Of a stretch of 64,000 bases of DNA, positions 1 through 64,000 are shown piece by piece. The stretch is from Kocuria marina. GTDB taxonomy: Bacteria; Actinomycetota; Actinomycetes; Actinomycetales; Micrococcaceae. The notes beneath the pieces are model-generated. The model was not told the DNA's origin. It saw only the letters and a list, made by a program, of their open reading frames with translations, and searched no databases. The stretch is taken from assembly GCF_000786655.1 (NCBI RefSeq), contig NZ_JROM01000016.1:372001-436000 (forward strand). The letters are read 5' to 3'. The translations under genes were made by a program, and so were the position numbers. Positions within the stretch are counted from its first letter, which is position 1. Each line of letters starts with the position of its first letter.

Positions 1-524
1 AGGCCGCCACGCGCGAGCTGCTGGCCGCCAAGCCCGAGCCCTCCCCCGCCGCTGCCACGGACGGCGCGATCGAGATCCGCGGCAGTGAACAGCTCCTCGA
101 CGGCGCCACGACCGTGCCCGAGGCGCTCGCCGCGCTGCTCGCCCAGCTGCCCGAGAACGGCTACGTGAGCGTGCAGGCGTACTTCGACCGTCTCGAGTGG
201 GCGCAGCTCGAGTCGATCCGCGATCTGCTCGCACGGCACACGGGCCGTCCCGTGACCTTCGGCTGGGGACCCCGGTTCCTGCACTCCACCGGTCAGTACC
301 ACAAGGGCGGCCCCGAGCAGGGTGTCTACCTGCAGATCACCGCGGCCACGGACACTGACGTGGACATCCCCGGGATCCCGTTCACGTTCGGTGAGCTCAT
401 CGGCGCGCAGGCCGACGGCGACGCTGGCGTGCTGAGCGATCACCACCGTCCCGTCGTGCGGCTGCGGCTCACGGACCGGGCCGAGGGTGTCGCGCAGCTG
501 CTCAGGGTGGCATCGGAGCTGTGA
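1..524 (+). CDS. pgi: Glucose-6-phosphate isomerase, C-terminal part (5' truncated by window edge)
   Basis: The reading frame is open from the window edge (first full codon at base 3) to a TGA at 522-524, so this is the last ~173 residues of a longer protein. The stretch GPRFLHSTGQYHKGGP, followed by IPFTFGELIGAQADGD, is the C-terminal signature of the SIS-fold glucose-6-phosphate isomerases found in actinobacteria, some of them fused to transaldolase. The enzyme interconverts glucose-6-phosphate and fructose-6-phosphate in the cytoplasm. It lies 33 bp before zwf and fits the Micrococcaceae tkt-tal-pgi-zwf-opcA-pgl order. Whether the missing N-terminus carries a transaldolase domain cannot be seen. 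A GTG at 114 could open a shorter frame, but the homology continues upstream of it. Confidence 0.85.
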   Translation, partial: AATRELLAAKPEPSPAAATDGAIEIRGSEQLLDGATTVPEALAALLAQLPENGYVSVQAYFDRLEWAQLESIRDLLARHTGRPVTFGWGPRFLHSTGQYHKGGPEQGVYLQITAATDTDVDIPGIPFTFGELIGAQADGDAGVLSDHHRPVVRLRLTDRAEGVAQLLRVASEL

Positions 525-557
525 CCCGCCACCAACCGCGAACGAACAGGAACACGC

Positions 558-2096
558 GTGCCTGACAACAAGAACTGCAACCCGCTACGCGATCCCCGCG
601 ACCGGCGCCTGACCCGGGTCGCCGCGCCGTCGGCCCTCGTGTTGTTCGGCGTCACGGGTGACCTCGCCAAGAAAAAGCTGCTACCGGCCATGTACGACCT
701 GGCCAACCGTAGCCTGCTCCCGCCGGCCTTCTCCCTCGTGGGGTTCGGCCGGCGGGACTGGGACGACGCCCAGTTCGCCGAGTACGTCAAGGAACACGTC
801 GCCGAGCACGCGCGCACGCCCTACAACGAGGACCTCTGGAACCAGTTCGCCTCGGGTCTGCGTTTCGTCCACGGCGAGTTCGACGACGACGACGCGTACC
901 ACCGGCTCGCGCAGACCCTCGACGAGCTCGATCGGGACCGGGGCACCCGCGGCAACCACGCGTTCTACCTCTCGATTCCGCCCAAGGCGTTCGAGGTGGT
1001 GTGCCAACAGCTCGCGGACCACGACCTCGCCGACAGCGAGGACAGCACGGGCTGGCGACGCGTGGTCATCGAGAAGCCCTTCGGGCACGACCTGGAATCC
1101 GCACGGGAGCTCAACGCGATCGTGGAACGCGTGTTCCGCGCGGACAGCGTGTTCCGCATCGACCACTACCTGGGCAAGGAGACGGTGCAGAACATCCTGG
1201 CGCTGCGCTTCGCGAACCAGATGTTCGAGCCCTTGTGGGACGCCCGCTACGTGGACCACGTGCAGATCACCATGGCCGAGGAGATCGGGATCGGTTCGCG
1301 CGCCGGCTACTACGACGGCGTGGGCGCGGCCCGGGACGTGATCCAGAACCACTTGCTGCAGTTGCTCGCGTTCACCGCCATGGAGGAACCCGCGTCCTTC
1401 ACGGCGCACAACCTGCGCCGCGAGAAGGCCAAGGTACTCGAATCCGTGGTGCTGCCCGAGGACCTCGGGAAGCACTCCGCGCTGGGCCAGTACACGTCCG
1501 GGCTGCAGGGCGGGGACTACGTCAAGGGCTTCCACGAGGAGAAGGACATCCCCACGGATTCCCGTACGGAGACCTTCGCCGCACTGCGCGTGGACATCAA
1601 CAACCGCCGCTGGGCGGGCGTGCCGTTCTACCTGCGCGCGGGGAAGCGGCTGGGCCGGCGGGTCACCGAGATCGCGGTGGCGTTCAAGAAGTCGCCCAAC
1701 CTGCTGTTCCGGGACATGGACAACGACGAGTTCGGTCAGAACGCGATCGTGATCCGGATCCAACCGGACGAGGGCGTGACCATCCGCTTCGGCTCCAAGG
1801 TCCCGGGCACCCAGTCCGAGATCCGGGACGTGACCATGGACTTCGGTTACGGCCACGCGTTCACGGAGTCGAGCCCCGAGGCCTACGAGCGGTTGATCTT
1901 CGACGTCCTGCTGGGCGAGCCCCCGCTGTTCCCGGACCACTCCGAGGTGGAGCTGTCCTGGAAGATCCTGGACCCGTTCGAGGAGCACTGGGCCGAGCAG
2001 CGCGTCATGCCCGAGCCGTACGCACCGGGTTCGTGGGGACCGGACTCGGCGCACGAGTTGATGGCCCGTGACGGGCGAGTTTGGAGGCGACCGTGA
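558..2096 (+). CDS. zwf: Glucose-6-phosphate 1-dehydrogenase
   Basis: 512 residues, normal for the family. It oxidises glucose-6-phosphate with NADP to 6-phosphogluconolactone, the entry step of the oxidative pentose phosphate pathway. The N-terminal Rossmann motif LFGVTGDLAKKKLLPA (about residues 29-44), the substrate loop VIEKPFGHD, and the active-site signature FRIDHYLGKE (its His is the catalytic base region) are all present. The start is GTG at 558 with AGGAAC at 548-553 as ribosome binding site. The stop overlaps the opcA start (GTGA at 2093-2096), so zwf and opcA should be translationally coupled. Confidence 0.96.
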   Translation: MPDNKNCNPLRDPRDRRLTRVAAPSALVLFGVTGDLAKKKLLPAMYDLANRSLLPPAFSLVGFGRRDWDDAQFAEYVKEHVAEHARTPYNEDLWNQFASGLRFVHGEFDDDDAYHRLAQTLDELDRDRGTRGNHAFYLSIPPKAFEVVCQQLADHDLADSEDSTGWRRVVIEKPFGHDLESARELNAIVERVFRADSVFRIDHYLGKETVQNILALRFANQMFEPLWDARYVDHVQITMAEEIGIGSRAGYYDGVGAARDVIQNHLLQLLAFTAMEEPASFTAHNLRREKAKVLESVVLPEDLGKHSALGQYTSGLQGGDYVKGFHEEKDIPTDSRTETFAALRVDINNRRWAGVPFYLRAGKRLGRRVTEIAVAFKKSPNLLFRDMDNDEFGQNAIVIRIQPDEGVTIRFGSKVPGTQSEIRDVTMDFGYGHAFTESSPEAYERLIFDVLLGEPPLFPDHSEVELSWKILDPFEEHWAEQRVMPEPYAPGSWGPDSAHELMARDGRVWRRP

Positions 2097-3115
2097 TCGT
2101 TCAGATGGAGAACACCACCGCGGCGAAGATTGAGAAGAAACTCAATCAGTTGCGGGACGAGAACGGCGTGGTGACGCTGGGCCGCGTGCTGACGCTCGTG
2201 GTCCTGGCGCAGGCCGGTCACTCGGAGGTCGCGGTCGAGGCCGCGAACTACGCGAGTCACGAGCACCCGTGCCGGATCATCGTGCACGTAGCGCACTCCC
2301 GCACCGACGAGACCCGCTTGGACGCGCAATTGCGCGTGGGCGGGGACGCCGGCGCGTCCGAGGTGATCCTGCTGCACGGCTACGGCGAGCTCGCCGAACC
2401 CACTGAGACCCTGGTCTCCGCGCTGTTGCTGCCGGACGCACCCATCGTGGCGTGGTGGCCGCACGACTTCCCCGAGAATCCCAGCACGAGCTCGATCGGG
2501 TGCATCGCCCACCGCAGGATCACCGACTCCTCGCGTGCGCCCGCACCCTTCGAGTCCCTGGCACAACTGTCCCAGCAGTACCGCCCCGGGGACACGGACC
2601 TGTCCTGGACGCGGATCACCAACTGGCGCATCCAGCTCGCTGCGGTCCTGGACCAGGTGGGGCCCGTGAAGGTGCGCGAGATCGTGCTCGAGGGCTCCAC
2701 GGTGGCCCCGTCCATGGTGCTGTTGGGGGTGTGGCTGTCCAGCAAGCTCGATGCCCCGGCGACCATCATCACCGACGACACCCGGCGGAGTCTCGACCGC
2801 GTGTGCCTGGTCACCGATGACGGATCGGTGCAGCTGCACCGCCCCGGCCGCACCGTGGCCGTGCTGTCCCAGCCGGGTCAGCCGGATCAGCAGATCGCCA
2901 TGCCCGTGCGGGATCTCAACGCGTGCCTCGCGGAGGAACTGCGACGGTTGGATGCGGACGAGGTCTACGGCGAGGTCATCACCTCGGGGCTCGCGAGTGC
3001 CCGGATCACGACCCGCACCGTCGGTGAGGAGGCCGCGGAGCCTTCCGAGAACACCGCGGTGCAGGGCCACGATGCCTCGGCTTCCGCATCGGCCGAGGGA
3101 GCCGGCGATGAGTGA
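2093..3115 (+). CDS. opcA: Glucose-6-phosphate dehydrogenase assembly protein OpcA
   Basis: About 340 residues. OpcA is required for full activity and oligomerisation of G6PDH in cyanobacteria and actinobacteria. The sequence matches the actinobacterial type: a start-proximal segment LGRVLTLVVLAQAGH, the central IVAWWPHDFPENP, and ITNWRIQLAAVLDQ in the middle. I chose GTG 2093 over the upstream TTG at 2081 because GGAGG at 2083-2087 sits at the right distance before it and it forms a GTGA overlap with zwf. The 3' end overlaps pgl by 8 bp. The C-terminal ~35 residues are acidic and low in complexity. Confidence 0.93.
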   Translation: MIVQMENTTAAKIEKKLNQLRDENGVVTLGRVLTLVVLAQAGHSEVAVEAANYASHEHPCRIIVHVAHSRTDETRLDAQLRVGGDAGASEVILLHGYGELAEPTETLVSALLLPDAPIVAWWPHDFPENPSTSSIGCIAHRRITDSSRAPAPFESLAQLSQQYRPGDTDLSWTRITNWRIQLAAVLDQVGPVKVREIVLEGSTVAPSMVLLGVWLSSKLDAPATIITDDTRRSLDRVCLVTDDGSVQLHRPGRTVAVLSQPGQPDQQIAMPVRDLNACLAEELRRLDADEVYGEVITSGLASARITTRTVGEEAAEPSENTAVQGHDASASASAEGAGDE

Positions 3116-3914
3116 GCCGTCCCGCCCGGAACCGCGACTCGTCCCGCACGAGGGTGACGAACGCCTTGCCTGGGACACCGCCCGGCGCGTCCTCGAGGTG
3201 CTCGAGCACGCCCAGGACGAACGCGGGGAGGCCACCCTCGTGCTGACCGGCGGGAGCATGGGGATCCGCGTGATCGGTGAGCTGGCCGGCCACCCGGACG
3301 CCGCCGTGATCGACTGGTCGCGCGTGAACGTGTGGTGGTCGGACGAGCGGTTCCTGCCCGGTGCGGACGGCGAACGCAACGGTGTCCAGGCCGCGGACGC
3401 GTGGGACGAGACCCACGAGCTGACGTGGGACCGCGTGCACCCCGTGGCGGGCTCGGACGAGATCGCGTCGGCCGATGCCGCGGCCGAGGACTACGTCGAG
3501 GAACTCGCCGCGGCGGCCGAGAACGAGGGATCCGACACGGGCCTGCCGGTCTTCGATCTGGCCCTGCTGAGCCTGGGCCCGGACACCCACGTGGCGTCCC
3601 TGTTCCCGGGCCGCGAGGACGTCCTGCGCACGGACGCCCCGGTGTTCGCGGTCGAGGATTCCCCCAAACCGCCGCCCACCCGCGTCACCATGTCCCTACC
3701 AGCGATCAATTCCGCGCAGCGGGTCTGGTTGCTGGTCGCCGGTGCCGCGAAGGCCGAGGCCCTCGCCACGATCCGACGGCCGGAGATCACCGCGACCGAG
3801 GCCCCGGCCAGCGCGGTACGCGGGACCCGGGAGACCCTGTGGCTCGTCACGGAGGACGCCCTCCCGGGCATGCCCGAGGACCCCGACCCGGCCCCGGGCG
3901 GGACCGCGGGCTGA
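3108..3914 (+). CDS. pgl: 6-phosphogluconolactonase
   Basis: 268 residues; hydrolyses 6-phosphogluconolactone to 6-phosphogluconate, the step after Zwf. Family motifs are visible in order: LTGGSMG, WWSDERFLP, LLSLGPDTHVASLFPG (the usual GpDGHtaSLFP site with Thr for Gly), and VTMSLPAINSAQ followed by LVAGAAKAEAL. The open frame extends far upstream inside opcA, but ATG 3108 gives the expected N-terminus, and the 8-bp overlap with opcA is the normal arrangement. It is the last gene of the pgi-zwf-opcA-pgl run, before a perfect terminator. Confidence 0.94.
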   Translation: MSEPSRPEPRLVPHEGDERLAWDTARRVLEVLEHAQDERGEATLVLTGGSMGIRVIGELAGHPDAAVIDWSRVNVWWSDERFLPGADGERNGVQAADAWDETHELTWDRVHPVAGSDEIASADAAAEDYVEELAAAAENEGSDTGLPVFDLALLSLGPDTHVASLFPGREDVLRTDAPVFAVEDSPKPPPTRVTMSLPAINSAQRVWLLVAGAAKAEALATIRRPEITATEAPASAVRGTRETLWLVTEDALPGMPEDPDPAPGGTAG

Positions 3915-3983
3915 GCCCATGATCCCGCCCCCGGGCCCGGCCCGTCACCCGGCACGTACGGGACGACACCGCACCCCGGATAC

Positions 3984-4025
3984 GACGACGTCGGCCCGGA
4001 CCTTCAGGTCCGGGCCGACGTCGTC
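3984..4025. terminator. Bidirectional terminator between pgl and secG
   Basis: A perfect 20-bp inverted repeat (arms 3984-4003 and 4006-4025) with a 2-nt centre lies between the convergent genes pgl (+) and secG (-). The position and perfect arms fit a shared transcription terminator; no long T run follows, as is common in high-GC actinobacteria. Confidence 0.8.
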
Positions 4026-4112
4026 TGCTCTACTGAGTTCTTCTGCTGTGCCGAGTTCTTGTGCTGTGCCGAGTCGTGGCGACCGGATCAGCCGGTGCGC
4101 GTGCGGCGGGTC

Positions 4113-4367
4113 TCAGACCCCCGGGCCGCTGAAGCGCATCAGCAGGCCGTAGCTCACGATGGCCAGGACCCACACGATCGCCAGAACGGTGGTGATCCGC
4201 ACCACGTTCTTCTGCGCGGCGCCGGAGGTGTTCAGCGACTGGGTCATCCCGCCACCGAACATGTCCGACAGACCGCCGCCCTTGCCCTTGTTGAGCAGGA
4301 CGAACATGATGCACAGGATGCCGGTGACCACGATGATCACCTGGAGGGCGATCTGGAGGATCTCCAC
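4113..4367 (-). CDS. secG: Preprotein translocase subunit SecG
   Basis: 84 residues, the usual size. SecG is the small inner-membrane partner of SecYE and helps SecA-driven export. Two hydrophobic segments (about residues 5-25 and 57-77) flank the conserved loop LLNKGKGGGLSDMFGG. The start is GTG (4365-4367). It sits 57 bp downstream of tpiA, the conserved tpiA-secG pair of actinobacteria. Its 3' side faces the shared terminator at 3984-4025. Confidence 0.95.
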   Translation of the reverse strand: MEILQIALQVIIVVTGILCIMFVLLNKGKGGGLSDMFGGGMTQSLNTSGAAQKNVVRITTVLAIVWVLAIVSYGLLMRFSGPGV

Positions 4368-4424
4368 GAATAGCCTCGATTCACGAATCTCGGGGGCGGG
4401 TCAACCGTCAGCGATCGGAGGGGA

Positions 4425-5243
4425 TCACTGGTCGGTGACCAGGTGCTGCTCGAACCGGGTAATCTTAGCAAATTCCTCCGCGTCCAGACTGGCACCGCCC
4501 ACCAAGGCGCCGTCCACGTCCGCTCCCCCGAGGATGTTCGCGACGTTCGAGGACTTCACCGAACCGCCGTAGAGCACCCGCGTGGCCTTCGCGAAGTCCT
4601 CGCCGTACAGCGACTCGAGTTCCGCGCGGATCGCGTGGGCCATCTCCTGGGCGTCCTCGGGTCCGGCCACCTCCCCCGTGCCGATGGCCCACACCGGTTC
4701 GTAGGCCACCACGAGGCCCTCGAGCTCGCCGGCGTTGAGCTCGGCGAGGCTCCCGCGCAACTGCTCGAGCGTGTACTGCACGTGCTCACCGGCCTGGCGC
4801 TGCTCGAGACCCTCGCCGATGCACAGCATGGGGGTCAGGCCGTGACGGATCGCGGCGCGGACCTTGTCGCGGCACTGCTCATCGGATTCGGCGTGGATGC
4901 TCCGCCGTTCGGAGTGCCCCACGAGCGCATAACGGCACCCAAGCTTGGCCAGGAACTGGCCTGAGATGTCTCCCGTGTATGCCCCGGAGTCCTGGTCGGA
5001 GAGGTCCTGGGCGCCGTAGGCGATCTGCAGTCCGTCGCCGTCCACGAGGGACTGCACGGAGCGCAGGCCGGTGAACGGGGGGAACACCGCGACCTCCACG
5101 CGGGAGAAGTCGTGCTTGGCGTCCTTGAGCGTCCACGCGAGCTTCTGCAGCAGGGCGATGCCCTGCGTGTGGTCCATGTTCATCTTCCAGTTGCCCGCGA
5201 TCAGGGGCGTGCGGTCGAAGACACCGTTGGTCTGGGTGGTCAT
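4425..5243 (-). CDS. tpiA: Triosephosphate isomerase
   Basis: 272 residues. It interconverts dihydroxyacetone phosphate and glyceraldehyde-3-phosphate. Substrate-binding Asn18 and Lys20 (AGNWKMN), catalytic His110 (ALVGHSERR) and catalytic Glu182 ([11 protein letters not shown]) are all present, as is the phosphate-binding [18 protein letters not shown] precedes the ATG. It is the third gene of the gap-pgk-tpiA-secG cluster. Confidence 0.97.
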
Positions 5244-5293
5244 GGCTGGATCTCCTTCGGTCGTGCGGCGTGGCTGTGGACGGGGGCGGGCAC

Positions 5294-5319
5294 GTGGGGT
5301 CCGCGGCGGCGGGCCCCAC
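5294..5319 (-). terminator. Hairpin after pgk
   Basis: An 11-bp stem (5294-5304 with 5309-5319, one G-T wobble) with a GGCG loop lies 20 nt after the pgk stop codon and before tpiA. Partial terminator or processing site; readthrough into tpiA is likely since the cluster is usually an operon. Confidence 0.5.
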
Positions 5320-5339
5320 GCATCACGGTGTGTGGCGGC

Positions 5340-6563
5340 TCAGGCGCCCAGCGCCACGAGGCCCGGCAGTTCCTTACCCTCGATGTACTCGAGCGACGCG
5401 CCACCCCCCGTGGAGATGTGGCCGAACTGGTCGTCCCGGTATCCCAGGTTGCGCACGGCGGAGGCGGAGTCGCCGCCGCCGATCACGCTCATGGCGTCGG
5501 AGTCCACGAGGGCCTGCGCCACGGTCTTGGTGCCGTTGGCGAACGCCGGCATCTCGAACACGCCCACGGGGCCGTTCCAGAACACGGTCTTCGCCTCGGC
5601 GATCGTGCGCGCGAACAGTTCGGCGGACTCGGGGCCGATGTCCAGGCCCAGGCCGGAGTCACCGATCTTCCCACCCTCGATGTCCGAGACCGGGCGGACC
5701 TCGTGCTCGGCGTCCTTGGAGAACTCGGAGGCGTACACAACGTCCACGGGCAGCACGATCTCGGTGCCCGCCTCGGCGGCGCGGTCCAGGTAACCCTTGA
5801 CGGTGTCGATCTGGTCCTTCTCGAGCAGAGACGAACCCACCGCGTGACCCTGGGCCGCGAGGAACGTGAAGACCATGCCGCCGCCGATGAGCAGCGAGTC
5901 CGCCTTACCGATCAGGTTGTCGATCACGGCCAGCTTGTCGGAGACCTTGGACCCACCCATGACCACCACGAACGGGCGCTCGGGATCGGAGATAACCTTG
6001 CGCAGGACGTCCACCTCGGTCTTGACCAGGTCACCCAGGTAACCGGGCAGCGCGCGCGCGATGTCGTACACGGAGGTGTGCTTGCGGTGCACGGCCCCGA
6101 AGGCGTCATCCACGTACGCACCGTTCTCCCCCGCCAGGGACGCGAGCTCGGCCGCGAACTCCTCCCGCTCGGCGTCGTCCTTGGACGTCTCGCGCGGGTC
6201 GAAGCGCACGTTCTCGAGCACGAGGATCTGTCCGTCCTGCAAGGCCTCGGCCTTCTCGTGGGCGTCCTGACCCACCACGTCCGAAGCGACGACGACGTCC
6301 GCGTCCGCGAGCTCGGCCAGGCGCGCGGCGGCCGGCTCGATCGAGTACTTGGGGTCCACGGTGCCCTTGGGGCGCCCGAGGTGCGCCATGACGATCAGGC
6401 GTGCGCCGGCATCCGCGAGCTTGGTGAGCACCGGTAAGGACGCGCGCACGCGACCGTCGTCGGTCACGGTGGAACCGTCAAGTGGAACGTTGAGGTCCGA
6501 GCGCACGAGCACGCGGCGACCCGCGACCCCCTCCGCCATGAGATCGTCCAGTGACTTGGCCAT
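5340..6563 (-). CDS. pgk: Phosphoglycerate kinase
   Basis: 407 residues with start at ATG 6563, giving the usual N-terminus [12 protein letters not shown] and the signature [15 protein letters not shown]. It transfers the acyl phosphate of 1,3-bisphosphoglycerate to ADP. Further motifs are MAHLGRPKG, the substrate Arg region, [14 protein letters not shown], and the nucleotide-binding [11 protein letters not shown] near the C-terminus. Longer starts (6635, 6572) are possible, but the AGGAAGG at about 6571-6577 and the family alignment favour 6563. Gap lies 85 bp upstream with an intervening hairpin. Confidence 0.96.
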
Positions 6564-6604
6564 ATCCGTCATCCCTTCCTGTGGTGATGCCGTACTGATG
6601 ACAA

Positions 6605-6634
6605 TGGCGCCGGTACCTGCGGGCACCGGCGCCA
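6605..6634 (-). terminator. Hairpin between gap and pgk
   Basis: A perfect 10-bp stem (6605-6614 with 6625-6634) with a 10-nt loop lies 14 nt past the gap stop codon. It could terminate part of the gap transcripts, giving higher gap than pgk expression. There is no clear T run. Confidence 0.55.
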
Positions 6635-6648
6635 CTGAGCGGTCTGAC

Positions 6649-7782
<1,134 letters not shown>

Positions 7783-7784
7783 TT

Positions 7785-7813
7785 ATTCTACCGAGAATTG
7801 ACGCGGTTCGACA
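7785..7813 (-). promoter_or_regulatory. Putative gap promoter
   Basis: On the minus strand a good -10 box TAGAAT (7785-7790) lies 17 bp from a weak -35 TGTCGA (7808-7813), in an AT-richer patch. The predicted start site is near 7778, giving a leader of ~120 nt. The segment 7814-7893 up to whiA shows nothing else I can name. Confidence 0.5.
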
Positions 7814-7893
7814 GGGGCTCGACGCAGATTCAGGCGACTCTCCCGTAAACCCCACACAAACCCACAGCACCGGCGTGTTGCCTGCGGGCGCTA

Positions 7894-8883
7894 CTATGCG
7901 CGGCGCTGTTCCGACCCAGCGTGCGCGGCGAACTCGGCGGTCGTGGCCACACCCAGTTCCTCGGCACGGCGGTCCGCCATGGCGAGCAGTCGGCGGATCC
8001 GCCCGGCGATCGCGTCCTTGGTCAGGGGCGGGTCCGACAACCGACCCAGCTCGTCCAGGCTCGCCTGCTTGTTGGCGACCCGGAGCCGGCCGGCGGCCCG
8101 CAGATGCTCCGGGGCGTCGTCCCCGAGCAGGTCCAGGGCACGCTCGACCTTGGCCCCCGCTGTGACCGCGGCCTGCGCGGAGCGGCGCAGGTTGGCGTCG
8201 TCGAAGTTCGCGAGCCGGTTGGCCGTGGCGCGCACCTCCTTGCGCATCCGGCGGTCCTCCCACTGCAGCAGCGCGCGGTGCGCGCCCAGGCGCGTGAGCA
8301 GCGTGGCGATCGTGTCCCCGTCGCGCACGACGACGCGGTCCGCCCCGCGCACCTGCCGCGCCTTGGCGAGCACGTCCAGCCGACGCGCGGAACCCACGAG
8401 CGCGAGCGCCGCCTCGGGACCGGGGCACGTGAATTCCATCGCCGCGGCCCGCCCCGGTTCGGTGAGCGAACCGTGGGCCAGGAAGGCACCTCGGATCACG
8501 GCGGCGGACTCCTCGACGCTGCCGTTGACTACGGTGGGCGGCAGACCGCGCACGGGACGACCGTGGGCGTCCAGCAACCCGGTGCGCCGGGCAAGCGCCT
8601 CACCGTCGCGGGCAACCCGCACGACCCACGTACGGTCCCGGCGCAGACCACCGCCGCTGATCACCCCGAGCTCGCACTCGTGGCCGAAGACCTCCCCCAC
8701 GGCGCGTGCCGCGCGGCGCGCGACCGATTCGGTGTCCAGCTCCGCTTGCACCACGATCCGCCCGCCCACGATGTGCAGCCCGCCCGCGAAGCGCAACAGC
8801 GCCGAGAGCTCCGCCGCGCGCACCGCGGACTTGCGCACCTGCAGGTGCGAGAGTTCTTCCTTGACCGAAGCGGTCAATGCCAT
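7894..8883 (-). CDS. whiA: DNA-binding protein WhiA
   Basis: 329 residues. WhiA is the conserved Gram-positive transcription factor with a degenerate LAGLIDADG N-terminal domain and a C-terminal helix-turn-helix. It controls sporulation septation in Streptomyces and is linked to cell division elsewhere. Here [14 protein letters not shown] opens the protein, [11 protein letters not shown] marks the homing-endonuclease-like core, and [19 protein letters not shown] is the HTH. AAGGAGA precedes the ATG. It follows yvcK by 51 bp, in the classical rapZ-yvcK-whiA cluster. Confidence 0.95.
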
Positions 8884-8934
8884 GGTTGTCGATCTCCTTG
8901 CCGAGTACGTGTGCTGCGCGGCGGGGGCTCCCGC

Positions 8935-10008
8935 TCAGCGCTGCGCGTTCATGATCTGTTGATAGGCCGCGGCCAGTTTGAAGGGGTTGTGCACCGAACT
9001 GCCGCTCGTGTCCCGCAGCGAGTCCCAGTGCACGACGGCGCCGAGCTGGGCGGCCGCCGCCTCGACGTCCTTGGGGGACTCCGCGGCGGACGGGTCCGCG
9101 AGCACCACGTCGAGACGCAGGTCCGGGGCGTAGCGCTTGAGCACGCGCAGCTGGTCCCCCGATCCCATGCTGAGGGTCTCGGAATCCCGGGAGAGGTTCA
9201 GCGTGACGAGACGCTTGGCCGGGGACCGGCAGATCGCGTCCCGCAGTTCGGACAGCAACAGGTGCGGCAGTACGGAGGTGTGCCATGACCCGGGACCGAG
9301 CACGACCCACGCGGCCTCCTCGATCGCGGTGACGGCCTCCGGGCACGCGGGGGCATCCGCCGGGGACAGGCGCACGTTGCACACGTCCGCCTCCTTGGCG
9401 AGCCGTGACTGGCCCGTGACGGTGCGCGTAATCTTCTCCGGGGGGCACTCCTGCGTGGGATTGCTCCCGGGCGAGACATCCCCCTCGATCACGAGCGGGA
9501 GGCAACTCATGGGCAGCACCTGGCCGCGCGCACCCAGCAGCGCACCGGCCCAGCGCAGTCCCTCCACGGGGTCGCCGAGCAGCTCCCACAACGTCACGAT
9601 CAGCAGGTTCCCCAGGGCGTGGTTGTCCAGACCCTCGTCCGGGTGGGTCTTGATGCTGAACCGGTGCTGCATCACGTCGCTCCACGTGCGACCCCATTGG
9701 GAGTCGTCGCACAGCGCCGCCAGCGCCATCCGCAGATCGCCGGGCGGCAGGACGCCCAGGTCGTTGCGCAGTCGACCGGACGATCCGCCGTCGTCCGCGA
9801 CCGTGACCACGGCCGTGAGGTCCGGCGCTAGCAGACGCAAGGCGGACAGGCTCGCGGACAACCCGTGACCGCCACCCAGGGCGACCACGGAATCGGCATC
9901 CGTCAGGGACGCGCGCGCGGAGGCGTCCAACGAGTGGTAGGGGTCCACGTCGCGTCGGCTGCTCAGCGGCAACCGGGGCAACGCACCCGTCGGAGGAAAG
10001 TTAGTCAT
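8935..10008 (-). CDS. yvcK: YvcK/CofD-like gluconeogenesis factor
   Basis: 357 residues. YvcK proteins bind UDP-sugars and are needed for growth on gluconeogenic carbon and for wall synthesis; CuvA is the mycobacterial relative. Fold motifs: VVALGGGHGLSASL (about residues 41-54), VADDGGSSGRLR, and NHALGNLLI. It lies between rapZ and whiA with gaps of 27 and 51 bp, the conserved actinobacterial order. The first ~38 residues look like a variable extension. No strong ribosome binding site precedes the ATG. Confidence 0.93.
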   Translation of the reverse strand: MTNFPPTGALPRLPLSSRRDVDPYHSLDASARASLTDADSVVALGGGHGLSASLSALRLLAPDLTAVVTVADDGGSSGRLRNDLGVLPPGDLRMALAALCDDSQWGRTWSDVMQHRFSIKTHPDEGLDNHALGNLLIVTLWELLGDPVEGLRWAGALLGARGQVLPMSCLPLVIEGDVSPGSNPTQECPPEKITRTVTGQSRLAKEADVCNVRLSPADAPACPEAVTAIEEAAWVVLGPGSWHTSVLPHLLLSELRDAICRSPAKRLVTLNLSRDSETLSMGSGDQLRVLKRYAPDLRLDVVLADPSAAESPKDVEAAAAQLGAVVHWDSLRDTSGSSVHNPFKLAAAYQQIMNAQR

Positions 10009-10035
10009 GGAATCCGTAATTTCTGGGGGGCGGGA

Positions 10036-10953
10036 CTACTCTCGGCCCAGGTCCCGGTGCTGGATGTTGACGGTCACGCGGGGGGACTTGCTGAGCCGCC
10101 GCGCGACCTCCTCGGTGATCGCCACGGAACGGTGCTTGCCTCCCGTGCACCCGATGGCGATGCTCGCGTAGTGCTTGTTCTCGGTGCGGTAGCCGGCGAA
10201 CACCGGTTCGAGCATGGCCACGAAGCGGTCCACGAAGGTCGGCGTGCCGGGGTGGCCGAAGACGTAGTCCCGCACCTCGGGGTCCTTGCCCGTGCGTGGG
10301 CGCAACGCGGGGACCCAGTGGGGATTGGGGATGAAACGCACGTCCGCGAGGAAGTTCGCGTCCGCGGGCACGCCGTACTTGAACCCGAAGCTCATGACTG
10401 TGAGTCGCAGCACCACCGGACCGCTCGTGGAGAACATGTCCGCGACGGCCTTGGTCAGCGCGTGCACGTTGAAGGACGAGGTGTCCAGCACGGAGTCGGC
10501 GGTCTCGCGCAGATCGCGCAACAGCTCGCGCTCGGCGCGGATCCCGTCCAGGATCCGGCCGCCCGCCTGCAGGGGGTGGGGGCGGCGCTGGAGCTCGTAG
10601 CGCGAGACGAGCACCTCGTCCGAGGCCTCGAGGAACAGCACCGAGAACTCCACGCCCGAGCGTTCGAGCGCGGCGAGGGTCTCACGCATGTCGTTGAACA
10701 GTGCCTTGCCACGCACGTCGATCACCACGGCGAGCTTGGGCAGGGTCTGCGGGGTCCGCGACACGAGGTCCGCCAGCGTCCCGAGCATCTGCGGGGGCAG
10801 GTTGTCCACGACGTACCACCCGAGGTCCTCGAGCGCGTTGGCCGCCGTGGAGCGACCCGCCCCGGACATCCCGGTCACGATCAGCAACTCCGCCGTGGGG
10901 GGCTTCACCGGTTCCAGGGTGGAGGGCGTGGCTTCCGGGGGTGGGCTGCTCAT
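10036..10953 (-). CDS. rapZ: RapZ/YvcJ-family nucleotide-binding protein (RNase adapter homologue)
   Basis: 305 residues. RapZ-type P-loop proteins bind nucleotides; in E. coli RapZ recruits RNase E to the sRNA GlmZ. The Walker A motif is GMSGAGRST with Arg for the usual Lys, which is normal for actinobacterial members. It continues with [12 protein letters not shown]. The C-terminal domain carries [13 protein letters not shown]. It lies downstream of uvrC and upstream of yvcK, again the conserved order. The actual RNA target in actinobacteria is not known from sequence. Confidence 0.93.
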
Positions 10954-11011
10954 GTGGTCACGGACCGCCTGATCTTCCGACTGCAGGGTTCGTTTCCAGG
11001 GTAGACCAGTT

Positions 11012-13075
11012 TCAGTCGAGCAGTTCGCCCGTCTCGGTGTCCACAGCGGGCTCCCGGGCCTCGGTGCCGCCCCCGAGGGTCTGCGCGACCTTGGTGGCCA
11101 ACGCGGGCCCGAAGCCCTTGACCTCGAGGATCTCCTCCGCGGTGGCGGCGCGCAGTTTCTTGACCGAGCCGAAGTGCTTGAGCAGGGCCTTCTGCTTGGC
11201 CGGGCCCAGCCCAGGCACGTCGTCGAGCGCGGAGACCGTCATGGCTTTGGAGCGCTTCTGCCGGTGGAACGTGATCGCGAAACGATGGGCCTCGTCGCGC
11301 ACGCGCTGCATGAGGAACAACCCTTCCGAGGCGCGGGGCAGGATGACCGGGAACTCGTCGTCGGGCACCCACACCTCTTCGAGCCGCTTGGCCAGACCCA
11401 CCACGTGGACGTCGTCCACGCCGAGGTCGTCCAGGGCGCGCTGGGCCGCCGCGACCTGGGGCGGGCCGCCGTCCACGATCACGAGATTGGGGGGATACGC
11501 GAAGGCGCGCGCGGGCGCGTCGTCGGTGTCCGGGGCCACCTCCCCGCTGTGCATGCCCTTCTCCGCGGCGCGGCGCTGCTGTTCGAGGTGGCGGGAGAAC
11601 CGGCGGTGGATGACGTCGTACATGGACGCGGTGTCGTCCCGTGCGGCGTCGCCAGTGATCGAGAACTTGCGGTACTCCGACTTGCGCGGCAGACCGTCCT
11701 CGAATACGACCATGGACGCGACCACGTTGGTGCCCTGAACGTGGGAGATGTCGTAGCACTCGATGCGCATGAGGGCGTCCGGGAGGTCCAGGGCCTCCTG
11801 CAACTGCTGCAGGGACGCCGAGCGCGTGGTCAGGTCTCCCGCGCGGCGGGACTTGTGCAGGGCCAGCGCCTGGCGCGCGTTCTCCGCGACGGTCTCGAGC
11901 AGCTGCGCCTTGTCACCGCGCTGGGGCCGTTGGATGGCCACCTGGGAACCGCGCAGCTCACTGAGCCAGTTGCGCAGCTCGTCCGCCTCGTCCGGTTCCG
12001 CGGACACGTACACCGTGCGCGGGATCGTGTCCTGGCGGTACGCGAGCTCGGACGTGCGGCGGTGCTTGGCGACCACGTCCGTGCTCCCGCCCGCGGTCTG
12101 TTTCCTGAGGGCCGACGGCGCGGGGGCCAGTTCCGATTGCGCCTCGCCGTAGACCTGTTGCAGCAGGTGGGTCATGAGCTGGGCGGTCGTGACATCCTCG
12201 ACCTTCTCGGTGATCCACCCGCGCTGACCGCGGATCCGGCCGCCGCGCACGTAGAACACCTGGACCGCGGCCTCGAGCTCGTCCTCGGCGATCGCGAAGA
12301 AGTCCGCGTCCGTGGTGTCCGCGAGCACCACCGTGTTGCGCTCGAAAGCCCGCTCGAGCGCGCCGACGTCGTCGCGGCGTGCCGCAGCGGTCTCGAAGTC
12401 CATACGCTCGGCGGCCTCGTTCATTTGCCGCGTGAGCTCCCGGATGTACGGCTTGGCGTGTCCGGCCATGAAGCGGCACAGGTCGTCGGCGAGCCGGCGG
12501 TGGTCCTCGCGGGAGATCTCCCCCACGCACGGCGCCGAGCACTTGTCGATGTAACCCAGCAGGCACGGCCGGCCACTGCGCTCGGCGCGCTGGAACACAC
12601 CCTTGGTGCACGTGCGCACGGGGAAGACCCGCAACAGGGCGTCCAGGGTGTCCCGGATGGCCCACGCCTGGGAGTAGGGACCGAAGTAGCGGTTGCCCGG
12701 TTTCTTCTCCCCGCGCGTGACCATGGCCCGTGGGACGTCCTCGGACATGGTCACCGCCAGGTACGGGTAGGACTTGTCGTCCCGGTAGGCGATGTTGAAC
12801 CGGGGCGCGAACTCCTTGATCCACGTGTACTCGAGCTGCAGGGACTCGAACTCCGAGCCCACCACGGTCCACTGCACCGCCGCGGCCGTGGTGACCATGG
12901 TGCGCGTCTTGGGCGCCAGCTGGTGCAGCGGCGCGAAGTAGGAGGAGAGCCGGTTGCGCAGGTTCTTGGCCTTGCCCACGTAGATCACGCGGCCGTGTTC
13001 GTCCCGGAACCGGTAGACGCCCGGATTGGTGGGGATGTCCTGCCGGGCCGGCTTGTAGCTCGCCGGATCAGCCAC
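11012..13075 (-). CDS. uvrC: Excinuclease ABC subunit C
   Basis: 687 residues. UvrC makes both incisions in nucleotide excision repair. Domains in order: GIY-YIG nuclease ([20 protein letters not shown], about residues 17-60), a cysteine cluster typical of UvrC ([15 protein letters not shown]), the UVR motif that binds UvrB (~215-250), the RNase-H-like second nuclease ([14 protein letters not shown]; later VIVDGGPPQ), and C-terminal helix-hairpin-helix repeats. Its start overlaps the upstream acyltransferase by 8 bp. uvrA lies in the same direction two genes upstream. Confidence 0.97.
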
Positions 13076-13757
13076 GCCCGGCGTCCCTCTGCGCGGACGG
13101 GGACACGTTGTACACGTCCTTGCGCGGTTGCCCGGACAGTCCCGCGATCGTGGTCATGATCTGCTCCACGTGGGCCTTGCGCAGCTTGCCCGTCTGGTGA
13201 CCCCCGGACTCCGGTGTGGGGATGGGCTCCCCCACGTGCATCTCGAACTTGGCGGGGCGGATCATGGTGGCCCCGGGCGGTTGCAGCCGCTGGGTGCCGA
13301 TCAGCCCCACGGGCACCACCGGGGCGCCCGTGACGTAGGCCAGGTAGGCCACGCCGGAGTGACCGCGGTACAGGTAGCCGTCCCGAGAGCGCGTGCCCTC
13401 CGGGTAGATCCCGAACACGTTGCCCTGCTTGAGGTGTTCCACGGCGGGATCCAGGGCCGCCACGGACTCGCTCTGCTGACCGCGGGTCACGGGGATGATG
13501 TCGATGAACTCGAAGGCCTCGCGCATGAGCTTGCCCTTGATCCCGGGGCTGTTGACGTACTCCGCCTTGGCGATGAACTTGACCCGGCGGGGCATGAACG
13601 CGGAGATGATGACCGAGTCCAGGAAGGACAGGTGGTTGGACGCGATGATCACGGGGCCGTCCTGCGGGAGGTTCTCCAGACCCGTGATCACGGGACGACA
13701 CAGCAGCCGCAGGGCGCGCGCCACCGAGGCCTTGGTCAGGTCGTATTTCGTGATCAC
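13068..13757 (-). CDS. 1-acyl-sn-glycerol-3-phosphate acyltransferase family protein
   Basis: 229 residues. Members of the PlsC family esterify lysophosphatidate at the membrane. The acceptor motif NHLSFLDS (HX4D), the phosphate-binding [10 protein letters not shown], and [10 protein letters not shown] are present. The GTG start (13757) has GGGGAG before it. It overlaps uvrC by 8 bp and follows a HAD phosphatase by 10 bp, so it is probably co-transcribed with the excision repair genes. The acyl acceptor cannot be told from sequence. Confidence 0.88.
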
Positions 13758-13768
13758 TGCTGGCTCCC

Positions 13769-14458
13769 CTACCGGTCCGTATATTGCTGGAGCAAGTGTG
13801 CCAAATCCCCGGGCTCACGAGCGACAGCGGCACACACGTCCTGCAGTTCACCGGGCTGCGCGAAGCCCCACCCCGCGCCGAGGCAGTCGATGCCGTGGCT
13901 GCGGGCGCCGTCGGCGTCGTAGCTGCGGTCCCCGATCATCACGGTGCGTGCGGGGTCCGGGGGCAGCGCGCCCATGCGCCGCAGTGCTTCCCCGATGATC
14001 GCGGGCTTGTCGTGCAGGCGCCCGGACCCACCGCCGGGCTGCGCGAGATCGTCCGCGGCGCCGCTCACGGTCTCGAAGTACTCGTCCAGCCCGAAACGCG
14101 ACACGACCTCCACGGCGATGTGTTCGGGCTTCTGAGTGGCCACGGCCTGACGCACGCCGCGCTCGCGCAGCGCCCCCAGCACCTCACGGACACCCGGGTA
14201 GACACGCGAGCGGTCCAGGCCCTCCGCGAGGTACCCAGCGCGGTACACCGAGACGACCTCCGCGATCCGGTCCTCGGGGACGTCCGTGAACCGGCGTAGG
14301 GACTCCCCGATCGGCGGTCCCACGAAGCGCCCGAGGTTCTCGGGCACCGTGAAGCCGCACGAGCGCAGGGCGTCGGCGATCCCGTCCGTGATCGCCCCGG
14401 CGGGATCCAGGACCGTGCCGTCCAGGTCCCACAGGACGATGGCGCTTTGGACGCTCAT
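13769..14458 (-). CDS. HAD-superfamily phosphatase, phosphoglycolate-phosphatase-like
   Basis: 229 residues. HAD motif I is [10 protein letters not shown], motif II is VATQKPE (Thr), and motifs III/IV are [10 protein letters not shown] and [13 protein letters not shown]. The cap between motifs I and II is of the Gph/PpaX subclass. These enzymes remove phosphate from phosphoglycolate, pyrophosphate or similar small substrates. Its ATG overlaps the uvrA stop (ATGA, 4 bp), so it is coupled to uvrA. 2-Phosphoglycolate can arise from DNA strand-break repair, which would fit the neighbourhood, but that link is an inference. Confidence 0.85.
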
Positions 14459-17400
14459 GCCCGGTCCCCCACCGCGGTCCCGGCGCGTTGCCGGTTCTCC
14501 TGCGCCTCGTCGGCCGGTTCCCCGTCATCCGGGGCGTCCGCACCGTCCCCGGTGCTGCTCGGGTCTGCAACGTCCCCCGGGCCCGCGGCGTCGCCAGCAC
14601 TCGCGGTGCCGTCCGCGTCGGTGCGGTGGGCGGCCTCCCGGGCGGCGGAGTGTTCCAGCACCTCGCGCAGGAACTGCCCCGTGAAGCTGTCCTTGTTGCG
14701 TGCGACCTGCTCCGGGGTGCCCTGTGCCACGACCGTGCCACCGCCGGAACCCCCGTTGGGGCCCAGGTCCACGATCCAGTCCGCCGACTTCACGACGTCC
14801 AGGTTGTGCTCGATGGTCATGACGCTGTTGCCCTTGTCGACCAGGCTCTGCAGCACCATGAGCAGCTTCCGGATGTCCTCGAAGTGCAAACCCGTGGTGG
14901 GTTCGTCCAGGACGTAGATCGTGCGCCCGTTGGAACGCTTCTGCAGTTCCGCGGCGAGCTTGACGCGCTGCGCCTCACCGCCGGAGAGCGTGGTGGCGGG
15001 CTGGCCCAGCCGCACGTACCCGAGGCCCACCTCCACGAGCGTGGTGAGGTAGCGCGCGATCGCGGTGAACGGCGCGAAGAACTCCGCCGCCTCCTCGATG
15101 GGCATGTCCAGGACCTCGGCGATGTTCTTGCCTTTGTAGTGCACCTCGAGGGTCTCGCGGTTGTAGCGCGCACCCTTGCACACCTCGCACGGGACGTAGA
15201 CGTCCGGCAGGAAGTTCATCTCGATCTTCAGCGTCCCGTCACCCGAGCACGCCTCGCAGCGCCCGCCCTTGACGTTGAACGAGAACCGGCCCTGCTGGTA
15301 GCCGCGGACCTTGGCCTCCTGGGTCTCCGCGAACAGCTTGCGGATCCGGTCGAACACGCCCGTGTACGTGGCCGGGTTGGAGCGCGGGGTGCGCCCGATG
15401 GGGCTCTGGTCCACGTGCACGACCTTGTCCAGGTGCTCGAGCCCGTCGATGCGCTTGTGACGCCCGGGCACCTGCTTGGCGCCGTTGAGCTGATTGGCCA
15501 GGCTCGTGTAGAGGATGTCGTTGACGAGCGTGGACTTCCCGGAACCGGACACGCCCGTGACCGCCACGAAGACCCCCAGCGGGAAGTCCACCGTGAGGTT
15601 CTGCAGGTTGTTCTCCCGCGCGCCCACGACCGTGAGCTGGCGCTTCTTGTCCACGGGACGCCGCTTCGCGGGGACCTCGATCAGCTTGCGCCCGGTGAGG
15701 TAGTCGGCCGTGATCGACCGGCGGTTCTCGAGCAGCTGGTCGTAGGTCCCGGAGTGGACCACGTCACCGCCGTGCACGCCCGCTCCCGGACCCACGTCCA
15801 CGATCCAGTCGGCCTCACGCATGGTGTCTTCGTCGTGCTCGACCACGATGAGGGTGTTGCCCATGTCCCGCAGCCGCAGCAGGGTGTCGATGAGCCGGCG
15901 GTTGTCGCGCTGGTGTAACCCGATGGACGGCTCATCCAGGACGTAGAGCACGCCCACGAGCCCCGCACCGATCTGGGTGGCGAGCCGGATGCGTTGCGCC
16001 TCCCCACCCGACAACGTGGCCGCGGCCCGTTCCAGGTTGAGGTAGTCCAGCCCGACGTCGATCAGGAACGTCAGGCGCGCGATGATCTCCTTGAGCACCT
16101 GATCACCGATCTTTGCCTCGCGGGTGTCCAGGTCCAGCTGCTGGAAGAACGCGAGGGAATCGCGCATGGGCAGGCGGGTGGCCTCGGCGATGTTCTTCCC
16201 GCCCACGGTGACCCCGAGGATCGTGGGATTCAGCCGCGCTCCCCCGCACTCGGGGCACGCCACCTGGCGCATGTACTGCTCGTAGCGGTCCTTGGCGTGA
16301 TCGGACTCGGTCTCCTCGTGCTTGCGCTTGATGTAACCGAACACACCCTCGAAGCCCTGCGTGTACCGGCGCTCGCGACCCCACCGGTTGCGGTAGGCCA
16401 CGGTGACCTTGTAGTCCTTGCCGTGCAGGATGGCCTTGCGTGCCTTGGTCGGCAGGCCCTTCCACGGGGTCACGAGGTCGAATCCGGCCTCCTCCCCGAG
16501 TCCGGCGAGCAGCCGGTTCCAGTAGTCGCTCGTGGCCTTGCCCAGGGACCACGGGGCGATGGCGCCCTCCACGAGGGACAGGTCCGGGTTGGGCACCACG
16601 AGGTCCTCGTCCACCTCGAGGCGCGAACCGATGCCGTCGCACTCGGGGCACGCACCGAACGGGGCGTTGAACGAGAACGAGCGCGGTTCGATCTCGTCCG
16701 TCTGCAGTTCGTGCTCGTTGGGGCACGCGAGGTTCTCGGAGAACGTGCGGCGGGTCTCGTGCCACGGGGACTGCTCGCCCTCGCGGGTCACGAGCTCGAT
16801 GACCACGCGTCCGTCCGCGAGGTTCAGGGCGGTCTCGACCGAGTCGGTGAGCCGCTGCCGGGCGTCCGGCTTGGCGGTGAGGCGGTCCACGACCACGTCG
16901 ATCGTGTGCTTGTACTGCTTCTTGAGCTTGGGCGCGTTCTCGAGCTGGACGGTCTCGCCGTCCACGACGGCGCGCGCGTACCCCTGGGTGCTCAGCTGCT
17001 GGAACAGGTCCTGGAATTCGCCCTTGCGGCCCTTGACCACGGGGGCGAGCACCATAAACCGAGTGCGCTCGGGCAGCTCGAGCAGCTGGTCAACGATCTG
17101 CTGTGCCGTCTGCTTGGTGATGGGCTCACCGCACACCGGGCAGTGCGGGTGGCCGATCCGTGCCCACAACAGACGCATGTAGTCGTAGATCTCGGTGATC
17201 GTGCCCACCGTGGAGCGCGGGTTGCGCGAGGTGGACTTCTGGTCGATGGACACCGCCGGGGACAGCCCCTCGATGAAGTCCACGTCCGGCTTGTCCACGC
17301 GGCCCAGGAACATCCGGGCGTAGGAGGACAGCGACTCCACGTAGCGGCGCTGACCCTCGGCGAAGATGGTGTCGAAGGCCAGGGAGGACTTCCCGGACCC

Positions 17401-17640
17401 GGACAATCCCGTGAACACGACCATGGAATCGCGGGGGATGGTCAGATCCACGTTCTTGAGGTTGTGCTCGCGGGCACCCTGCACCACGATCTCGGTCAGG
17501 TCCGAGACACCGGAGGCGCGGGTGCGCGGGGCACGGTCGTGGGCCACTCGTTCCGCGAGCACGGAGCTCGACGGACGGTCACTGGGGGTTCGGCGGGTTT
17601 GCTCAGACACGGCAGTCACTCTATTACCAGGGGCCGACAC
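14455..17640 (-). CDS. uvrA: Excinuclease ABC subunit A
   Basis: About 1061 residues, slightly longer than the usual ~950 because of an N-terminal extension and a long acidic C-terminal tail. UvrA is the damage-sensing ATPase of nucleotide excision repair. It has two ABC cassettes: Walker [10 protein letters not shown] in the first and GVSGSGKST in the second, signature LSGGEAQR twice. Zinc-binding cysteines include CPVCGEP and [10 protein letters not shown]. Several in-frame GTGs (17640, 17619, 17610, and one near residue 45) could be the start; none has a strong ribosome binding site. I see no mycobacterial-type LexA box upstream. Confidence 0.96.
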
Positions 17641-17762
17641 GACGAGCGGGTCCGGGGACGAATCAGCGCAGCGCGCAATGCGACCTCCCGGCCGGATCGT
17701 GCGCTGCGCCGTCGTCCGTCATGTCCCCTACGAGCGGGAGAGCCGCCCGGCAGCGGGGCACC

Positions 17763-19571
17763 CTACTCGGCCCGGTGCCTCGGGTGGGGATGCGGGTGCG
17801 CGGTACCCGCGACGTCGGGCTCGACCGGTGCGGCGTGTGCCCCGCGGGCCGAACGCGCCGTCTCCTCGGCGCGCTCGCCGTGGGAGCGCCGCAGCCCGGA
17901 GGCCTTGGGATCGACCACGGGCAGCTCACCGGTCTCCGCGTGCTGCATGCGCAGCCCGGCCGCTTCCACGGGGTTGACGCGCTTGGTGACCATGGTGATC
18001 TCACCCGTCTCCGGGTCCACCTCCGCGACGTCCACCGTGGTGCGCAGCGGCACCTCCTTCATGAGCAGCACGCACACCAGGGTCACCAGCGACGCGATCC
18101 CGGCCACGAGGAACAGCAGCCCGGTCCCGGTCCCGTACGCCTCACGAATGGCCTCGAGCACGGCCGGCGGCAGCCCCGCGAGGTCGATCGACGCAGCGTC
18201 GGGCGTCTGGTGGGCATCCAGACCGTGGTCCGCGGCGAACCGGGACATCTCGCTCGAGAGGTGGCGCGTGAGCAGCGCCCCGAACAGGGACACCGCCACC
18301 GCACCACCCACGGTGCGGAAGAACGCGACCGCGGAGGACGCGGAGCCCATGTCCTTCAGGCCCACGGTGTTCTGCACGGCGAGCACGAGGTTCTGGTTCA
18401 GCGTGCCCACGCCCAGACCCACGAGGCAGATGAAGATGCCCACGAGCCACGCGGGCGTCGTGTGGGTCAGCTGGGACGCCAGGAACAGACCGATCGCGAG
18501 GATCACCGCGCCCACGATCAACACCCGCTTCCACCGGCCGAAGCGCGTGATGAGCTGGCCCGCGATCATGGAACCCAGGAACGATCCCACGACCTGCGGG
18601 AGCATGAGCAGCCCGGACTCGGTGGGGGTGTAGCCCTGGCCCAACTGGAAGTACTGGCCCAGGTACGTCGTGGACGCGAACATGGCGGCACCCGTGGCGA
18701 TCGCCGCGATAATCGCGAGCACGGTGGTGCGCTCGGTGACCACGTGCAGGGGCATGGTCGGTTCGCTCGCGCGCCGTTCCACCAGGATGAACGCCACGGT
18801 GCTGAGCACGCCCACCGCGATCAGCAGGATGGACTCCCACGAGCCCCAGTCGAAGAGCTTGCCCGCGAAGGACACCCACAACAGCAGGGAGGACGTGGCC
18901 ACCGCGAGCAGGGCCATGCCCAGGAAGTCCACCTTGGGCGCCGTCTCACGCGTGGTCTCGGGCAGGTGCAGCGTGCGCACAATCAGCACGGCCGCGAGGA
19001 TCGACAGCGGCACGGGGATCAGGAAGCACCAGCGCCACCCGAACGCGTCCACGATCAGCCCGCCCAACAGCGGGCCCACGGACGTGGCCACGGCCATGAC
19101 CGCGCCCATGTACCCGGCGTACCGGCCGCGCTCGCGCGGCGGGATGATCGTGCCCAGGATCGTCTGGGCCAGCGCCATCAGGCCGCCCATGCCCACGCCC
19201 TGGATCACGCGGGCCACCACGAGCATGATGATGGACCCCGCGAGACCCGCGGCGGCGGAACCGATCACGAAGATCGCGATGGCCATGAGCAGCAGCTTCT
19301 TCTTGTCGAAGAGGTCCGCCAGCTTGCCCCACACGGGGGTCGTGACGGCATTGGCCAGCAGGGTGCCGGTGACCGTCCAGGACAGTGCCGTCTGGTCCCC
19401 GCCCAGGTCCGCCATGATGACGGGCAGAGCCGTGCCGATGATGGTCAGGGTGACCATGGCCATGAAGAACGCGGCCAGGATGCCGGTCAACGCCCGCAGG
19501 ACGTCCCGGTGCTCCTGGTCGCTCGTTCGCGTAGCACGCGCCTTGCCGCGCGTGTCCTGGGCTGCCGTCAC
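17763..19571 (-). CDS. DHA2-family (14-TM) MFS multidrug exporter
   Basis: 602 residues. An EmrB/QacA-type drug/proton antiporter of the cell membrane. Fourteen hydrophobic segments can be traced between residues ~30 and ~515. Motif A is WGKLADLFDKKK, and motif C lies around GPLLGGLIVDAFGWRW. A cytosolic C-terminal tail follows, rich in Pro and His (…AHPHPHPRH…), unusual and possibly just low complexity. The GTG start overlaps the marR stop (GTGA), so exporter and regulator form one operon. Substrates cannot be predicted. Confidence 0.92.
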   Translation of the reverse strand: MTAAQDTRGKARATRTSDQEHRDVLRALTGILAAFFMAMVTLTIIGTALPVIMADLGGDQTALSWTVTGTLLANAVTTPVWGKLADLFDKKKLLLMAIAIFVIGSAAAGLAGSIIMLVVARVIQGVGMGGLMALAQTILGTIIPPRERGRYAGYMGAVMAVATSVGPLLGGLIVDAFGWRWCFLIPVPLSILAAVLIVRTLHLPETTRETAPKVDFLGMALLAVATSSLLLWVSFAGKLFDWGSWESILLIAVGVLSTVAFILVERRASEPTMPLHVVTERTTVLAIIAAIATGAAMFASTTYLGQYFQLGQGYTPTESGLLMLPQVVGSFLGSMIAGQLITRFGRWKRVLIVGAVILAIGLFLASQLTHTTPAWLVGIFICLVGLGVGTLNQNLVLAVQNTVGLKDMGSASSAVAFFRTVGGAVAVSLFGALLTRHLSSEMSRFAADHGLDAHQTPDAASIDLAGLPPAVLEAIREAYGTGTGLLFLVAGIASLVTLVCVLLMKEVPLRTTVDVAEVDPETGEITMVTKRVNPVEAAGLRMQHAETGELPVVDPKASGLRRSHGERAEETARSARGAHAAPVEPDVAGTAHPHPHPRHRAE

Positions 19572-20119
19572 GGGCTGTTCTCCTTTCCGCGACCGGGGTC
19601 ACCGGGCGCCGTGGGGTGCGGGGATCCGGGCTGCGCCCCGGGTTCCGGCGCGGTCGTGGCCGCCGTGACCCGGGACATGCCCAGTGATGTCAGGAAGAGT
19701 TCGGTGAGCCGGTTGAGGTCCGAGCGCGTGCGTTCGGCCTCGTCCTCGCCCAGGTCGCCCAGGCGGGCGACGAGGGTCTCGGCGTCCGCGCGCAGGTTCG
19801 CCTCGAGGGCCTTGCGACCCTCGGGGGTGATCTCCACGATCTGCGCGCGTCCGTCCTCGAGGTCCCGGGTGCGGGTCACGTACCCGAAGTGTTCGAGGGC
19901 GCTCAGGTGCCGGCTCATCCCCGAGGCCCCGAGGCCGGACTCGGCCACGATGTCCTTGGCCCGGCGTCCGGGCACGCACGCGAGATAGCTCAGGATGTTG
20001 GTGTGCACCATGGACAGTTCCCGGTGCAGCGCCGCTGCCTTGAGCACCTTGCGGGTCACGCGTTGCAGCTCGAACAAGTCGCGTACGAGCTCCTCGGCGG
20101 TCGCGTGTGACACGCCCAT
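19568..20119 (-). CDS. MarR-family transcriptional regulator
   Basis: 183 residues from ATG 20119; GTG 20113 is an alternative with slightly better spacing to the GGGGGAG upstream. The winged helix is visible: RRAKDIVAESGLGASGMS as recognition region, then LSALEHFGYVTRTRDLEDG as wing. MarR proteins usually repress an adjacent exporter and release DNA on ligand binding. It is translationally coupled to the DHA2 exporter. The frame is open further to an ATG at 20305, directly beside a palindrome, but the extra 62 residues are Arg/Pro/Thr-rich and unlikely to be protein. Confidence 0.88.
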   Translation of the reverse strand: MGVSHATAEELVRDLFELQRVTRKVLKAAALHRELSMVHTNILSYLACVPGRRAKDIVAESGLGASGMSRHLSALEHFGYVTRTRDLEDGRAQIVEITPEGRKALEANLRADAETLVARLGDLGEDEAERTRSDLNRLTELFLTSLGMSRVTAATTAPEPGAQPGSPHPTAPGDPGRGKENSP

Positions 20120-20306
20120 CCACTCCCCCGTTCCTCGGGTGCCGGGGGTGCGCCTTCCATGACCGGTGCGGGCCGAGTCAGTGCGTACTCGCACGGCGAT
20201 GGGCCCATGTGCGCGTTTCGTCGCGCTCGGTCCGGCGCTCGCGCGTTCCGGCGGACGACGCCGCTCGGTCGGGAGATCGCGTCGCTCACGCACCCCGCAG
20301 CTCATT

Positions 20307-20325
20307 TATTTGCTTCGCGCAACTA
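20307..20325. promoter_or_regulatory. Candidate MarR operator (near-palindrome) in marR promoter region
   Basis: TATTTGC - TTCGC - GCAACTA forms a 19-bp inverted repeat (6 of 7 arm positions match) inside a sharp AT-rich island. TATATA next to it (20325-20330) could be part of a minus-strand -10 region. The location between the divergent marR and hydrolase genes fits an autoregulatory operator. The rest of 20120-20439 is GC-rich with no gene I can support. Confidence 0.5.
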
Positions 20326-20426
20326 TATATCCGTCCGGCACGGGAGTCCATCCCCCGGGCGTGTCGTCTCCACCACAGGGTGCGTGGACGCGCGGGCGCG
20401 TATTAGCCCGGCGTGACTCGGCGGCC

Positions 20427-20432
20427 TAGAAT
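20427..20432 (+). promoter_or_regulatory. -10 box of a leaderless-type promoter for the MBL-fold hydrolase
   Basis: TAGAAT ends 7 nt before the ATG at 20440, and no Shine-Dalgarno sequence lies between. This is the spacing expected when transcription begins at the start codon itself, common in actinobacteria. Confidence 0.6.
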
Positions 20433-20439
20433 CGTGGGC

Positions 20440-21096
20440 ATGATCGCTACCCAGACCGAGATCACGGAACTCGCCGACATCACCATCCGCCGCATTTCGG
20501 TGAGCGAGATGGACAACAACGTGTACCTCCTCACCTCCAAGGAGCACGGCACGCAGGTGCTCATCGACGCCGCGGACGACGCCCGCGCCATCGCCGGTCT
20601 CGTGGCCGCCGGGTCCGGGGACTGCTCAGACTGGGGGAACCTGCAGTTGATCATCACGACCCACTCGCACTGGGACCACGTGCGCGCGCTGGAGTCCGTG
20701 GCCTCGCATTCGGAGGCCATGACGGCGTGCGGTGCCGCGGACGAGAACGACATCTCGGTGCCCATGGACATCACGTTCGAGAACGGGGACACCGCCGAAC
20801 TCGACGGTTTCGAGCTGGACATCATCGAGCTGCGCGGGCACACCCCAGGCTCCATCGCGGTGGTGTACCGGGACCCGTCCGGGCCCGCCCACATCTTCTC
20901 GGGTGACTCCCTCTTCCCCGGCGGTCTCGGCAAGACGAACTCCCCCGATGACTTCCAGCAGCTCTACCAGGACGTCACCGAGCGGATCTTCGACGAGTTC
21001 CCGGACGACACCGTGATCCACCCGGGCCACGGTGTCCCCACGACCCTGGGCGCCGAACGCCCGCACCTGCAGGAGTGGAAAGAACGCGGCTGGTGA
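20440..21096 (+). CDS. Metallo-beta-lactamase-fold hydrolase (glyoxalase II-like)
   Basis: 218 residues. The metal-binding motif THSHWDH is present, followed by GHTPGS, IFSGDSLFPGGLG and the C-terminal IHPGHG, giving the two-metal hydrolase core. Such enzymes hydrolyse thioesters or related bonds; the substrate is unknown. The frame starts earlier at 20413, but ATG 20440 is preferred because TAGAAT sits 7 nt ahead of it. The stop overlaps the next gene's GTG (GTGA), suggesting co-translation with the carrier downstream. Confidence 0.87.
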   Translation: MIATQTEITELADITIRRISVSEMDNNVYLLTSKEHGTQVLIDAADDARAIAGLVAAGSGDCSDWGNLQLIITTHSHWDHVRALESVASHSEAMTACGAADENDISVPMDITFENGDTAELDGFELDIIELRGHTPGSIAVVYRDPSGPAHIFSGDSLFPGGLGKTNSPDDFQQLYQDVTERIFDEFPDDTVIHPGHGVPTTLGAERPHLQEWKERGW

Positions 21097-22079
21097 GCGC
21101 CGCCTCGTCCGGGGCCGCGGCCCCGGCGCGTAACACGGCGGACCGGGCCGCGTACGTCGCCGTCTTGGCCTTCCCCCTGTTGGTGCTCGCGGGCGGGGTG
21201 GTCGGATACGCGTTCGCCCCCACGGTGCACCAGGCCGCGGGCTGGACGAATCCCCTGCTGGGTCTCGTGATGTTCGGGATGGGACTCACTCTGCGTCCCG
21301 TGGACTTCGCGCTCGTGGCCAAGCGCCCGGTCCCGATCGTCGTGGGTGTGTTGGCCCAGTACGTCCTCATGCCGATCATCGCGCTGCTCGTGACCTGGCT
21401 GCTGCGACTGCCCCCGGAGATCGCGGCCGGCGTGATCCTCGTGGGCTGCGCCCCGGGCGGCACGTCCTCCAACGTGGTGTCCTACCTGGCCCGCGGTGAC
21501 GTGGCTGTGTCCGTGACCATGACGTCCATCTCCACGCTGCTCGCCCCGCTGCTCACCCCGTTCCTCACGCTGTGGCTCGCGGGCGCGTATATGCCGCTCG
21601 ACGGCGCCGCCATGGCCACGTCGATCGCCCTGATCGTCCTCCTGCCCGTGCTCGCGGGACTCGTGGTGCGCCTCACGCTACCCCGCGTGGTCGAGCGTTT
21701 GCTACCCGTGCTGCCGTGGGTTTCGGTACTCGGCATCGCCGTGATCGTGGCGGTCGTGGTCTCTGGCTCGGCGGACAAGATCATCCAGGCGGGACTGCTC
21801 GTGCTCGCCGCCGTCGCGATCCACAACGTGCTCGGGTATTTGCTGGGTTACGCGGTCGGCCGGGTAACCGGACAGCCGGCTCCCGTGCGCCGGACCACCG
21901 CGGTGGAGGTCGGCATGCAGAACTCCGGACTCGCCGCGGGTCTCGCGGCGCAGTACATGTCCCCGCTCGCGGCCCTGCCCGGCGCGGTGTTCTCGGTGTG
22001 GCACAACCTCTCCGGCGCGGTCTTCGCGCTGCTGTGCCGTCGGGCGGATTCGGCCGCGGCGCGGCGCGCGAACATCTGA
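21093..22079 (+). CDS. Bile acid:sodium symporter (BASS) family transporter
   Basis: About 328 residues with nine to ten hydrophobic segments. The sequence has BASS family marks: NPLLGLVMFGMGLTL, VGCAPGGTSSNVVSYLARGD and VEVGMQNSGLAAGLA, which contribute the sodium and substrate sites. Bacterial members carry pantoate, keto acids or other organic anions with sodium. The GTG at 21093 overlaps the upstream hydrolase stop; GTG 21075 is an alternative. Its pairing with an MBL hydrolase hints at uptake of the hydrolase substrate or export of its product, an inference only. Confidence 0.9.
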   Translation: MSAASSGAAAPARNTADRAAYVAVLAFPLLVLAGGVVGYAFAPTVHQAAGWTNPLLGLVMFGMGLTLRPVDFALVAKRPVPIVVGVLAQYVLMPIIALLVTWLLRLPPEIAAGVILVGCAPGGTSSNVVSYLARGDVAVSVTMTSISTLLAPLLTPFLTLWLAGAYMPLDGAAMATSIALIVLLPVLAGLVVRLTLPRVVERLLPVLPWVSVLGIAVIVAVVVSGSADKIIQAGLLVLAAVAIHNVLGYLLGYAVGRVTGQPAPVRRTTAVEVGMQNSGLAAGLAAQYMSPLAALPGAVFSVWHNLSGAVFALLCRRADSAAARRANI

Positions 22080-22201
22080 CGACGTCGCGGCGTCGGGCGC
22101 ACCCGGCCACTGTCGACCCAGCCGCCCGGCACTGCGGTGAGCGGGCGACGTCGCCCTGGCACCCCCGCGGACGCGCCCGTGTGCGTGTCCGCGGGGGCCG
22201 A

Positions 22202-22207
22202 TAGGCT
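22202..22207 (+). promoter_or_regulatory. -10 box of a leaderless-type promoter for the DUF3516 helicase
   Basis: TAGGCT lies exactly 7 nt before ATG 22215, the same geometry as at 20427-20440. The GACGGGG between them is at best a poor ribosome binding site. Confidence 0.55.
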
Positions 22208-22214
22208 GACGGGG

Positions 22215-24827
22215 ATGAAACTCCTCGATTCCCTGGCCCCCGATCTCTCCGCCCCCGGGCACCGGTACCTGCGCGGTGATTTCGCGTCCAACCCCCTGAG
22301 CGAGGACGAGATCTACGAGGGGTTCCTCGGCTGGATCGCCTCACGGGACATGGAGCTGTACCCCGCCCAGGACGAAGCCGTGCTGGAGGTCGCCAACGGG
22401 TCCAACGTGATCCTCGCGACCCCCACGGGATCGGGTAAGTCCACCGTGGCCGTGGCCGCGCACTTCGCGGGGCTCGCTCGCGGGGCTCGCTCGTACTACA
22501 CCGCGCCCATCAAGGCCCTGGTGTCCGAGAAGTTCTTCGACCTGTGCGAGATCTTCGGCGCCGAGAACGTCGGCATGGTCACGGGTGATTCCGCGGTCAA
22601 CCAGAACGCCCCGATCGTGTGCTGCACCGCGGAGATCCTCGCGAACGTGGCCCTGCGTGAGGGTGCGGACGCGGACCTCGGCGTGGTGATCATGGACGAG
22701 TTCCACTTCTACTCCGATCCCCAGCGCGGCTGGGCGTGGCAGGTGCCGCTCATCGAACTGCCCCAGGCGCAGTTCCTGCTCATGAGCGCGACCCTCGGGG
22801 ACGTCACCCGCATCGAGAACCGCCTGAACGAGACCACGGGCCGTTCCACCGCGCTCGTCTCCTCCGCGGAACGCCCCATCCCCCTGCACCACTACTACTC
22901 CGAGCGCCCCGTCCACGAGGAGCTCGAGGAACTGCTCAGCACCCACCAGGCCCCGGTGTACGTGGTGCACTTCTCGCAGCTGCAGGCCGCGGAACAGGCC
23001 CAGAACCTGATGTCCGTGGACGTCCTCAGCAAGGACGAGAAGCAGCGCGTGGCGGAGCTGATCAAGGACTTCCGCTTCTCCGCGGGCTTCGGCAAGACGC
23101 TCAACCGGCTCGTGCGGCACGGGATCGGGGTGCACCACGCGGGCATGCTGCCCAAGTACCGCCGCCTCGTGGAGCAGCTCGCCCAGACCGGGCTGCTCAA
23201 GGTGATCTGCGGGACGGACACCCTAGGCGTGGGGATCAACGTGCCCATTCGCACCGTGCTGATCACGGCGCTGTCCAAGTTCGACGGTCGCCGCACCCGC
23301 CGGCTCAGCGCCCGCGAGTTCCACCAGATCGCGGGCCGCGCGGGCCGCGCCGGCTACGACACCGCGGGGACCGTGGTGGTCCAGGCCCCCGAGCACGTCA
23401 TCGAGAACGAACGCGCCATGGCCAAGGCCCGGGCCAAGCACGGGGACGATCAGAAGAAACTGCGTCAGGTGCCCAAGAAGAAGCCGCCGGAGGGTTTCGT
23501 GTCCTGGAGCCGTAAGACGTTCGAGTCGCTCGTGGCCGCCCAGCCCGAACAGCTCACGTCCTCCTTCGCGATCACCCACTCCATGGTCCTGAACATGCTG
23601 CAGCGGCCCGGGGACAACATCGGCGCCGGGTACCGCTTGCTCACGAGCGTGGACGAACCACGGCCGCGCCAACGCCTGCTGCTGCGCCAGGCGCTCGCGA
23701 TCCTCAAGGAACTGCTGCGCGCGGGCGTCGTCGTACGCCTGCATGAGCCGGACGAGACCGGGCGCCGCTACCGGCTCACGGTCGAGCTGCAGGAGAACTT
23801 CGCGCTGAACCAGCCGCTGTCCCCGTTCGCGCTGGCCGCGCTCACCCTGCTGGACCCGGAGTCGGAGACGTACGCGCTCGATGTCGTCTCGGTCATCGAG
23901 GCCACGCTGGAGAAACCGCGCCAGGTGCTGAACCTGCAGGAGAAGAAGGTCAAGGGCGAGGCGCTCGCGACCATGAAGGCCGACGGCCTCGAGTACATGG
24001 AACGCATGCGCGAGTTGGACGAGATCACGTACCCCCAGCCGTTGCGGGAACTGCTCGAGCAGTCGTTCGAGACCTACCGATCCTCCGCCCCGTGGGTCGC
24101 ACAGTTCGAGCTTTCCCCCAAGTCCGTGGTGCGGGACATGTACGAGCGCGCCATGACGTTCGGGGACTACGTGCAGTTCTACGGTCTCGCCCGCTCCGAG
24201 GGCATCCTGCTGCGCTATCTCTCGGACGCGTACAAGGCCCTGCGCCAGACGGTCCCGGTGGACGCCACGACCGAGTCGCTCACCGACCTGGTGGAATGGC
24301 TCGGGGAGAGCATCCGCCAGACCGACAACTCCCTGCTGGACGAATGGGAGAAGCTGGCCTCCGGGGAGGAATCCCCCATGGGCACGGGCGCGGACTCCCT
24401 CAAGGAACTCGTGGCCGAACAGCCGGAAGGCGTCACCGCGAACCCCCGTGCGTTCCGCGTGATGGTGCGTAATGCCCTGTTCCAGCGCGTGGAACTGTTC
24501 GCGCAGGAGAAGGACAAGGTGCTCGGGGCCCTGGACGAGAGAACCGGGTGGGACCGCGACCGCTGGGCGGACGCGATGGACACGTACTTCGACGAGTACG
24601 AGGACATCTACACGGACGCCCAGTCCCGCGGGCCGTCTCTGATCCGCATCACCGAGGACCCCGAGGGAATGACCGGGTTCTGGACCGTCACGCAGGTCTT
24701 CGACGATCCGGACGGGCACCACGACTGGGGTATAAACGCGCGCGTCGACCTCGCGGCGTCGGACGAGGACGGCTTCCCCGTGGTCCTCGTGGACAACGTG
24801 GGTCCCATCACCGACACGAGACGCTGA
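22215..24827 (+). CDS. Superfamily 2 DEAD/DEAH-box helicase with DUF3516 domain
   Basis: 870 residues from ATG 22215. Helicase motifs are clear: Walker A ATPTGSGKSTV, DEFH in VIMDEFHFYS (motif II), LLMSATLGD (III), CGTDTLGVGIN (V), and HQIAGRAGRAGYD (VI). The order and spacing resemble Ski2/HelY-type RNA helicases. The C-terminal half, about residues 430-870, is what I recognise as DUF3516, found in Micrococcales and relatives. The RNA or DNA substrate is unknown. It is monocistronic: the next gene has its own promoter. Confidence 0.87.
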   Translation: MKLLDSLAPDLSAPGHRYLRGDFASNPLSEDEIYEGFLGWIASRDMELYPAQDEAVLEVANGSNVILATPTGSGKSTVAVAAHFAGLARGARSYYTAPIKALVSEKFFDLCEIFGAENVGMVTGDSAVNQNAPIVCCTAEILANVALREGADADLGVVIMDEFHFYSDPQRGWAWQVPLIELPQAQFLLMSATLGDVTRIENRLNETTGRSTALVSSAERPIPLHHYYSERPVHEELEELLSTHQAPVYVVHFSQLQAAEQAQNLMSVDVLSKDEKQRVAELIKDFRFSAGFGKTLNRLVRHGIGVHHAGMLPKYRRLVEQLAQTGLLKVICGTDTLGVGINVPIRTVLITALSKFDGRRTRRLSAREFHQIAGRAGRAGYDTAGTVVVQAPEHVIENERAMAKARAKHGDDQKKLRQVPKKKPPEGFVSWSRKTFESLVAAQPEQLTSSFAITHSMVLNMLQRPGDNIGAGYRLLTSVDEPRPRQRLLLRQALAILKELLRAGVVVRLHEPDETGRRYRLTVELQENFALNQPLSPFALAALTLLDPESETYALDVVSVIEATLEKPRQVLNLQEKKVKGEALATMKADGLEYMERMRELDEITYPQPLRELLEQSFETYRSSAPWVAQFELSPKSVVRDMYERAMTFGDYVQFYGLARSEGILLRYLSDAYKALRQTVPVDATTESLTDLVEWLGESIRQTDNSLLDEWEKLASGEESPMGTGADSLKELVAEQPEGVTANPRAFRVMVRNALFQRVELFAQEKDKVLGALDERTGWDRDRWADAMDTYFDEYEDIYTDAQSRGPSLIRITEDPEGMTGFWTVTQVFDDPDGHHDWGINARVDLAASDEDGFPVVLVDNVGPITDTRR

Positions 24828-24876
24828 GCACCGGTCATCCCGGAAGCCATGCATGTGGAGACGCATCATCGGATAA

Positions 24877-24896
24877 TATGCACTTTAGGATGCATA
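24877..24896. promoter_or_regulatory. Palindromic operator overlapping the satD-like promoter
   Basis: A perfect inverted repeat TATGCA - N8 - TGCATA lies 16 bp before the GTG at 24913. A GATAAT -10-like box (24872-24877) overlaps its left edge. The downstream gene encodes an HTH protein, so autoregulation is likely. GAGGAGGAG (24901-24909) is the ribosome binding site. Confidence 0.6.
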
Positions 24897-24912
24897 GGGT
24901 GAGGAGGAGTTC

Positions 24913-25641
24913 GTGTTCGCCCTGACGATCGACCGCCGCGATTCCCGCGGCCGCGCCGCCGAGCTGCACATGGGACGGCAGCGCACGGCTCTGCAGGAGG
25001 AACTCCCCCGCCCGGTCCTCGACTGGGAGATCAGCGCGGGCGATGAGCTGCAGGCGCTCTACGACGACGCCGCCGCGATCGTCCGTGCGGTCCTCGCGCT
25101 CGCCGACGCCGGGCACTGGCACGTGGGCGTGGGCATCGGCGCGGTGGACGACCCCCTGCCGTCGTCCGTGCGCGAAGCTACGGGCGAGGCCTTCGTGGCG
25201 GCGCGGGATGCCGTGAACGCCGCGAAGGAGCGCGGCCGTCCGGTCGTGGCCGGCAACGAATGGGCGCGGCGCGCGGGCAGCGTGGTGGATCTGGTGTGCG
25301 CCGTGCGGGCCCGGCGTTCCGAGGCCGGGGCGCAGGCCACGGAACTCGCCGACCGGGGGCTCACGCAACAGGAGATCGCCGAGGGGCTCGGGATCACCCA
25401 GTCCTCGGTGTCCCGGCGGCTCAGCGCAGCGCTGTGGCACGAGGAACACACGGTCCACGAGACCCTCGAGGCGTTGTTCCGACTCGCGGACGAGCACTCC
25501 CCCTCTGGCCACGCTCCGGACGCCGCGGCCCCCTCAGCGCAGGACGCCACCTCCTCGCAGGACGCCCACCCATTGAAGGACGTCTCCTCGCCGGAGGATG
25601 TCGCCTCGAGCGGCGACACCACCTCGGGCGGTGACGCGTGA
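24913..25641 (+). CDS. SatD-family-like protein with C-terminal helix-turn-helix
   Basis: 242 residues. The N-terminal ~130 residues (start FALTIDRRDSRGR, then ISAGDELQALYDD and HVGVGIGAVDD, then AFVAARDAVNAAK) follow the pattern of SatD-family proteins, named from the satD gene of the Streptococcus mutans acid-tolerance locus. Residues ~145-180 form an HTH: RGLTQQEIAEGLGITQSS. The last ~45 residues are Ser/Asp/Ala-rich and look disordered. A strong GAGGAGGAG precedes the GTG. The next gene overlaps by 4 bp. SatD assignment is from memory of the family pattern and should be checked; the DNA-binding part is clear. Confidence 0.7.
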   Translation: MFALTIDRRDSRGRAAELHMGRQRTALQEELPRPVLDWEISAGDELQALYDDAAAIVRAVLALADAGHWHVGVGIGAVDDPLPSSVREATGEAFVAARDAVNAAKERGRPVVAGNEWARRAGSVVDLVCAVRARRSEAGAQATELADRGLTQQEIAEGLGITQSSVSRRLSAALWHEEHTVHETLEALFRLADEHSPSGHAPDAAAPSAQDATSSQDAHPLKDVSSPEDVASSGDTTSGGDA

Positions 25642-26138
25642 GCTTCCTGCGCCCGCTCACCACCGCGGTCCTCCCCGCAGCCCTGGTGCTGACCACCGCG
25701 ATCTGGACCGTGCTCGCGGGGACCGTGCCCCGGGAATGGGCCTATCCCGCGCTGCTGATCGCCGGGGCCCTGTCCGGCGACCCTGTGGTGCGCGGGGTCT
25801 TCCGTTTCGCAGACGTCTCCCACGAACGCCTGCGTCCGGCGAAGAGCCCGTGGGACGACTCCGAGGCCACGGCGGAACCCGTGGACCCGCCGCTGCGCGG
25901 AGGTCTGGTCATCGGTGCGCTGGAACGCGCCGGCGCCATCGTCTCGCTGCTCACGGGCATGGTCGCCGGGATCGGCGTGGTCGTGGCGATCAAGGGCCTG
26001 GCCCGCTACGGCGAGTTCACCAACGCCCAGCAGCGCGAACAGTTCATCATCGGCACCCTCGTGTCCCTGCTATGGGCCGCGTTGTTCGCCGGTGCTGCGC
26101 TGTGGTGCACGACGCCGCGGGGCCCGTTCCCAGGATAG
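25638..26138 (+). CDS. DUF3307-like small membrane protein
   Basis: 166 residues with about four hydrophobic segments (residues ~8-28, 33-50, 97-116, 136-158). The block GLVIGALERAGAIVSLL, then AIKGLARYGEF and QFIIGTLVSLLWA, follows the DUF3307 pattern (GxxIGxLER ... IK.l.RF.E ... IGTL.S). In other phyla DUF3307 membrane proteins are paired with SatD-like proteins, as here. GTGA overlap with the upstream gene means translational coupling. Function unknown. The end of the gene lies inside the left arm and loop of the terminator at 26115-26154. Confidence 0.65.
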   Translation: MSFLRPLTTAVLPAALVLTTAIWTVLAGTVPREWAYPALLIAGALSGDPVVRGVFRFADVSHERLRPAKSPWDDSEATAEPVDPPLRGGLVIGALERAGAIVSLLTGMVAGIGVVVAIKGLARYGEFTNAQQREQFIIGTLVSLLWAALFAGAALWCTTPRGPFPG

Positions 26139-26154
26139 GGAACGGGCCCCGCGG
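26115..26154. terminator. Bidirectional terminator between DUF3307-like gene and terC
   Basis: A perfect 17-bp stem (26115-26131 with 26138-26154) with a 6-nt loop. It contains the stop codon of the plus-strand gene and lies 44 bp past the end of the convergent terC gene. Confidence 0.8.
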
Positions 26155-26198
26155 ACCGGTTCGAGCGGCGTCGTCGTACGCCTCGGGCAGCCGGGTGG

Positions 26199-27581
26199 CT
26201 ACCGCGCCGCGGTGGAGCCCCCGCCCGAGGAGTCGCCGCGGGCGGTCCCCGCACCCGGCGTGGCGTCCGCGGCCGCTTCACCCGCCGGAGCGGCCTTGCC
26301 CGTGTTGGCCCCCGGGGCGGCCGGGGAGGCGGTGTCGTCGCGGTGGCTCTCTTCGGCAAAGTCCGGGGAAGGGGTCTGCACCCGGCCGGTCTCCTCGAAC
26401 TCGCGGTGCTGACCCCGGGCGGTCTCGAGCATCTTACGGAACCGAGCGCGGGAATCGATCAGCTCGTTCTTGTGCTTCTCCGAGATCCGCGGGAAACGCT
26501 TCTGCAGCCGCGCGAGCTCCCCGGCGATCTTGTGACGCTCCTCGGCGTCCGCGTCCTGCGGGAGAGCCAGGTACTTCTCGGTGAGGTCCTGCGTCTTCTG
26601 GATGGTGCGCAGCGCGCGGCCCTTGGGGCTGTACAGCGAGATGAGGACGGTGAGCACGAGCACGGAGATGATCACCGTGAGGGACGTGCCGATCCCAATC
26701 TCGGCGACGGCCACGTGCTCGCCGTCGTTGATGAACGGCAGGGTGTTCTCGTGCAGCGCGTGCAGGATGAGCTTCACACCGATGAACGCGAGGATGATGG
26801 ACAGGCCCCACGAGAGGTAGATCAACCGGTCCAGCAGACCGTCGATCAGGAAGTACAACTGGCGCAGACCCATGAGGGAGAACGCGGTGGCCGTGAACAC
26901 GATGTACGGCTCCTGCGTGAGGCCGAAGATCGCGGGGATCGAGTCCAGGGCAAAGAGGATGTCCGTGCCACCGACCGCAACCATCACGAGCAGCATGGGG
27001 GTCAGCGCGCGCTTGCCGTTGTGCCTCGTGAACAGCTTGTCGCCGTCGTAGTAGTCCGTGGTGTGGAAGACCTTCTTGGCCAGGCGCACCACGATGTTGT
27101 TGGCCTCGTCCGACTTGTCGTCCGTGACCTCGCCCTTGATCAGGTTGCCCGCGGTGAAGATCAGGATCAGGCCGAAGAGGTAGAAAACCCACGCGAAGGT
27201 GTTGATCGCGGCGGCGCCGATGAAGATGAAGACCGTGCGGGCGATCAACGCGAAGATGATGCCGAACAGCAGCACCTTCTGCTGTTCCGCCCGGGGCACC
27301 GCGAACGAGCCGATGATTATCAGGAACACGAAGAGGTTGTCCACGGACAACGCCTTCTCCGTGACGTAACCGCCGTAGTACTCGGCCATGAGCGTGGGGC
27401 CGTCCAGCCACAGGATTACGAAGCCGAACAGCAACGCGATGCCCACGTACGCCGCGGACCAGATCGCGGCTTCCTTGATCGACGGTTCGTGCGCCTTGCG
27501 CACGTGGAAGATGAAGTCGTAAGCCAACAGGCCCACGATCAGGGCGATCGTGATGCCCCATTGGAAGGATGTGATCTCCAC
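26199..27581 (-). CDS. TerC-family integral membrane protein (paralogue 1, riboswitch-linked)
   Basis: 460 residues. TerC proteins (YkoY/YceF/Alx group) are membrane proteins implicated in manganese export or metal loading of exported proteins, and in tellurite resistance. The core carries the family motifs ALSVDNLFVFLII, GTDILFALDSIPAIFG, TATAFSLMGLRQLYFL and ENTLPFINDGEH. The DN and DS carboxylates are the probable metal ligands. GTG 27581 was chosen because AAGGAGA lies at the right spacing and the N-terminus aligns with paralogue 2. A ~135-residue C-terminal tail, Ala/Gly/Ser-rich at the end, is absent from typical members. Confidence 0.92.
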   Translation of the reverse strand: MEITSFQWGITIALIVGLLAYDFIFHVRKAHEPSIKEAAIWSAAYVGIALLFGFVILWLDGPTLMAEYYGGYVTEKALSVDNLFVFLIIIGSFAVPRAEQQKVLLFGIIFALIARTVFIFIGAAAINTFAWVFYLFGLILIFTAGNLIKGEVTDDKSDEANNIVVRLAKKVFHTTDYYDGDKLFTRHNGKRALTPMLLVMVAVGGTDILFALDSIPAIFGLTQEPYIVFTATAFSLMGLRQLYFLIDGLLDRLIYLSWGLSIILAFIGVKLILHALHENTLPFINDGEHVAVAEIGIGTSLTVIISVLVLTVLISLYSPKGRALRTIQKTQDLTEKYLALPQDADAEERHKIAGELARLQKRFPRISEKHKNELIDSRARFRKMLETARGQHREFEETGRVQTPSPDFAEESHRDDTASPAAPGANTGKAAPAGEAAADATPGAGTARGDSSGGGSTAAR

Positions 27582-27608
27582 GGAGGGTCTCCTTGTGGGT
27601 GAGGTGTA

Positions 27609-27742
27609 TTGCACAAGTCTCTCCCCCACGCGCCGACCCTCGCGTGGAGGACGGGGTGCCGCGTGGTCCGTGCCCGGCCCGGCGACGGCGCCCGACGTAC
27701 TGACGTGCACGGAGATGGTGGGATACTCCCTTGATCAGGCAA
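27609..27742 (-). promoter_or_regulatory. Candidate yybP-ykoY (manganese) riboswitch ahead of terC
   Basis: On the minus strand, CAAG followed by GGAGTA at its 5' side and GGAGAGA followed by CTTG at its 3' side form the P1 stem and the conserved L1 loop of the yybP-ykoY aptamer. TTGC/GCAA pairs outside it. The middle holds GTCAGTACG, like the L3 metal-site loop, between GC-rich helices. It ends 27 nt before the terC start, consistent with control of translation or early termination. This riboswitch class binds Mn2+ and is often linked to terC genes. Confidence 0.68.
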
Positions 27743-27783
27743 GAGCATACCGGTTTCCGGGGGTCGAAGCACCCGGTGACGGA

Positions 27784-27815
27784 TCACGCCCCGCCGGTGC
27801 ACCGGCGGGGCGTGA
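27784..27815 (-). terminator. Terminator downstream of the second terC gene
   Basis: A perfect 15-bp stem with a 2-nt centre (arms 27784-27798 and 27801-27815), ~97 nt past the stop of the upstream terC paralogue and just before the riboswitch region. This stretch (27743-27912) shows no gene. Confidence 0.65.
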
Positions 27816-27912
27816 CAGGGGCCTTGTGCGGGCCCGGGCGGGAGACCCTCAATCGGGTCCGGTGTGAAGGCCGGGTGCGAAGGGCGGTGCGACCCTGATA
27901 CGGGACGCGGGC

Positions 27913-29124
27913 TCAGCGGGTCCCGGTCTCCGCGATCCGGTGTTGCTTAAGGCCGTGGGCCCGTTCGAGCAGGTCGTGGTAGCGGGCCTCGGACTCGATG
28001 AGCTCGTCCCGGTACTTCTCCTTCACGGTGGGAAGGAGGTCCCGGTACTTGGTCATCTTCTCGGCCGCCTCGACCCGCTCGTCCCGCGGGGCGTCCTCGG
28101 GGAGGTCGAGGTAGCGTTCGGCCCAGTCGCGCGCACCGTTGACGATGCGCACCGCGCGGCCCTTGGGGCTGAACAGGGACGCGAGCACGGTCACGACCAA
28201 CACACCCAGGATCACGGCCAGGGAGAACCCGGTGGTCACCTCGACCACATGCACGGGCTCGCCGTCGTTGATGAACGGCAGGGTGTTCTCGTGCAGCGCA
28301 TGCAGGATGAGCTTCACGCCGATGAACCCCAGGATGATCGCGAGACCCCACGAGAGGTAGATCAACCGGTCCAGCAGACCGTCGATCAGGAAGTAGAGCT
28401 GGCGCAGACCCATGAGCGAGAACGCCGTGGCGGTGAACACGATGTAGGTCTCCTGGGTGAGACCGAAGATCGCGGGGATGGAGTCCAGGGCGAACATGAT
28501 GTCCGTGAGCCCGATGGCCACCATGACCAGCAGCATGGGGGTCATCACGCGCTTGCCGTCGACCTCGGTGAACAGCTTGTCGCCGTCGTACTCGTCCGTG
28601 GTCTTGAGGAAGCGCTTGGCCAGGCGCACCATCACGTTGTTGGCCTCGTCCCCCTCGTCCTTGTCCGTGACCTCACCCTTGACCAGGTTGCCCGCGGTGT
28701 AGAGCAGGAACAGTCCGAACACGTAGAACAGTGCGGACCACCGGTTGATCGCGGCCGCGCCGATGAAGATGAACACCGTGCGGGCGATCAGCGCCACCAC
28801 GATGCCGAACAACAGCACCTTCTGCTGATCCGCGCGGGGCACCTTGAAGGACGCCATGATGATCAGGAACACGAACAGGTTGTCCACGGACAGGGCCTGC
28901 TCGGTCACGAAACCCGCGTAGTACTGCGCCGCGAAACCCGGACCGTCCCAGAACAGGATCAGTAGCCCGAAGATCAGGGCCAGGGACACGTACAGGCTGG
29001 TCCACAGCGCCGCTTCCTTGATGCTGGGCTCGTGCGGTTTACGCGCGTGGAAGATGAAGTCGTACGCGAGCAACCCCACGATCACCGCGATGGTGATCCC
29101 CCATTGCAGACCGGAAACTTCCAC
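27913..29124 (-). CDS. TerC-family integral membrane protein (paralogue 2)
   Basis: 403 residues. Very close to the neighbouring paralogue throughout the membrane core: ALSVDNLFVFLIIMAS, LTDIMFALDSIPAIFG, FSLMGLRQLYFLIDGL and ENTLPFINDGEP. The soluble C-terminus is shorter and the sequence between conserved segments has diverged, so this is a tandem duplication that is not recent. The start is GTG 29124. No riboswitch precedes it; instead a 20-bp near-palindrome lies at 29175-29194. Probable role in manganese export or metal homeostasis at the membrane, as for the family. Confidence 0.92.
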   Translation of the reverse strand: MEVSGLQWGITIAVIVGLLAYDFIFHARKPHEPSIKEAALWTSLYVSLALIFGLLILFWDGPGFAAQYYAGFVTEQALSVDNLFVFLIIMASFKVPRADQQKVLLFGIVVALIARTVFIFIGAAAINRWSALFYVFGLFLLYTAGNLVKGEVTDKDEGDEANNVMVRLAKRFLKTTDEYDGDKLFTEVDGKRVMTPMLLVMVAIGLTDIMFALDSIPAIFGLTQETYIVFTATAFSLMGLRQLYFLIDGLLDRLIYLSWGLAIILGFIGVKLILHALHENTLPFINDGEPVHVVEVTTGFSLAVILGVLVVTVLASLFSPKGRAVRIVNGARDWAERYLDLPEDAPRDERVEAAEKMTKYRDLLPTVKEKYRDELIESEARYHDLLERAHGLKQHRIAETGTR

Positions 29125-29174
29125 GAGTACCCTTTAGGCGAGAACGAAGCATGCAGCAGCCCGGGAACGGGCTG

Positions 29175-29194
29175 GGTAACTTGGGAAGTTTACC
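29175..29194. promoter_or_regulatory. Near-palindrome upstream of terC paralogue 2
   Basis: GGTAACTT - GGG - AAGTTTACC is an inverted repeat (one extra T in the right arm), in an AT-rich stretch between uvrB and terC. A regulator site or promoter element is plausible. A short hairpin with GGAA loop (29158-29173) lies between it and the gene. Confidence 0.4.
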
Positions 29195-29228
29195 TGACTA
29201 ACAACTCGCCGTAAGGGGTGCGATCGGC

Positions 29229-31376
29229 TCACGCGTGGCCGGCGTCCTTCATGCGCCGCAGTTCCTTCTTGAGGTCCGCGATCTCGTCCCGCAGCCGCCC
29301 GGCCAGCTCGAACTTCAGCTCGGCGGCGGCGTTGCGCATCTGCTCACTGAGGTCCTCGATCAGATCCACGAGGTCCTCGGCGGGTGCGGCCGCGACACCG
29401 TCGCGCAGCAGTTTGGACTCCGCGGCGGCCGCGGCCTGATCCTTGCCCGTGGCCTTGCCTGTGGCCTTGCCCTTACCGCCCTTGACGGGAGCGGTGTGAT
29501 TGTTGGCGGCGGCGCGCTGGGCCAGCAGGGTGCGGGTGTCCTCGTCCTCGCGTGCCAACTGATCGGTGATGTCCGCGATCCGCTTGCGCAGCGGTTGCGG
29601 ATCGATCCCGTGTTCCTCGTTGTACGCGACCTGGATCTCCCGGCGGCGGTTGGTCTCCTCGATCGCAACGTTCATGGAATTGGTGATCTTGTCCGCGTAC
29701 ATGTGGACCTCACCCGAGACGTTACGGGCGGCGCGACCGATCGTCTGGATCAGGGACGTGGTGGAACGCAGGAAGCCTTCCTTGTCCGCGTCCAGGATGG
29801 CCACGAGGGAGACCTCGGGCAGGTCCAGGCCCTCGCGCAACAGGTTGATGCCCACGAGGACGTCGAACGTGCCCATGCGCAGGTCCCGCAGCAGTTCCAC
29901 GCGCTTGAGGGTGTCCACGTCCGAGTGCAGGTACTGGACCCGCACACCGTGTTCCATGAGGTACTCGGTGAGGTCCTCCGCCATGCGCTTGGTCAGCGTG
30001 GTCACCAGGACGCGTTCGTCGCGTTCCACGCGCAACTCGATCTGTTCCAGCAGGTCGTCGATCTGACCCTTGGTGGGTTTGACGATCACCTGGGGGTCCA
30101 CGAGTCCCGTGGGGCGGATGATCTGCTCCACCACGGAGTCCACCTTGGACATCTCGTACGGCCCCGGGGTCGCGGACATGTACATGGTCTGCCCGATTCG
30201 TTCCAGGAACTCGTCCCATTTCAGGGGGCGGTTGTCCATGGCGGACGGCAACCGGAAGCCGTGTTCCACCAGCGTGCGCTTGCGGGACATGTCCCCCTCG
30301 TACATGCCACCGATCTGCGGCACGGTCACGTGGGACTCGTCGATGATGAGCAGGAAGTCGTCCGGGAAGTAATCCAGCAGACAGTGGGGAGCGGAACCGC
30401 GCGGGCGGCCGTCAATGTGCAGCGAGTAGTTCTCGATCCCGTTGCAGTAGCCCATTTGTTCCATCATCTCGAGGTCGTACGTGGTGCGCATGCGCAACCG
30501 CTGGGCCTCCACGAGCTTGTTCTGCGACTCGAGCTCCTGCAGCCGCTCCTGCAGCTCCTTCTGGATGGACTCGATCGCCGAGGCCATGCGTTCCGCACCG
30601 GCCACGTAGTGCGAGGCGGGGAAGACGTACATCTCCTGCTCCTCGTTTACGATCTCCCCCGTGAGCGGGTGCAGCGTGTAGATCGCCTCGATCTCGTCCC
30701 CGAAGAACTCGATACGCACCGCGAGTTCCTCGTACATGGGGATGATCTCCACGGTGTCCCCGCGCACGCGGAACGTCCCGCGGTGGAAGTCCACGTCGTT
30801 GCGCACATACTGCATGTTCACGAACTGACGCAGCAGGGTGTCCCTGTCCATCTCCTGGCCCACGGCCAGGGTGACCATTTGCTTGACGTACTCCTCCGGG
30901 GTGCCCAGACCGTAGATGCAGGACACGGTGGAGACCACCACGGTGTCGCGGCGGGTCAGCAGGGCATTGGTGGCGGAGTGTCGCAACCGCTCGACCTCCT
31001 CGTTGATCGAGGAGTCCTTCTCGATGAAGGTGTCCGTCTGGGGGACGTAGGCCTCCGGCTGGTAGTAGTCGTAGTAGGAGACGAAGTACTCGACGGCGTT
31101 GTGGGGCAGCAGTTCGCGCAGCTCGTTGGCCAGCTGGGCGGCCAGGGTCTTGTTCTGCACGAGCAACAGCGTGGGCCGCTGGACGGCCTCGATGAGCCAC
31201 GCGGCGGTCGCGGACTTACCCGTGCCCGTGGCGCCCATGAGTACCACGTCCTTCTCCCCGCCCTTGATCCGGCGGGACAGGTCCGCGATGGCCTTGGGCT
31301 GGTCACCGGCGGGCTGGTACTCGGACACGACCTCGAACGGGGCGACCACACGATTGATCTTCTGCGCGAGCGACAT
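29229..31376 (-). CDS. uvrB: Excinuclease ABC subunit B
   Basis: 715 residues. UvrB is the helicase-like damage verifier that receives DNA from UvrA and recruits UvrC. Walker A is [13 protein letters not shown] (~residues 48-60), the beta-hairpin region contains [17 protein letters not shown], and [21 protein letters not shown] and QTIGRAARN are helicase motifs. The C-terminal UVR domain binds UvrC. A Lys/Gly repeat linker ([13 protein letters not shown]) precedes the UVR domain, a local quirk. The gene has its own leaderless-type promoter. Confidence 0.97.
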
Positions 31377-31382
31377 GGCCCC

Positions 31383-31388
31383 AGCGTA
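31383..31388 (-). promoter_or_regulatory. -10 box of a leaderless-type promoter for uvrB
   Basis: TACGCT on the minus strand lies 6 nt before ATG 31376 and no Shine-Dalgarno sequence is present. No LexA-type box is visible nearby. Confidence 0.45.
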
Positions 31389-31409
31389 CGCGCCGACTCA
31401 GACACGGAT

Positions 31410-31432
31410 CCGGGCGGCTCGCACCGCCCCGG
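31410..31432 (-). terminator. Hairpin after coaE
   Basis: An 8-bp GC-rich stem with one bulge (31410-31417 with 31424-31432), 6 nt past the coaE stop. Probable terminator separating coaE from uvrB. Confidence 0.45.
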
Positions 31433-31438
31433 GACGGC

Positions 31439-32065
31439 TCACAGGACCCGCGTGCGCCACCATTCGTCCACCTGCGCGAGCAGGTCCTCGATGGTCGTGG
31501 AATTGTCGAGGACGGCCGTGGCCACCGCTCGGCGCTGCTCGTCCGTGGCCTGGGCCGCGATCCGGCGGCGGGCGTCCTCCGGGCTCATCCCGCGGTCCTC
31601 GACCATCCGCCGCACCCGTTCGTCCTCGGGCGCCTGCACCACGAGCACCTCGTCCATCGCCTCGTGCTGACCGGTCTCCACGAGCAGCGGGATGTCGTGG
31701 ACCACCACTCCCCCCGGCGGCACCTCACTCACGAGCCGCGCGGTCTCGCGCCGCACGAGCGGGTGGATGATCCCGTTCAGGGCCGCGAGCTGCTCGGCGT
31801 CGTCGAACACGATGGCCGCGACCGCCGCGCGGTCCAGTGCGCCCGAGTCCGGCTGCACGATCCGCTCCCCGAAGTGGGCCACCATGGCCTCGTAGCCCGG
31901 CTCCCCCGGTTCCTGCAGGGCCCGGGCGATCGCGTCCGCGTCCAGGACGAGCGCCCCGAGCTCGCTCAGCCGCCGCGAGACGGTGGACTTGCCCGAGGCG
32001 ATCCCGCCGGTCAGCCCGACCCGCAGAGTCTCGGTGTGGCCGGGTCTGCGCAACAGCTCAGTCAT
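31439..32065 (-). CDS. coaE: Dephospho-CoA kinase
   Basis: 208 residues from ATG 32065. It phosphorylates dephospho-CoA in the last step of coenzyme A synthesis. The P-loop LTGGIASGKSTV (residues ~18-29), catalytic DADAIAR, NGIIHPLVR, VVHDIPLLVE and the lid-region RRRIAAQ are all present, so this copy looks fully functional. It overlaps by 8 bp the end of the upstream BCCT gene, whose C-terminus is itself a CoaE-like domain. A longer open frame upstream is not protein-like. Confidence 0.95.
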   Translation of the reverse strand: MTELLRRPGHTETLRVGLTGGIASGKSTVSRRLSELGALVLDADAIARALQEPGEPGYEAMVAHFGERIVQPDSGALDRAAVAAIVFDDAEQLAALNGIIHPLVRRETARLVSEVPPGGVVVHDIPLLVETGQHEAMDEVLVVQAPEDERVRRMVEDRGMSPEDARRRIAAQATDEQRRAVATAVLDNSTTIEDLLAQVDEWWRTRVL

Positions 32066-34430
32066 GACGGTGTCCTTCCGTGTCCTGCTCCCGGCCCAGT
32101 GCCGGGAGCACGTGGTCGCGCCAGATCTCGCGGGAGCGCTCCCGCAGGCCGTCGAGGTCACCGTCGTTGACGATCACCTCGTCCGCAACCGCCCGGATCT
32201 CGTCCGGCCCGGCGGCCACGTCCACCCGGTCCCACGCGTCCTCGGCCGGCAGGCCCTTACCCGCGCGCAACCGACGCACCCGGTCCTCCACGGGCGCGTC
32301 CACGGCCACGACGAGGTCGAACCGGTCCCCCTGTTCCGCCTCGAGCGGGTCCCGGATCACCTGCACGACCACGCTGTCGGGTCCCGCGTCCCGGGCACGA
32401 CGCCGCGCCGCCTCCCGCAGCGCGGGGAGCAACAGTTCGTGGGCGCGGGCCCTGGCGGCGTCGTTGTGGGTCATCAGGTCGTCGAGCGCGTCTGACGCGG
32501 CGGCGTCGTCGTGTGAAGAGACACCCCGGGCGCGCAGCTGCTCCCCGAAGACGCGCTCGACGTCCGCGCGCGTGTCCGTGCCCGGGCGCAGGAGCTCGCG
32601 CCACAGCGCGGAGCTGTCCACGACGACGGCGCCCAGCGCCTCGAACTCGCGGGCCACGGTGTGCTTGCCCGCCGAGGGACCGCCGGTGAGAGCGAGCTGG
32701 AACACCGGCCGGCCCTCCTGCTCCCGCTGCCAGTGCCACGTGCGGGGCTGGTGGGTGTCGTGATCGGGCTCGGTGCCCACCTCGTACTCGGGACGGATGA
32801 CGTAGTCCTCGATCGCGGCGGTGTCCTGCTGCGCCCTGCGGTGGTACTCCTCCGCGGGCAGCACCTTCTTCCACTGCCGGGTGCGCATGGGACGCGCGGT
32901 GCCGGCGTCCTGGCGCAGCGCGCGTAAGAGCATGCCGGCCTGCAGGACCTCCAGGACCATCACGGGAGCGCCGATCACGATGATGACCTCCTGCAGGGCG
33001 TTGAGCCCGTTCTCGCCGGAGGTCGTGATGATCGCGGCACACACGGCGCCCACGGCGAGCGTCCAGAAGATCCGCTGCTGGCGCGGCCCCTCGTCCTCGT
33101 GCCCGTTGGCCATCGCGTCCATCACGAGCGCGCCGGAGTCGATCGAGGTGATGAAGAAGATCGTGATGACCACGAGCGCCACGAGCGCGGTGACCGCGAA
33201 CCACGGCATGGACCCGAGCAACTGGAACAGAGCGGCCTCCACGTTGCCCTGCGTGACGATGGTGTCCGTGAGACTGCCCTGCGTCTCGGGAGCGCGGTCG
33301 ATGCGGATCGCGCTGTAGCCGTAGATGGCCATCCACACCGCCACGAACGACGACGGGACGCCGAGCACCCCCACCACGAACTGACGGATCGTGCGCCCGC
33401 GCGAGATCTTGGCCACGAACATCCCCACAAACGGTGCCCACGTGACGGTCCAGGCCCAGTAGAACACCGTCCAGTCACCGGACCACGTGCCGCCGCCGAA
33501 CGTGTCGTTGAAGAACGCGAGCGTGGGCAGCTGATTCACGTAGCCACCCACGGACTCCACGATGCTGCGCATCGTGTCCATCGTGGCCCCGGCCATGAGC
33601 ACGAACAGCAACAGGGCCACGGCCAGGACGATGTTCGCGTACGAGAGTCGCTTGACGCCCTTCTCCATGCCCGCGAGCACGGAAGCCAGGCCCACCGCCG
33701 TGATCAGCGCGATGATGGCCGCCTGGATCCACCCCGCCATCGGGATGCCGTAGACGTACGTGAGGCCGCTGTTGATCTGCAGCGCCCCGAGCCCCACGGA
33801 CACCGCGAGCCCGAACACGGTCGCGACGATCGAGAGCACGTCGATCGCCTTGCCCCACGGGCCGTGGATCCCGTCGCCGAGCACCGGGTGGAACGCGGAC
33901 GAGACGCGCGGGGGCAGTTTGCGCTTGTACGTGAAGTACCCGAACGTCAGACCGGGGACGGCGAGGATCGCCCACATGTGCACGCCGAAGTGGAAGTTGG
34001 CGATGTTCAGGGCCTCCACCGCGGCGCGGTCCGACGCGGGCTCCGTGCCGTACATGGGCGGGTTCGCGTAGTGGTTGATGGGTTCGGCCACACCCCAGAA
34101 CATCAGCACGGCGCCCACGCCCGCCGCGAAGAGCATCCCGAACCACGCGATCCCGGAGTACTCGGGGACGGAATCGTCGTCGCCGATCTTCACGCGCCCG
34201 TAGCGGCTCAGTGCCAGACCGATCGCGAAGATCACGAGAGCGGTCACGCTGAAGGTGTAGAACCATCCCGTCTGGTAGCGCAACGCGTGGGAGATCACGC
34301 CGAAGACCGATTGCACGGGACCCGGGAACAGACTCATGCCGAGCGTGAAGACGACGATCAGCGCGGCCGAGACGAAGAAGATGGACGGGGTCGTGCGCAA
34401 CCCCAGTCGGTCGTGAAGACGATTGAGCAC
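32058..34430 (-). CDS. BCCT-family osmolyte transporter fused to a degenerate dephospho-CoA-kinase-like domain
   Basis: 790 residues. Residues ~1-510 are a BCCT (betaine/carnitine/choline) sodium- or proton-coupled carrier with about 12 membrane segments. Its family signature is FYWAWTVTWAPFVGMFVAK, then ISRGRTIRQFV, preceded by WGVAEPINHY. Residues ~511-575 form a charged linker. Residues ~577-780 align with CoaE: LTGGPSAGKHTVAREFEALG, VVVDSSALW, VIRDPLEAEQ, FDLVVAVDAPVEDRVRRL, ADEVIVNDGDLDGL. Several catalytic positions are lost: the Walker A Ser/Thr after Lys is His589-His590 shifted (GKHT for GKST), the DAD motif is DSS, and the lid RIAAQ is RVDVAA. It may therefore bind but not phosphorylate dephospho-CoA. 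GTG start with GGAAAG upstream; the stop overlaps coaE by 8 bp. Confidence 0.88.
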   Translation of the reverse strand: MLNRLHDRLGLRTTPSIFFVSAALIVVFTLGMSLFPGPVQSVFGVISHALRYQTGWFYTFSVTALVIFAIGLALSRYGRVKIGDDDSVPEYSGIAWFGMLFAAGVGAVLMFWGVAEPINHYANPPMYGTEPASDRAAVEALNIANFHFGVHMWAILAVPGLTFGYFTYKRKLPPRVSSAFHPVLGDGIHGPWGKAIDVLSIVATVFGLAVSVGLGALQINSGLTYVYGIPMAGWIQAAIIALITAVGLASVLAGMEKGVKRLSYANIVLAVALLLFVLMAGATMDTMRSIVESVGGYVNQLPTLAFFNDTFGGGTWSGDWTVFYWAWTVTWAPFVGMFVAKISRGRTIRQFVVGVLGVPSSFVAVWMAIYGYSAIRIDRAPETQGSLTDTIVTQGNVEAALFQLLGSMPWFAVTALVALVVITIFFITSIDSGALVMDAMANGHEDEGPRQQRIFWTLAVGAVCAAIITTSGENGLNALQEVIIVIGAPVMVLEVLQAGMLLRALRQDAGTARPMRTRQWKKVLPAEEYHRRAQQDTAAIEDYVIRPEYEVGTEPDHDTHQPRTWHWQREQEGRPVFQLALTGGPSAGKHTVAREFEALGAVVVDSSALWRELLRPGTDTRADVERVFGEQLRARGVSSHDDAAASDALDDLMTHNDAARARAHELLLPALREAARRRARDAGPDSVVVQVIRDPLEAEQGDRFDLVVAVDAPVEDRVRRLRAGKGLPAEDAWDRVDVAAGPDEIRAVADEVIVNDGDLDGLRERSREIWRDHVLPALGREQDTEGHRHD

Positions 34431-34575
34431 AGGTCAGCTTTCCGATGGGAGGCGGTGGCACGTGGCCGCGTCGGCGCGGCAGGTCTCACTGTAGTGGCCC
34501 TCACGTGCTCCGCGGGCGCCCCGGGACCGTCCCGGGCCCCCCGCGCGGCCACGAGCCCCCGGATCGGCGCGTCCC

Positions 34576-34581
34576 TACACT
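34576..34581 (+). promoter_or_regulatory. -10 box of a leaderless-type promoter for the IMPACT-family gene
   Basis: TACACT lies 6 nt before GTG 34588 with no Shine-Dalgarno sequence between. The intergenic stretch 34431-34575 shows no other feature. Confidence 0.5.
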
Positions 34582-34587
34582 GGTGGT

Positions 34588-35310
34588 GTGCCCGCCGAAT
34601 CCTTCTCCCACGACGCCGCGGACTCGCGCGTGTCCTACACCGTCCCGCGCCGGGGCATCGTGCACAGCGCGGAGCTCGAGATCAAGAAGTCGCGGTTCCT
34701 AGCACTACTCACCCGCGTGGACACGGAAGCGGAGGCCCGCGAGTTCATCTCCCGTGTGGCCGCCGAGCACCGGGACGCCCGTCACCACTGCTCGGCATTC
34801 GTGCTCGGGCCCACGCGCGCCACGACGCGCTCGTCCGACGACGGCGAACCGGCCGGCACCGCGGGCATGCCCATGCTGCAGGCGCTGACCGCGCACGCCA
34901 CGGCTCGGCAACGCACCGCGGACGAGGCCGGTGACCTCTCGGACGTGTGCGCGGTGGTCGTACGGTGGTTCGGCGGGGTCAAGCTCGGGGCCGGTGGGCT
35001 CGTGCGCGCCTACTCCGGTGCCGTGACCGCCGCGCTGGACACCGCCCCGCTCGTGCGCAGGATGCGCTGCCGCGAACTGACCCTGCCGCTCCCCCACGCC
35101 GAGGCCGGCCGCGTGGAGGCCGAGGTGCGCACCCGCGGGTTCACGGTCCTGCCCACCGGTTACGGCTCCGCGGACGCGACCTTACGCCTGCTCGTGGCAG
35201 ATCTCCCCGGCGCCGTCGACGACGCCCGGGCGGCCCTGGCGAGCATCACCGCCGGACACGCGAGCGTCCACGAGGGACCCGCCCGGTGGGAGGACGTCCC
35301 GGACACGTGA
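34588..35310 (+). CDS. IMPACT/YigZ-family protein
   Basis: 240 residues. The family joins an N-terminal UPF0029 (IMPACT) domain to a C-terminal ferredoxin-like DUF1949 domain. Bacterial members are of uncertain role; links to translation regulation are drawn from eukaryotic IMPACT. Motifs: IKKSRFLALLTRV, the core SSDDGEPAGTAGMPML, and VVVRWFGGVKLGAGGLVRAY. The GTG start lacks a ribosome binding site and fits a leaderless mRNA. The gene is monocistronic, ending in a perfect terminator. Confidence 0.92.
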   Translation: MPAESFSHDAADSRVSYTVPRRGIVHSAELEIKKSRFLALLTRVDTEAEAREFISRVAAEHRDARHHCSAFVLGPTRATTRSSDDGEPAGTAGMPMLQALTAHATARQRTADEAGDLSDVCAVVVRWFGGVKLGAGGLVRAYSGAVTAALDTAPLVRRMRCRELTLPLPHAEAGRVEAEVRTRGFTVLPTGYGSADATLRLLVADLPGAVDDARAALASITAGHASVHEGPARWEDVPDT

Positions 35311-35346
35311 AAGGTCCCGCTCCCCGTCACGGGGAGCGGGACCTTT
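35310..35346. terminator. Bidirectional terminator between IMPACT gene and rpsA
   Basis: A perfect 17-bp stem (35310-35326 with 35330-35346) with loop TCA, ending in TTT on the plus strand and reading AAA/TTT the same way on the other. It lies between convergent genes. Confidence 0.85.
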
Positions 35347-35406
35347 CGGATTCACCTCACGGCGAGCTCACGGGCCGACGTGCGGCCGCGTGCTCACGCG
35401 TGTGAC

Positions 35407-36876
35407 TCAGTGACCGGTGAGCTTCTCGCGCAGAGCGGCGAGGGCCTCGTCGGACGCGAGCGTCCCGGCGTCCTCGGCCGGAGCCTCGGAGGAGTAGCTC
35501 GTGGGGCCGGAGGAGTGGCTCGGGGAGGACGAGGAGGACGAGGTGGTCGCCGCATCCTGGTCTTCCTGCAGGTGCTTGCGCACCTGCTCCTTGTGCGCCT
35601 CCCAGCGGGCCTGGGCCTGAGCGTACTGCTCCTCCCACGCGGCGCGCTGCTCCTCGTAGCCCTCGATCCATTCGTTGGTCTCGGGATCGAAGCCCTCGGG
35701 GTACTTGTAGTTGCCCTGCTCGTCGTACTCGGCGGCCATGCCGTACTGGGCGGGATCGAACTCGGTGGAGTCCGGGTCCACACCCTCGTTGGCCTGCTTG
35801 AGGGACAGCGAGATGCGGCGGCGGTCCAAGTCGATGTCGATGACCTTGACGAACAGCTCCTCGTTCACGGAGACGACCTGCTCGGCCATGTCCACGTGAC
35901 GCTGCGCCAGCTCGGAGATGTGCACGAGGCCCTCGATGCCGTCCTCGACGCGCACGAACGCACCGAAGGGAACCAGCTTGGTGACCTTGCCCGGGACGAC
36001 CTGGCCCAGGGCGTGGGTGCGGGCGAACAGCTGCCACGGGTCTTCCTGGGTGGCCTTGAGCGAGAGCGACACGCGCTCGCGATCCATGTCCACGTCCAGC
36101 ACCTCGACGGTGACTTCCTGACCGACCTCGACGACCTCGGAGGGGTGGTCGATGTGCTTCCAGGACAGCTCGGAGACGTGCACCAGACCGTCCACGCCAC
36201 CGAGGTCCACGAACGCACCGAAGTTGACGATCGAGGACACGGTGCCCGTGCGGACCTGGCCCTTCTGCAGCTGCTGCAGGAAGTTGGCGCGCACCTCGGA
36301 CTGGGTCTGCTCGAGCCACGCACGGCGGGAGAGCACCACGTTGTTGCGGTTCTTGTCGAGCTCGATGATCTTGGCCTCGAGCTGCTGACCGATGTAGGGA
36401 GCCAGGTCGCGGACGCGGCGCATCTCCACGAGGGAGGCGGGCAGGAAGCCGCGCAAGCCGATGTCCAGGATGAGGCCGCCCTTGACGACCTCGATGACGG
36501 TGCCGGTGACGACGCCGTCCTCGTCCTTGACCTTCTCGATGTCGCCCCAGGCGCGCTCGTACTGGGCGCGCTTCTTGGAGAGGATCAGGCGACCTTCTTT
36601 GTCCTCCTTGGTGAGGACCAGAGCCTCCACCTCGTCACCCACAGCCACGACGTCATCGGGGTTGATGTCGTGCTTGATGGACAACTCACGAGAGGGGATG
36701 ACACCTTCGGTCTTGTACCCGATGTCCAGGAGGACCTCGTCGCGGTCGACCTTGACGACGGTGCCTTCCACGAGGTCGCCGTCGTTGAAGTACTTGATGG
36801 TCGCGTCGACAGCGGCGAGGAAATCCTCTTCAGTTCCGATGTCGTTGACGGCGACCTGCTGGGTGGTGGTGGTCAT
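35407..36876 (-). CDS. rpsA: 30S ribosomal protein S1
   Basis: 489 residues from ATG 36876. S1 binds mRNA and aids translation initiation. Four S1 RNA-binding repeats run from ~residue 33 to ~370, the third and fourth showing SIVNFGAFVDLGGVDGLVHV and LVPFGAFVRVEDGIEGLVHI. The C-terminal ~110 residues are acidic and glutamine-rich and contain a serine run before a short conserved end, typical of actinobacterial S1. The upstream frame extension is not coding. A good sigma-70-type promoter lies ~110 bp upstream. Confidence 0.96.
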   Translation of the reverse strand: MTTTTQQVAVNDIGTEEDFLAAVDATIKYFNDGDLVEGTVVKVDRDEVLLDIGYKTEGVIPSRELSIKHDINPDDVVAVGDEVEALVLTKEDKEGRLILSKKRAQYERAWGDIEKVKDEDGVVTGTVIEVVKGGLILDIGLRGFLPASLVEMRRVRDLAPYIGQQLEAKIIELDKNRNNVVLSRRAWLEQTQSEVRANFLQQLQKGQVRTGTVSSIVNFGAFVDLGGVDGLVHVSELSWKHIDHPSEVVEVGQEVTVEVLDVDMDRERVSLSLKATQEDPWQLFARTHALGQVVPGKVTKLVPFGAFVRVEDGIEGLVHISELAQRHVDMAEQVVSVNEELFVKVIDIDLDRRRISLSLKQANEGVDPDSTEFDPAQYGMAAEYDEQGNYKYPEGFDPETNEWIEGYEEQRAAWEEQYAQAQARWEAHKEQVRKHLQEDQDAATTSSSSSSPSHSSGPTSYSSEAPAEDAGTLASDEALAALREKLTGH

Positions 36877-36995
36877 GTAGTAGGGACTCCGATGAAATTG
36901 ATGTGATGGTTTGGTGTCACCAACCCCGCCCTGTGGGGCGCACCGGATTGGCGACGTCACGCTTGATGTGGGCGTGCGAATACACGCACCGCTCC

Positions 36996-37024
36996 AGTCT
37001 AGGCCCGAAACCGTGCCGGTTCAA
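36996..37024 (-). promoter_or_regulatory. rpsA promoter
   Basis: On the minus strand TTGAAC (37019-37024), a 17-bp spacer, and TAGACT (36996-37001) form a near-consensus housekeeping promoter. The predicted start is ~36989, giving a ~113-nt leader before rpsA. Confidence 0.7.
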
Positions 37025-37061
37025 GCCTGGAGGGTGCGTCCGCGCGCTGCGCGAGCCGCGC

Positions 37062-38459
37062 TCAGAACGGGGAGATGCAGTACGGGTGGGTGGGCGTGGA
37101 CATGAGCGCCTGGATGTCCCGCAGGGCGGCGTCGTCGCGCACGCGCAGCAGGCCCGCGTAGTGCAGCGTGGACGCCTTGACGGCCCCAAGGTACAGCGAG
37201 CCGAGCGAATCGACGTTCAGGGCGACGTCCGCGCCGTCGGGCAGTTCCACGGCGGGCATGGACTTCCCCGCGAGATCGTCCTGTGTGCGCGGGCGGTCCG
37301 CTACGCGTTCCACGCGGGGGGCATCACCGGTGGTGTCGATCTCGTAGATCCCGTCCGCGAAGCCCATGGAGTCCACGACCGACATCCTGACCTTGCGGTG
37401 GGACGTGTAGTGCCGGGCGGACAGGGCTGCCACCGGGTCCAGGACGCGCAACCACAGTCGCTCGTAGCGCTTGCGCACGGTGTAGGCGGACATGTCCACC
37501 ATGCCCCACATGAGCGGGTCTTCCATCTGGGCGCTGTTGTAGCGCACCTCCGTGACGAGGTCCAGGTTGCACAGGTACTCCCACAGGGCGATGCGCACCT
37601 GCGAGCTCGGGGACACGAGGTCCACGACCTTCAGGTACCCCTGGAACCCCTGGGTGAAGACGAACTTGTAGCTGACGTAACCGTCCGCCTCGCCCCGGGC
37701 GTCGTAGTGCACCGCGGTGCGGATCTCCGGATCGGCGCGCTCCTGGTCCCAGTTCCACCGGCCGGAGACGATGTCCCACCACTTCTCGGTGCGCGTGAGG
37801 GAACCCGCCGTCACGCGGTGGAAGCGCTCGAAGATCTTCGGGGCCAGCTCGGCCACGGCCTCGTTGTCGGCCATCTCCACCGACCCCGCGGTCGGGGCCT
37901 TCAATTGCAGCCGGGTGTGGGCGTCCACCGTGATCTCCGTGTTGAACGTGCCCGCACCGAAACCGAAGCGGCCGTAGATCGTGGCCTCGGACGCGGTGAG
38001 CGCGGCGATCGGGAACCCCGCCCCGTGCGCCTCGGTCAGGTCATCGGTCATGAGCCGGCGCAACAGACCCCGCCGGGCATGCGTGGGCCGCACCGTGACC
38101 TCGGAGACCAACCACGCGGGCACGCTGCAGCCCTCCCCCAGGGTCAGCTCGGAATCCCACGAGCAGAACGTGGCCACGGGTCGCTCGGCCCCCAGCGCGG
38201 CTGTGGGCACGGGGTCCGCGGTATATGCGGCGCGGAACCGGGTGCCAGCGGCGCGCATCGATCGCAGGTTGCGCTCAGTGGCCTCCTGCCCCGGTTCACG
38301 GCCGTGGAACCCCTGGGCGACCGCCCGGTTCCACTCCACGAACTTGGGGTTCGCGTCCGTGCCACCCTCGTTCGCGGGAAAGCGGCGCAGGACGTAGTCG
38401 TTCCCGCGGGCGCTGTACTCGCTCTCGCGGGTCTGCTCGTGCCGGGGTGTCGCGTTCAT
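37062..38459 (-). CDS. Eis-like GNAT-family N-acetyltransferase
   Basis: 465 residues. The N-terminal GNAT fold has the acetyl-CoA loop VRPTHARRGLLRRLM, preceded by WLVSEVTV. EATIYGRFGFG carries the Tyr that acts as general acid in mycobacterial Eis. A second GNAT-like half and a sterol-carrier-like C-terminus follow, ending in Phe, as in Eis, where the C-terminal carboxylate is catalytic. Eis proteins acetylate amines, including aminoglycosides or polyamines, at multiple positions. ATG 38459 has GAGGAG upstream. The substrate here is unknown. Confidence 0.85.
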   Translation of the reverse strand: MNATPRHEQTRESEYSARGNDYVLRRFPANEGGTDANPKFVEWNRAVAQGFHGREPGQEATERNLRSMRAAGTRFRAAYTADPVPTAALGAERPVATFCSWDSELTLGEGCSVPAWLVSEVTVRPTHARRGLLRRLMTDDLTEAHGAGFPIAALTASEATIYGRFGFGAGTFNTEITVDAHTRLQLKAPTAGSVEMADNEAVAELAPKIFERFHRVTAGSLTRTEKWWDIVSGRWNWDQERADPEIRTAVHYDARGEADGYVSYKFVFTQGFQGYLKVVDLVSPSSQVRIALWEYLCNLDLVTEVRYNSAQMEDPLMWGMVDMSAYTVRKRYERLWLRVLDPVAALSARHYTSHRKVRMSVVDSMGFADGIYEIDTTGDAPRVERVADRPRTQDDLAGKSMPAVELPDGADVALNVDSLGSLYLGAVKASTLHYAGLLRVRDDAALRDIQALMSTPTHPYCISPF

Positions 38460-38588
38460 GATGCTCCTCGTCGTGACTCGGGCGGTTCGGGTGTGCCGTG
38501 GCCCGCCGCGCGGTGGCGGGTGTGGTGCTGGGTGCACGGCCTGCTGCGGCGCCGAGCGGCGGGCTGAGTGGTCCGTGCGCTCAGGCGG

Positions 38589-41477
38589 TCAGTGGGCGGC
38601 CTGGTGCCATGTCCGCCCCGTACCCACGTTCACGTCCAGGGGCACGGTCAGTTCCGCGGCCCCGGCCATCTCGGTGCGCAGGATCTCCTCGACCCGCTCC
38701 GTCTCCCCCGGGGCGACCTCCACGATGAGTTCGTCGTGGACCTGCAGCAGTACCCGCGAGCGCAGGTCGTCCTCGCGCAGGGCCCGGTCCACGCCGATCA
38801 TGGCCTTCTTGATGATGTCCGCGGCCGAGCCCTGGATGGGTGCGTTCAGGGCCATGCGCTCGGCGGCCTGGCGGGCCTGGCGGTTGTCGCTCGTGAGGTC
38901 CGGGAGGTAGCGGCGTCGCCCGTCGATCGTTTCGGTGTAGCCCTTGGAACGGGCTTCCTCGACGACGCCGCGCAGGAAGTCCCGCACGCCGCCGAAGCGT
39001 TCGAAGTAGCCGCTCATCATGGTGCGGGCCTCGTCCACGCCGATGTTCAGCTGCTGGGACAGGCCGTAGGAGCTCAGCCCGTAGACGAGGCCGTAGCTCA
39101 TGGCCTTGACCTTGGAGCGCATCTGAGGGGTGACGTCCTCCGGGGCCACGTCGAACACGCGCGAGCCCACGAACCGGTGCAGGTCCTCCCCGCCACGGAA
39201 CGCCTCGATCAGGCCCTCGTCCCCGGACAGGTGGGCCATGATCCGCATCTCGATCTGGGAGTAGTCCGCGGTCATGAGGCATTCGAACGGGCCCTGGGAG
39301 TCCTCCCCCACCACGAACACGTCGCGGATGCGCTGGCCCTGTTCGGTGCGCACGGGGATGTTCTGCAGGTTGGGACCCGTGGAGGACAGCCGTCCGGTGG
39401 CCGCCACGGTCTGCTGGTACGTGGTGTGGATGCGCCCGTCCTCGGCGATCGCGTCCCGCAATCCGGCCACGATCTGCTTGAGCTTGGAGTACTCGCGCCA
39501 GTTCATGAGCGCCACGAGGAACCGCGAACCCTGGGTCTCGGGGTCCACGCGTCCGAGCAGGTCCGCGACCGCCGCGGCGTCCGTGGTGTACCCGGTCTTG
39601 GTCTTCTTGGTCTTGGGCAGGCCGAGTTCCTCGAACATCACGGCCTGCAGTTGCTTGGTGGAACCCAGGTTGATCTCGTGGTCGATCTGCGCCTGCGCCT
39701 GCTCGAAGGCCTGGTCGATCGGTTGCTGGAGGTCGTCGAACAACCGGTCGATACCTGGGCGGTCCATCGCGATCCCCGTGGCCTCCATCCGGGCGAGGAT
39801 CACGGCGAGGGGCATCTCCAGATCCGTGAGCAGCCCCAGTTGGCCGTCGGCCTCGAGCAGCCCGCGCAGGTGTTCGCTCAACTGCCGGCACGCGGAACCG
39901 AGCGTGGCCTGGCGACGCAGTTCGGCGTCGCTCACACCGGCCAGCTCGTCCTGTTCGTCCGACGCGTCCAGCGCGAGTTCGGTCTGTCCGTTTTTCTCCG
40001 ACGCCGCGGACTCGTCCGCGCGGGGCACCTCCACCTCCAGGTGGTGGCTCAGTTGGGCGTCCAGCTCGTAGGAACGCAGCGCGGGCCGCACGAGGTAGCC
40101 GGAGAGCTGGACGTCGTCCACGACACCGGCGAGCTCGATCCCGCGCTGGATCAGACCGTGGTACAGGTCCTTGAGGCCGTCCACGATCTTGGGCGCCGCG
40201 GCGTCCCCGAGCCATGCCTCCACGGCGGCGGTCAGCTCCTGGCCCGCGGTCACGAGGTCCACGGCGGCACCGCCCTGGTTCGTGAGCATGAGGGTGGTCA
40301 CCTCCGTGCCGGAGGGTGCCTTGGGGTCGTGCGCCAAGCGGCGGACGACGACGGGCACGTCCTTCTCCCCCGCGTCCAGCCAATCGCTGAACTCCTGAGC
40401 GGTGCGCACCCGGGTGACGTCGGTGACCTCGGGAACCGTGGCGGCGTCGTCGTCGGAAGCGTGGGAGCCGAAGGCCTCGAGCAGACGCCCGCGCAACTGG
40501 GCACCGAACTCGAGCTCGTCGAAGACCACGCCGACCCGCTCGGGATCGGCCTCGGGCAGTACCGCGTGATCCAAGTCCACGTCGAGGGGCAGGTCCGTGA
40601 CCAGGCGGTTGAGCTTGCGATTGCGCCGCACGAGGTCCTCGTGCTCGCGCAGGGCCTCGCCCTTCTTGCCGGTGATCCGGTCCGCGTGCTCGAGCAACGA
40701 TTCCACGGGACCGTAGGACGTGATCCACTTGGCCGCGAAGCCGGGACCCACGCCCGGGACGCCGGGCAGGTTGTCCGCGGTCTCCCCCGTGAGCGCGGCG
40801 AGATCGGGGTAGTTCTGGGGGGCCACCTTGTACTTCTCGAACACGGCCTGCGCGTCCATGCGGCGCAGATCGGACGGGGTGCGGCCCGGGTAGACCACGG
40901 TGACGTGGTCGGTGATCATCTGGAAGGCGTCGCGGTCCCCCGAGAAGACGAGAACCTCGAAGTCCTCCCCCGCGGCCACGGTCGCGAGCGTGGCCAGGAC
41001 GTCGTCCGCCTCGTACCCCTCCATCGTCACGATCGGCACGCCCAGGGCCTCGAGGATGCGCTGGATGTTGGGGACCTGACCGTGGAACTCCTCCGGGGTC
41101 TCGTCCCGGCCGCCCTTGTACTCCCCGTACTCCTGGGAGCGCAGGGTGGGGCCCTCGAGGTCGAAGGACACCACGAGGTGCGTGGGCTTCTCCTCGCGCA
41201 CGAGCTTGACCATGGTGTTCACGAAGCCGTACACGCCCTCGGTGTGCACACCGTCGGACGTGACGAAGCCCGGGCCCCCACCGTACTCGGCGGCGCGGGA
41301 GAGCGCGAAGAACGCGCGGAAGGCCAGGGAGTGACCGTCGATCAGCAACAGCCGCTTCTCGGGCCGGGACACCGGCACGGGCAGCGCGACCTCCTGCGGG
41401 TGCTCCGTCTTCTCACCGATCACCACGGTGCGGGTCTCGGGGGCGTCCTGGCTGGCCTGCTTGCTCGTCTCAGTCAC
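38589..41477 (-). CDS. polA: DNA polymerase I
   Basis: 962 residues. It fills gaps after excision repair and processes Okazaki fragments. The N-terminal 5'-3' exonuclease (~40-330) shows LLLIDGHSLAFRAF, EGYEADDVLATLA and VFSGDRDAFQM. The middle domain lacks the carboxylates of an active 3'-5' proofreading site, as is usual in actinobacteria. The polymerase domain has TGRLSSTGPNLQNIPVR, MTADYSQIEMRIMAH (motif A), KAMSYGLVYGLSSYGLSQ (O-helix region) and LQVHDELIVE (motif C). A ~35-residue N-terminal extension precedes the fold. Confidence 0.97.
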   Translation of the reverse strand: MTETSKQASQDAPETRTVVIGEKTEHPQEVALPVPVSRPEKRLLLIDGHSLAFRAFFALSRAAEYGGGPGFVTSDGVHTEGVYGFVNTMVKLVREEKPTHLVVSFDLEGPTLRSQEYGEYKGGRDETPEEFHGQVPNIQRILEALGVPIVTMEGYEADDVLATLATVAAGEDFEVLVFSGDRDAFQMITDHVTVVYPGRTPSDLRRMDAQAVFEKYKVAPQNYPDLAALTGETADNLPGVPGVGPGFAAKWITSYGPVESLLEHADRITGKKGEALREHEDLVRRNRKLNRLVTDLPLDVDLDHAVLPEADPERVGVVFDELEFGAQLRGRLLEAFGSHASDDDAATVPEVTDVTRVRTAQEFSDWLDAGEKDVPVVVRRLAHDPKAPSGTEVTTLMLTNQGGAAVDLVTAGQELTAAVEAWLGDAAAPKIVDGLKDLYHGLIQRGIELAGVVDDVQLSGYLVRPALRSYELDAQLSHHLEVEVPRADESAASEKNGQTELALDASDEQDELAGVSDAELRRQATLGSACRQLSEHLRGLLEADGQLGLLTDLEMPLAVILARMEATGIAMDRPGIDRLFDDLQQPIDQAFEQAQAQIDHEINLGSTKQLQAVMFEELGLPKTKKTKTGYTTDAAAVADLLGRVDPETQGSRFLVALMNWREYSKLKQIVAGLRDAIAEDGRIHTTYQQTVAATGRLSSTGPNLQNIPVRTEQGQRIRDVFVVGEDSQGPFECLMTADYSQIEMRIMAHLSGDEGLIEAFRGGEDLHRFVGSRVFDVAPEDVTPQMRSKVKAMSYGLVYGLSSYGLSQQLNIGVDEARTMMSGYFERFGGVRDFLRGVVEEARSKGYTETIDGRRRYLPDLTSDNRQARQAAERMALNAPIQGSAADIIKKAMIGVDRALREDDLRSRVLLQVHDELIVEVAPGETERVEEILRTEMAGAAELTVPLDVNVGTGRTWHQAAH

Positions 41478-41613
41478 AGCTCCATCCTAGGGCCACCCCC
41501 GGACAGGCACAGGCCCCGGCGGGGCACGGGCTCGGACGCGGGACGCCGCACGGCCAGGGACAGCTTCGGGCGCGTTCCGCGTGCGGCCCGGGACGAGCTG
41601 GGCCCCGGGGGCG

Positions 41614-42348
41614 TCAGGCCACCTGGCTGATGATCGCCTCGGCCACCTCGCGCATCGACAGCCTGCGATCCATGGACGTCTTCTGGATCCAGCGGAACGC
41701 CTCGGGCTCGGACAGACCCATCTTGGTCTGCAGCAGCGACTTGGCGCGTTCCACGAGCTTGCGCGTAGCGAACTGTTCCTTCATGTCCGCGACCTCGCTC
41801 TCGAGGGCCGTGATCTCCTCGAAACGAGACATCGCGATCTCGATCGCGGGCACCACGTCGTCCACGGTGAACGGCTTGACCACGTACGCCATGGCGCCGG
41901 CCTCCCGCGCACGCTCCACGAGCTCGCGCTGGCTGAACGCGGTGAGCAGTACCACGGGCGCGATCCGGTCCTGCGCGATCTGCTCGGCGGCGGTGATCCC
42001 GTCCATCACGGGCATCTTCACGTCCATGAGCACGAGGTCCGGGCGGTGTTCGGAGGCCAGGGCGACGGCGCGCTCCCCGTTCTCCGCCTGCGCCACCACG
42101 CGGTACCCGGCGTCCTCGAGCATCTCGACGATGTCCATGCGGATCAGCGCCTCGTCCTCCGCGACGACGACCGTCTTGGCTTCGGAACCCTGCGCCTCGG
42201 AACGGGCGGCGTGGTCCTGGGCGGGCGCGGCGTCGACGTGGGTCGTCTCGGCGCGGGCGGTGTCGGGCTGCGCGGCGTCAGGGTCTGCGGCGCCCGACCG
42301 TTGTGCCCCGGGCGCAGTGGGCTCCGGGGTGTTCGACGAATCCGTCAC
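41614..42348 (-). CDS. pdtaR: ANTAR-domain response regulator (PdtaR-like)
   Basis: 244 residues. A receiver domain (~58-175; acidic pocket EDE at 64-66, phospho-acceptor Asp109 in LVLMDVKMPVMDG, switch Thr in LLTAFSQ, Lys in YVVKPF) is followed by an ANTAR RNA-binding domain (~180-242; ERAKSLLQTKMGLSEPEAF). In mycobacteria PdtaR is phosphorylated by PdtaS and controls transcripts by antitermination. The partner kinase is not in this window. The first ~55 residues are an Ala/Asp/Pro-rich extension. GTG start with GGAG at proper spacing. It is placed next to polA and pyk as in other Micrococcales. Confidence 0.9.
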   Translation of the reverse strand: MTDSSNTPEPTAPGAQRSGAADPDAAQPDTARAETTHVDAAPAQDHAARSEAQGSEAKTVVVAEDEALIRMDIVEMLEDAGYRVVAQAENGERAVALASEHRPDLVLMDVKMPVMDGITAAEQIAQDRIAPVVLLTAFSQRELVERAREAGAMAYVVKPFTVDDVVPAIEIAMSRFEEITALESEVADMKEQFATRKLVERAKSLLQTKMGLSEPEAFRWIQKTSMDRRLSMREVAEAIISQVA

Positions 42349-42487
42349 GGGGGACTCCTAGGTTTGGGGACAACTTGGTCGTGTCGACACGGCATCCAAC
42401 CACGAGTGCCGCGAACGCGCCTCATGGGACACATCACACCCCCGGGCGCGGAAGGGGCGGACCGGTCTCCAGCCTAGACCCATCATG

Positions 42488-42493
42488 TATGCT
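42488..42493 (+). promoter_or_regulatory. -10 box for tRNA-Leu
   Basis: TATGCT lies ~50 bp before the mature tRNA 5' end in an AT-richer stretch; a clear -35 is not visible. The stretch 42349-42487 shows nothing else. Confidence 0.45.
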
Positions 42494-42544
42494 GTTATCC
42501 GCACCGGCGGCGGTGGCCCGCACTACGGTCCCCTTCCCGGACAT

Positions 42545-42626
42545 GCCCAAGTGGCGGAATTGGCAGACGCGCTGCACTCAAAATGCAGTATGGAGACATG
42601 TGTGGGTTCGAGTCCCACCTTGGGCA
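42545..42626 (+). tRNA. tRNA-Leu (anticodon CAA)
   Basis: Acceptor arms GCCCAAG (42545-42551) and CTTGGGC (42619-42625) pair perfectly, with discriminator A at 42626. The anticodon stem CTGCA/TGCAG encloses loop CTCAAAA, giving anticodon CAA, which reads UUG leucine codons. The T arm is GTGGG-TTCGAGT-CCCAC, and a long variable arm marks a class II tRNA. CCA is not encoded. A terminator with TTTTT follows. Confidence 0.96.
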
Positions 42627-42657
42627 CGACAACTCGCTCCGTCGGAGCACCTTTGGA

Positions 42658-42685
42658 ACGGCCTCGCACCCGCGGGGCCGTTTTT
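42658..42685 (+). terminator. Terminator of tRNA-Leu
   Basis: An ACGGCC...GGCCGT stem is followed by TTTTT (42681-42685), 31 nt past the tRNA. It is one of the few classical rho-independent terminators in the window. Confidence 0.8.
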
Positions 42686-42856
42686 CGTGGCCGAACACAG
42701 GGCGAATGCACGGGGGGTCGTGGGTCTCCCCGCATCCGTGGTCGGGCGGGTGGGTGGACCGGTCGGGAACCTGTCAGCAATGGGGAGGCCCGCCCGTGGT
42801 CGACTTCCCAGGATGAAGCGGACAGCCTGAGCACCTCCGACACAGCTCAGACCACG

Positions 42857-43063
42857 ATGGGAGACCCCATGCCGATGCCCAAGGGGATCGGTGCCGAGGA
42901 CTATTCCGCTCGACTGGAGCCCCACCAACGTCCCCACCTCGAGGCGCTTCGAGACCTCAGCCGTGGCGTGGCGCCGCATGCGCGGGAGGTCCTGAAGTGG
43001 AACCAGCCCACGTACGTGCTCGAATCCCTCATGCGGGACCGGCTCCGCGATCAAGGCGCGTAG
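42857..43063 (+). pseudogene. Truncated DUF1801-like gene remnant
   Basis: A 68-codon frame that begins MGDPMPMPKGIGAEDYSARL and contains LEALRDLSRGVAPHAREVLKWNQPTYVLE, resembling the N-terminal third of DUF1801 proteins (the helix plus the KW.QPTY motif). The rest of the domain is missing; the frame ends 13 residues later. No ribosome binding site is evident. I read it as a decayed copy, possibly with an internal deletion. The stretch 42686-42856 before it holds no other feature. Confidence 0.5.
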
Positions 43064-43136
43064 CAAAACCTTTCGGAGACCGTAGGGCCCCAGCCGCTGT
43101 TCGCGCGATCGATCAGCGTCCACGGTCAGCACGCAG

Positions 43137-43185
43137 AGTGGAGTAAAGGCAGCTCGGACGGCGTCCGGACTGCCTTTACTCCACT
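43137..43185. terminator. Very strong 49-nt hairpin downstream of pyk
   Basis: Perfect 15-bp arms (43137-43151 and 43171-43185), with pairing continuing inward through GGAC/GTCC to a 3-nt GGC tip. It lies 93 nt past the pyk stop and 73 nt past the DUF1801 remnant, so it can end transcription from both sides. The arms are unusually AT-rich (AGTGGAGTAAAGGCA) for this genome. The flanks 43064-43136 and 43186-43278 show nothing. Confidence 0.6.
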
Positions 43186-43278
43186 AGAACATCGGGTCGA
43201 CACCCACACGCAGATGCCACGACGAGAACCGCTCGCAGCGGTCCGCCATACGGCCGACCCGCGTGGGTCAGCGACCGA

Positions 43279-44781
43279 TCACGGCTCCCGCCACGTGGCG
43301 GAACCGGCCATGCCGCCCCACGGCCCTACGCGCTCGCGGGGTTCGCGCTGGGGTGCCTCGCCGGCGTCCTGGAGGTCGCCCACGCGGTGCACCTTCACGA
43401 GGTTGGTGGACCCGGCGTGGCCCGGGGGCGAACCGGCGCAGATGATGACCATGTCCTCGATGTTGGCGAGATCATGCTGGAGCAGGTAGTGGTCCACCTG
43501 ACGAGTCATGTCGTCGGTGTGCTCCACGCGATCCACCCGGATGGGCTGGACGCCCCACAGCAACTGCAGCCACGCCTGCACGCTCTTCTCGGGGGTGAAC
43601 GCGAGGATCGGGTGTTCCGGGCGCAACCGGGACAACCGGCGGGCCGAGTCACCCGTCTGGGTGAACGTGCAGATGTAGTTCACGTCCAGCTGCCGGGCGA
43701 TGGTCACCGCCGCGCGGGTGATGGCGCCGCCGCGCGTGCGGGGCTCGGTGCCCAGCGGGGGCATGCGGTCCATGCCCTGCGTCTCGGTGGCCAGGATGAT
43801 GTTCGACATGGTCTCGAGCGTCTTAATGGGGTACTTGCCCACCGAGGTCTCGCCCGAGAGCATCACGGCGTCCGCGCCGTCGAGCACGGCGTTCGCGCAG
43901 TCCGAGGCCTCGGCGCGCGTGGGGCGCGGGTTGTCGATCATGGACTCGAGCACCTGGGTGGCCACGATCACGGGCTTCGCCCAGCGGCGGGCGAGCTCGA
44001 TCGCGCGCTTCTGCACGATCGGCACGGCCTCCAGCGGCAGCTCCACACCGAGGTCGCCGCGGGCAACCATGATGCCGTCGAACGCGTCGATGATCTCGTG
44101 CAGCGCATCCACGGCCTGAGGCTTCTCGATCTTGGCGATCACGGGGATCTTGCGATCCTCCTCCGCCATGATCTCGTGCACCCGGGTGATGTCCTGGGCG
44201 TCCCGCACGAAGGACAGCGCGATGATGTCGACGCCGCGCTGCAGGGCCCAGCGCAGGTCCGCCTCGTCCTTCTCGCTCAGTGCGGGGACGTTGACGGCCA
44301 CGCCGGGGAGGTTGATGCCCTTGTGGTCGGACACGGTCCCGGCGACCACGACCTCGGCGGTGACGGCGGTGTCCGACACGGCCGTGGCGCGCAGGGCGAC
44401 CTTGCCGTCGTCGATCAGCAGCGGGTCCCCCACGTTGACGTCGCCGGGCAGGCCCTTGTGGGTCGTGGAGCACAGCTCCTTGGAGCCGGGGACGTCCTCG
44501 ATCGTGATCGTGAAGGTGTCACCCACGTCCAACGCATGGGGGCCGTCCGCGAAGTTGCCCAGCCGGATCTTGGGCCCCTGCAGGTCCGCGAGGATCGCGA
44601 CCGTGGTGCCCAGCTCTTCGCTGGCCCGGCGCAGGTTCTCGTAGGACGTATTGTGCACGGTGTGGTCACCGTGACTCATGTTGAGGCGAGCCACGTTCAT
44701 TCCGGCCTGGATCGCCTGGGTGACGTTCTCGTACGAGGAGATGGCGGGGCCGATGGTGGCCACGATCTTCGCTCGACGCAT
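43279..44781 (-). CDS. pyk: Pyruvate kinase
   Basis: 500 residues. It converts phosphoenolpyruvate and ADP to pyruvate and ATP. The N-terminus MRRAKIVATIGPA, the substrate region GMNVARLNMSHGDH, the metal/catalytic signature VIAKIEKPQAV then VARGDLGVELP, and ATQVLESMIDNPRPTRAE are present. The C-terminal domain ends with VIICAGSPPGHAGSTN and continues with a ~40-residue variable tail. AAAGGGAG precedes the ATG. It lies downstream of gltBD in the conserved lgt-gltBD-pyk order. Confidence 0.97.
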   Translation of the reverse strand: MRRAKIVATIGPAISSYENVTQAIQAGMNVARLNMSHGDHTVHNTSYENLRRASEELGTTVAILADLQGPKIRLGNFADGPHALDVGDTFTITIEDVPGSKELCSTTHKGLPGDVNVGDPLLIDDGKVALRATAVSDTAVTAEVVVAGTVSDHKGINLPGVAVNVPALSEKDEADLRWALQRGVDIIALSFVRDAQDITRVHEIMAEEDRKIPVIAKIEKPQAVDALHEIIDAFDGIMVARGDLGVELPLEAVPIVQKRAIELARRWAKPVIVATQVLESMIDNPRPTRAEASDCANAVLDGADAVMLSGETSVGKYPIKTLETMSNIILATETQGMDRMPPLGTEPRTRGGAITRAAVTIARQLDVNYICTFTQTGDSARRLSRLRPEHPILAFTPEKSVQAWLQLLWGVQPIRVDRVEHTDDMTRQVDHYLLQHDLANIEDMVIICAGSPPGHAGSTNLVKVHRVGDLQDAGEAPQREPRERVGPWGGMAGSATWREP

Positions 44782-44822
44782 GGGTGACTCCCTTTCGAAT
44801 GGCGGATGGTTGGTGCATATGA

Positions 44823-44872
44823 CGAAGCGGCCGGGTCGAGCAGCGTGGTGCTGCCCGACCGCGGCCGCTTCG
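44823..44872 (-). terminator. Terminator between gltD and pyk
   Basis: Perfect 10-bp outer arms CGAAGCGGCC/GGCCGCTTCG plus inner GGTCG/CGACC and GCAGC/GCTGC pairing make a ~50-nt hairpin, 91 nt past the gltD stop and 41 bp before the pyk ATG. Confidence 0.7.
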
Positions 44873-44963
44873 CCGATGTCCGTACCTACCTTAGCAACGA
44901 GCCCTGGGAATTGATATGGCAGGACTCATGGCGGGTGCCGGGAGGATCACGGACGCGGGCGGG

Positions 44964-46427
44964 TCACAGGCTCAGGTCGATCGCCCGCTCGGACGGGGTC
45001 ACGGGTTCTGGCAACCGGGTCTGGCCTGTCAGGTGGCGTTCCACGTGAGCGGCGCACGCCCGGCCCTCCGCGATGGCCCATACCACGAGCGACTGCCCAC
45101 GACCTGCGTCACCGCACGAGAACACCCCGTCCACGGCGGTCATGTAGGTCTCGTCCCGCGCCACATTGTCCCGGGAGTCCAGCGCTACGGGTAGCTGCTC
45201 GGTGAGCTCGCGGGACTCGTTGCCCGTGAATCCCAGGGCGAGCAGGATCAGGTCCGCAGGCAACACCTTCTCGGTGCCGGCCACGGGACCGCGGGAGCCG
45301 TCCTCGCGGTACTCGGTCTCCGCGACGCGCAGTCCCGTGACCCGGCCGTCCTGCCCCACGAACTCCACCGTGGAGGCCAGGTACGTGCGTTCGCCACCCT
45401 CTTCGTGGGACGTGGAGACCTCGAAGACCCGGGGCATCATGGGCCACGGTTCCTCGTCCGCGCGGTCCACGGGAGGCTTGCGACCGATCGCGAGCGACGT
45501 CACGGACGCCGCACCTTGGCGCAGCGCGGTGCCGATGCAGTCGGAACCGGTGTCACCGCCACCCAATACGATCACGTGCTTGCCGCGCGCGTCGATGGGG
45601 TCGGGGACGTGGTCCTCGGCCACCAGGTGGTTGGCCCGCACGAGGAAGTCCATGGCGTAGTGGATCCCCGCGAGCTCACGGCCGGGGATCGCGAGCTCAC
45701 GGGGCCGCGTGGCACCCGTGGCCACGATCACGGCGTCGTAACGCCTGCGCAGCGCGTCCCACGTGATGTCCGTGCCGATCTCCACGCCCGGGCGAAACTT
45801 GGTGCCCTCCTGGCGCATGATCTCGAGCCGGCGTTCGAGCACGGACTTCTCGAGCTTGAAGTCGGGGATGCCGTAGCGCAGCAGACCGCCGATCCGGTCG
45901 TCCCGTTCGTACACGGCCACCGTGAACCCCGCCTGCGTGAGCTGCTGGGCCGCCGCGAGTCCGGCGGGACCGGAACCGACCACCGCGATCGTCTTGCCCA
46001 CGAGCCGCTGCGGGACGTAGGGCTTGATGAGGTCGTCGTCGAACGCCTTCTCGCCGATCGCGTACTCGACCTGCTTGATGGTCACGGGCTCCTGATTGAT
46101 CCCGAGCACGCACGAGGACTCGCACGGCGCGGGGCACACGCGCCCGGTGAACTCCGGGAAGTTGTTGGTCGCGTGCATCCGCTCGGACGCCTCGTCCCAC
46201 CGGTCACGCCACACGAGGTCGTTCCACTCGGGGATGAGGTTGCCCAGGGGACACCCCTGGTGACAGAACGGCACACCGCAGTCCATGCAGCGCCCGGCCT
46301 GCTCGTGCAGCGTCCCCGCCTCCTGGCGTTGCTGCACCTCCGCCCAGTCCATGAGGCGCACCGGGACGGGGCGCTTGGGACGGTCCTCGCGTGTGCGGAC
46401 CTTGAGAAAACCACGGGGATCAGCCAC
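44964..46427 (-). CDS. gltD: Glutamate synthase small subunit
   Basis: 487 residues. GltD passes electrons from NADPH through FAD and iron-sulfur centres to GltB. Cysteines for the 4Fe-4S clusters occur in [19 protein letters not shown] and [17 protein letters not shown] binding: [20 protein letters not shown] binding: [13 protein letters not shown]; a C-terminal FAD motif [19 protein letters not shown] closes it. It overlaps the end of gltB by 8 bp. Confidence 0.97.
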
Positions 46428-49400
46428 GGCCGGTCACCTCCAGAATCTTGTGCCAGGTGCCGTCGCCGTCCGGGTCGTCCCCGGCGGCTTCGGCCTCATT
46501 GCGCAGTGCGAGCACCGCGGAGTAGTCCCGCGGCAGCAGTTTGGTGAAGCGCGACATCGTGCGGTCCGGGTCCGCGAGCAGTTGACGCGCGAACTCGGAC
46601 CCGGTCTCCTCACCGTGGCGCTTGATGAGGTCGGCGAGCAACTCACGGTCGTTGGCGTCCGGGTGCTCGAGGTGCAGTTCACCGCTCTCGCGGGCCTGCT
46701 TGTTCACGTCCCGCTCGTCCAGGTCCAACACGTATGCCACACCGCCGGACATCCCGGCCCCGAAGTTGCGGCCCGTCTCACCCAGCACCACGGCCACACC
46801 CCCGGTCATGTACTCGCAGCCGTGGTCACCGATGCCCTCGACCACCGCGGTGGCCCCGGAATTGCGCACCAGGAAGCGCTCCCCCACGGTGCCGTTGAAG
46901 AACATCTCGCCGCTCGTGGCGCCGTAACCGATCACGTTGCCCGCGATCACGTTCTCGTGGGCCACGAACCCGGCGTCACGCGGGGGCCGCACGACGATCC
47001 GGCCGCCGGACAGACCCTTGCCCGTGTAGTCGTTCGCGTCCCCTTCGAGGCGCAGCGTGATGCCGCGCGGCACGAACGCGCCGAGCGACTGGCCGGCCTG
47101 ACCGGTGAGGGTCACGTCGATCGTGTCGTCCGGCAGCTCGCGGGTTCCGAGCGCGCTGGTCACGGTGTAGCCGAGCATCGTGCCCACGGCGCGGTCCGTG
47201 TTGATCACGCGTTCCTGCACGCGCACGGGCTCGGCGCGCTCGATCGCCGGCTGGGCGAGCGGGATGAGCTTCGTGTCGAAGTGCTTCTCGAGTTCGTGGT
47301 CCTGGACGGCGGTGTTGCGCAGTCCGTCCGTGACCCCCTCCGCGCGGAACGAGTCCAGCACGGGGCTCAGGTCCAGCCCCTTGGCCTTCCAGTGCGCCAC
47401 GGCCTCCCGCGTGCGCAGCACCTCGGCGTGTCCCACGGCCTCAGCGATGCTGCGGAACCCGAGTTCGGCGAGGATCTCGCGCACCTCCTGGGCGATGAAC
47501 TCGAAGAAGTTCACCACGTGCTCGGCCTTGCCCGTGAAGCGCTTGCGCAGTTCGGGGTTCTGCGTGGCGACCCCCACGGGGCACGTGTCCAGATGGCACT
47601 TGCGCATCATGATGCAGCCCTCCACCACGAGCGGCGCCGTGGCGAAGCCGAATTCCTCGGCGCCCAGCAACGCGGCGACGACGACGTCGCGCCCCGTCTT
47701 GAGCTGGCCGTCCGCCTGCACGACCACGCGCTCGCGCAGCCCGTTCAACCGCAGGGTCTGCTGGGTCTCCGCGAGTCCCAGCTCCCACGGCATGCCCGCG
47801 TGCTTGAGCGAGTTCAGCGGCGCCGCGCCCGTGCCGCCGTCGTGACCGGAGACCAGCACGACGTCGGCCTTCGCCTTGGTCACGCCCGCGGCCACCGTGC
47901 CGATCCCGCGTTCCGACACGAGCTTGACGTGCACGCGAGCGCGAGGGTTGGCGCGCTTGAGGTCGTAGATCAGCTGCGCGAGGTCCTCGATCGAGTAGAT
48001 GTCGTGGTGCGGCGGCGGGGAGATCAGCGAAACCCCCGGGGTCGCGTGGCGCGTGCGCGCGATCCACGGGTAGACCTTCTGCGCCATGAGCTGCCCGCCC
48101 TCGCCGGGCTTGGCGCCCTGGGCCATCTTGATCTGCAGGTCGTCCGCGGTCGCGAGGTACAGACTCGTGACCCCGAACCGGCCCGAGGCCACCTGCTTGA
48201 TCGCCGAACGGCGCTCGGGGTCGATCAGCCGCTCGACGTCCTCACCGCCCTCGCCCGTGTTGGACTTGGCGCCCAGACGGTTCATGGCGATCGCGAGCGT
48301 CTCGTGGGCCTCCGCGGAGATCGAGCCGTAGCTCATGGCACCCGTGGAGAACCGCTTGACGATCTCGCTCACGGGCTCCACCTCGTCGATGTTCACGGGC
48401 TCGCGCGTGGACGCGAAACTCATGAGTCCGCGCAGGGTCGCGAGCTCCTTGGCCTGGTCGTCCACGCGGGACGTGTAGGACTTGAAGATGTCGTAGCGGC
48501 CCGTGCGGGTCGCGTGCTGCAACCGGAAGACCGTGTGCGGGTCGAACAGGTGCCGCGGTCCCTCGCGGCGCCAGTCGTACTCGCCGCCCGTGGCGAGGTC
48601 CCGGTGCGGTTCGGTGACGCCGTCCTCCGGATAGGCCAGGCGGTGTCGGGACTGGATCTCCGCGGCGATCACGTCCAGACCCACACCCTCGATCTGGGTC
48701 CGTGTGCCCGCGAAGTAGTCGTCCACGAGCTCGCTCGACAGGCCCAGCGCCTCGAACGTCTGCGCACCGCAGTACGACTGCACGGTGGAGATGCCCATCT
48801 TGGACATGATCTTCTGCACGCCCTTGCCCAGCGCCTTGATGAGGTTCGCCACGGCCTGTTCCTCCGTGACCCCCCGGATCTCCCCGCGGCGCACGAGTTC
48901 CTCGGCGGATTCCATGGCCAGGTAAGGGTTCACGGCCGACGCCCCGTAGCCCAGCAGCAGGGCCACGTGGTGGACCTCCCGCACGTCCCCCGATTCCACG
49001 ATCAGGGCCACCTTGGTGCGGGTCGCCGAGCGCAACAGGTGGTGGTGCACGGCGGAGGTCAGCAGCAGGGACGGGATGGGAGCCCACACGCCGTTGGAAT
49101 CCCGGTCGGAGATGATGACGAACTGCACCCCGCGGTTCACGGCCGCGGAGACCTTCTCGCAGATCTCCGCGATCCGGGCCCGCAGCGAGTCCGCACCGTC
49201 CACGGGACGGTACAGCCCGCGCACGCGCAGGCTCAGGGGCACGCCGTCGTCGTCCAGGTGCACGAACTGGTCCAGCTGGTCGTTGTCGATCACCGGGAAG
49301 TTCAGCTGGATCTGGCGCGTCCGGGTCTGCTGCGTGGAGAGCATGTTGGCCATGGGCCCCACGGCACCGGCCATGGACGTGACGAGTTCCTCGCGGATCG

Positions 49401-51135
49401 CGTCGAGCGGCGGGTTGGTCACTTGCGCGAAGGACTGCACGAAGTAGTCGAACAACAGCCGCGAGCGGTTGGACAGCACTGCCACGGGCGTGTCCGTGCC
49501 CATCGCGTAGATGGGCTCGGCGCCGGCCACGGCCATGGGACCGATGATCAGCTTGAGCTCTTCCTCGGTGTAGCCGAAGGTCTTCTGCCGCAACCGGATG
49601 GAGTGCGGCGGGTGGGTCATGTGCTCGCGTTCGGGCAGCTCCGTGATGGGCAGCACCGAGTCCCGCACCCAGTCCTGCCACGGCTTGGTGGCGGCGAGTT
49701 CGGCCTTGATCTCGCGGTCCTCCACGATCCGGCCCTCGTCCGTGTCCACGAGGAACATGGTCCCCGGGGACACCCGGCCCTTGCGGACGACGACGCGCTC
49801 CCCCACGTCCACGACGCCCACCTCGGAGGCGAAGATCACCAGACCGTCGTCGGTCTGCCAGAACCGCCCCGGGCGCAACCCGTTACGGTCCAGGACCGAG
49901 CCCACGCGCACGCCGTCCGTGAAGGACACGCACGCGGGACCGTCCCACGGCTCCATGATCGTGGCGTGGTACTGGTAGAACGCCTTGAGCTGCGGATCCA
50001 TGGTCTCATGGTTCTGCCACGCCTCCGGGATCAGCATGAGCATGGTCTCGGTCACGGGCCGGCCCGCGAGCTGGAGCAGCTCGGCGACCTCGTCGAGCGA
50101 CTGCGAGTCGGACGCGCCCTCCGAGCAGATGGGGAACAGGTCCTCGGGCTGGCGGCCCAGCACGGCCCCGGACAGCGAGGACTGGCGTGCGCGCATCCAG
50201 TTGCGGTTGCCCACCACGGTGTTGATTTCACCGTTGTGCGCGAGCGTTCGCATGGGCTGGGCGAGCGGCCAGGACGGGAACGTATTGGTGGAGAAGCGCG
50301 AGTGCACCACCGCGAGCTTGGTTGTGAACCGCGGATCGGACAGGTCCGGGTAGAACGGTTCGAGCTGAGCCGTGGTGAGCATGCCCTTGTACACGAGCGT
50401 GCGGGACGAGAAGGACGGGAAGTACACCCCGAACTTGTTCTGCGCGCGCTTGCGCACGCGGAACGCCTTCTGGTCCAGTTCGAGCTGGGCGGCCACGGGA
50501 TCGTAGGACGTTGCGTCCTGCGCAAACAGGGACGCCGCCCGCTCGTTGTGACTGCTGTCGGAGACGAAGAACTGCACGAACGTTGGCATCACGGCGCGCG
50601 CGGACGCGCCCACGGCGTCGTCGACTACGGGGACGTCCCGCCAGCCCAGGACCGTGAGGCGTTCCATGCGGGCGAGTTCCTCGAGCGAGCGCTTGAGCTC
50701 CTCGAGGTGCTTACCGCCGGTGGGCATGAACGCCGTGCCCACTACGTAGGCCCCCTGGGGCGGCAGCGGGAAGTCCACCACCTCGCGCAGGAACTCGTCC
50801 GGGATCTGGGTCAGCAGACCGGCGCCGTCCCCGGTGCCCTCGTCCCCACCCACCGCACCGCGGTGCTCGAGGTTGCGCAGGGCCGTGAGCGCGGCGTCCA
50901 CGATGTCGTGGGAGGCCACGCCGTCCAGGGTGGCCACGACGGCCAGACCGCATGCGTCCTTCTCGTCCTCCGAGCGGTACAGGCCCTTATCCTCGGGCAC
51001 CGCCGAGAAACGCTCGAACGGGGACACCGGTTCGGCGGCGTCGCGTGGTTCGGGTGCGTCCCGGCGAACGGGATCCGTGGTGCTCACGCGATGCTGCTCG
51101 CGGGAGTTCGGGGCTGCTATCTGGTCACTGCTCAT
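46420..51135 (-). CDS. gltB: Glutamate synthase large subunit
   Basis: 1571 residues from ATG 51135 (GAGGAG 7 nt upstream); the open frame runs to 51300 but that part is not conserved. The enzyme makes two glutamates from glutamine and 2-oxoglutarate. The N-terminal glutamine amidotransferase uses Cys62 ([14 protein letters not shown]), exposed after removal of a ~61-residue propeptide. The FMN domain has [12 protein letters not shown] and [13 protein letters not shown]. The 3Fe-4S cluster uses the cysteines of [15 protein letters not shown]. The C-terminal GXGXG beta-helix domain is present. Confidence 0.97.
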
Positions 51136-51327
51136 GGCGGTACTCCTCACCAAGGGCCGGCAGGTCAAATGCGTCGGACGAGGCCCGGGGAGCACTCGGT
51201 GGGTGCGCAGCGGGCGACGCGGGATCCAGGTGACGCGCGTGTCCGCCCCGTTGCGGAAGGAAGCGGCCCGTGGGCCGTGGATCGAACCGGCGGGTCCCAC
51301 GGATGAGCGGGACAGGCACGGTGCTCG

Positions 51328-51357
51328 GGTAATTTACCACGTAGGCCATGTCACATG
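51328..51357. promoter_or_regulatory. Paired palindromes in the gltB upstream region
   Basis: Two perfect 11-bp palindromes, GGTAATTTACC (51328-51338) and CATGTCACATG (51347-51357), have centres 19 bp apart, in an AT-rich island ~200 bp before gltB. They may be regulator sites in the gltBD promoter. The remainder of 51136-51327 shows no gene. Confidence 0.4.
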
Positions 51358-51380
51358 AACATGCGTGACGGATCGCACGG

Positions 51381-51440
51381 ACGACGACGCGGGCCCCGCG
51401 GAGTCGTGAAGAGCTCTGCGGGGTCCGCGTGCGGCGTCGT
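51381..51440 (-). terminator. Terminator after lgt
   Basis: A long imperfect hairpin (left arm from ACGACG at 51381, right arm to CGTCGT at 51440, one 4-nt bulge and two mismatches), 23 nt past the lgt stop. It would end the trp-lgt transcript before gltB. Confidence 0.6.
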
Positions 51441-51462
51441 GGTCGGAGACCCGGAGGACGCG

Positions 51463-52326
51463 TCAGGAACGCACGGCCCGGGCAGGCTCGGCCGCTGCCC
51501 CGGCACGAGAGCGGGCACGCCTACCCAGGACCGCGAAGAGGAGGATGCCCGCGATGACGATCAGCAGCGAGGTCCACACGTGCACGCGCACACCGGCGAT
51601 CACCAGGGCCGGGTCCACGCGCAGGAACAGCTCGATGAACAGTCGCCCGATCCCGTAGTAGATCATGTACAGCGCGAAGATCCGCCCGTGCGGGTCCCGC
51701 ATGCGGCGGTCGATGGCGAGCAGCAGCACCACACCCAGCAGGTTCCACAGGCTCTCATACAGGAATGTGGGGTGGAACAGCGTGTCCGCGGGCAGCCCCG
51801 CGGGGAAGTTCGGGGACGCCGGGGAGATCTCGAGCCCCCACGGCAATGTGGTGGGTCTGCCGAACAGTTCCTGGTTGAACCAGTTGCCCCACCGTCCCAC
51901 GGCCTGGGCAAGCAGGAGTCCGGGGGCCACGCAGTCCGCGAACACGGCGAGCGACAACCCGTTCTTGCGCGAGACGAACCACGCGGCCACGGCGCCGAAC
52001 AGCACGGCGCCCATGATGCCGAGTCCGCCCTCCCAGATCCGGAAGACGGCCAGGGGGTCCGCGCCGGGCCCGAAGTACCCGGCGGGGTCCGTGATCAGCA
52101 CGTGGTAGGCGCGCGCCCCCACGATCCCGGCGAGCACCGCCCAGAACACGATGTCCCACAGTACGTCCGGGTCCTGACCGCACTGCTTCCAGCGCCGCAT
52201 GGTGAGCCAGATGGCCAGGGCCATGCCGAGCAGGATGCACAGCGCGTAGAAGTGCACCGTGAGCGGCCCCAGGTGGATGCTGCTGATGCTCGGGGACGGG
52301 ATGGAGGCGTGCAGCACCGGCGGCAT
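51463..52326 (-). CDS. lgt: Prolipoprotein diacylglyceryl transferase
   Basis: 287 residues, seven membrane segments. Lgt attaches diacylglycerol from phosphatidylglycerol to the lipobox cysteine of prolipoproteins at the membrane. The Lgt signature is seen as AQAVGRWGNWFNQELFGRP, followed by LFHPTFLYESLWN. The start overlaps the trpA stop by one base. Placement after trpA is conserved in actinobacteria. A short Ala/Arg-rich tail ends the protein. Confidence 0.95.
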   Translation of the reverse strand: MPPVLHASIPSPSISSIHLGPLTVHFYALCILLGMALAIWLTMRRWKQCGQDPDVLWDIVFWAVLAGIVGARAYHVLITDPAGYFGPGADPLAVFRIWEGGLGIMGAVLFGAVAAWFVSRKNGLSLAVFADCVAPGLLLAQAVGRWGNWFNQELFGRPTTLPWGLEISPASPNFPAGLPADTLFHPTFLYESLWNLLGVVLLLAIDRRMRDPHGRIFALYMIYYGIGRLFIELFLRVDPALVIAGVRVHVWTSLLIVIAGILLFAVLGRRARSRAGAAAEPARAVRS

Positions 52327-53174
52327 CAGTCGCGTCCCGCGAGGTGCGCGGCGAGCTCACCCACGGCCTGCGGCCCGCCCTCACCGAGCGCGCGCACGAG
52401 AGCCGTGCCCACGATCACGCCGTCCGCGTACGCCCCGATCTCCAGCACGTGCTCACGGCTGGACACCCCCAGGCCCACGCACACCCGCTCCGCACCGGCC
52501 CCGCGTGCGCGGGCGACGACGTCCTCGGCGGCCGAGGACACCTGGTCCCGGGTCCCGGTCACGCCCATCACGGACACCGCGTACACGAAGCCGGAGGCCG
52601 CGCTCACAGTCATGTCCATGCGCTCACGGGTGGTGGACGGGGCCACCAGGAAGATCCGGTCCAGACCGTGCTCCTCGGAGGCCGCGAACCATTCCGTGGC
52701 CTCGTCCGGGATCAGGTCCGGGGTGATGATCCCGGCTCCCCCGGCGTCCTTGAGCCGGCGCGCGAACTCGTCCACGCCCGCCTGCAGCACGGGGTTCCAG
52801 TACGTCATCACCACGGGGACCGCGTCCGTCTGCTCGGCGACGGCGCGCACCACGGTGAACGCGTCCTCGACCCGGAAACCGTTGGCGAGCGCCTGGGTGG
52901 TCGCCGCCTGGATGACCGGTCCGTCCATCACGGGGTCCGAGTAGGGGATGCCGATCTCGATGATGTCCGCGCCGTTGCGACCCAGGGCCACGGCGGCAGC
53001 GGCGGACTCCTCGACGGTGGGGTACCCGGCGGGCAGATAGCCCACGAGGGCCGGGCGGCCCTCGGCCTTGCACTGTTCGATCCGCCGCGAGAGCGCGGAG
53101 TCCGCGCTGCGCGTGAGGTCACGCGGGACGATGCGTTCGGTCAAGCCCGCAGGGGTGTGCTCGGTGGTGCTCAC
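52326..53174 (-). CDS. trpA: Tryptophan synthase alpha subunit
   Basis: 282 residues from GTG 53174. TrpA cleaves indole-3-glycerol phosphate to indole and glyceraldehyde-3-phosphate. Family motifs: [11 protein letters not shown], catalytic Glu and Asp regions in [19 protein letters not shown], and [14 protein letters not shown]. The frame upstream of 53174 lies within trpCB and is noise. It overlaps trpCB by 4 bp (GTGA), so equal amounts of the alpha and beta parts are expected. Confidence 0.96.
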
Positions 53175-55336
53175 AGTTGTTCGCCTTTCTGCGCCACGCG
53201 TTCCTCGTGGCTGTCCTGCGGGAGGAGGTCGAACCACTCCCCCGCGGTGGCCACGTCCTTGTCGCCGCGCCCGGAGAGCGAGACCACGATGATCTTCTGC
53301 GCCGCTTCTTCGGGCCCGAGTTCCGCGACCCAGCGGGCAGCGACCTCGCGGGCGCCGGCGAGCGCGTGGGAGGACTCGATGGCCGGGAGGATGCCCTCGG
53401 TGCGGCACAGCAGCCGGAAGGCGTCCATGGCCTGGACGTCCGTGACCGCTTCGTAGTTCACGCGCCCGATCGAGTGCAGGTAGGAGTGTTCCGGCCCCAC
53501 GGCGGGGTAGTCCAGGCCGGCGGAGATCGAGTGGGACTCCACGGTCTGCCCGTCCGGGTCCTGCATGAGGAACGTCTTGGCGCCGTGCAGCACGCCCGGT
53601 CGGCCCAGTGTGATGGTCGCGGCGTGGCGGCCGGTCTGCACGCCGTCACCCCCGGCCTCGTTGCCGTAGAGCTGCACGGACTCATCGTCCAGGAAGCCGT
53701 GGAAGATCCCGATCGCGTTGGACCCGCCGCCCACGCACGCGGTCACGGCGTCCGGGAGGCGGCCTGCCTGCTCAAGGATCTGCGCGCGGGCCTCCTCACC
53801 GATCTGTTCGTGGAAGTAGCGGACCATAGCCGGGAACGGGTGCGGTCCGGCGGCGGTGCCGAGCAGGTAGTGAGTGGTCTCCACGGACGCGACCCAGTCC
53901 CGCAGGGCCTCGTTGATCGCGTCCTTGAGGGTGCGGGAACCGTTCTTCACGGCCACGACCTCCGCTCCCAGCAGCCGCATGCGCGCGACGTTGAGCGCTT
54001 GGCGGCGCGTGTCCTCCTCGCCCATGTACACGCAGCACTCCATGCCGAACAGAGCCGCTGCGGTGGCCGTGGCCACACCGTGCTGGCCCGCGCCTGTCTC
54101 GGCGATCAGCCGTGTCTTGCCCATGCGCCGGGCCAACAGGGCCTGCCCCAGCACGTTGTTGATTTTGTGGGAACCGGTGTGGTTGAGGTCCTCACGCTTG
54201 AGGAACACGCGCACCCCGAGTTCCGCGCCGAAGCGCTCGGCCTCGGTGAGCAGGGAGGGTCGGCCGGAGTACTCGCGGGAGAGCCGCTGGAACTCGTCCT
54301 GGAAGGTCTCATCCGTACGAGCCTTGTCGAACGTCTCGGTCAGTTCGTCCAGGGCCGCCACGAGGGACTCGGGCATCCACCGGCCACCGAAGTCCCCGAA
54401 GTAAGGGCCCGGGGCGTGCCGGAGGGACTCGGCGTCCCGTGCGGAAGCCTCCCCCGAGACCTGGGCCGCGGCGAGTTCCTCCTGCGCGGCGGTCGGGGTG
54501 GCCCCAGCCAAGTACTCGGCCCGGGACATTGCGCCGACCTCCCGGAAGCGACCGATGGTCTGCGCGGGGTCCTCGGCGCGCACGAGCACCTCACCGGTCA
54601 GCACCGCGTTGGCGCCGTGGCCCGCGTACAACCGGATCTGCTCCTCCCCCAGGACACCGGACTCCGCCACGATCACGGCCTCGCGTGGCAACCGCTCGGC
54701 GAGCTGACCGAACATGTCCACGTCCACGTCCAGGGTCTTGAGGTTGCGGGTGTTCACCCCGATGATCCGCGCACCCACGGCGACGGCGCGATCGATCTCC
54801 TCCTCGGTGTGCGTCTCCACGAGCGCATGCATGCCGAGGTGGTGGGTCAGTTCGAGCAGCTCCCGCAGGGTGGCGTCGTCGAGGGCTGCCACGATGAGCA
54901 GCACGATGTCCGCACCGTGCGCGCGGGCCTCCCACACCTGGTACTCCTCGACCACGAAGTCCTTGCGCAACACGGGGATGCCCACGGCGCGGCGCACGGC
55001 GTCGAGGTCCGCGAGCGAGCCCCCGAAGCGGCGCTGCTCGGTGAGCACCGAGATCACGGAGGCCCCACCGCGCTCGTACGCGGCGGCCAGCTGCGCCGGG
55101 TCCTCGATCGCTGCGAGCGCACCCTTGGACGGGCTCGAGCGCTTGACCTCGGCGATCACCTGCACGGACGCGGGATCCGAACCGCGCAGGGCGGACTCGG
55201 CGTCCAGCGCGGGAGTCTGTTCCGCGGCGGCACGGCGCACGTCCTGCAGGGACACCGATGCCTTCCGGGTCTCGAGGTCCTCGCGCACCCCCTCGATGAT
55301 CCGGTCTAGCACCGTACCGGTGTGCTGCTGCGTCAT
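53171..55336 (-). CDS. trpCB: Fused indole-3-glycerol-phosphate synthase / tryptophan synthase beta
   Basis: 721 residues from ATG 55336 (GAGGAA upstream). Residues ~1-270 are Trp[14 protein letters not shown] with catalytic Glu63 and Lys65, VLRKDFVV with Lys125, and VAESGV. Residues ~271-310 are an Ala/Glu-rich linker. Residues ~311-715 are Trp[14 protein letters not shown], then [16 protein letters not shown] with the PLP lysine ~391, and GGGSNAIG for PLP phosphate. No stop, frameshift signal or start codon with a ribosome binding site separates the halves. TrpC makes indole-glycerol phosphate; TrpB joins indole and serine. TrpA, encoded by the next gene, is needed in between. Confidence 0.95.
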
Positions 55337-55396
55337 GCGATTCCTCACTTAGTTCTCGGTGCACGCCGACGTGCGGTGCACCCGGCGCACGGACGA

Positions 55397-55434
55397 CGAT
55401 GACCAGTTCCCCGACAGCGCGGAACTGGTCATCG
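55397..55434 (-). terminator. Hairpin upstream of trpCB
   Basis: A perfect 14-bp stem (55397-55410 with 55421-55434) with a 10-nt loop between the HGxxPAAW gene and trpCB. It may be a partial terminator, an attenuation element or a processing site within the trp cluster. Confidence 0.5.
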
Positions 55435-55467
55435 ACGGATGAATGCGGTACCGATCCCCTGCGGCGA

Positions 55468-55713
55468 TCAGTGGGACCTGGTCTTGGACCCGCCCTTGCC
55501 GTACCCCATGGACTTGAGCACGCCGCCCACGATCACGCCCACGATGATCAGACCGATGCCCACGACCGTCACAGGGACCGAAGCCATCACGAAACCCACG
55601 CAGCCCACGATGACACCCACGGTCATCACGCCCACACAGGCCCACGCGGCCACGGTGTTGCCGTGGCCCACCGCGGCGGTGTGGTCCAGGATGATCTGAT
55701 CGGTGTTCGACAT
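55468..55713 (-). CDS. Small HGxxPAAW-type membrane protein
   Basis: 81 residues from ATG 55713; GGGAGAG lies upstream. It begins MSNTDQIILDHTAAVGHGNT with the family HGNTxAAW motif (VAAW instead of PAAW), then two hydrophobic segments (~24-44 and ~50-68) and a basic end. The family is almost always found between trpE and trpC in actinobacteria. Function unknown. The long frame upstream of 55713 is noise. Confidence 0.8.
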   Translation of the reverse strand: MSNTDQIILDHTAAVGHGNTVAAWACVGVMTVGVIVGCVGFVMASVPVTVVGIGLIIVGVIVGGVLKSMGYGKGGSKTRSH

Positions 55714-55845
55714 GCGTGTCCACTCTCCCGTGCCGGTTGAGCCGCTCGGCTCTTGGATTGCCGGTCCCGCGTGAGCCGTGGGACCGAGGATTCTCTGACC
55801 CCATTGTGCCACTTCCCGGCGCGTGCGCGCCGCAGCCCACGCGGT

Positions 55846-56487
55846 TCAGTCGGTTTGTGTAGGGTCCTCGCCGCGAGTCAGCGCGTCCCACGTGTCGATG
55901 TCGTCCGCGTGCTCCGCGGCCTGGGTCTCCCCGGCCGAGGCCTCGCCACCCCGCGGGTGCATCGCGGCCGTCGTCGCGGCGGTTCCCACGCTGCCGGCGA
56001 CCGCATCGCGATCGTAGCGTTGCGCATTGCGCCGTCGCGCGTGCCGGGCGACCACCGCGAGCCACACGCCGCACAGTGCGAGCAGCATCGCGGCGGTCAC
56101 GGCGGCCCACGGCCACCCGGTAAGGGCGTAGTCCCCGCCGTCGTTGATCACACCCGTCTGCGCGCCGACCGTGGGTTGCGCGGCCGCACGCGAGTCCCCC
56201 GTGACGGCCAGCACCGCGAGCACCGCGCCCACGCCCGCTAGCGCGACGACGGCGCCCACGATCATGCGCAGCACCCGGCCTCCCAGCGTGGAGGCCACCG
56301 CGGCCACGGCGGCGACAAGACCCAGGGCGGTGACGGCCGGAGCGGCGTCGGCCCCGGGGACGTCCACCGTGACCGACTGCAGGGACGTGGGGACGTCCGC
56401 GTGGATCCAGGTGGCGGTGGTCGTGGCGAACAACGCCAGGGCACACAACAGCGTGACCAGGACGGCGGGTGCGGTGCGGCGCAGCAA
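55846..56487 (-). CDS. Trp-operon-associated membrane protein
   Basis: 213 residues with about four membrane segments (~6-26, ~50-70, ~75-97, ~122-147). It follows the pattern of the actinobacterial Trp-region conserved membrane protein family: LFATTTATWIHAD near the N-terminus, then VDVPGADAAPAVTALGLVA, and a C-terminal WDALTRGEDPT. It begins 2 bp after the trpE stop. The role is not established; its position suggests a link to tryptophan or precursor transport. Confidence 0.85.
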   Translation of the reverse strand: MLRRTAPAVLVTLLCALALFATTTATWIHADVPTSLQSVTVDVPGADAAPAVTALGLVAAVAAVASTLGGRVLRMIVGAVVALAGVGAVLAVLAVTGDSRAAAQPTVGAQTGVINDGGDYALTGWPWAAVTAAMLLALCGVWLAVVARHARRRNAQRYDRDAVAGSVGTAATTAAMHPRGGEASAGETQAAEHADDIDTWDALTRGEDPTQTD

Positions 56488-56489
56488 CG

Positions 56490-58079
56490 TCAGCTCCTCG
56501 GGGGACGGGAGGCCCGGGTGTCCGTGCCCGGCTCGCGCAGGGTCTGGGCGATCAGCGCGGCGCGCAACGGCGCGGTGGCCTTGTTGAGGGATTCCTGGGC
56601 CTCGGACTCGGGATCCGAATCAGCCACGATACCGCCGCCCGCCTGGACGTACGCCGTACCCTCGAGCAGCAGCGCCGTGCGGATCGCGATCGCCATGTCC
56701 ATGTTCCCCGCGAAGTCCATGTAGCCCACGACGCCGCCGTAGACGGCCCGGCGCAGCGGTTCGTACTCGTCGAGCAGGCGCAACGCGCGAGGCTTGGGCG
56801 CGCCCGAGAGCGTGCCCGCGGGGAACGTGGCGGCGAGGACGTCGTAGGCGGTGACGTCCTCGCGCATGCGCGCGACCACCGTGGAGCACAGGTGCATGAT
56901 GTGGCTGAAACGCTCGATCTCCATGAACTCGCTCACGTCCACGCTGCCGGGCTCGGCGACCTTGGAGAGATCGTTGCGGGCCAGGTCCACGAGCATGAGG
57001 TGCTCCGCGCGTTCCTTCTCGTCCGCGAGCAGGTCTTGGCCCAGGGCCACGTCCTCGTCCACCGTGGCACCGCGCGGGCGGGAGCCCGCGATCGGGTGGG
57101 TCATGGCCTGGCGGCCCGTGACCGTCACGAGCGCCTCGGGTGAGGAACCCACGATCGAGTACGGCCGACCTTGGGCGTCCTCGAACGAGTACAGGTACAT
57201 GTACGGGCTCGGGTTGATCCGGCGCAGCGTGCGGTAGACGTCCAGCGAGCTCGCGTGGCACTCAGCCTCGAAGCGGCGCGAGACCACCACCTGGAAGATG
57301 TCGCCGTCCACGATCGCCTGCTTGCCGCGGTCGATCGCGGACATGAACAGCTCCCGGTCCCACGACTGGCGCGCGACGGACTCCACGTCCGTGAGCTCCG
57401 GTGCTCCCTGCTCCGCGATGGACACCGTAGTGCGCTCGAGCGGGGTGGCCAGGCGGGTCACCATGGAGCGCAACCGGGACACGGCGTCGTGGTAGGCGGC
57501 ATCCACGTTCTCGTCCGTGCCGTTGACGTTCACGGCATTGGCCACGAGCAGCACGGAGCCGTCCTTGCTGTCGTGCACGGCCATGTCCGCGACGAGGTTC
57601 ATGGCCAGCTCGGGCATGTGCAGGTCATCCTCGGGCGGGTTGGGCAGGGTCTCCCAGCGGCGCACGGCCTCCCAGCCCACGAAACCCACCATCCCGCTCG
57701 TGAGCGGCGGGACGCCCTCGAAGGGTTCGGTGTGCAGCAACTGCATGGTCGCGCGCAGGGCGTCGAGGGGGTCGCCGTCCACGGGTGCCCCGGTGGGTGC
57801 GTCACCGAGCCAGTGCGCCTGCCCGTCCCGGGAGGTCAGCGTGGCCACGGAACCGGCGCCCACGAACGAGTAGCGGGACCACACCCCGCCCTCCGCGGCG
57901 GATTCGAGCAGGAACGTGCCCGGGCGGGGTTCGCCCTCGCGGGTCACGAGCGCGCGGTACAGACCCACGGGGGTCAGGGAGTCCGCGAGCACCGTGGTGC
58001 GCACCGGGACCACGCGGCGGGTCGCGGCATACTGCCGGAACTCCTCAAGGGTGGGGGTGATGCTGCCGAGTTCGTGCAT
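56490..58079 (-). CDS. trpE: Anthranilate synthase component I
   Basis: 529 residues. With a glutaminase partner (not in this window), TrpE turns chorismate into anthranilate. The tryptophan feedback site is seen as FLLESAAEGG and GFVGWEA. The catalytic domain carries FQVVVSRRFEAE, PIAGSRPRGAT, LVDLARNDLSKV and FPAGTLSGAPKPRAL, ending in QAGGGIVADSDPESE. The ATG directly abuts the hisI stop (TAAATG), so it is translationally coupled. Tryptophan feedback inhibition is expected. Confidence 0.96.
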   Translation of the reverse strand: MHELGSITPTLEEFRQYAATRRVVPVRTTVLADSLTPVGLYRALVTREGEPRPGTFLLESAAEGGVWSRYSFVGAGSVATLTSRDGQAHWLGDAPTGAPVDGDPLDALRATMQLLHTEPFEGVPPLTSGMVGFVGWEAVRRWETLPNPPEDDLHMPELAMNLVADMAVHDSKDGSVLLVANAVNVNGTDENVDAAYHDAVSRLRSMVTRLATPLERTTVSIAEQGAPELTDVESVARQSWDRELFMSAIDRGKQAIVDGDIFQVVVSRRFEAECHASSLDVYRTLRRINPSPYMYLYSFEDAQGRPYSIVGSSPEALVTVTGRQAMTHPIAGSRPRGATVDEDVALGQDLLADEKERAEHLMLVDLARNDLSKVAEPGSVDVSEFMEIERFSHIMHLCSTVVARMREDVTAYDVLAATFPAGTLSGAPKPRALRLLDEYEPLRRAVYGGVVGYMDFAGNMDMAIAIRTALLLEGTAYVQAGGGIVADSDPESEAQESLNKATAPLRAALIAQTLREPGTDTRASRPPRS

Positions 58080-58484
58080 TTAAACCGCCTGTTCCGCGTG
58101 GAGGTCTCGTTCGTCGAAGCACGTGCGCGAGCCCGTGTGGCATGCTGCGCCGTGCTGGTCCACCTGCACGAGCAGGGCGTCCCCGTCACAGTCCAGGCTC
58201 ACGGAGTGCACGCTCTGGTAGTGCCCGGAGGTGTCCCCCTTGCGCCAGTACTCCTGGCGGGACCGCGACCAGAAGGTCACACGACCCTCGGTCAGGGTGC
58301 GATGCAGGGCCTCGTCGTTCATCCAGCCCAGCATGAGCACCTCCTTGGTGTCGTACTGCTGGATGATCGCCGCCACGAGTCCCGCCTCGTTGTGCGAGAG
58401 CTGCTCGGCGATGCGGGGGTCCAGATTGTGGGTCGTGAACTCGTCCGTGGCGGTACTCATCCGGGTCTCCTGGTTCTGGGACAT
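58080..58484 (-). CDS. hisI: Phosphoribosyl-AMP cyclohydrolase
   Basis: 134 residues. It opens the purine ring of PR-AMP in histidine synthesis. Zinc and magnesium ligands lie in [33 protein letters not shown] and [12 protein letters not shown]. The first ATG (58484) overlaps the hisF stop by one base; an ATG at 58460 also has an AGGAG at good spacing and may be the real start. hisE is a separate gene here. Confidence 0.95.
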
Positions 58485-59248
58485 CAGCGCACCTCGTAAC
58501 CCGCGGCGCGCAGGGCGTTCTTGACGTCCGCGATCGCGTCGTCCGGACCGAAGTGGAACACCGAGGCCGCCAGCACGGCGTCCGCGCCGGCGGCGACCGC
58601 GGGCGGGAAGTGCTCGGGTGCCCCGGCTCCGCCCGACGCGATGAGCGGCACGCTCACACGCTTACGCACGGCGGAGATCATCTCCAGGTCGAAACCCTCG
58701 CGGGTCCCGTCCGCGTCCATGGAGTTGAGCAGGATCTCCCCGACCCCGCGTTCCTCGGCCTCCCGGGCCCACTCGAGCGCGTCCAGGCCCGTGAGCGTGC
58801 GCCCACCGCGCGTGGTGACCTCGAACCCGGACGGGGTGTTGCCCGTGCGTTTCGCGTCCAGGGACAGCACGAGCACCTGGTTGCCGAAGCGGTTCGTGAT
58901 CTCGTCGATGACCTCCGGGCGCGTGACCGCCGCGGTGTTGATCGAGGCCTTGTCCGCGCCGCAGCGCAGCAACCGGTCCACGTCCTGCGCCGTGCGCACG
59001 CCACCGCCCACGGTCAGGGGGATGAACACCTTCTCTGCGGTGCGCGCCACGACGTCGAACATGGTGTCCCGCTCGCTCGAGGACGCGGTCACATCCAAGA
59101 ACGTGAGCTCGTCCGCGCCGGCCAGGTTGTAGCGCGCCGCGAGTTCGACGGGATCCCCCGCGTCCCGCAGGTTCTCGAAGTTCACGCCCTTGACCACGCG
59201 CCCGGCGTCGACGTCCAGACACGGAATGACTCGTACGGCCACACCCAT
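58484..59248 (-). CDS. hisF: Imidazole glycerol phosphate synthase subunit HisF
   Basis: 254 residues, a TIM barrel. With HisH (not present here) it forms imidazole glycerol phosphate and AICAR. Catalytic Asp residues are in [15 protein letters not shown] and VLSLDAKR. Phosphate loops: LTVGGGVRT and ASGGAG. It sits between hisG (48 bp) and hisI (1 bp overlap). A GTG two codons in is an alternative start. Confidence 0.96.
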
Positions 59249-59296
59249 TACGCCACCGTCCTCACTGCTCTTGACTTCTCTTCGCCCGCGCCCGCG

Positions 59297-60142
59297 TCAG
59301 ATCCGCGCGGCCTGGATGGGTGAGACCAGGATGGCCCGGGCCCCCACCTCGTAGAGCGCGTCCATGACCTTGTTGGTGTCGCTCTTGCGCACCATCGCGC
59401 GAACGGCCACCGCACCGTCGTGACCGAGCGGGGAGATCGTGGGGCCCTGCATACCCGGGGTGATCTCGGTGGCGGCGGCCAGCAGGTCCTCGGTGATGTC
59501 GTAATCCATCATCACGTACTGCCGCGCGACCAGCACACCCTGCAGACGACGTCGCAGCACGCGCAGTCCCTCGGGTTCCGGTTCGTCGCCGCGGCGGATG
59601 AGCAGCGCCTCGGAGGTCATGATCGGTTCGTCGAAGATCTCGAGGCCCGCCGCGCGCAGGGTGTTGCCGGTCTCCACGACGTCCGCGATCGCGTCCGCGA
59701 CACCCAACCGGATGGAGGATTCTACGGCGCCGTCCAGGCGGACGACCTCGGCATCCACGCCGCGGTCCGCGAGGTAACGCTCCAGCAGCAACTGGTAGCT
59801 CGTGGCGATCCGCTTGCCCTCGAGTTCCTGCACGGACTCGAACTGGCCGCGCGGGCCGGCCAACCGGAAGGTGGAACGAGCGAAGTCCAGGCCCAGCTCC
59901 TCCTCGGCCTCCGCGCCGGAATCGAGCAGCAGATCCCGTCCGGTGATCCCCAGGTCCAGGGTGCCGCCACCCACGTAGATCGCGATGTCCCGTGGGCGCA
60001 GGTAGAAGAACTCCACGTGGTTGTCGTTGTCCACGAGCACGAGTTCCCGGGTGCTGCGCCGCTGCCGGTAACCGGCCTCGGTGAGCATGGTGATGGCGGC
60101 TTCGGACAGCGCGCCCTTGTTGGGCACGGCTACTCGCAGCAT
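59297..60142 (-). CDS. hisG: ATP phosphoribosyltransferase, long form
   Basis: 281 residues. It joins ATP and PRPP, the first step of histidine synthesis. The N-terminus MLRVAVPNKGALSE and the PRPP-binding region VADAIADVVETGNTLRAAGL are diagnostic. The C-terminal ~75 residues form the ACT-like regulatory domain of the long form, so histidine feedback inhibition is expected. AAAGGAA precedes the ATG. Confidence 0.97.
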   Translation of the reverse strand: MLRVAVPNKGALSEAAITMLTEAGYRQRRSTRELVLVDNDNHVEFFYLRPRDIAIYVGGGTLDLGITGRDLLLDSGAEAEEELGLDFARSTFRLAGPRGQFESVQELEGKRIATSYQLLLERYLADRGVDAEVVRLDGAVESSIRLGVADAIADVVETGNTLRAAGLEIFDEPIMTSEALLIRRGDEPEPEGLRVLRRRLQGVLVARQYVMMDYDITEDLLAAATEITPGMQGPTISPLGHDGAVAVRAMVRKSDTNKVMDALYEVGARAILVSPIQAARI

Positions 60143-60212
60143 GGGATTCCTTTCCGCGGGGCGCAGATGACGGGGATCGGGGCGTTGCCCCGGAGCGGGT
60201 GACGCGCGGGGC

Positions 60213-60476
60213 TCAGAGGTACTTGTAGACGTCCTCGAGGCTCATACCCTTGGCGATCATCATGACCTGCACGTGGTAGAGCAACTGGGAGATCTCCTCA
60301 GCGGCCTCGGCGTCGGACTCGTACTCGCACGCCATCCAGACCTCGGCGGCCTCCTCGACGACCTTCTTCCCGATGCCGTGGATCCCGGAGTCCAGTTCTG
60401 TGACGGTCCTGGATCCCTCGGGGCGTTGCTCGGCCTTGGTGCGCAGTTCGGTGAAGAGGTCTTCGAAGGTTTTCAC
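60213..60476 (-). CDS. hisE: Phosphoribosyl-ATP pyrophosphatase
   Basis: 87 residues from GTG 60476. It hydrolyses PR-ATP to PR-AMP, the second step of histidine synthesis. MazG-like helices with metal ligands: [16 protein letters not shown] and [12 protein letters not shown]. The frame is open to 60524 but the family N-terminus ([14 protein letters not shown]) begins at GTG 60476. The start has a TACCCT -10 box 6 nt upstream, suggesting a leaderless mRNA and a promoter for hisEG. Confidence 0.95.
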
Positions 60477-60482
60477 CCCTTC

Positions 60483-60488
60483 AGGGTA
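60483..60488 (-). promoter_or_regulatory. -10 box of a leaderless-type promoter for hisE
   Basis: TACCCT on the minus strand ends 6 nt before GTG 60476. The GAAGGG between could act as a poor, too-close ribosome binding site. Confidence 0.45.
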
Positions 60489-60530
60489 ATGGGTGCGCGT
60501 GCCCGTCCCGAACGCGTGGCACATGCACGC

Positions 60531-60580
60531 CGCTCGCGGCCGGCCTCCGCGGATCGAGCGTGGCGGACCGGCCGCGAGCG
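60531..60580 (-). terminator. Terminator of the riboflavin cluster
   Basis: A perfect 13-bp stem (60531-60543 with 60568-60580) plus inner CCGC/GCGG pairing, 10 nt past the ribH stop. It separates the rib genes from hisE. Confidence 0.75.
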
Positions 60581-60590
60581 TCTGCTCCGT

Positions 60591-61070
60591 TCAGACCCCG
60601 TACTCGCGCAGGGTCAGGGCGGTGCTCAGGGCGGCGTGGGCGGCCTCGTAGCCCTTGTCCTCGTGCGAGCCCTCGAGGCCGGCGCGGTCCAGGCCCTGTT
60701 CCTCCGTGTCACACGTGAGCACGCCGAAGCCCACCGGGGTCCCGGTGGCCACGGACACGTCCGTGAGTCCGGAGGTCGCGGCGTGGCACACGTAGTCGAA
60801 GTGCGGGGTGCCGCCGCGGATCACGACGCCGAGCGCGACCACCGCGTCCGCCGTCTCCGCCAGGCGGCGGGCGGCCACGGGCAGCTCGAAGCTCCCGGGC
60901 ACGCGCACCCGCACGACCGTGCCGGTGTTCGCTTCCGTGAGGGCGCGCAGGGCGCCGTCGAGCAGCCCGTCCATGATCGTCGTGTGCCAGCTCGCGGCGA
61001 CCACGGCCACGGTCAGGTCCGAGGCGTCGAGGTCCGAGGCGAGGATGGTCGGGGCGCCGTGTCCGCTCAT
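60591..61070 (-). CDS. ribH: 6,7-dimethyl-8-ribityllumazine synthase
   Basis: 159 residues from ATG 61070 (AGGAGA upstream). It condenses the ribityl-uracil with dihydroxybutanone phosphate. Motifs: [35 protein letters not shown], and [20 protein letters not shown] with the catalytic His. The start overlaps the ribA stop by 4 bp. The upstream part of the open frame is noise. Confidence 0.97.
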
Positions 61071-61764
61071 GATGTTTCTCCTGGGTTGAGGTGGGTCAGG
61101 TGGTGGTGCATGCGGTCGCGCTTGGTGCGCAGGTAGTCCAGGTTCTCGGTGCGCGCGTGGACCTCGTGGGGGATCACGTTCGCCACGGTGATCCCGAGCG
61201 CCTCGAGCTTGGCGACCTTGTCCGGGTTGTTGGTCAGCAGCCGCACCGTGGTCAGGCCCATGGCCGCGAGGATCCGGGCGGCGGCGGTGTAGTCCCGGGC
61301 CTCCGCGGGCAGCCCGAGCATGGTGTTGGCGTCCACGGTGTCCGCTCCGCCGTCCTGGAGCTTGTAGGCGCGCAGCTTGTTGATCAGCCCGATCCCGCGG
61401 CCCTCGTGGTTGCGCAGGTACAGCACCGTGCCCCCGTGGCGGGAGATCCGTTCCAGCGCAAGGTGCAGTTGCGGTCCGCAATCACAGCGCCACGAGCCGA
61501 AGACGTCCCCGGTGAGGCACTCGGAATGCAGCCGCAGCAACGGTGGCAGAGCGGCTTCGTCGGCGGGCGGGGGTGCCGTGAGCGAGATGTGCTCGGCGGC
61601 GGGGATCCCCGACGGCTCCGGGACGCGCCACCCGGTCATTGAGAACGTGCCGTACTCGGAGGGCACGGTCACGGGGTCGCTGTGCTGCAGGGGCTCCGCT
61701 CCCGGGGCCGCGCGGTCGTCGGCCGGGGACGCGGGCTCGGGGATCTCGCCGGGGTCGAAAACGC

Positions 61765-61768
<4 letters not shown>
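61067..61768 (-). CDS. ribA: GTP cyclohydrolase II (stand-alone RibA)
   Basis: 233 residues from ATG 61768. It opens GTP to start riboflavin synthesis. Zinc cysteines: [18 protein letters not shown]; catalytic region [20 protein letters not shown] site [18 protein letters not shown] ~35-residue Pro/Asp-rich leader precedes the fold. In most actinobacteria this domain is fused behind RibB; here it is a separate gene, joined to the RibE-RibB gene only by an ATGA overlap. Confidence 0.95.
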
Positions 61769-63156
<1,388 letters not shown>

Positions 63157-63244
63157 TGATTCTCCTTGGGGATCCGGGGTGCGCGGGGTTCTCGGGAACA
63201 TCCCGGCGCGAGGTCTTGGTGTGCTGCGTCAGTTCAGGGGCGTG

Positions 63245-64000
63245 TCATGGGGCGTCGGGTACGGGACCCGCGGGCCGCAAGTGCCACCGTCCATCGACGC
63301 CCACGCGGCTGATCGCCTCCATCTGCTCCGTGGCCTCTTCGTGGCCGGGGCGCGCGAGGTCCGCCGGGTGCCGCACGGGGTCACCGCGCCATGACGACGC
63401 CGCGGCAAGCGTTGCGATCCCGAGCGACGCGACCGACGCCGCGCCGTCCCCGAGGATCAGGGGTGCCTGGTACAACCACAGTTCGTCCACGAGATCGGCG
63501 GCGAGGAACGCGGCGGACACCGTGGGCCCGCCTTCCACGAGCACGTGGGAGACCCCGTGATCCTTCAGGGTGTGCAGTGCCTCGGCGGGATCGTGCGTGG
63601 TGAGGTGGATGAACCGCCCGTCGTGCCCGCGGTCGGTGGATGCGACGTCTCCGCGATCCGTTCCCGTGTCTCCCGGGACTCCGCGTTCGGTGTCTTCCCG
63701 GGGCGCGCGGTCGACGACGCCGCGCCGGACCTTGGCGTTCCCCGGCACGGGCCGGGTGCTCATGACCGCCCGCAGGGGTTGCCGCTCGAGGGGTTCACCC
63801 GCGGCATCCCGCGCGGTCAGGGTCGGATCGTCCGCGCGCAGGGTCCCGCCGCCCACCAGGATCGCGTCCACCCGGGCTCGTAGGGCGTGGCCCTGATCCC
63901 GAGCGGGTGCCCCCGTGATCCATCGGCTCGTCCCGTCCGCGGCGGCCACCCGGCCGTCGATCGTCTGCGCGAGTTTCAGCGTCACGAACGGCCGCGCATC
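63245..64000 (-). CDS. ribD: RibD reductase (C-terminal) domain, truncated by window edge
   Basis: The frame runs off the right edge; 252 codons are visible. RPFVTLKLAQTIDGRVAA and DAILVGGGTLRADDP are the start of the NADPH-dependent reductase half of bifunctional RibD, which reduces the ribosyl-amino-uracil. The deaminase half would lie beyond the window. VSHVLVEGGPTVSAAFLA is the later reductase motif. An insertion rich in Asp, Arg and Gly (about residues 97-127 of the visible part) separates two strands and is not seen in typical members. It precedes ribEB by 88 bp. Confidence 0.9.
   Translation of the reverse strand, partial: DARPFVTLKLAQTIDGRVAAADGTSRWITGAPARDQGHALRARVDAILVGGGTLRADDPTLTARDAAGEPLERQPLRAVMSTRPVPGNAKVRRGVVDRAPREDTERGVPGDTGTDRGDVASTDRGHDGRFIHLTTHDPAEALHTLKDHGVSHVLVEGGPTVSAAFLAADLVDELWLYQAPLILGDGAASVASLGIATLAAASSWRGDPVRHPADLARPGHEEATEQMEAISRVGVDGRWHLRPAGPVPDAP

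Follow-up and report, generated by a model that had tools for sequence, protein, structure and literature searches.

Passages of PMC10710835 supply two precedents for control regions on bacterial transporters, namely fused regulatory domains and the C-terminal control of BetP. LacS of streptococci and lactobacilli, a GPH symporter carrying a IIA-Glc-like domain, resembles the gene described here in that a secondary transporter bears an enzyme-derived control domain (PMC10710835, in part). Both the carrier family and the domain differ, however, and control by HPr phosphorylation is a feature of LacS, with nothing comparable known for our fusion. The same passages of PMC10710835 describe plug-on C-terminal domains (CBS, PAS, cNMP-binding or UspA) on MFS carriers; here too the carrier family is different, and those additions serve as general sensors, where ours derives from a pathway enzyme. 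BetP of Corynebacterium glutamicum, which like our carrier belongs to the BCCT family, is controlled by its C-terminal cytoplasmic region (PMC10710835, in part). Our carrier is of another subfamily and falls below the betaine equivalog cut-off. To our knowledge, the C-terminal region of BetP contains no folded enzyme-like domain. BCCT carriers are trimers.

The second half of the fusion is related to CoaE, the dephospho-CoA kinase. Canonical CoaE, with or without the mycobacterial UPF0157 domain, shares its fold and detectable homology with the fused copy, which differs in being joined to a carrier, in scoring below both CoaE equivalog cut-offs in the window, and in missing catalytic residues in most lineages. 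Part of PMC3123319 describes mycobacterial CoaE as regulated by interconversion of a trimer and a monomer, of which the monomer is active. Our literature searches found no paper that combined BCCT with dephospho-CoA kinase, or dephospho-CoA kinase with membrane and "transporter fusion", and those on Trp-box residue numbers and on Kocuria with BCCT returned nothing useful. We know of no previous link between compatible-solute-type uptake and the step that completes CoA synthesis.

The window, a 64,000-nucleotide stretch of Kocuria marina DNA, contains a gene that joins the two. We propose, with a probability of about one half, that the CoaE domain was captured once and then retained on the BCCT carrier as a regulatory module, for the most part non-catalytic.

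The fusion gene and its locus

A sequence-only reading of this DNA had placed the gene correctly at 32058-34430 without naming the strand, which is minus; the GTG start is at 34430 and the TGA stop at 32058-32060 (Table 1). In its single open frame both Pfam domains score over the cut-off of 27, BCCT at residues 17-508 (549 bits) and, in the profile search of the tail that the same reading had recommended, CoaE at residues 579-759 (PF01121, 71.9 bits, E 7e-20; 76 bits in the whole-genome search). The proposed fusion of a BCCT carrier with a CoaE-like domain is genuine. A linker of 68 residues separates the two parts; across ten sequences its invariant columns number 40 of 61, compared with 58 of 214 for the tail.

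Table 1. Features of the fusion gene and its surroundings in the window
Feature	Position	Strand	Evidence or remark
uvrB, anchoring the conserved locus downstream	29229..31376	-	Pfam UvrB; relatives
Canonical coaE, 208 aa	31439..32065	-	shares 8 bp with the end of the fusion gene
BCCT-linker-CoaE' fusion gene	32058..34430	-	790 aa plus stop, GTG start; full-length homologues known
BCCT carrier domain, residues 17-508	32907..34382	-	Pfam PF02028, 549 bits, profile 1-485/485
Linker, residues 509-576	32703..32906	-	strong conservation; low model confidence
CoaE-fold domain, residues 577-776	32103..32702	-	PF01121, AF2 model, Foldseek
Altered P-loop, residues 583-591 (GGPSAGKHT), Ser to His590	32658..32684	-	
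Ser607, replacing the catalytic Asp (M. tuberculosis D32)	32610..32612	-	
Arg720, equivalent of M. tuberculosis R140	32271..32273	-	invariant, 83/83 aligned domains
Trp733, lid region	32232..32234	-	33/33 fused tails, 0/50 true CoaE
UPF0029 (YigZ-like) gene, divergent upstream neighbour	34588..35310	+	annotation plus relatives
S1-domain protein gene (rpsA), anchoring the locus upstream	35407..36885	-	four Pfam S1 stretches; relatives

The only other CoaE that Pfam detects in the whole Kocuria marina genome is the product of the adjoining gene (198.3 bits). The 8-bp overlap of the two genes, ATGACTGA, is real, as the earlier reading had it, and 18 of 23 loci have a candidate coaE start that overlaps the 3' end of the fusion gene; coaE is probably translationally coupled to the fusion. 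In the Kocuria, Citricoccus, Micrococcus and g56 loci examined, the fusion is immediately 5' of coaE. This arrangement, together with the overlapping starts, would suit a domain that acts on CoaE itself, as an inactive partner in mixed oligomers that holds CoaE at the membrane or tunes its activity. The trimeric state of BCCT carriers and the trimer-monomer shift of mycobacterial CoaE would be compatible with such oligomers, as would the g56 tails, which fall in the Micrococcus group and yet adjoin g56's own coaE. In g202, however, the fusion is not beside coaE, yet purifying selection acts on its tail all the same (omega 0.11), and the adjacency elsewhere also fits a tandem-duplication origin or recombination between coaE-like stretches. 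We regard an action on CoaE as doubtful.

The BCCT carrier half

Membership of the carrier in the BCCT family is established by PF02028 and by a full-length match to TIGR00842 (486.8 bits, cut-off 407.55), while its scores are below the cut-offs of the betaine, choline and carnitine models. The full Trp box of trimethylammonium carriers is not present: Thr328 occurs where the two solved chains compared have Trp, and Thr is found at this position in 58 of 58 related stretches. Thr328 bears on the substrate, not on family membership. Of the earlier description as an osmolyte transporter, the BCCT assignment stands, and the osmolyte is a presumption drawn from family membership.

Catalytic residues of the fused CoaE domain

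According to sections of PMC3019153, the second Asp of the DAD motif is D32 of M. tuberculosis CoaE (mutagenesis primers), and the D32A enzyme has about 5% catalytic efficiency. The three losses named in the sequence-only reading are all present in the window tail: the P-loop Ser is His590, whereas Lys589 and Thr591 are kept; the second Asp is Ser607; and the lid Gln is Ala739. To these we add the replacement of the HP His by Leu668 and of PLL by Arg-Asp-Pro (693-695). All of these positions are invariant in 50 of 50 true CoaE sequences. The window tail also scores below the two NCBIfam equivalog cut-offs (112.8 versus 215 and 38.9 versus 65.55 bits).

Among the Kocuria tails, the HP His, the L114 equivalent and the lid Gln are lost in 9/9 and the D32 equivalent in 7/9, with retention of the P-loop Lys (8/9), the first Asp (9/9) and the R140 equivalent (9/9). 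Kinase activity of the Kocuria domain is presumably absent or very weak. Other catalytic residues have been lost in Micrococcus and in the other families, fold and fusion being retained throughout. Since the P-loop Lys is missing from several lineages (7 of 12 Micrococcus, 3 of 3 g202 and 1 of 9 Kocuria tails), a function common to all tails is hardly likely to involve tight binding of ATP. Six Citricoccus tails retain every catalytic residue tabulated, and the three tested pass both NCBIfam CoaE equivalog cut-offs. (The motif table omits K. marina KCTC 9943 and K. atrinae, which have frameshifts, and the g202 coaE genes.) The domain is therefore not everywhere the pseudo-kinase of the earlier reading, Citricoccus being the exception. 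As the Citricoccus tails look catalytically complete, catalysis may matter in that group, whose fused domain may yet function as an active CoaE tethered to the membrane.

These Citricoccus tails, and the residues that Kocuria retains, could mean that the domain is still an enzyme, whether as an additional membrane-located CoaE or as a kinase whose substrate has changed. We consider this improbable in view of the Kocuria losses, the low efficiency of D32A, and the constant presence of canonical CoaE where checked. A separate canonical CoaE was found in 15/15 fused genomes checked (14 and the window's, g202 included); CoA synthesis can therefore do without the fused copy, which in none of these genomes is the sole CoaE.

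Distribution and origin of the fusion

A search of relatives for the same architecture, as had been advised, found it in 11 of 27 Kocuria genomes (two with frameshifts), 11 of 11 Micrococcus genomes, 7 of the 8 Citricoccus-type genomes drawn, and 5 genomes from two other families. It is missing from 16/27 Kocuria, 7/10 g202 and 1/8 Citricoccus-type genomes, a patchiness indicating that the fusion is dispensable. In nine other genomes a single open frame matches the fusion over almost its whole length, at 69-82% identity, which rules out chance, an assembly error or a joining frameshift, and five lineages share the fusion, mostly as single open frames. In the unfused relatives examined, the BCCT gene ends after the linker and there is a single canonical CoaE; none has the split form, with a separate kinase-like gene, that had been named as grounds for refutation. 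In K. marina KCTC 9943 the deletion of one base disrupts the final part of the CoaE-fold domain. The K. atrinae fusion is frameshifted, probably by assembly errors, because uvrB and terC are hit too. Among 394 class-level genomes, only the window and one other (G540) give a match that extends into the tail and through it at E ≤1e-120, and among 296 phylum-level genomes the linker-tail profile matches only the window at E 1e-52; unrelated BCCT-CoaE fusions could escape either query.

Phylogenetic trees, from which we omitted near-copies (L062, L063, L068, L071, L074 and L076) and the g202 coaE genes but not the K. atrinae tail, contained one clade of fused tails (support 98/94) and one clade of fused BCCT carriers (100/99). 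Since both halves are monophyletic, the fusion has one origin within our sample. The Kocuria tails group with that of M. terreus (100/99) in the tail tree; the BCCT tree leaves that fork open. The fusion may have come to Kocuria by transfer, or by descent with loss in other lines. The earlier proposal of a coaE tandem duplication, with the first copy merging into the upstream gene, is not supported in that form: an AU test rejects derivation from the coaE of Kocuria itself (p 0.00017), and the sampled tails share one older origin. An independent duplication in g56 is likewise rejected (AU p 0.000011). Repair of the Citricoccus tails by gene conversion from coaE is unsupported, as these tails group with other tails.

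Fold and selection

The AF2 model of the CoaE-fold domain is confident (pLDDT 92.6), and among its best 28 PDB matches in Foldseek, dephospho-CoA kinase is the title of 26; the other two are a bifunctional CoA synthase and a TT1252 protein. The predicted structure thus bears out the expectation of a retained CoaE fold.

In 11 of 11 pairs, hand-picked among many possible and excluding K. marina KCTC 9943 and K. atrinae for their frameshifts, tail omega was at most 0.11, and for every pair omega = 1 could be rejected (2dlnL 27 to 695). These values are within the range of real coaE, computed for 8 of the pairs. Where dS ran away (linker, L007-L009; tail, L005-L009; coaE, L003-L006) or reached 13 (L003-L005 tail), the omega values are untrustworthy, although omega = 1 was rejected in each. 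The CoaE-fold domain is under purifying selection and has the features of a pseudoenzyme, namely an enzyme fold, lost catalytic residues and maintenance by selection.

A relic of gene duplication, fused by chance and now being lost, could show graded motif loss, patchy presence and the KCTC 9943 deletion. Such decay is contradicted by the omega values, and it is made most improbable by an open frame that has outlasted long divergence in five lineages and by the invariant Trp733. A purely structural tail, aiding folding, trimerization or stability of the carrier without sensing, would account for the retention of the fold and a few residues after ligand-binding residues had gone in several lineages, and for a tail dN above that of coaE in 4 of 8 pairs. 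However, unfused sister carriers exist without the domain, and the conservation of Arg720 and Asn755 in 83/83 aligned domains exceeds bare structural need, even if either residue could be structural. This explanation is unlikely.

Proposed function

Catalytic residues have been lost in most lineages, yet the copy is firmly kept; it is thus most likely a control part and not an enzyme. In our preferred reading, as a regulatory module, a coaE copy would have been fused once, in frame, behind a linker-bearing BCCT gene. The C-terminus of this secondary transporter, which from BCCT topology we take to be cytoplasmic, would then end in the captured CoaE domain, since retained as a mostly non-catalytic module. 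A CoaE-fold ligand, most likely an adenine nucleotide or dephospho-CoA/CoA, would position the lid region bearing Trp733, and the signal would reach a presumably working carrier through the conserved linker, similar to the IIA-like domain on LacS. The architecture is LacS-like: an enzyme-derived domain extends a secondary carrier in frame at its C-terminal end. The regulatory role suggested from the sequence is supported in general terms, with sensing and control of CoaE as putative forms of it, and the role itself remains our inference. The linker model, whose low confidence lends no support to a contact between domain and carrier, the KCTC 9943 deletion and the patchy presence count against regulation, as do the losses of the P-loop Lys and the complete-looking Citricoccus tails.

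More tentatively, a CoaE captured once could have moved between actinobacterial families and lost catalysis by differing routes, becoming a receptor that couples uptake to the adenylate/CoA state. Two modes can be envisaged: a lid with the invariant Trp that gates the carrier, or CoaE held in a mixed complex on the trimer.

The fusion joins compatible-solute-type uptake with the final step of CoA synthesis. Its relatives form a natural series, with the same kind of carrier and linker, from complete-looking enzyme tails in Citricoccus to tails in Kocuria and Micrococcus that are hardly possible enzymes. This series allows one to ask what a captured enzyme does after catalysis and which residues bear its second function. 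If the receptor proposal is true, solute uptake would be coupled to the cell's adenylate or CoA state.

The fusion gene and its domains

The sequence-only reading had described a BCCT carrier joined to a CoaE-like domain (here, the tail), and the window bears this out with a single frame of 790 open codons on the minus strand, beginning with GTG at 34430. The described overlap with the next gene is also present: ATGACTGA holds both the fusion's stop codon and the coaE ATG. The fused domain scores under both NCBIfam equivalog cut-offs (112.8 vs 215 and 38.9 vs 65.55). The whole genome contains two CoaE domains, the fused copy and the adjoining coaE. Downstream lie uvrB and a TerC-family gene; the upstream neighbours are a gene of the UPF0029 family and rpsA, which encodes an S1-domain protein.

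Features of the fusion locus (residue numbers refer to the 790-residue protein)
Feature	Position	Evidence
Fusion gene	32058-34430, minus strand	
BCCT carrier domain, complete	residues 17-508	Pfam, 549 bits
Linker	residues 509-576	
CoaE domain in fusion	residues 579-759	Pfam, 71.9 bits (cut-off 27)
coaE (next gene)	31439-32065	NCBIfam equivalogs, above both cut-offs (261.1 vs 215; 155.7 vs 65.55)

An AlphaFold2 model of residues 560-790 had a mean pLDDT of 92.6 and a pTM of 0.88. Of its best 28 Foldseek matches, 26 are chains with the title dephospho-CoA kinase; the other two are a bifunctional CoA synthase and a TT1252 protein. In the full-length model (81.8 overall), a helical carrier extending to residue 508 is followed by a linker whose pLDDT is in part below 50, and then by the CoaE fold.

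The gene is not the product of a frameshift or assembly error joining two genes, since nine other genomes have a near-full-length match in a single frame. In all, such matches occurred in 10 of 59 genomes searched (the window's, eight other congeners and one genome from a different genus in the same family), and the nine are 69-82% identical to the window's protein. Two further fusions in the genus, from Kocuria marina KCTC 9943 and K. atrinae, are frameshifted. KCTC 9943 is the closest strain to the window by rpsA and uvrB (100% over 1207 columns, path 0.0019), and its fusion is 98% identical over residues 1-732, followed by a one-base deletion. This deletion, in the tail at L004:1493-1501 (same place in locus L033), has intact neighbours and reflects decay or sequencing error. 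In the K. atrinae assembly uvrB and terC are broken as well as the fusion.

Distribution and gene order

A survey of Kocuria and its relatives, proposed with the sequence-only reading, found the fusion in 11 of 27 genomes of the window's genus; 13 were over the threshold, and G020 and G026 were excluded as unfused, their matches ending at residues 578 and 574. It also occurs in 11/11 genomes of g35, in 7 of the 8 drawn from g4, in 2/2 of g56 and in 3/10 of g202. From identical or near-identical sequences in named loci, we infer that g35 is Micrococcus and that g4 includes Citricoccus and M. terreus. Two Micrococcus genomes (G090 and G226) have two fused copies each. Named Kocuria records with the fusion are marina, rhizophila, varians, salsicia, tytonis, tytonicola, carniphila, atrinae and a Kocuria MAG; the others are Micrococcus terreus, two Citricoccus, Micrococcus lylae, M. 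lacusdianchii and two Micrococcus MAGs.

Among the matches listed for 395 family genomes drawn from a larger group, judged by best E-value and match range, linker and tail occurred in three genera only (the window's genus, g35 and g4), the next best genome scoring 3.7e-49. An order-level search (396 genomes) added g56 and g202 as carriers of the fusion, and a phylum-level search (296 genomes) gave no match at E 1e-52 besides the window.

The usual order in Kocuria, Citricoccus and Micrococcus is rpsA, the UPF0029 gene (reversed), the fusion, coaE and uvrB. The two g56 loci have the fusion, coaE and uvrB in this order, and rpsA was not found in the 18 kb read. A candidate coaE start overlaps the end of the fusion in 18 of 23 loci, some of which allow a later start too. 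In the two g56 loci the start follows the fusion by 10-16 bases, and one of them offers an overlapping GTG as well. In three Micrococcus loci the distance is about 65-190 bases. In g202 the fusion is located apart from rpsA, coaE and uvrB.

Several side observations concern these loci. In the g202 genome G864 (L128:2206-5045 and 13869-15440), two resolvase-type recombinase genes lie upstream of the fusion, and a nearby gene appears by its motifs to encode a cholesterol-dependent cytolysin, which hints at an Arcanobacterium- or Trueperella-like host. Two Micrococcus loci (L133:7026-11937 and L046:163-5079) have a tandem pair of fused genes ahead of coaE. Several relatives have a second TerC-like stretch beside the TerC-family gene downstream of uvrB (L132:284-2627, L142:15471-17999, L033:9752-12649).

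Among unfused relatives, the BCCT gene ends directly past the linker in G020 and G026, and in three other genomes (G080, G105, G126) it extends 35-46 residues past the linker length, with no CoaE similarity reported there. One CoaE each was found in G020, G026, G027, G080 and G106, and one plus a sub-threshold match in G105; the G106 locus has coaE and lacks BCCT. In G027 (L089:8296-10315) the BCCT gene is broken and a well-kept linker stretch remains ahead of a single intact coaE, either a lost or a pre-fusion state.

Catalytic residues of the tails

We compared 33 tails with 50 true CoaE sequences. All 50 of the latter keep the P-loop Lys and Ser, both Asp, the HP His, PLL with its Glu, the R140 equivalent, and the lid Arg and Gln; roles of K14, D32, L114 and R140 are treated in a study of the M. 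tuberculosis enzyme (PMC3019153). The six Citricoccus tails retain all the residues just named; in two of them the Arg after DAD is replaced by His. In the M. terreus tail the P-loop, both Asp and the lid Arg remain, whereas the HP His and the lid Gln are gone, as are three residues of PLL-E (the Pro, the first Leu and the Glu). The three g202 tails lack the P-loop Lys and lid Gln and retain the His and PLL-E, and the two g56 tails retain the Lys and lack the first Asp, the His, the Pro, and the lid Arg and Gln. Losses in the 12 Micrococcus tails comprise the His and the lid Arg and Gln (12/12), the first Asp (10/12) and the P-loop Lys (7/12), with the D32 equivalent retained in 11. The nine Kocuria tails lack the P-loop Ser (Thr in two), the His, the L114 equivalent and the lid Gln; the D32 equivalent is gone in seven, while the Lys is retained in eight and the first Asp in all nine. 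NCBIfam scores of the seven tails scanned follow the same gradient: three Citricoccus tails pass both cut-offs, TIGR00152 alone is passed by the M. terreus tail and by one tail each from Micrococcus and g202, and a K. rhizophila-type tail passes neither.

Arg720 and Asn755 are invariant in all 83 domains. The lid residue Trp733 occurs in 33/33 tails, catalytically complete ones included, and in 0/50 CoaE, which have R (32), A (6), E (5), L (4) or Q (3) there. Judged from the alignment, Trp733 would be the clearest sign that a second function predates catalytic loss. The sole other fusion-specific position inside the domain is Leu at 721 (30/33 tails vs 5/50 CoaE).

Selection was estimated for 11 hand-picked pairs with our own implementation of pairwise codon models (GY94 with F3x4). 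Tail omega was at most 0.11, and omega = 1 was rejected in all 11 pairs (2dlnL 27-695). For true coaE, computed for eight pairs, omega was 0.02-0.17 where dS was finite. Tail dN exceeded coaE dN in four of the eight (0.212 vs 0.158 and 0.180 in the window's lineage) and was lower in the other four (e.g. 0.069 vs 0.184). Constraint on the tail is therefore about as strong as on the true enzyme.

Origin and spread

A phylogeny of 85 CoaE domains grouped the 34 tails in one clade (support 98/94), adjoining the coaE of Citricoccus and Micrococcus with weak support (88/76); long branches among the tails call for caution. A second phylogeny, of 57 BCCT domains, likewise placed all 33 fused carriers in one clade (100/99), whose sisters (100/99) are a second M. 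lylae carrier and the BCCT that G020 and G026 have in unfused form. The fusion therefore has a single origin, as far as sampled. The tandem duplication of coaE put forward in the sequence-only reading is not supported as a duplication of Kocuria's own coaE, as grouping Kocuria tails with coaE of the same genomes was rejected (p-AU 0.00017). In M. lylae (L048:1676-3439) and Kocuria G020 (L087:7733-9268), the unfused sister-clade BCCT precedes the UPF0029 gene, on its upstream side; in M. lylae it also adjoins the fused gene.

Because the g56 tails sit within the Micrococcus tails (100/95) while g56 falls outside the family clade by rpsA and uvrB (100/99), the g56 fusion was acquired by transfer; it sits ahead of g56's own coaE. 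Grouping of g56 tails with g56 coaE was also tried and rejected (p-AU 0.000011). The fused state needs five changes on the rpsA-uvrB tree, at least four of them forced by starred branches, and Kocuria gained the fusion either by descent or by transfer.

Function of the fusion

The fusion's carrier scores under the cut-offs of the betaine, choline and carnitine models. Residue 328 is Thr in 58/58 aligned subfamily stretches, fused or not (one gene counted twice); the two solved chains compared have Trp at this position, in the TM8 Trp box. From these residues, the substrates of the subfamily may not be trimethylammonium compounds.

The fusion is most likely a transporter regulated by its enzyme-derived tail. 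The CoaE fold of the tail would bind a nucleotide or CoA compound, and its ligand state would reach the carrier via the linker, where conservation is higher than in the tail (40/61 vs 58/214 invariant columns in ten sequences). The main rival is that the tail acts as a partner of CoaE. BCCT carriers are trimers. Mycobacterial CoaE, according to PMC3123319, can be trimeric or monomeric and shifts between the two forms, the monomer being the active one; g202, however, retains the domain away from coaE.

In the accessible literature, with most subscription papers outside the search, we found no description of a CoA-pathway kinase as a carrier's regulatory domain. Accessible literature likewise gave no paper on BCCT together with dephospho-CoA kinase, none linking dephospho-CoA kinase to membranes and a transporter fusion, and for Kocuria with BCCT a match on another organism only. 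Automatic annotation of these fusion proteins probably exists. A regulatory tail would belong to a known kind, that of regulatory domains fused to carriers: PMC10710835 describes LacS, modulated by a fused IIA-like domain, BetP, whose C-terminal domain controls it, and MFS carriers with fused CBS, PAS and UspA domains.
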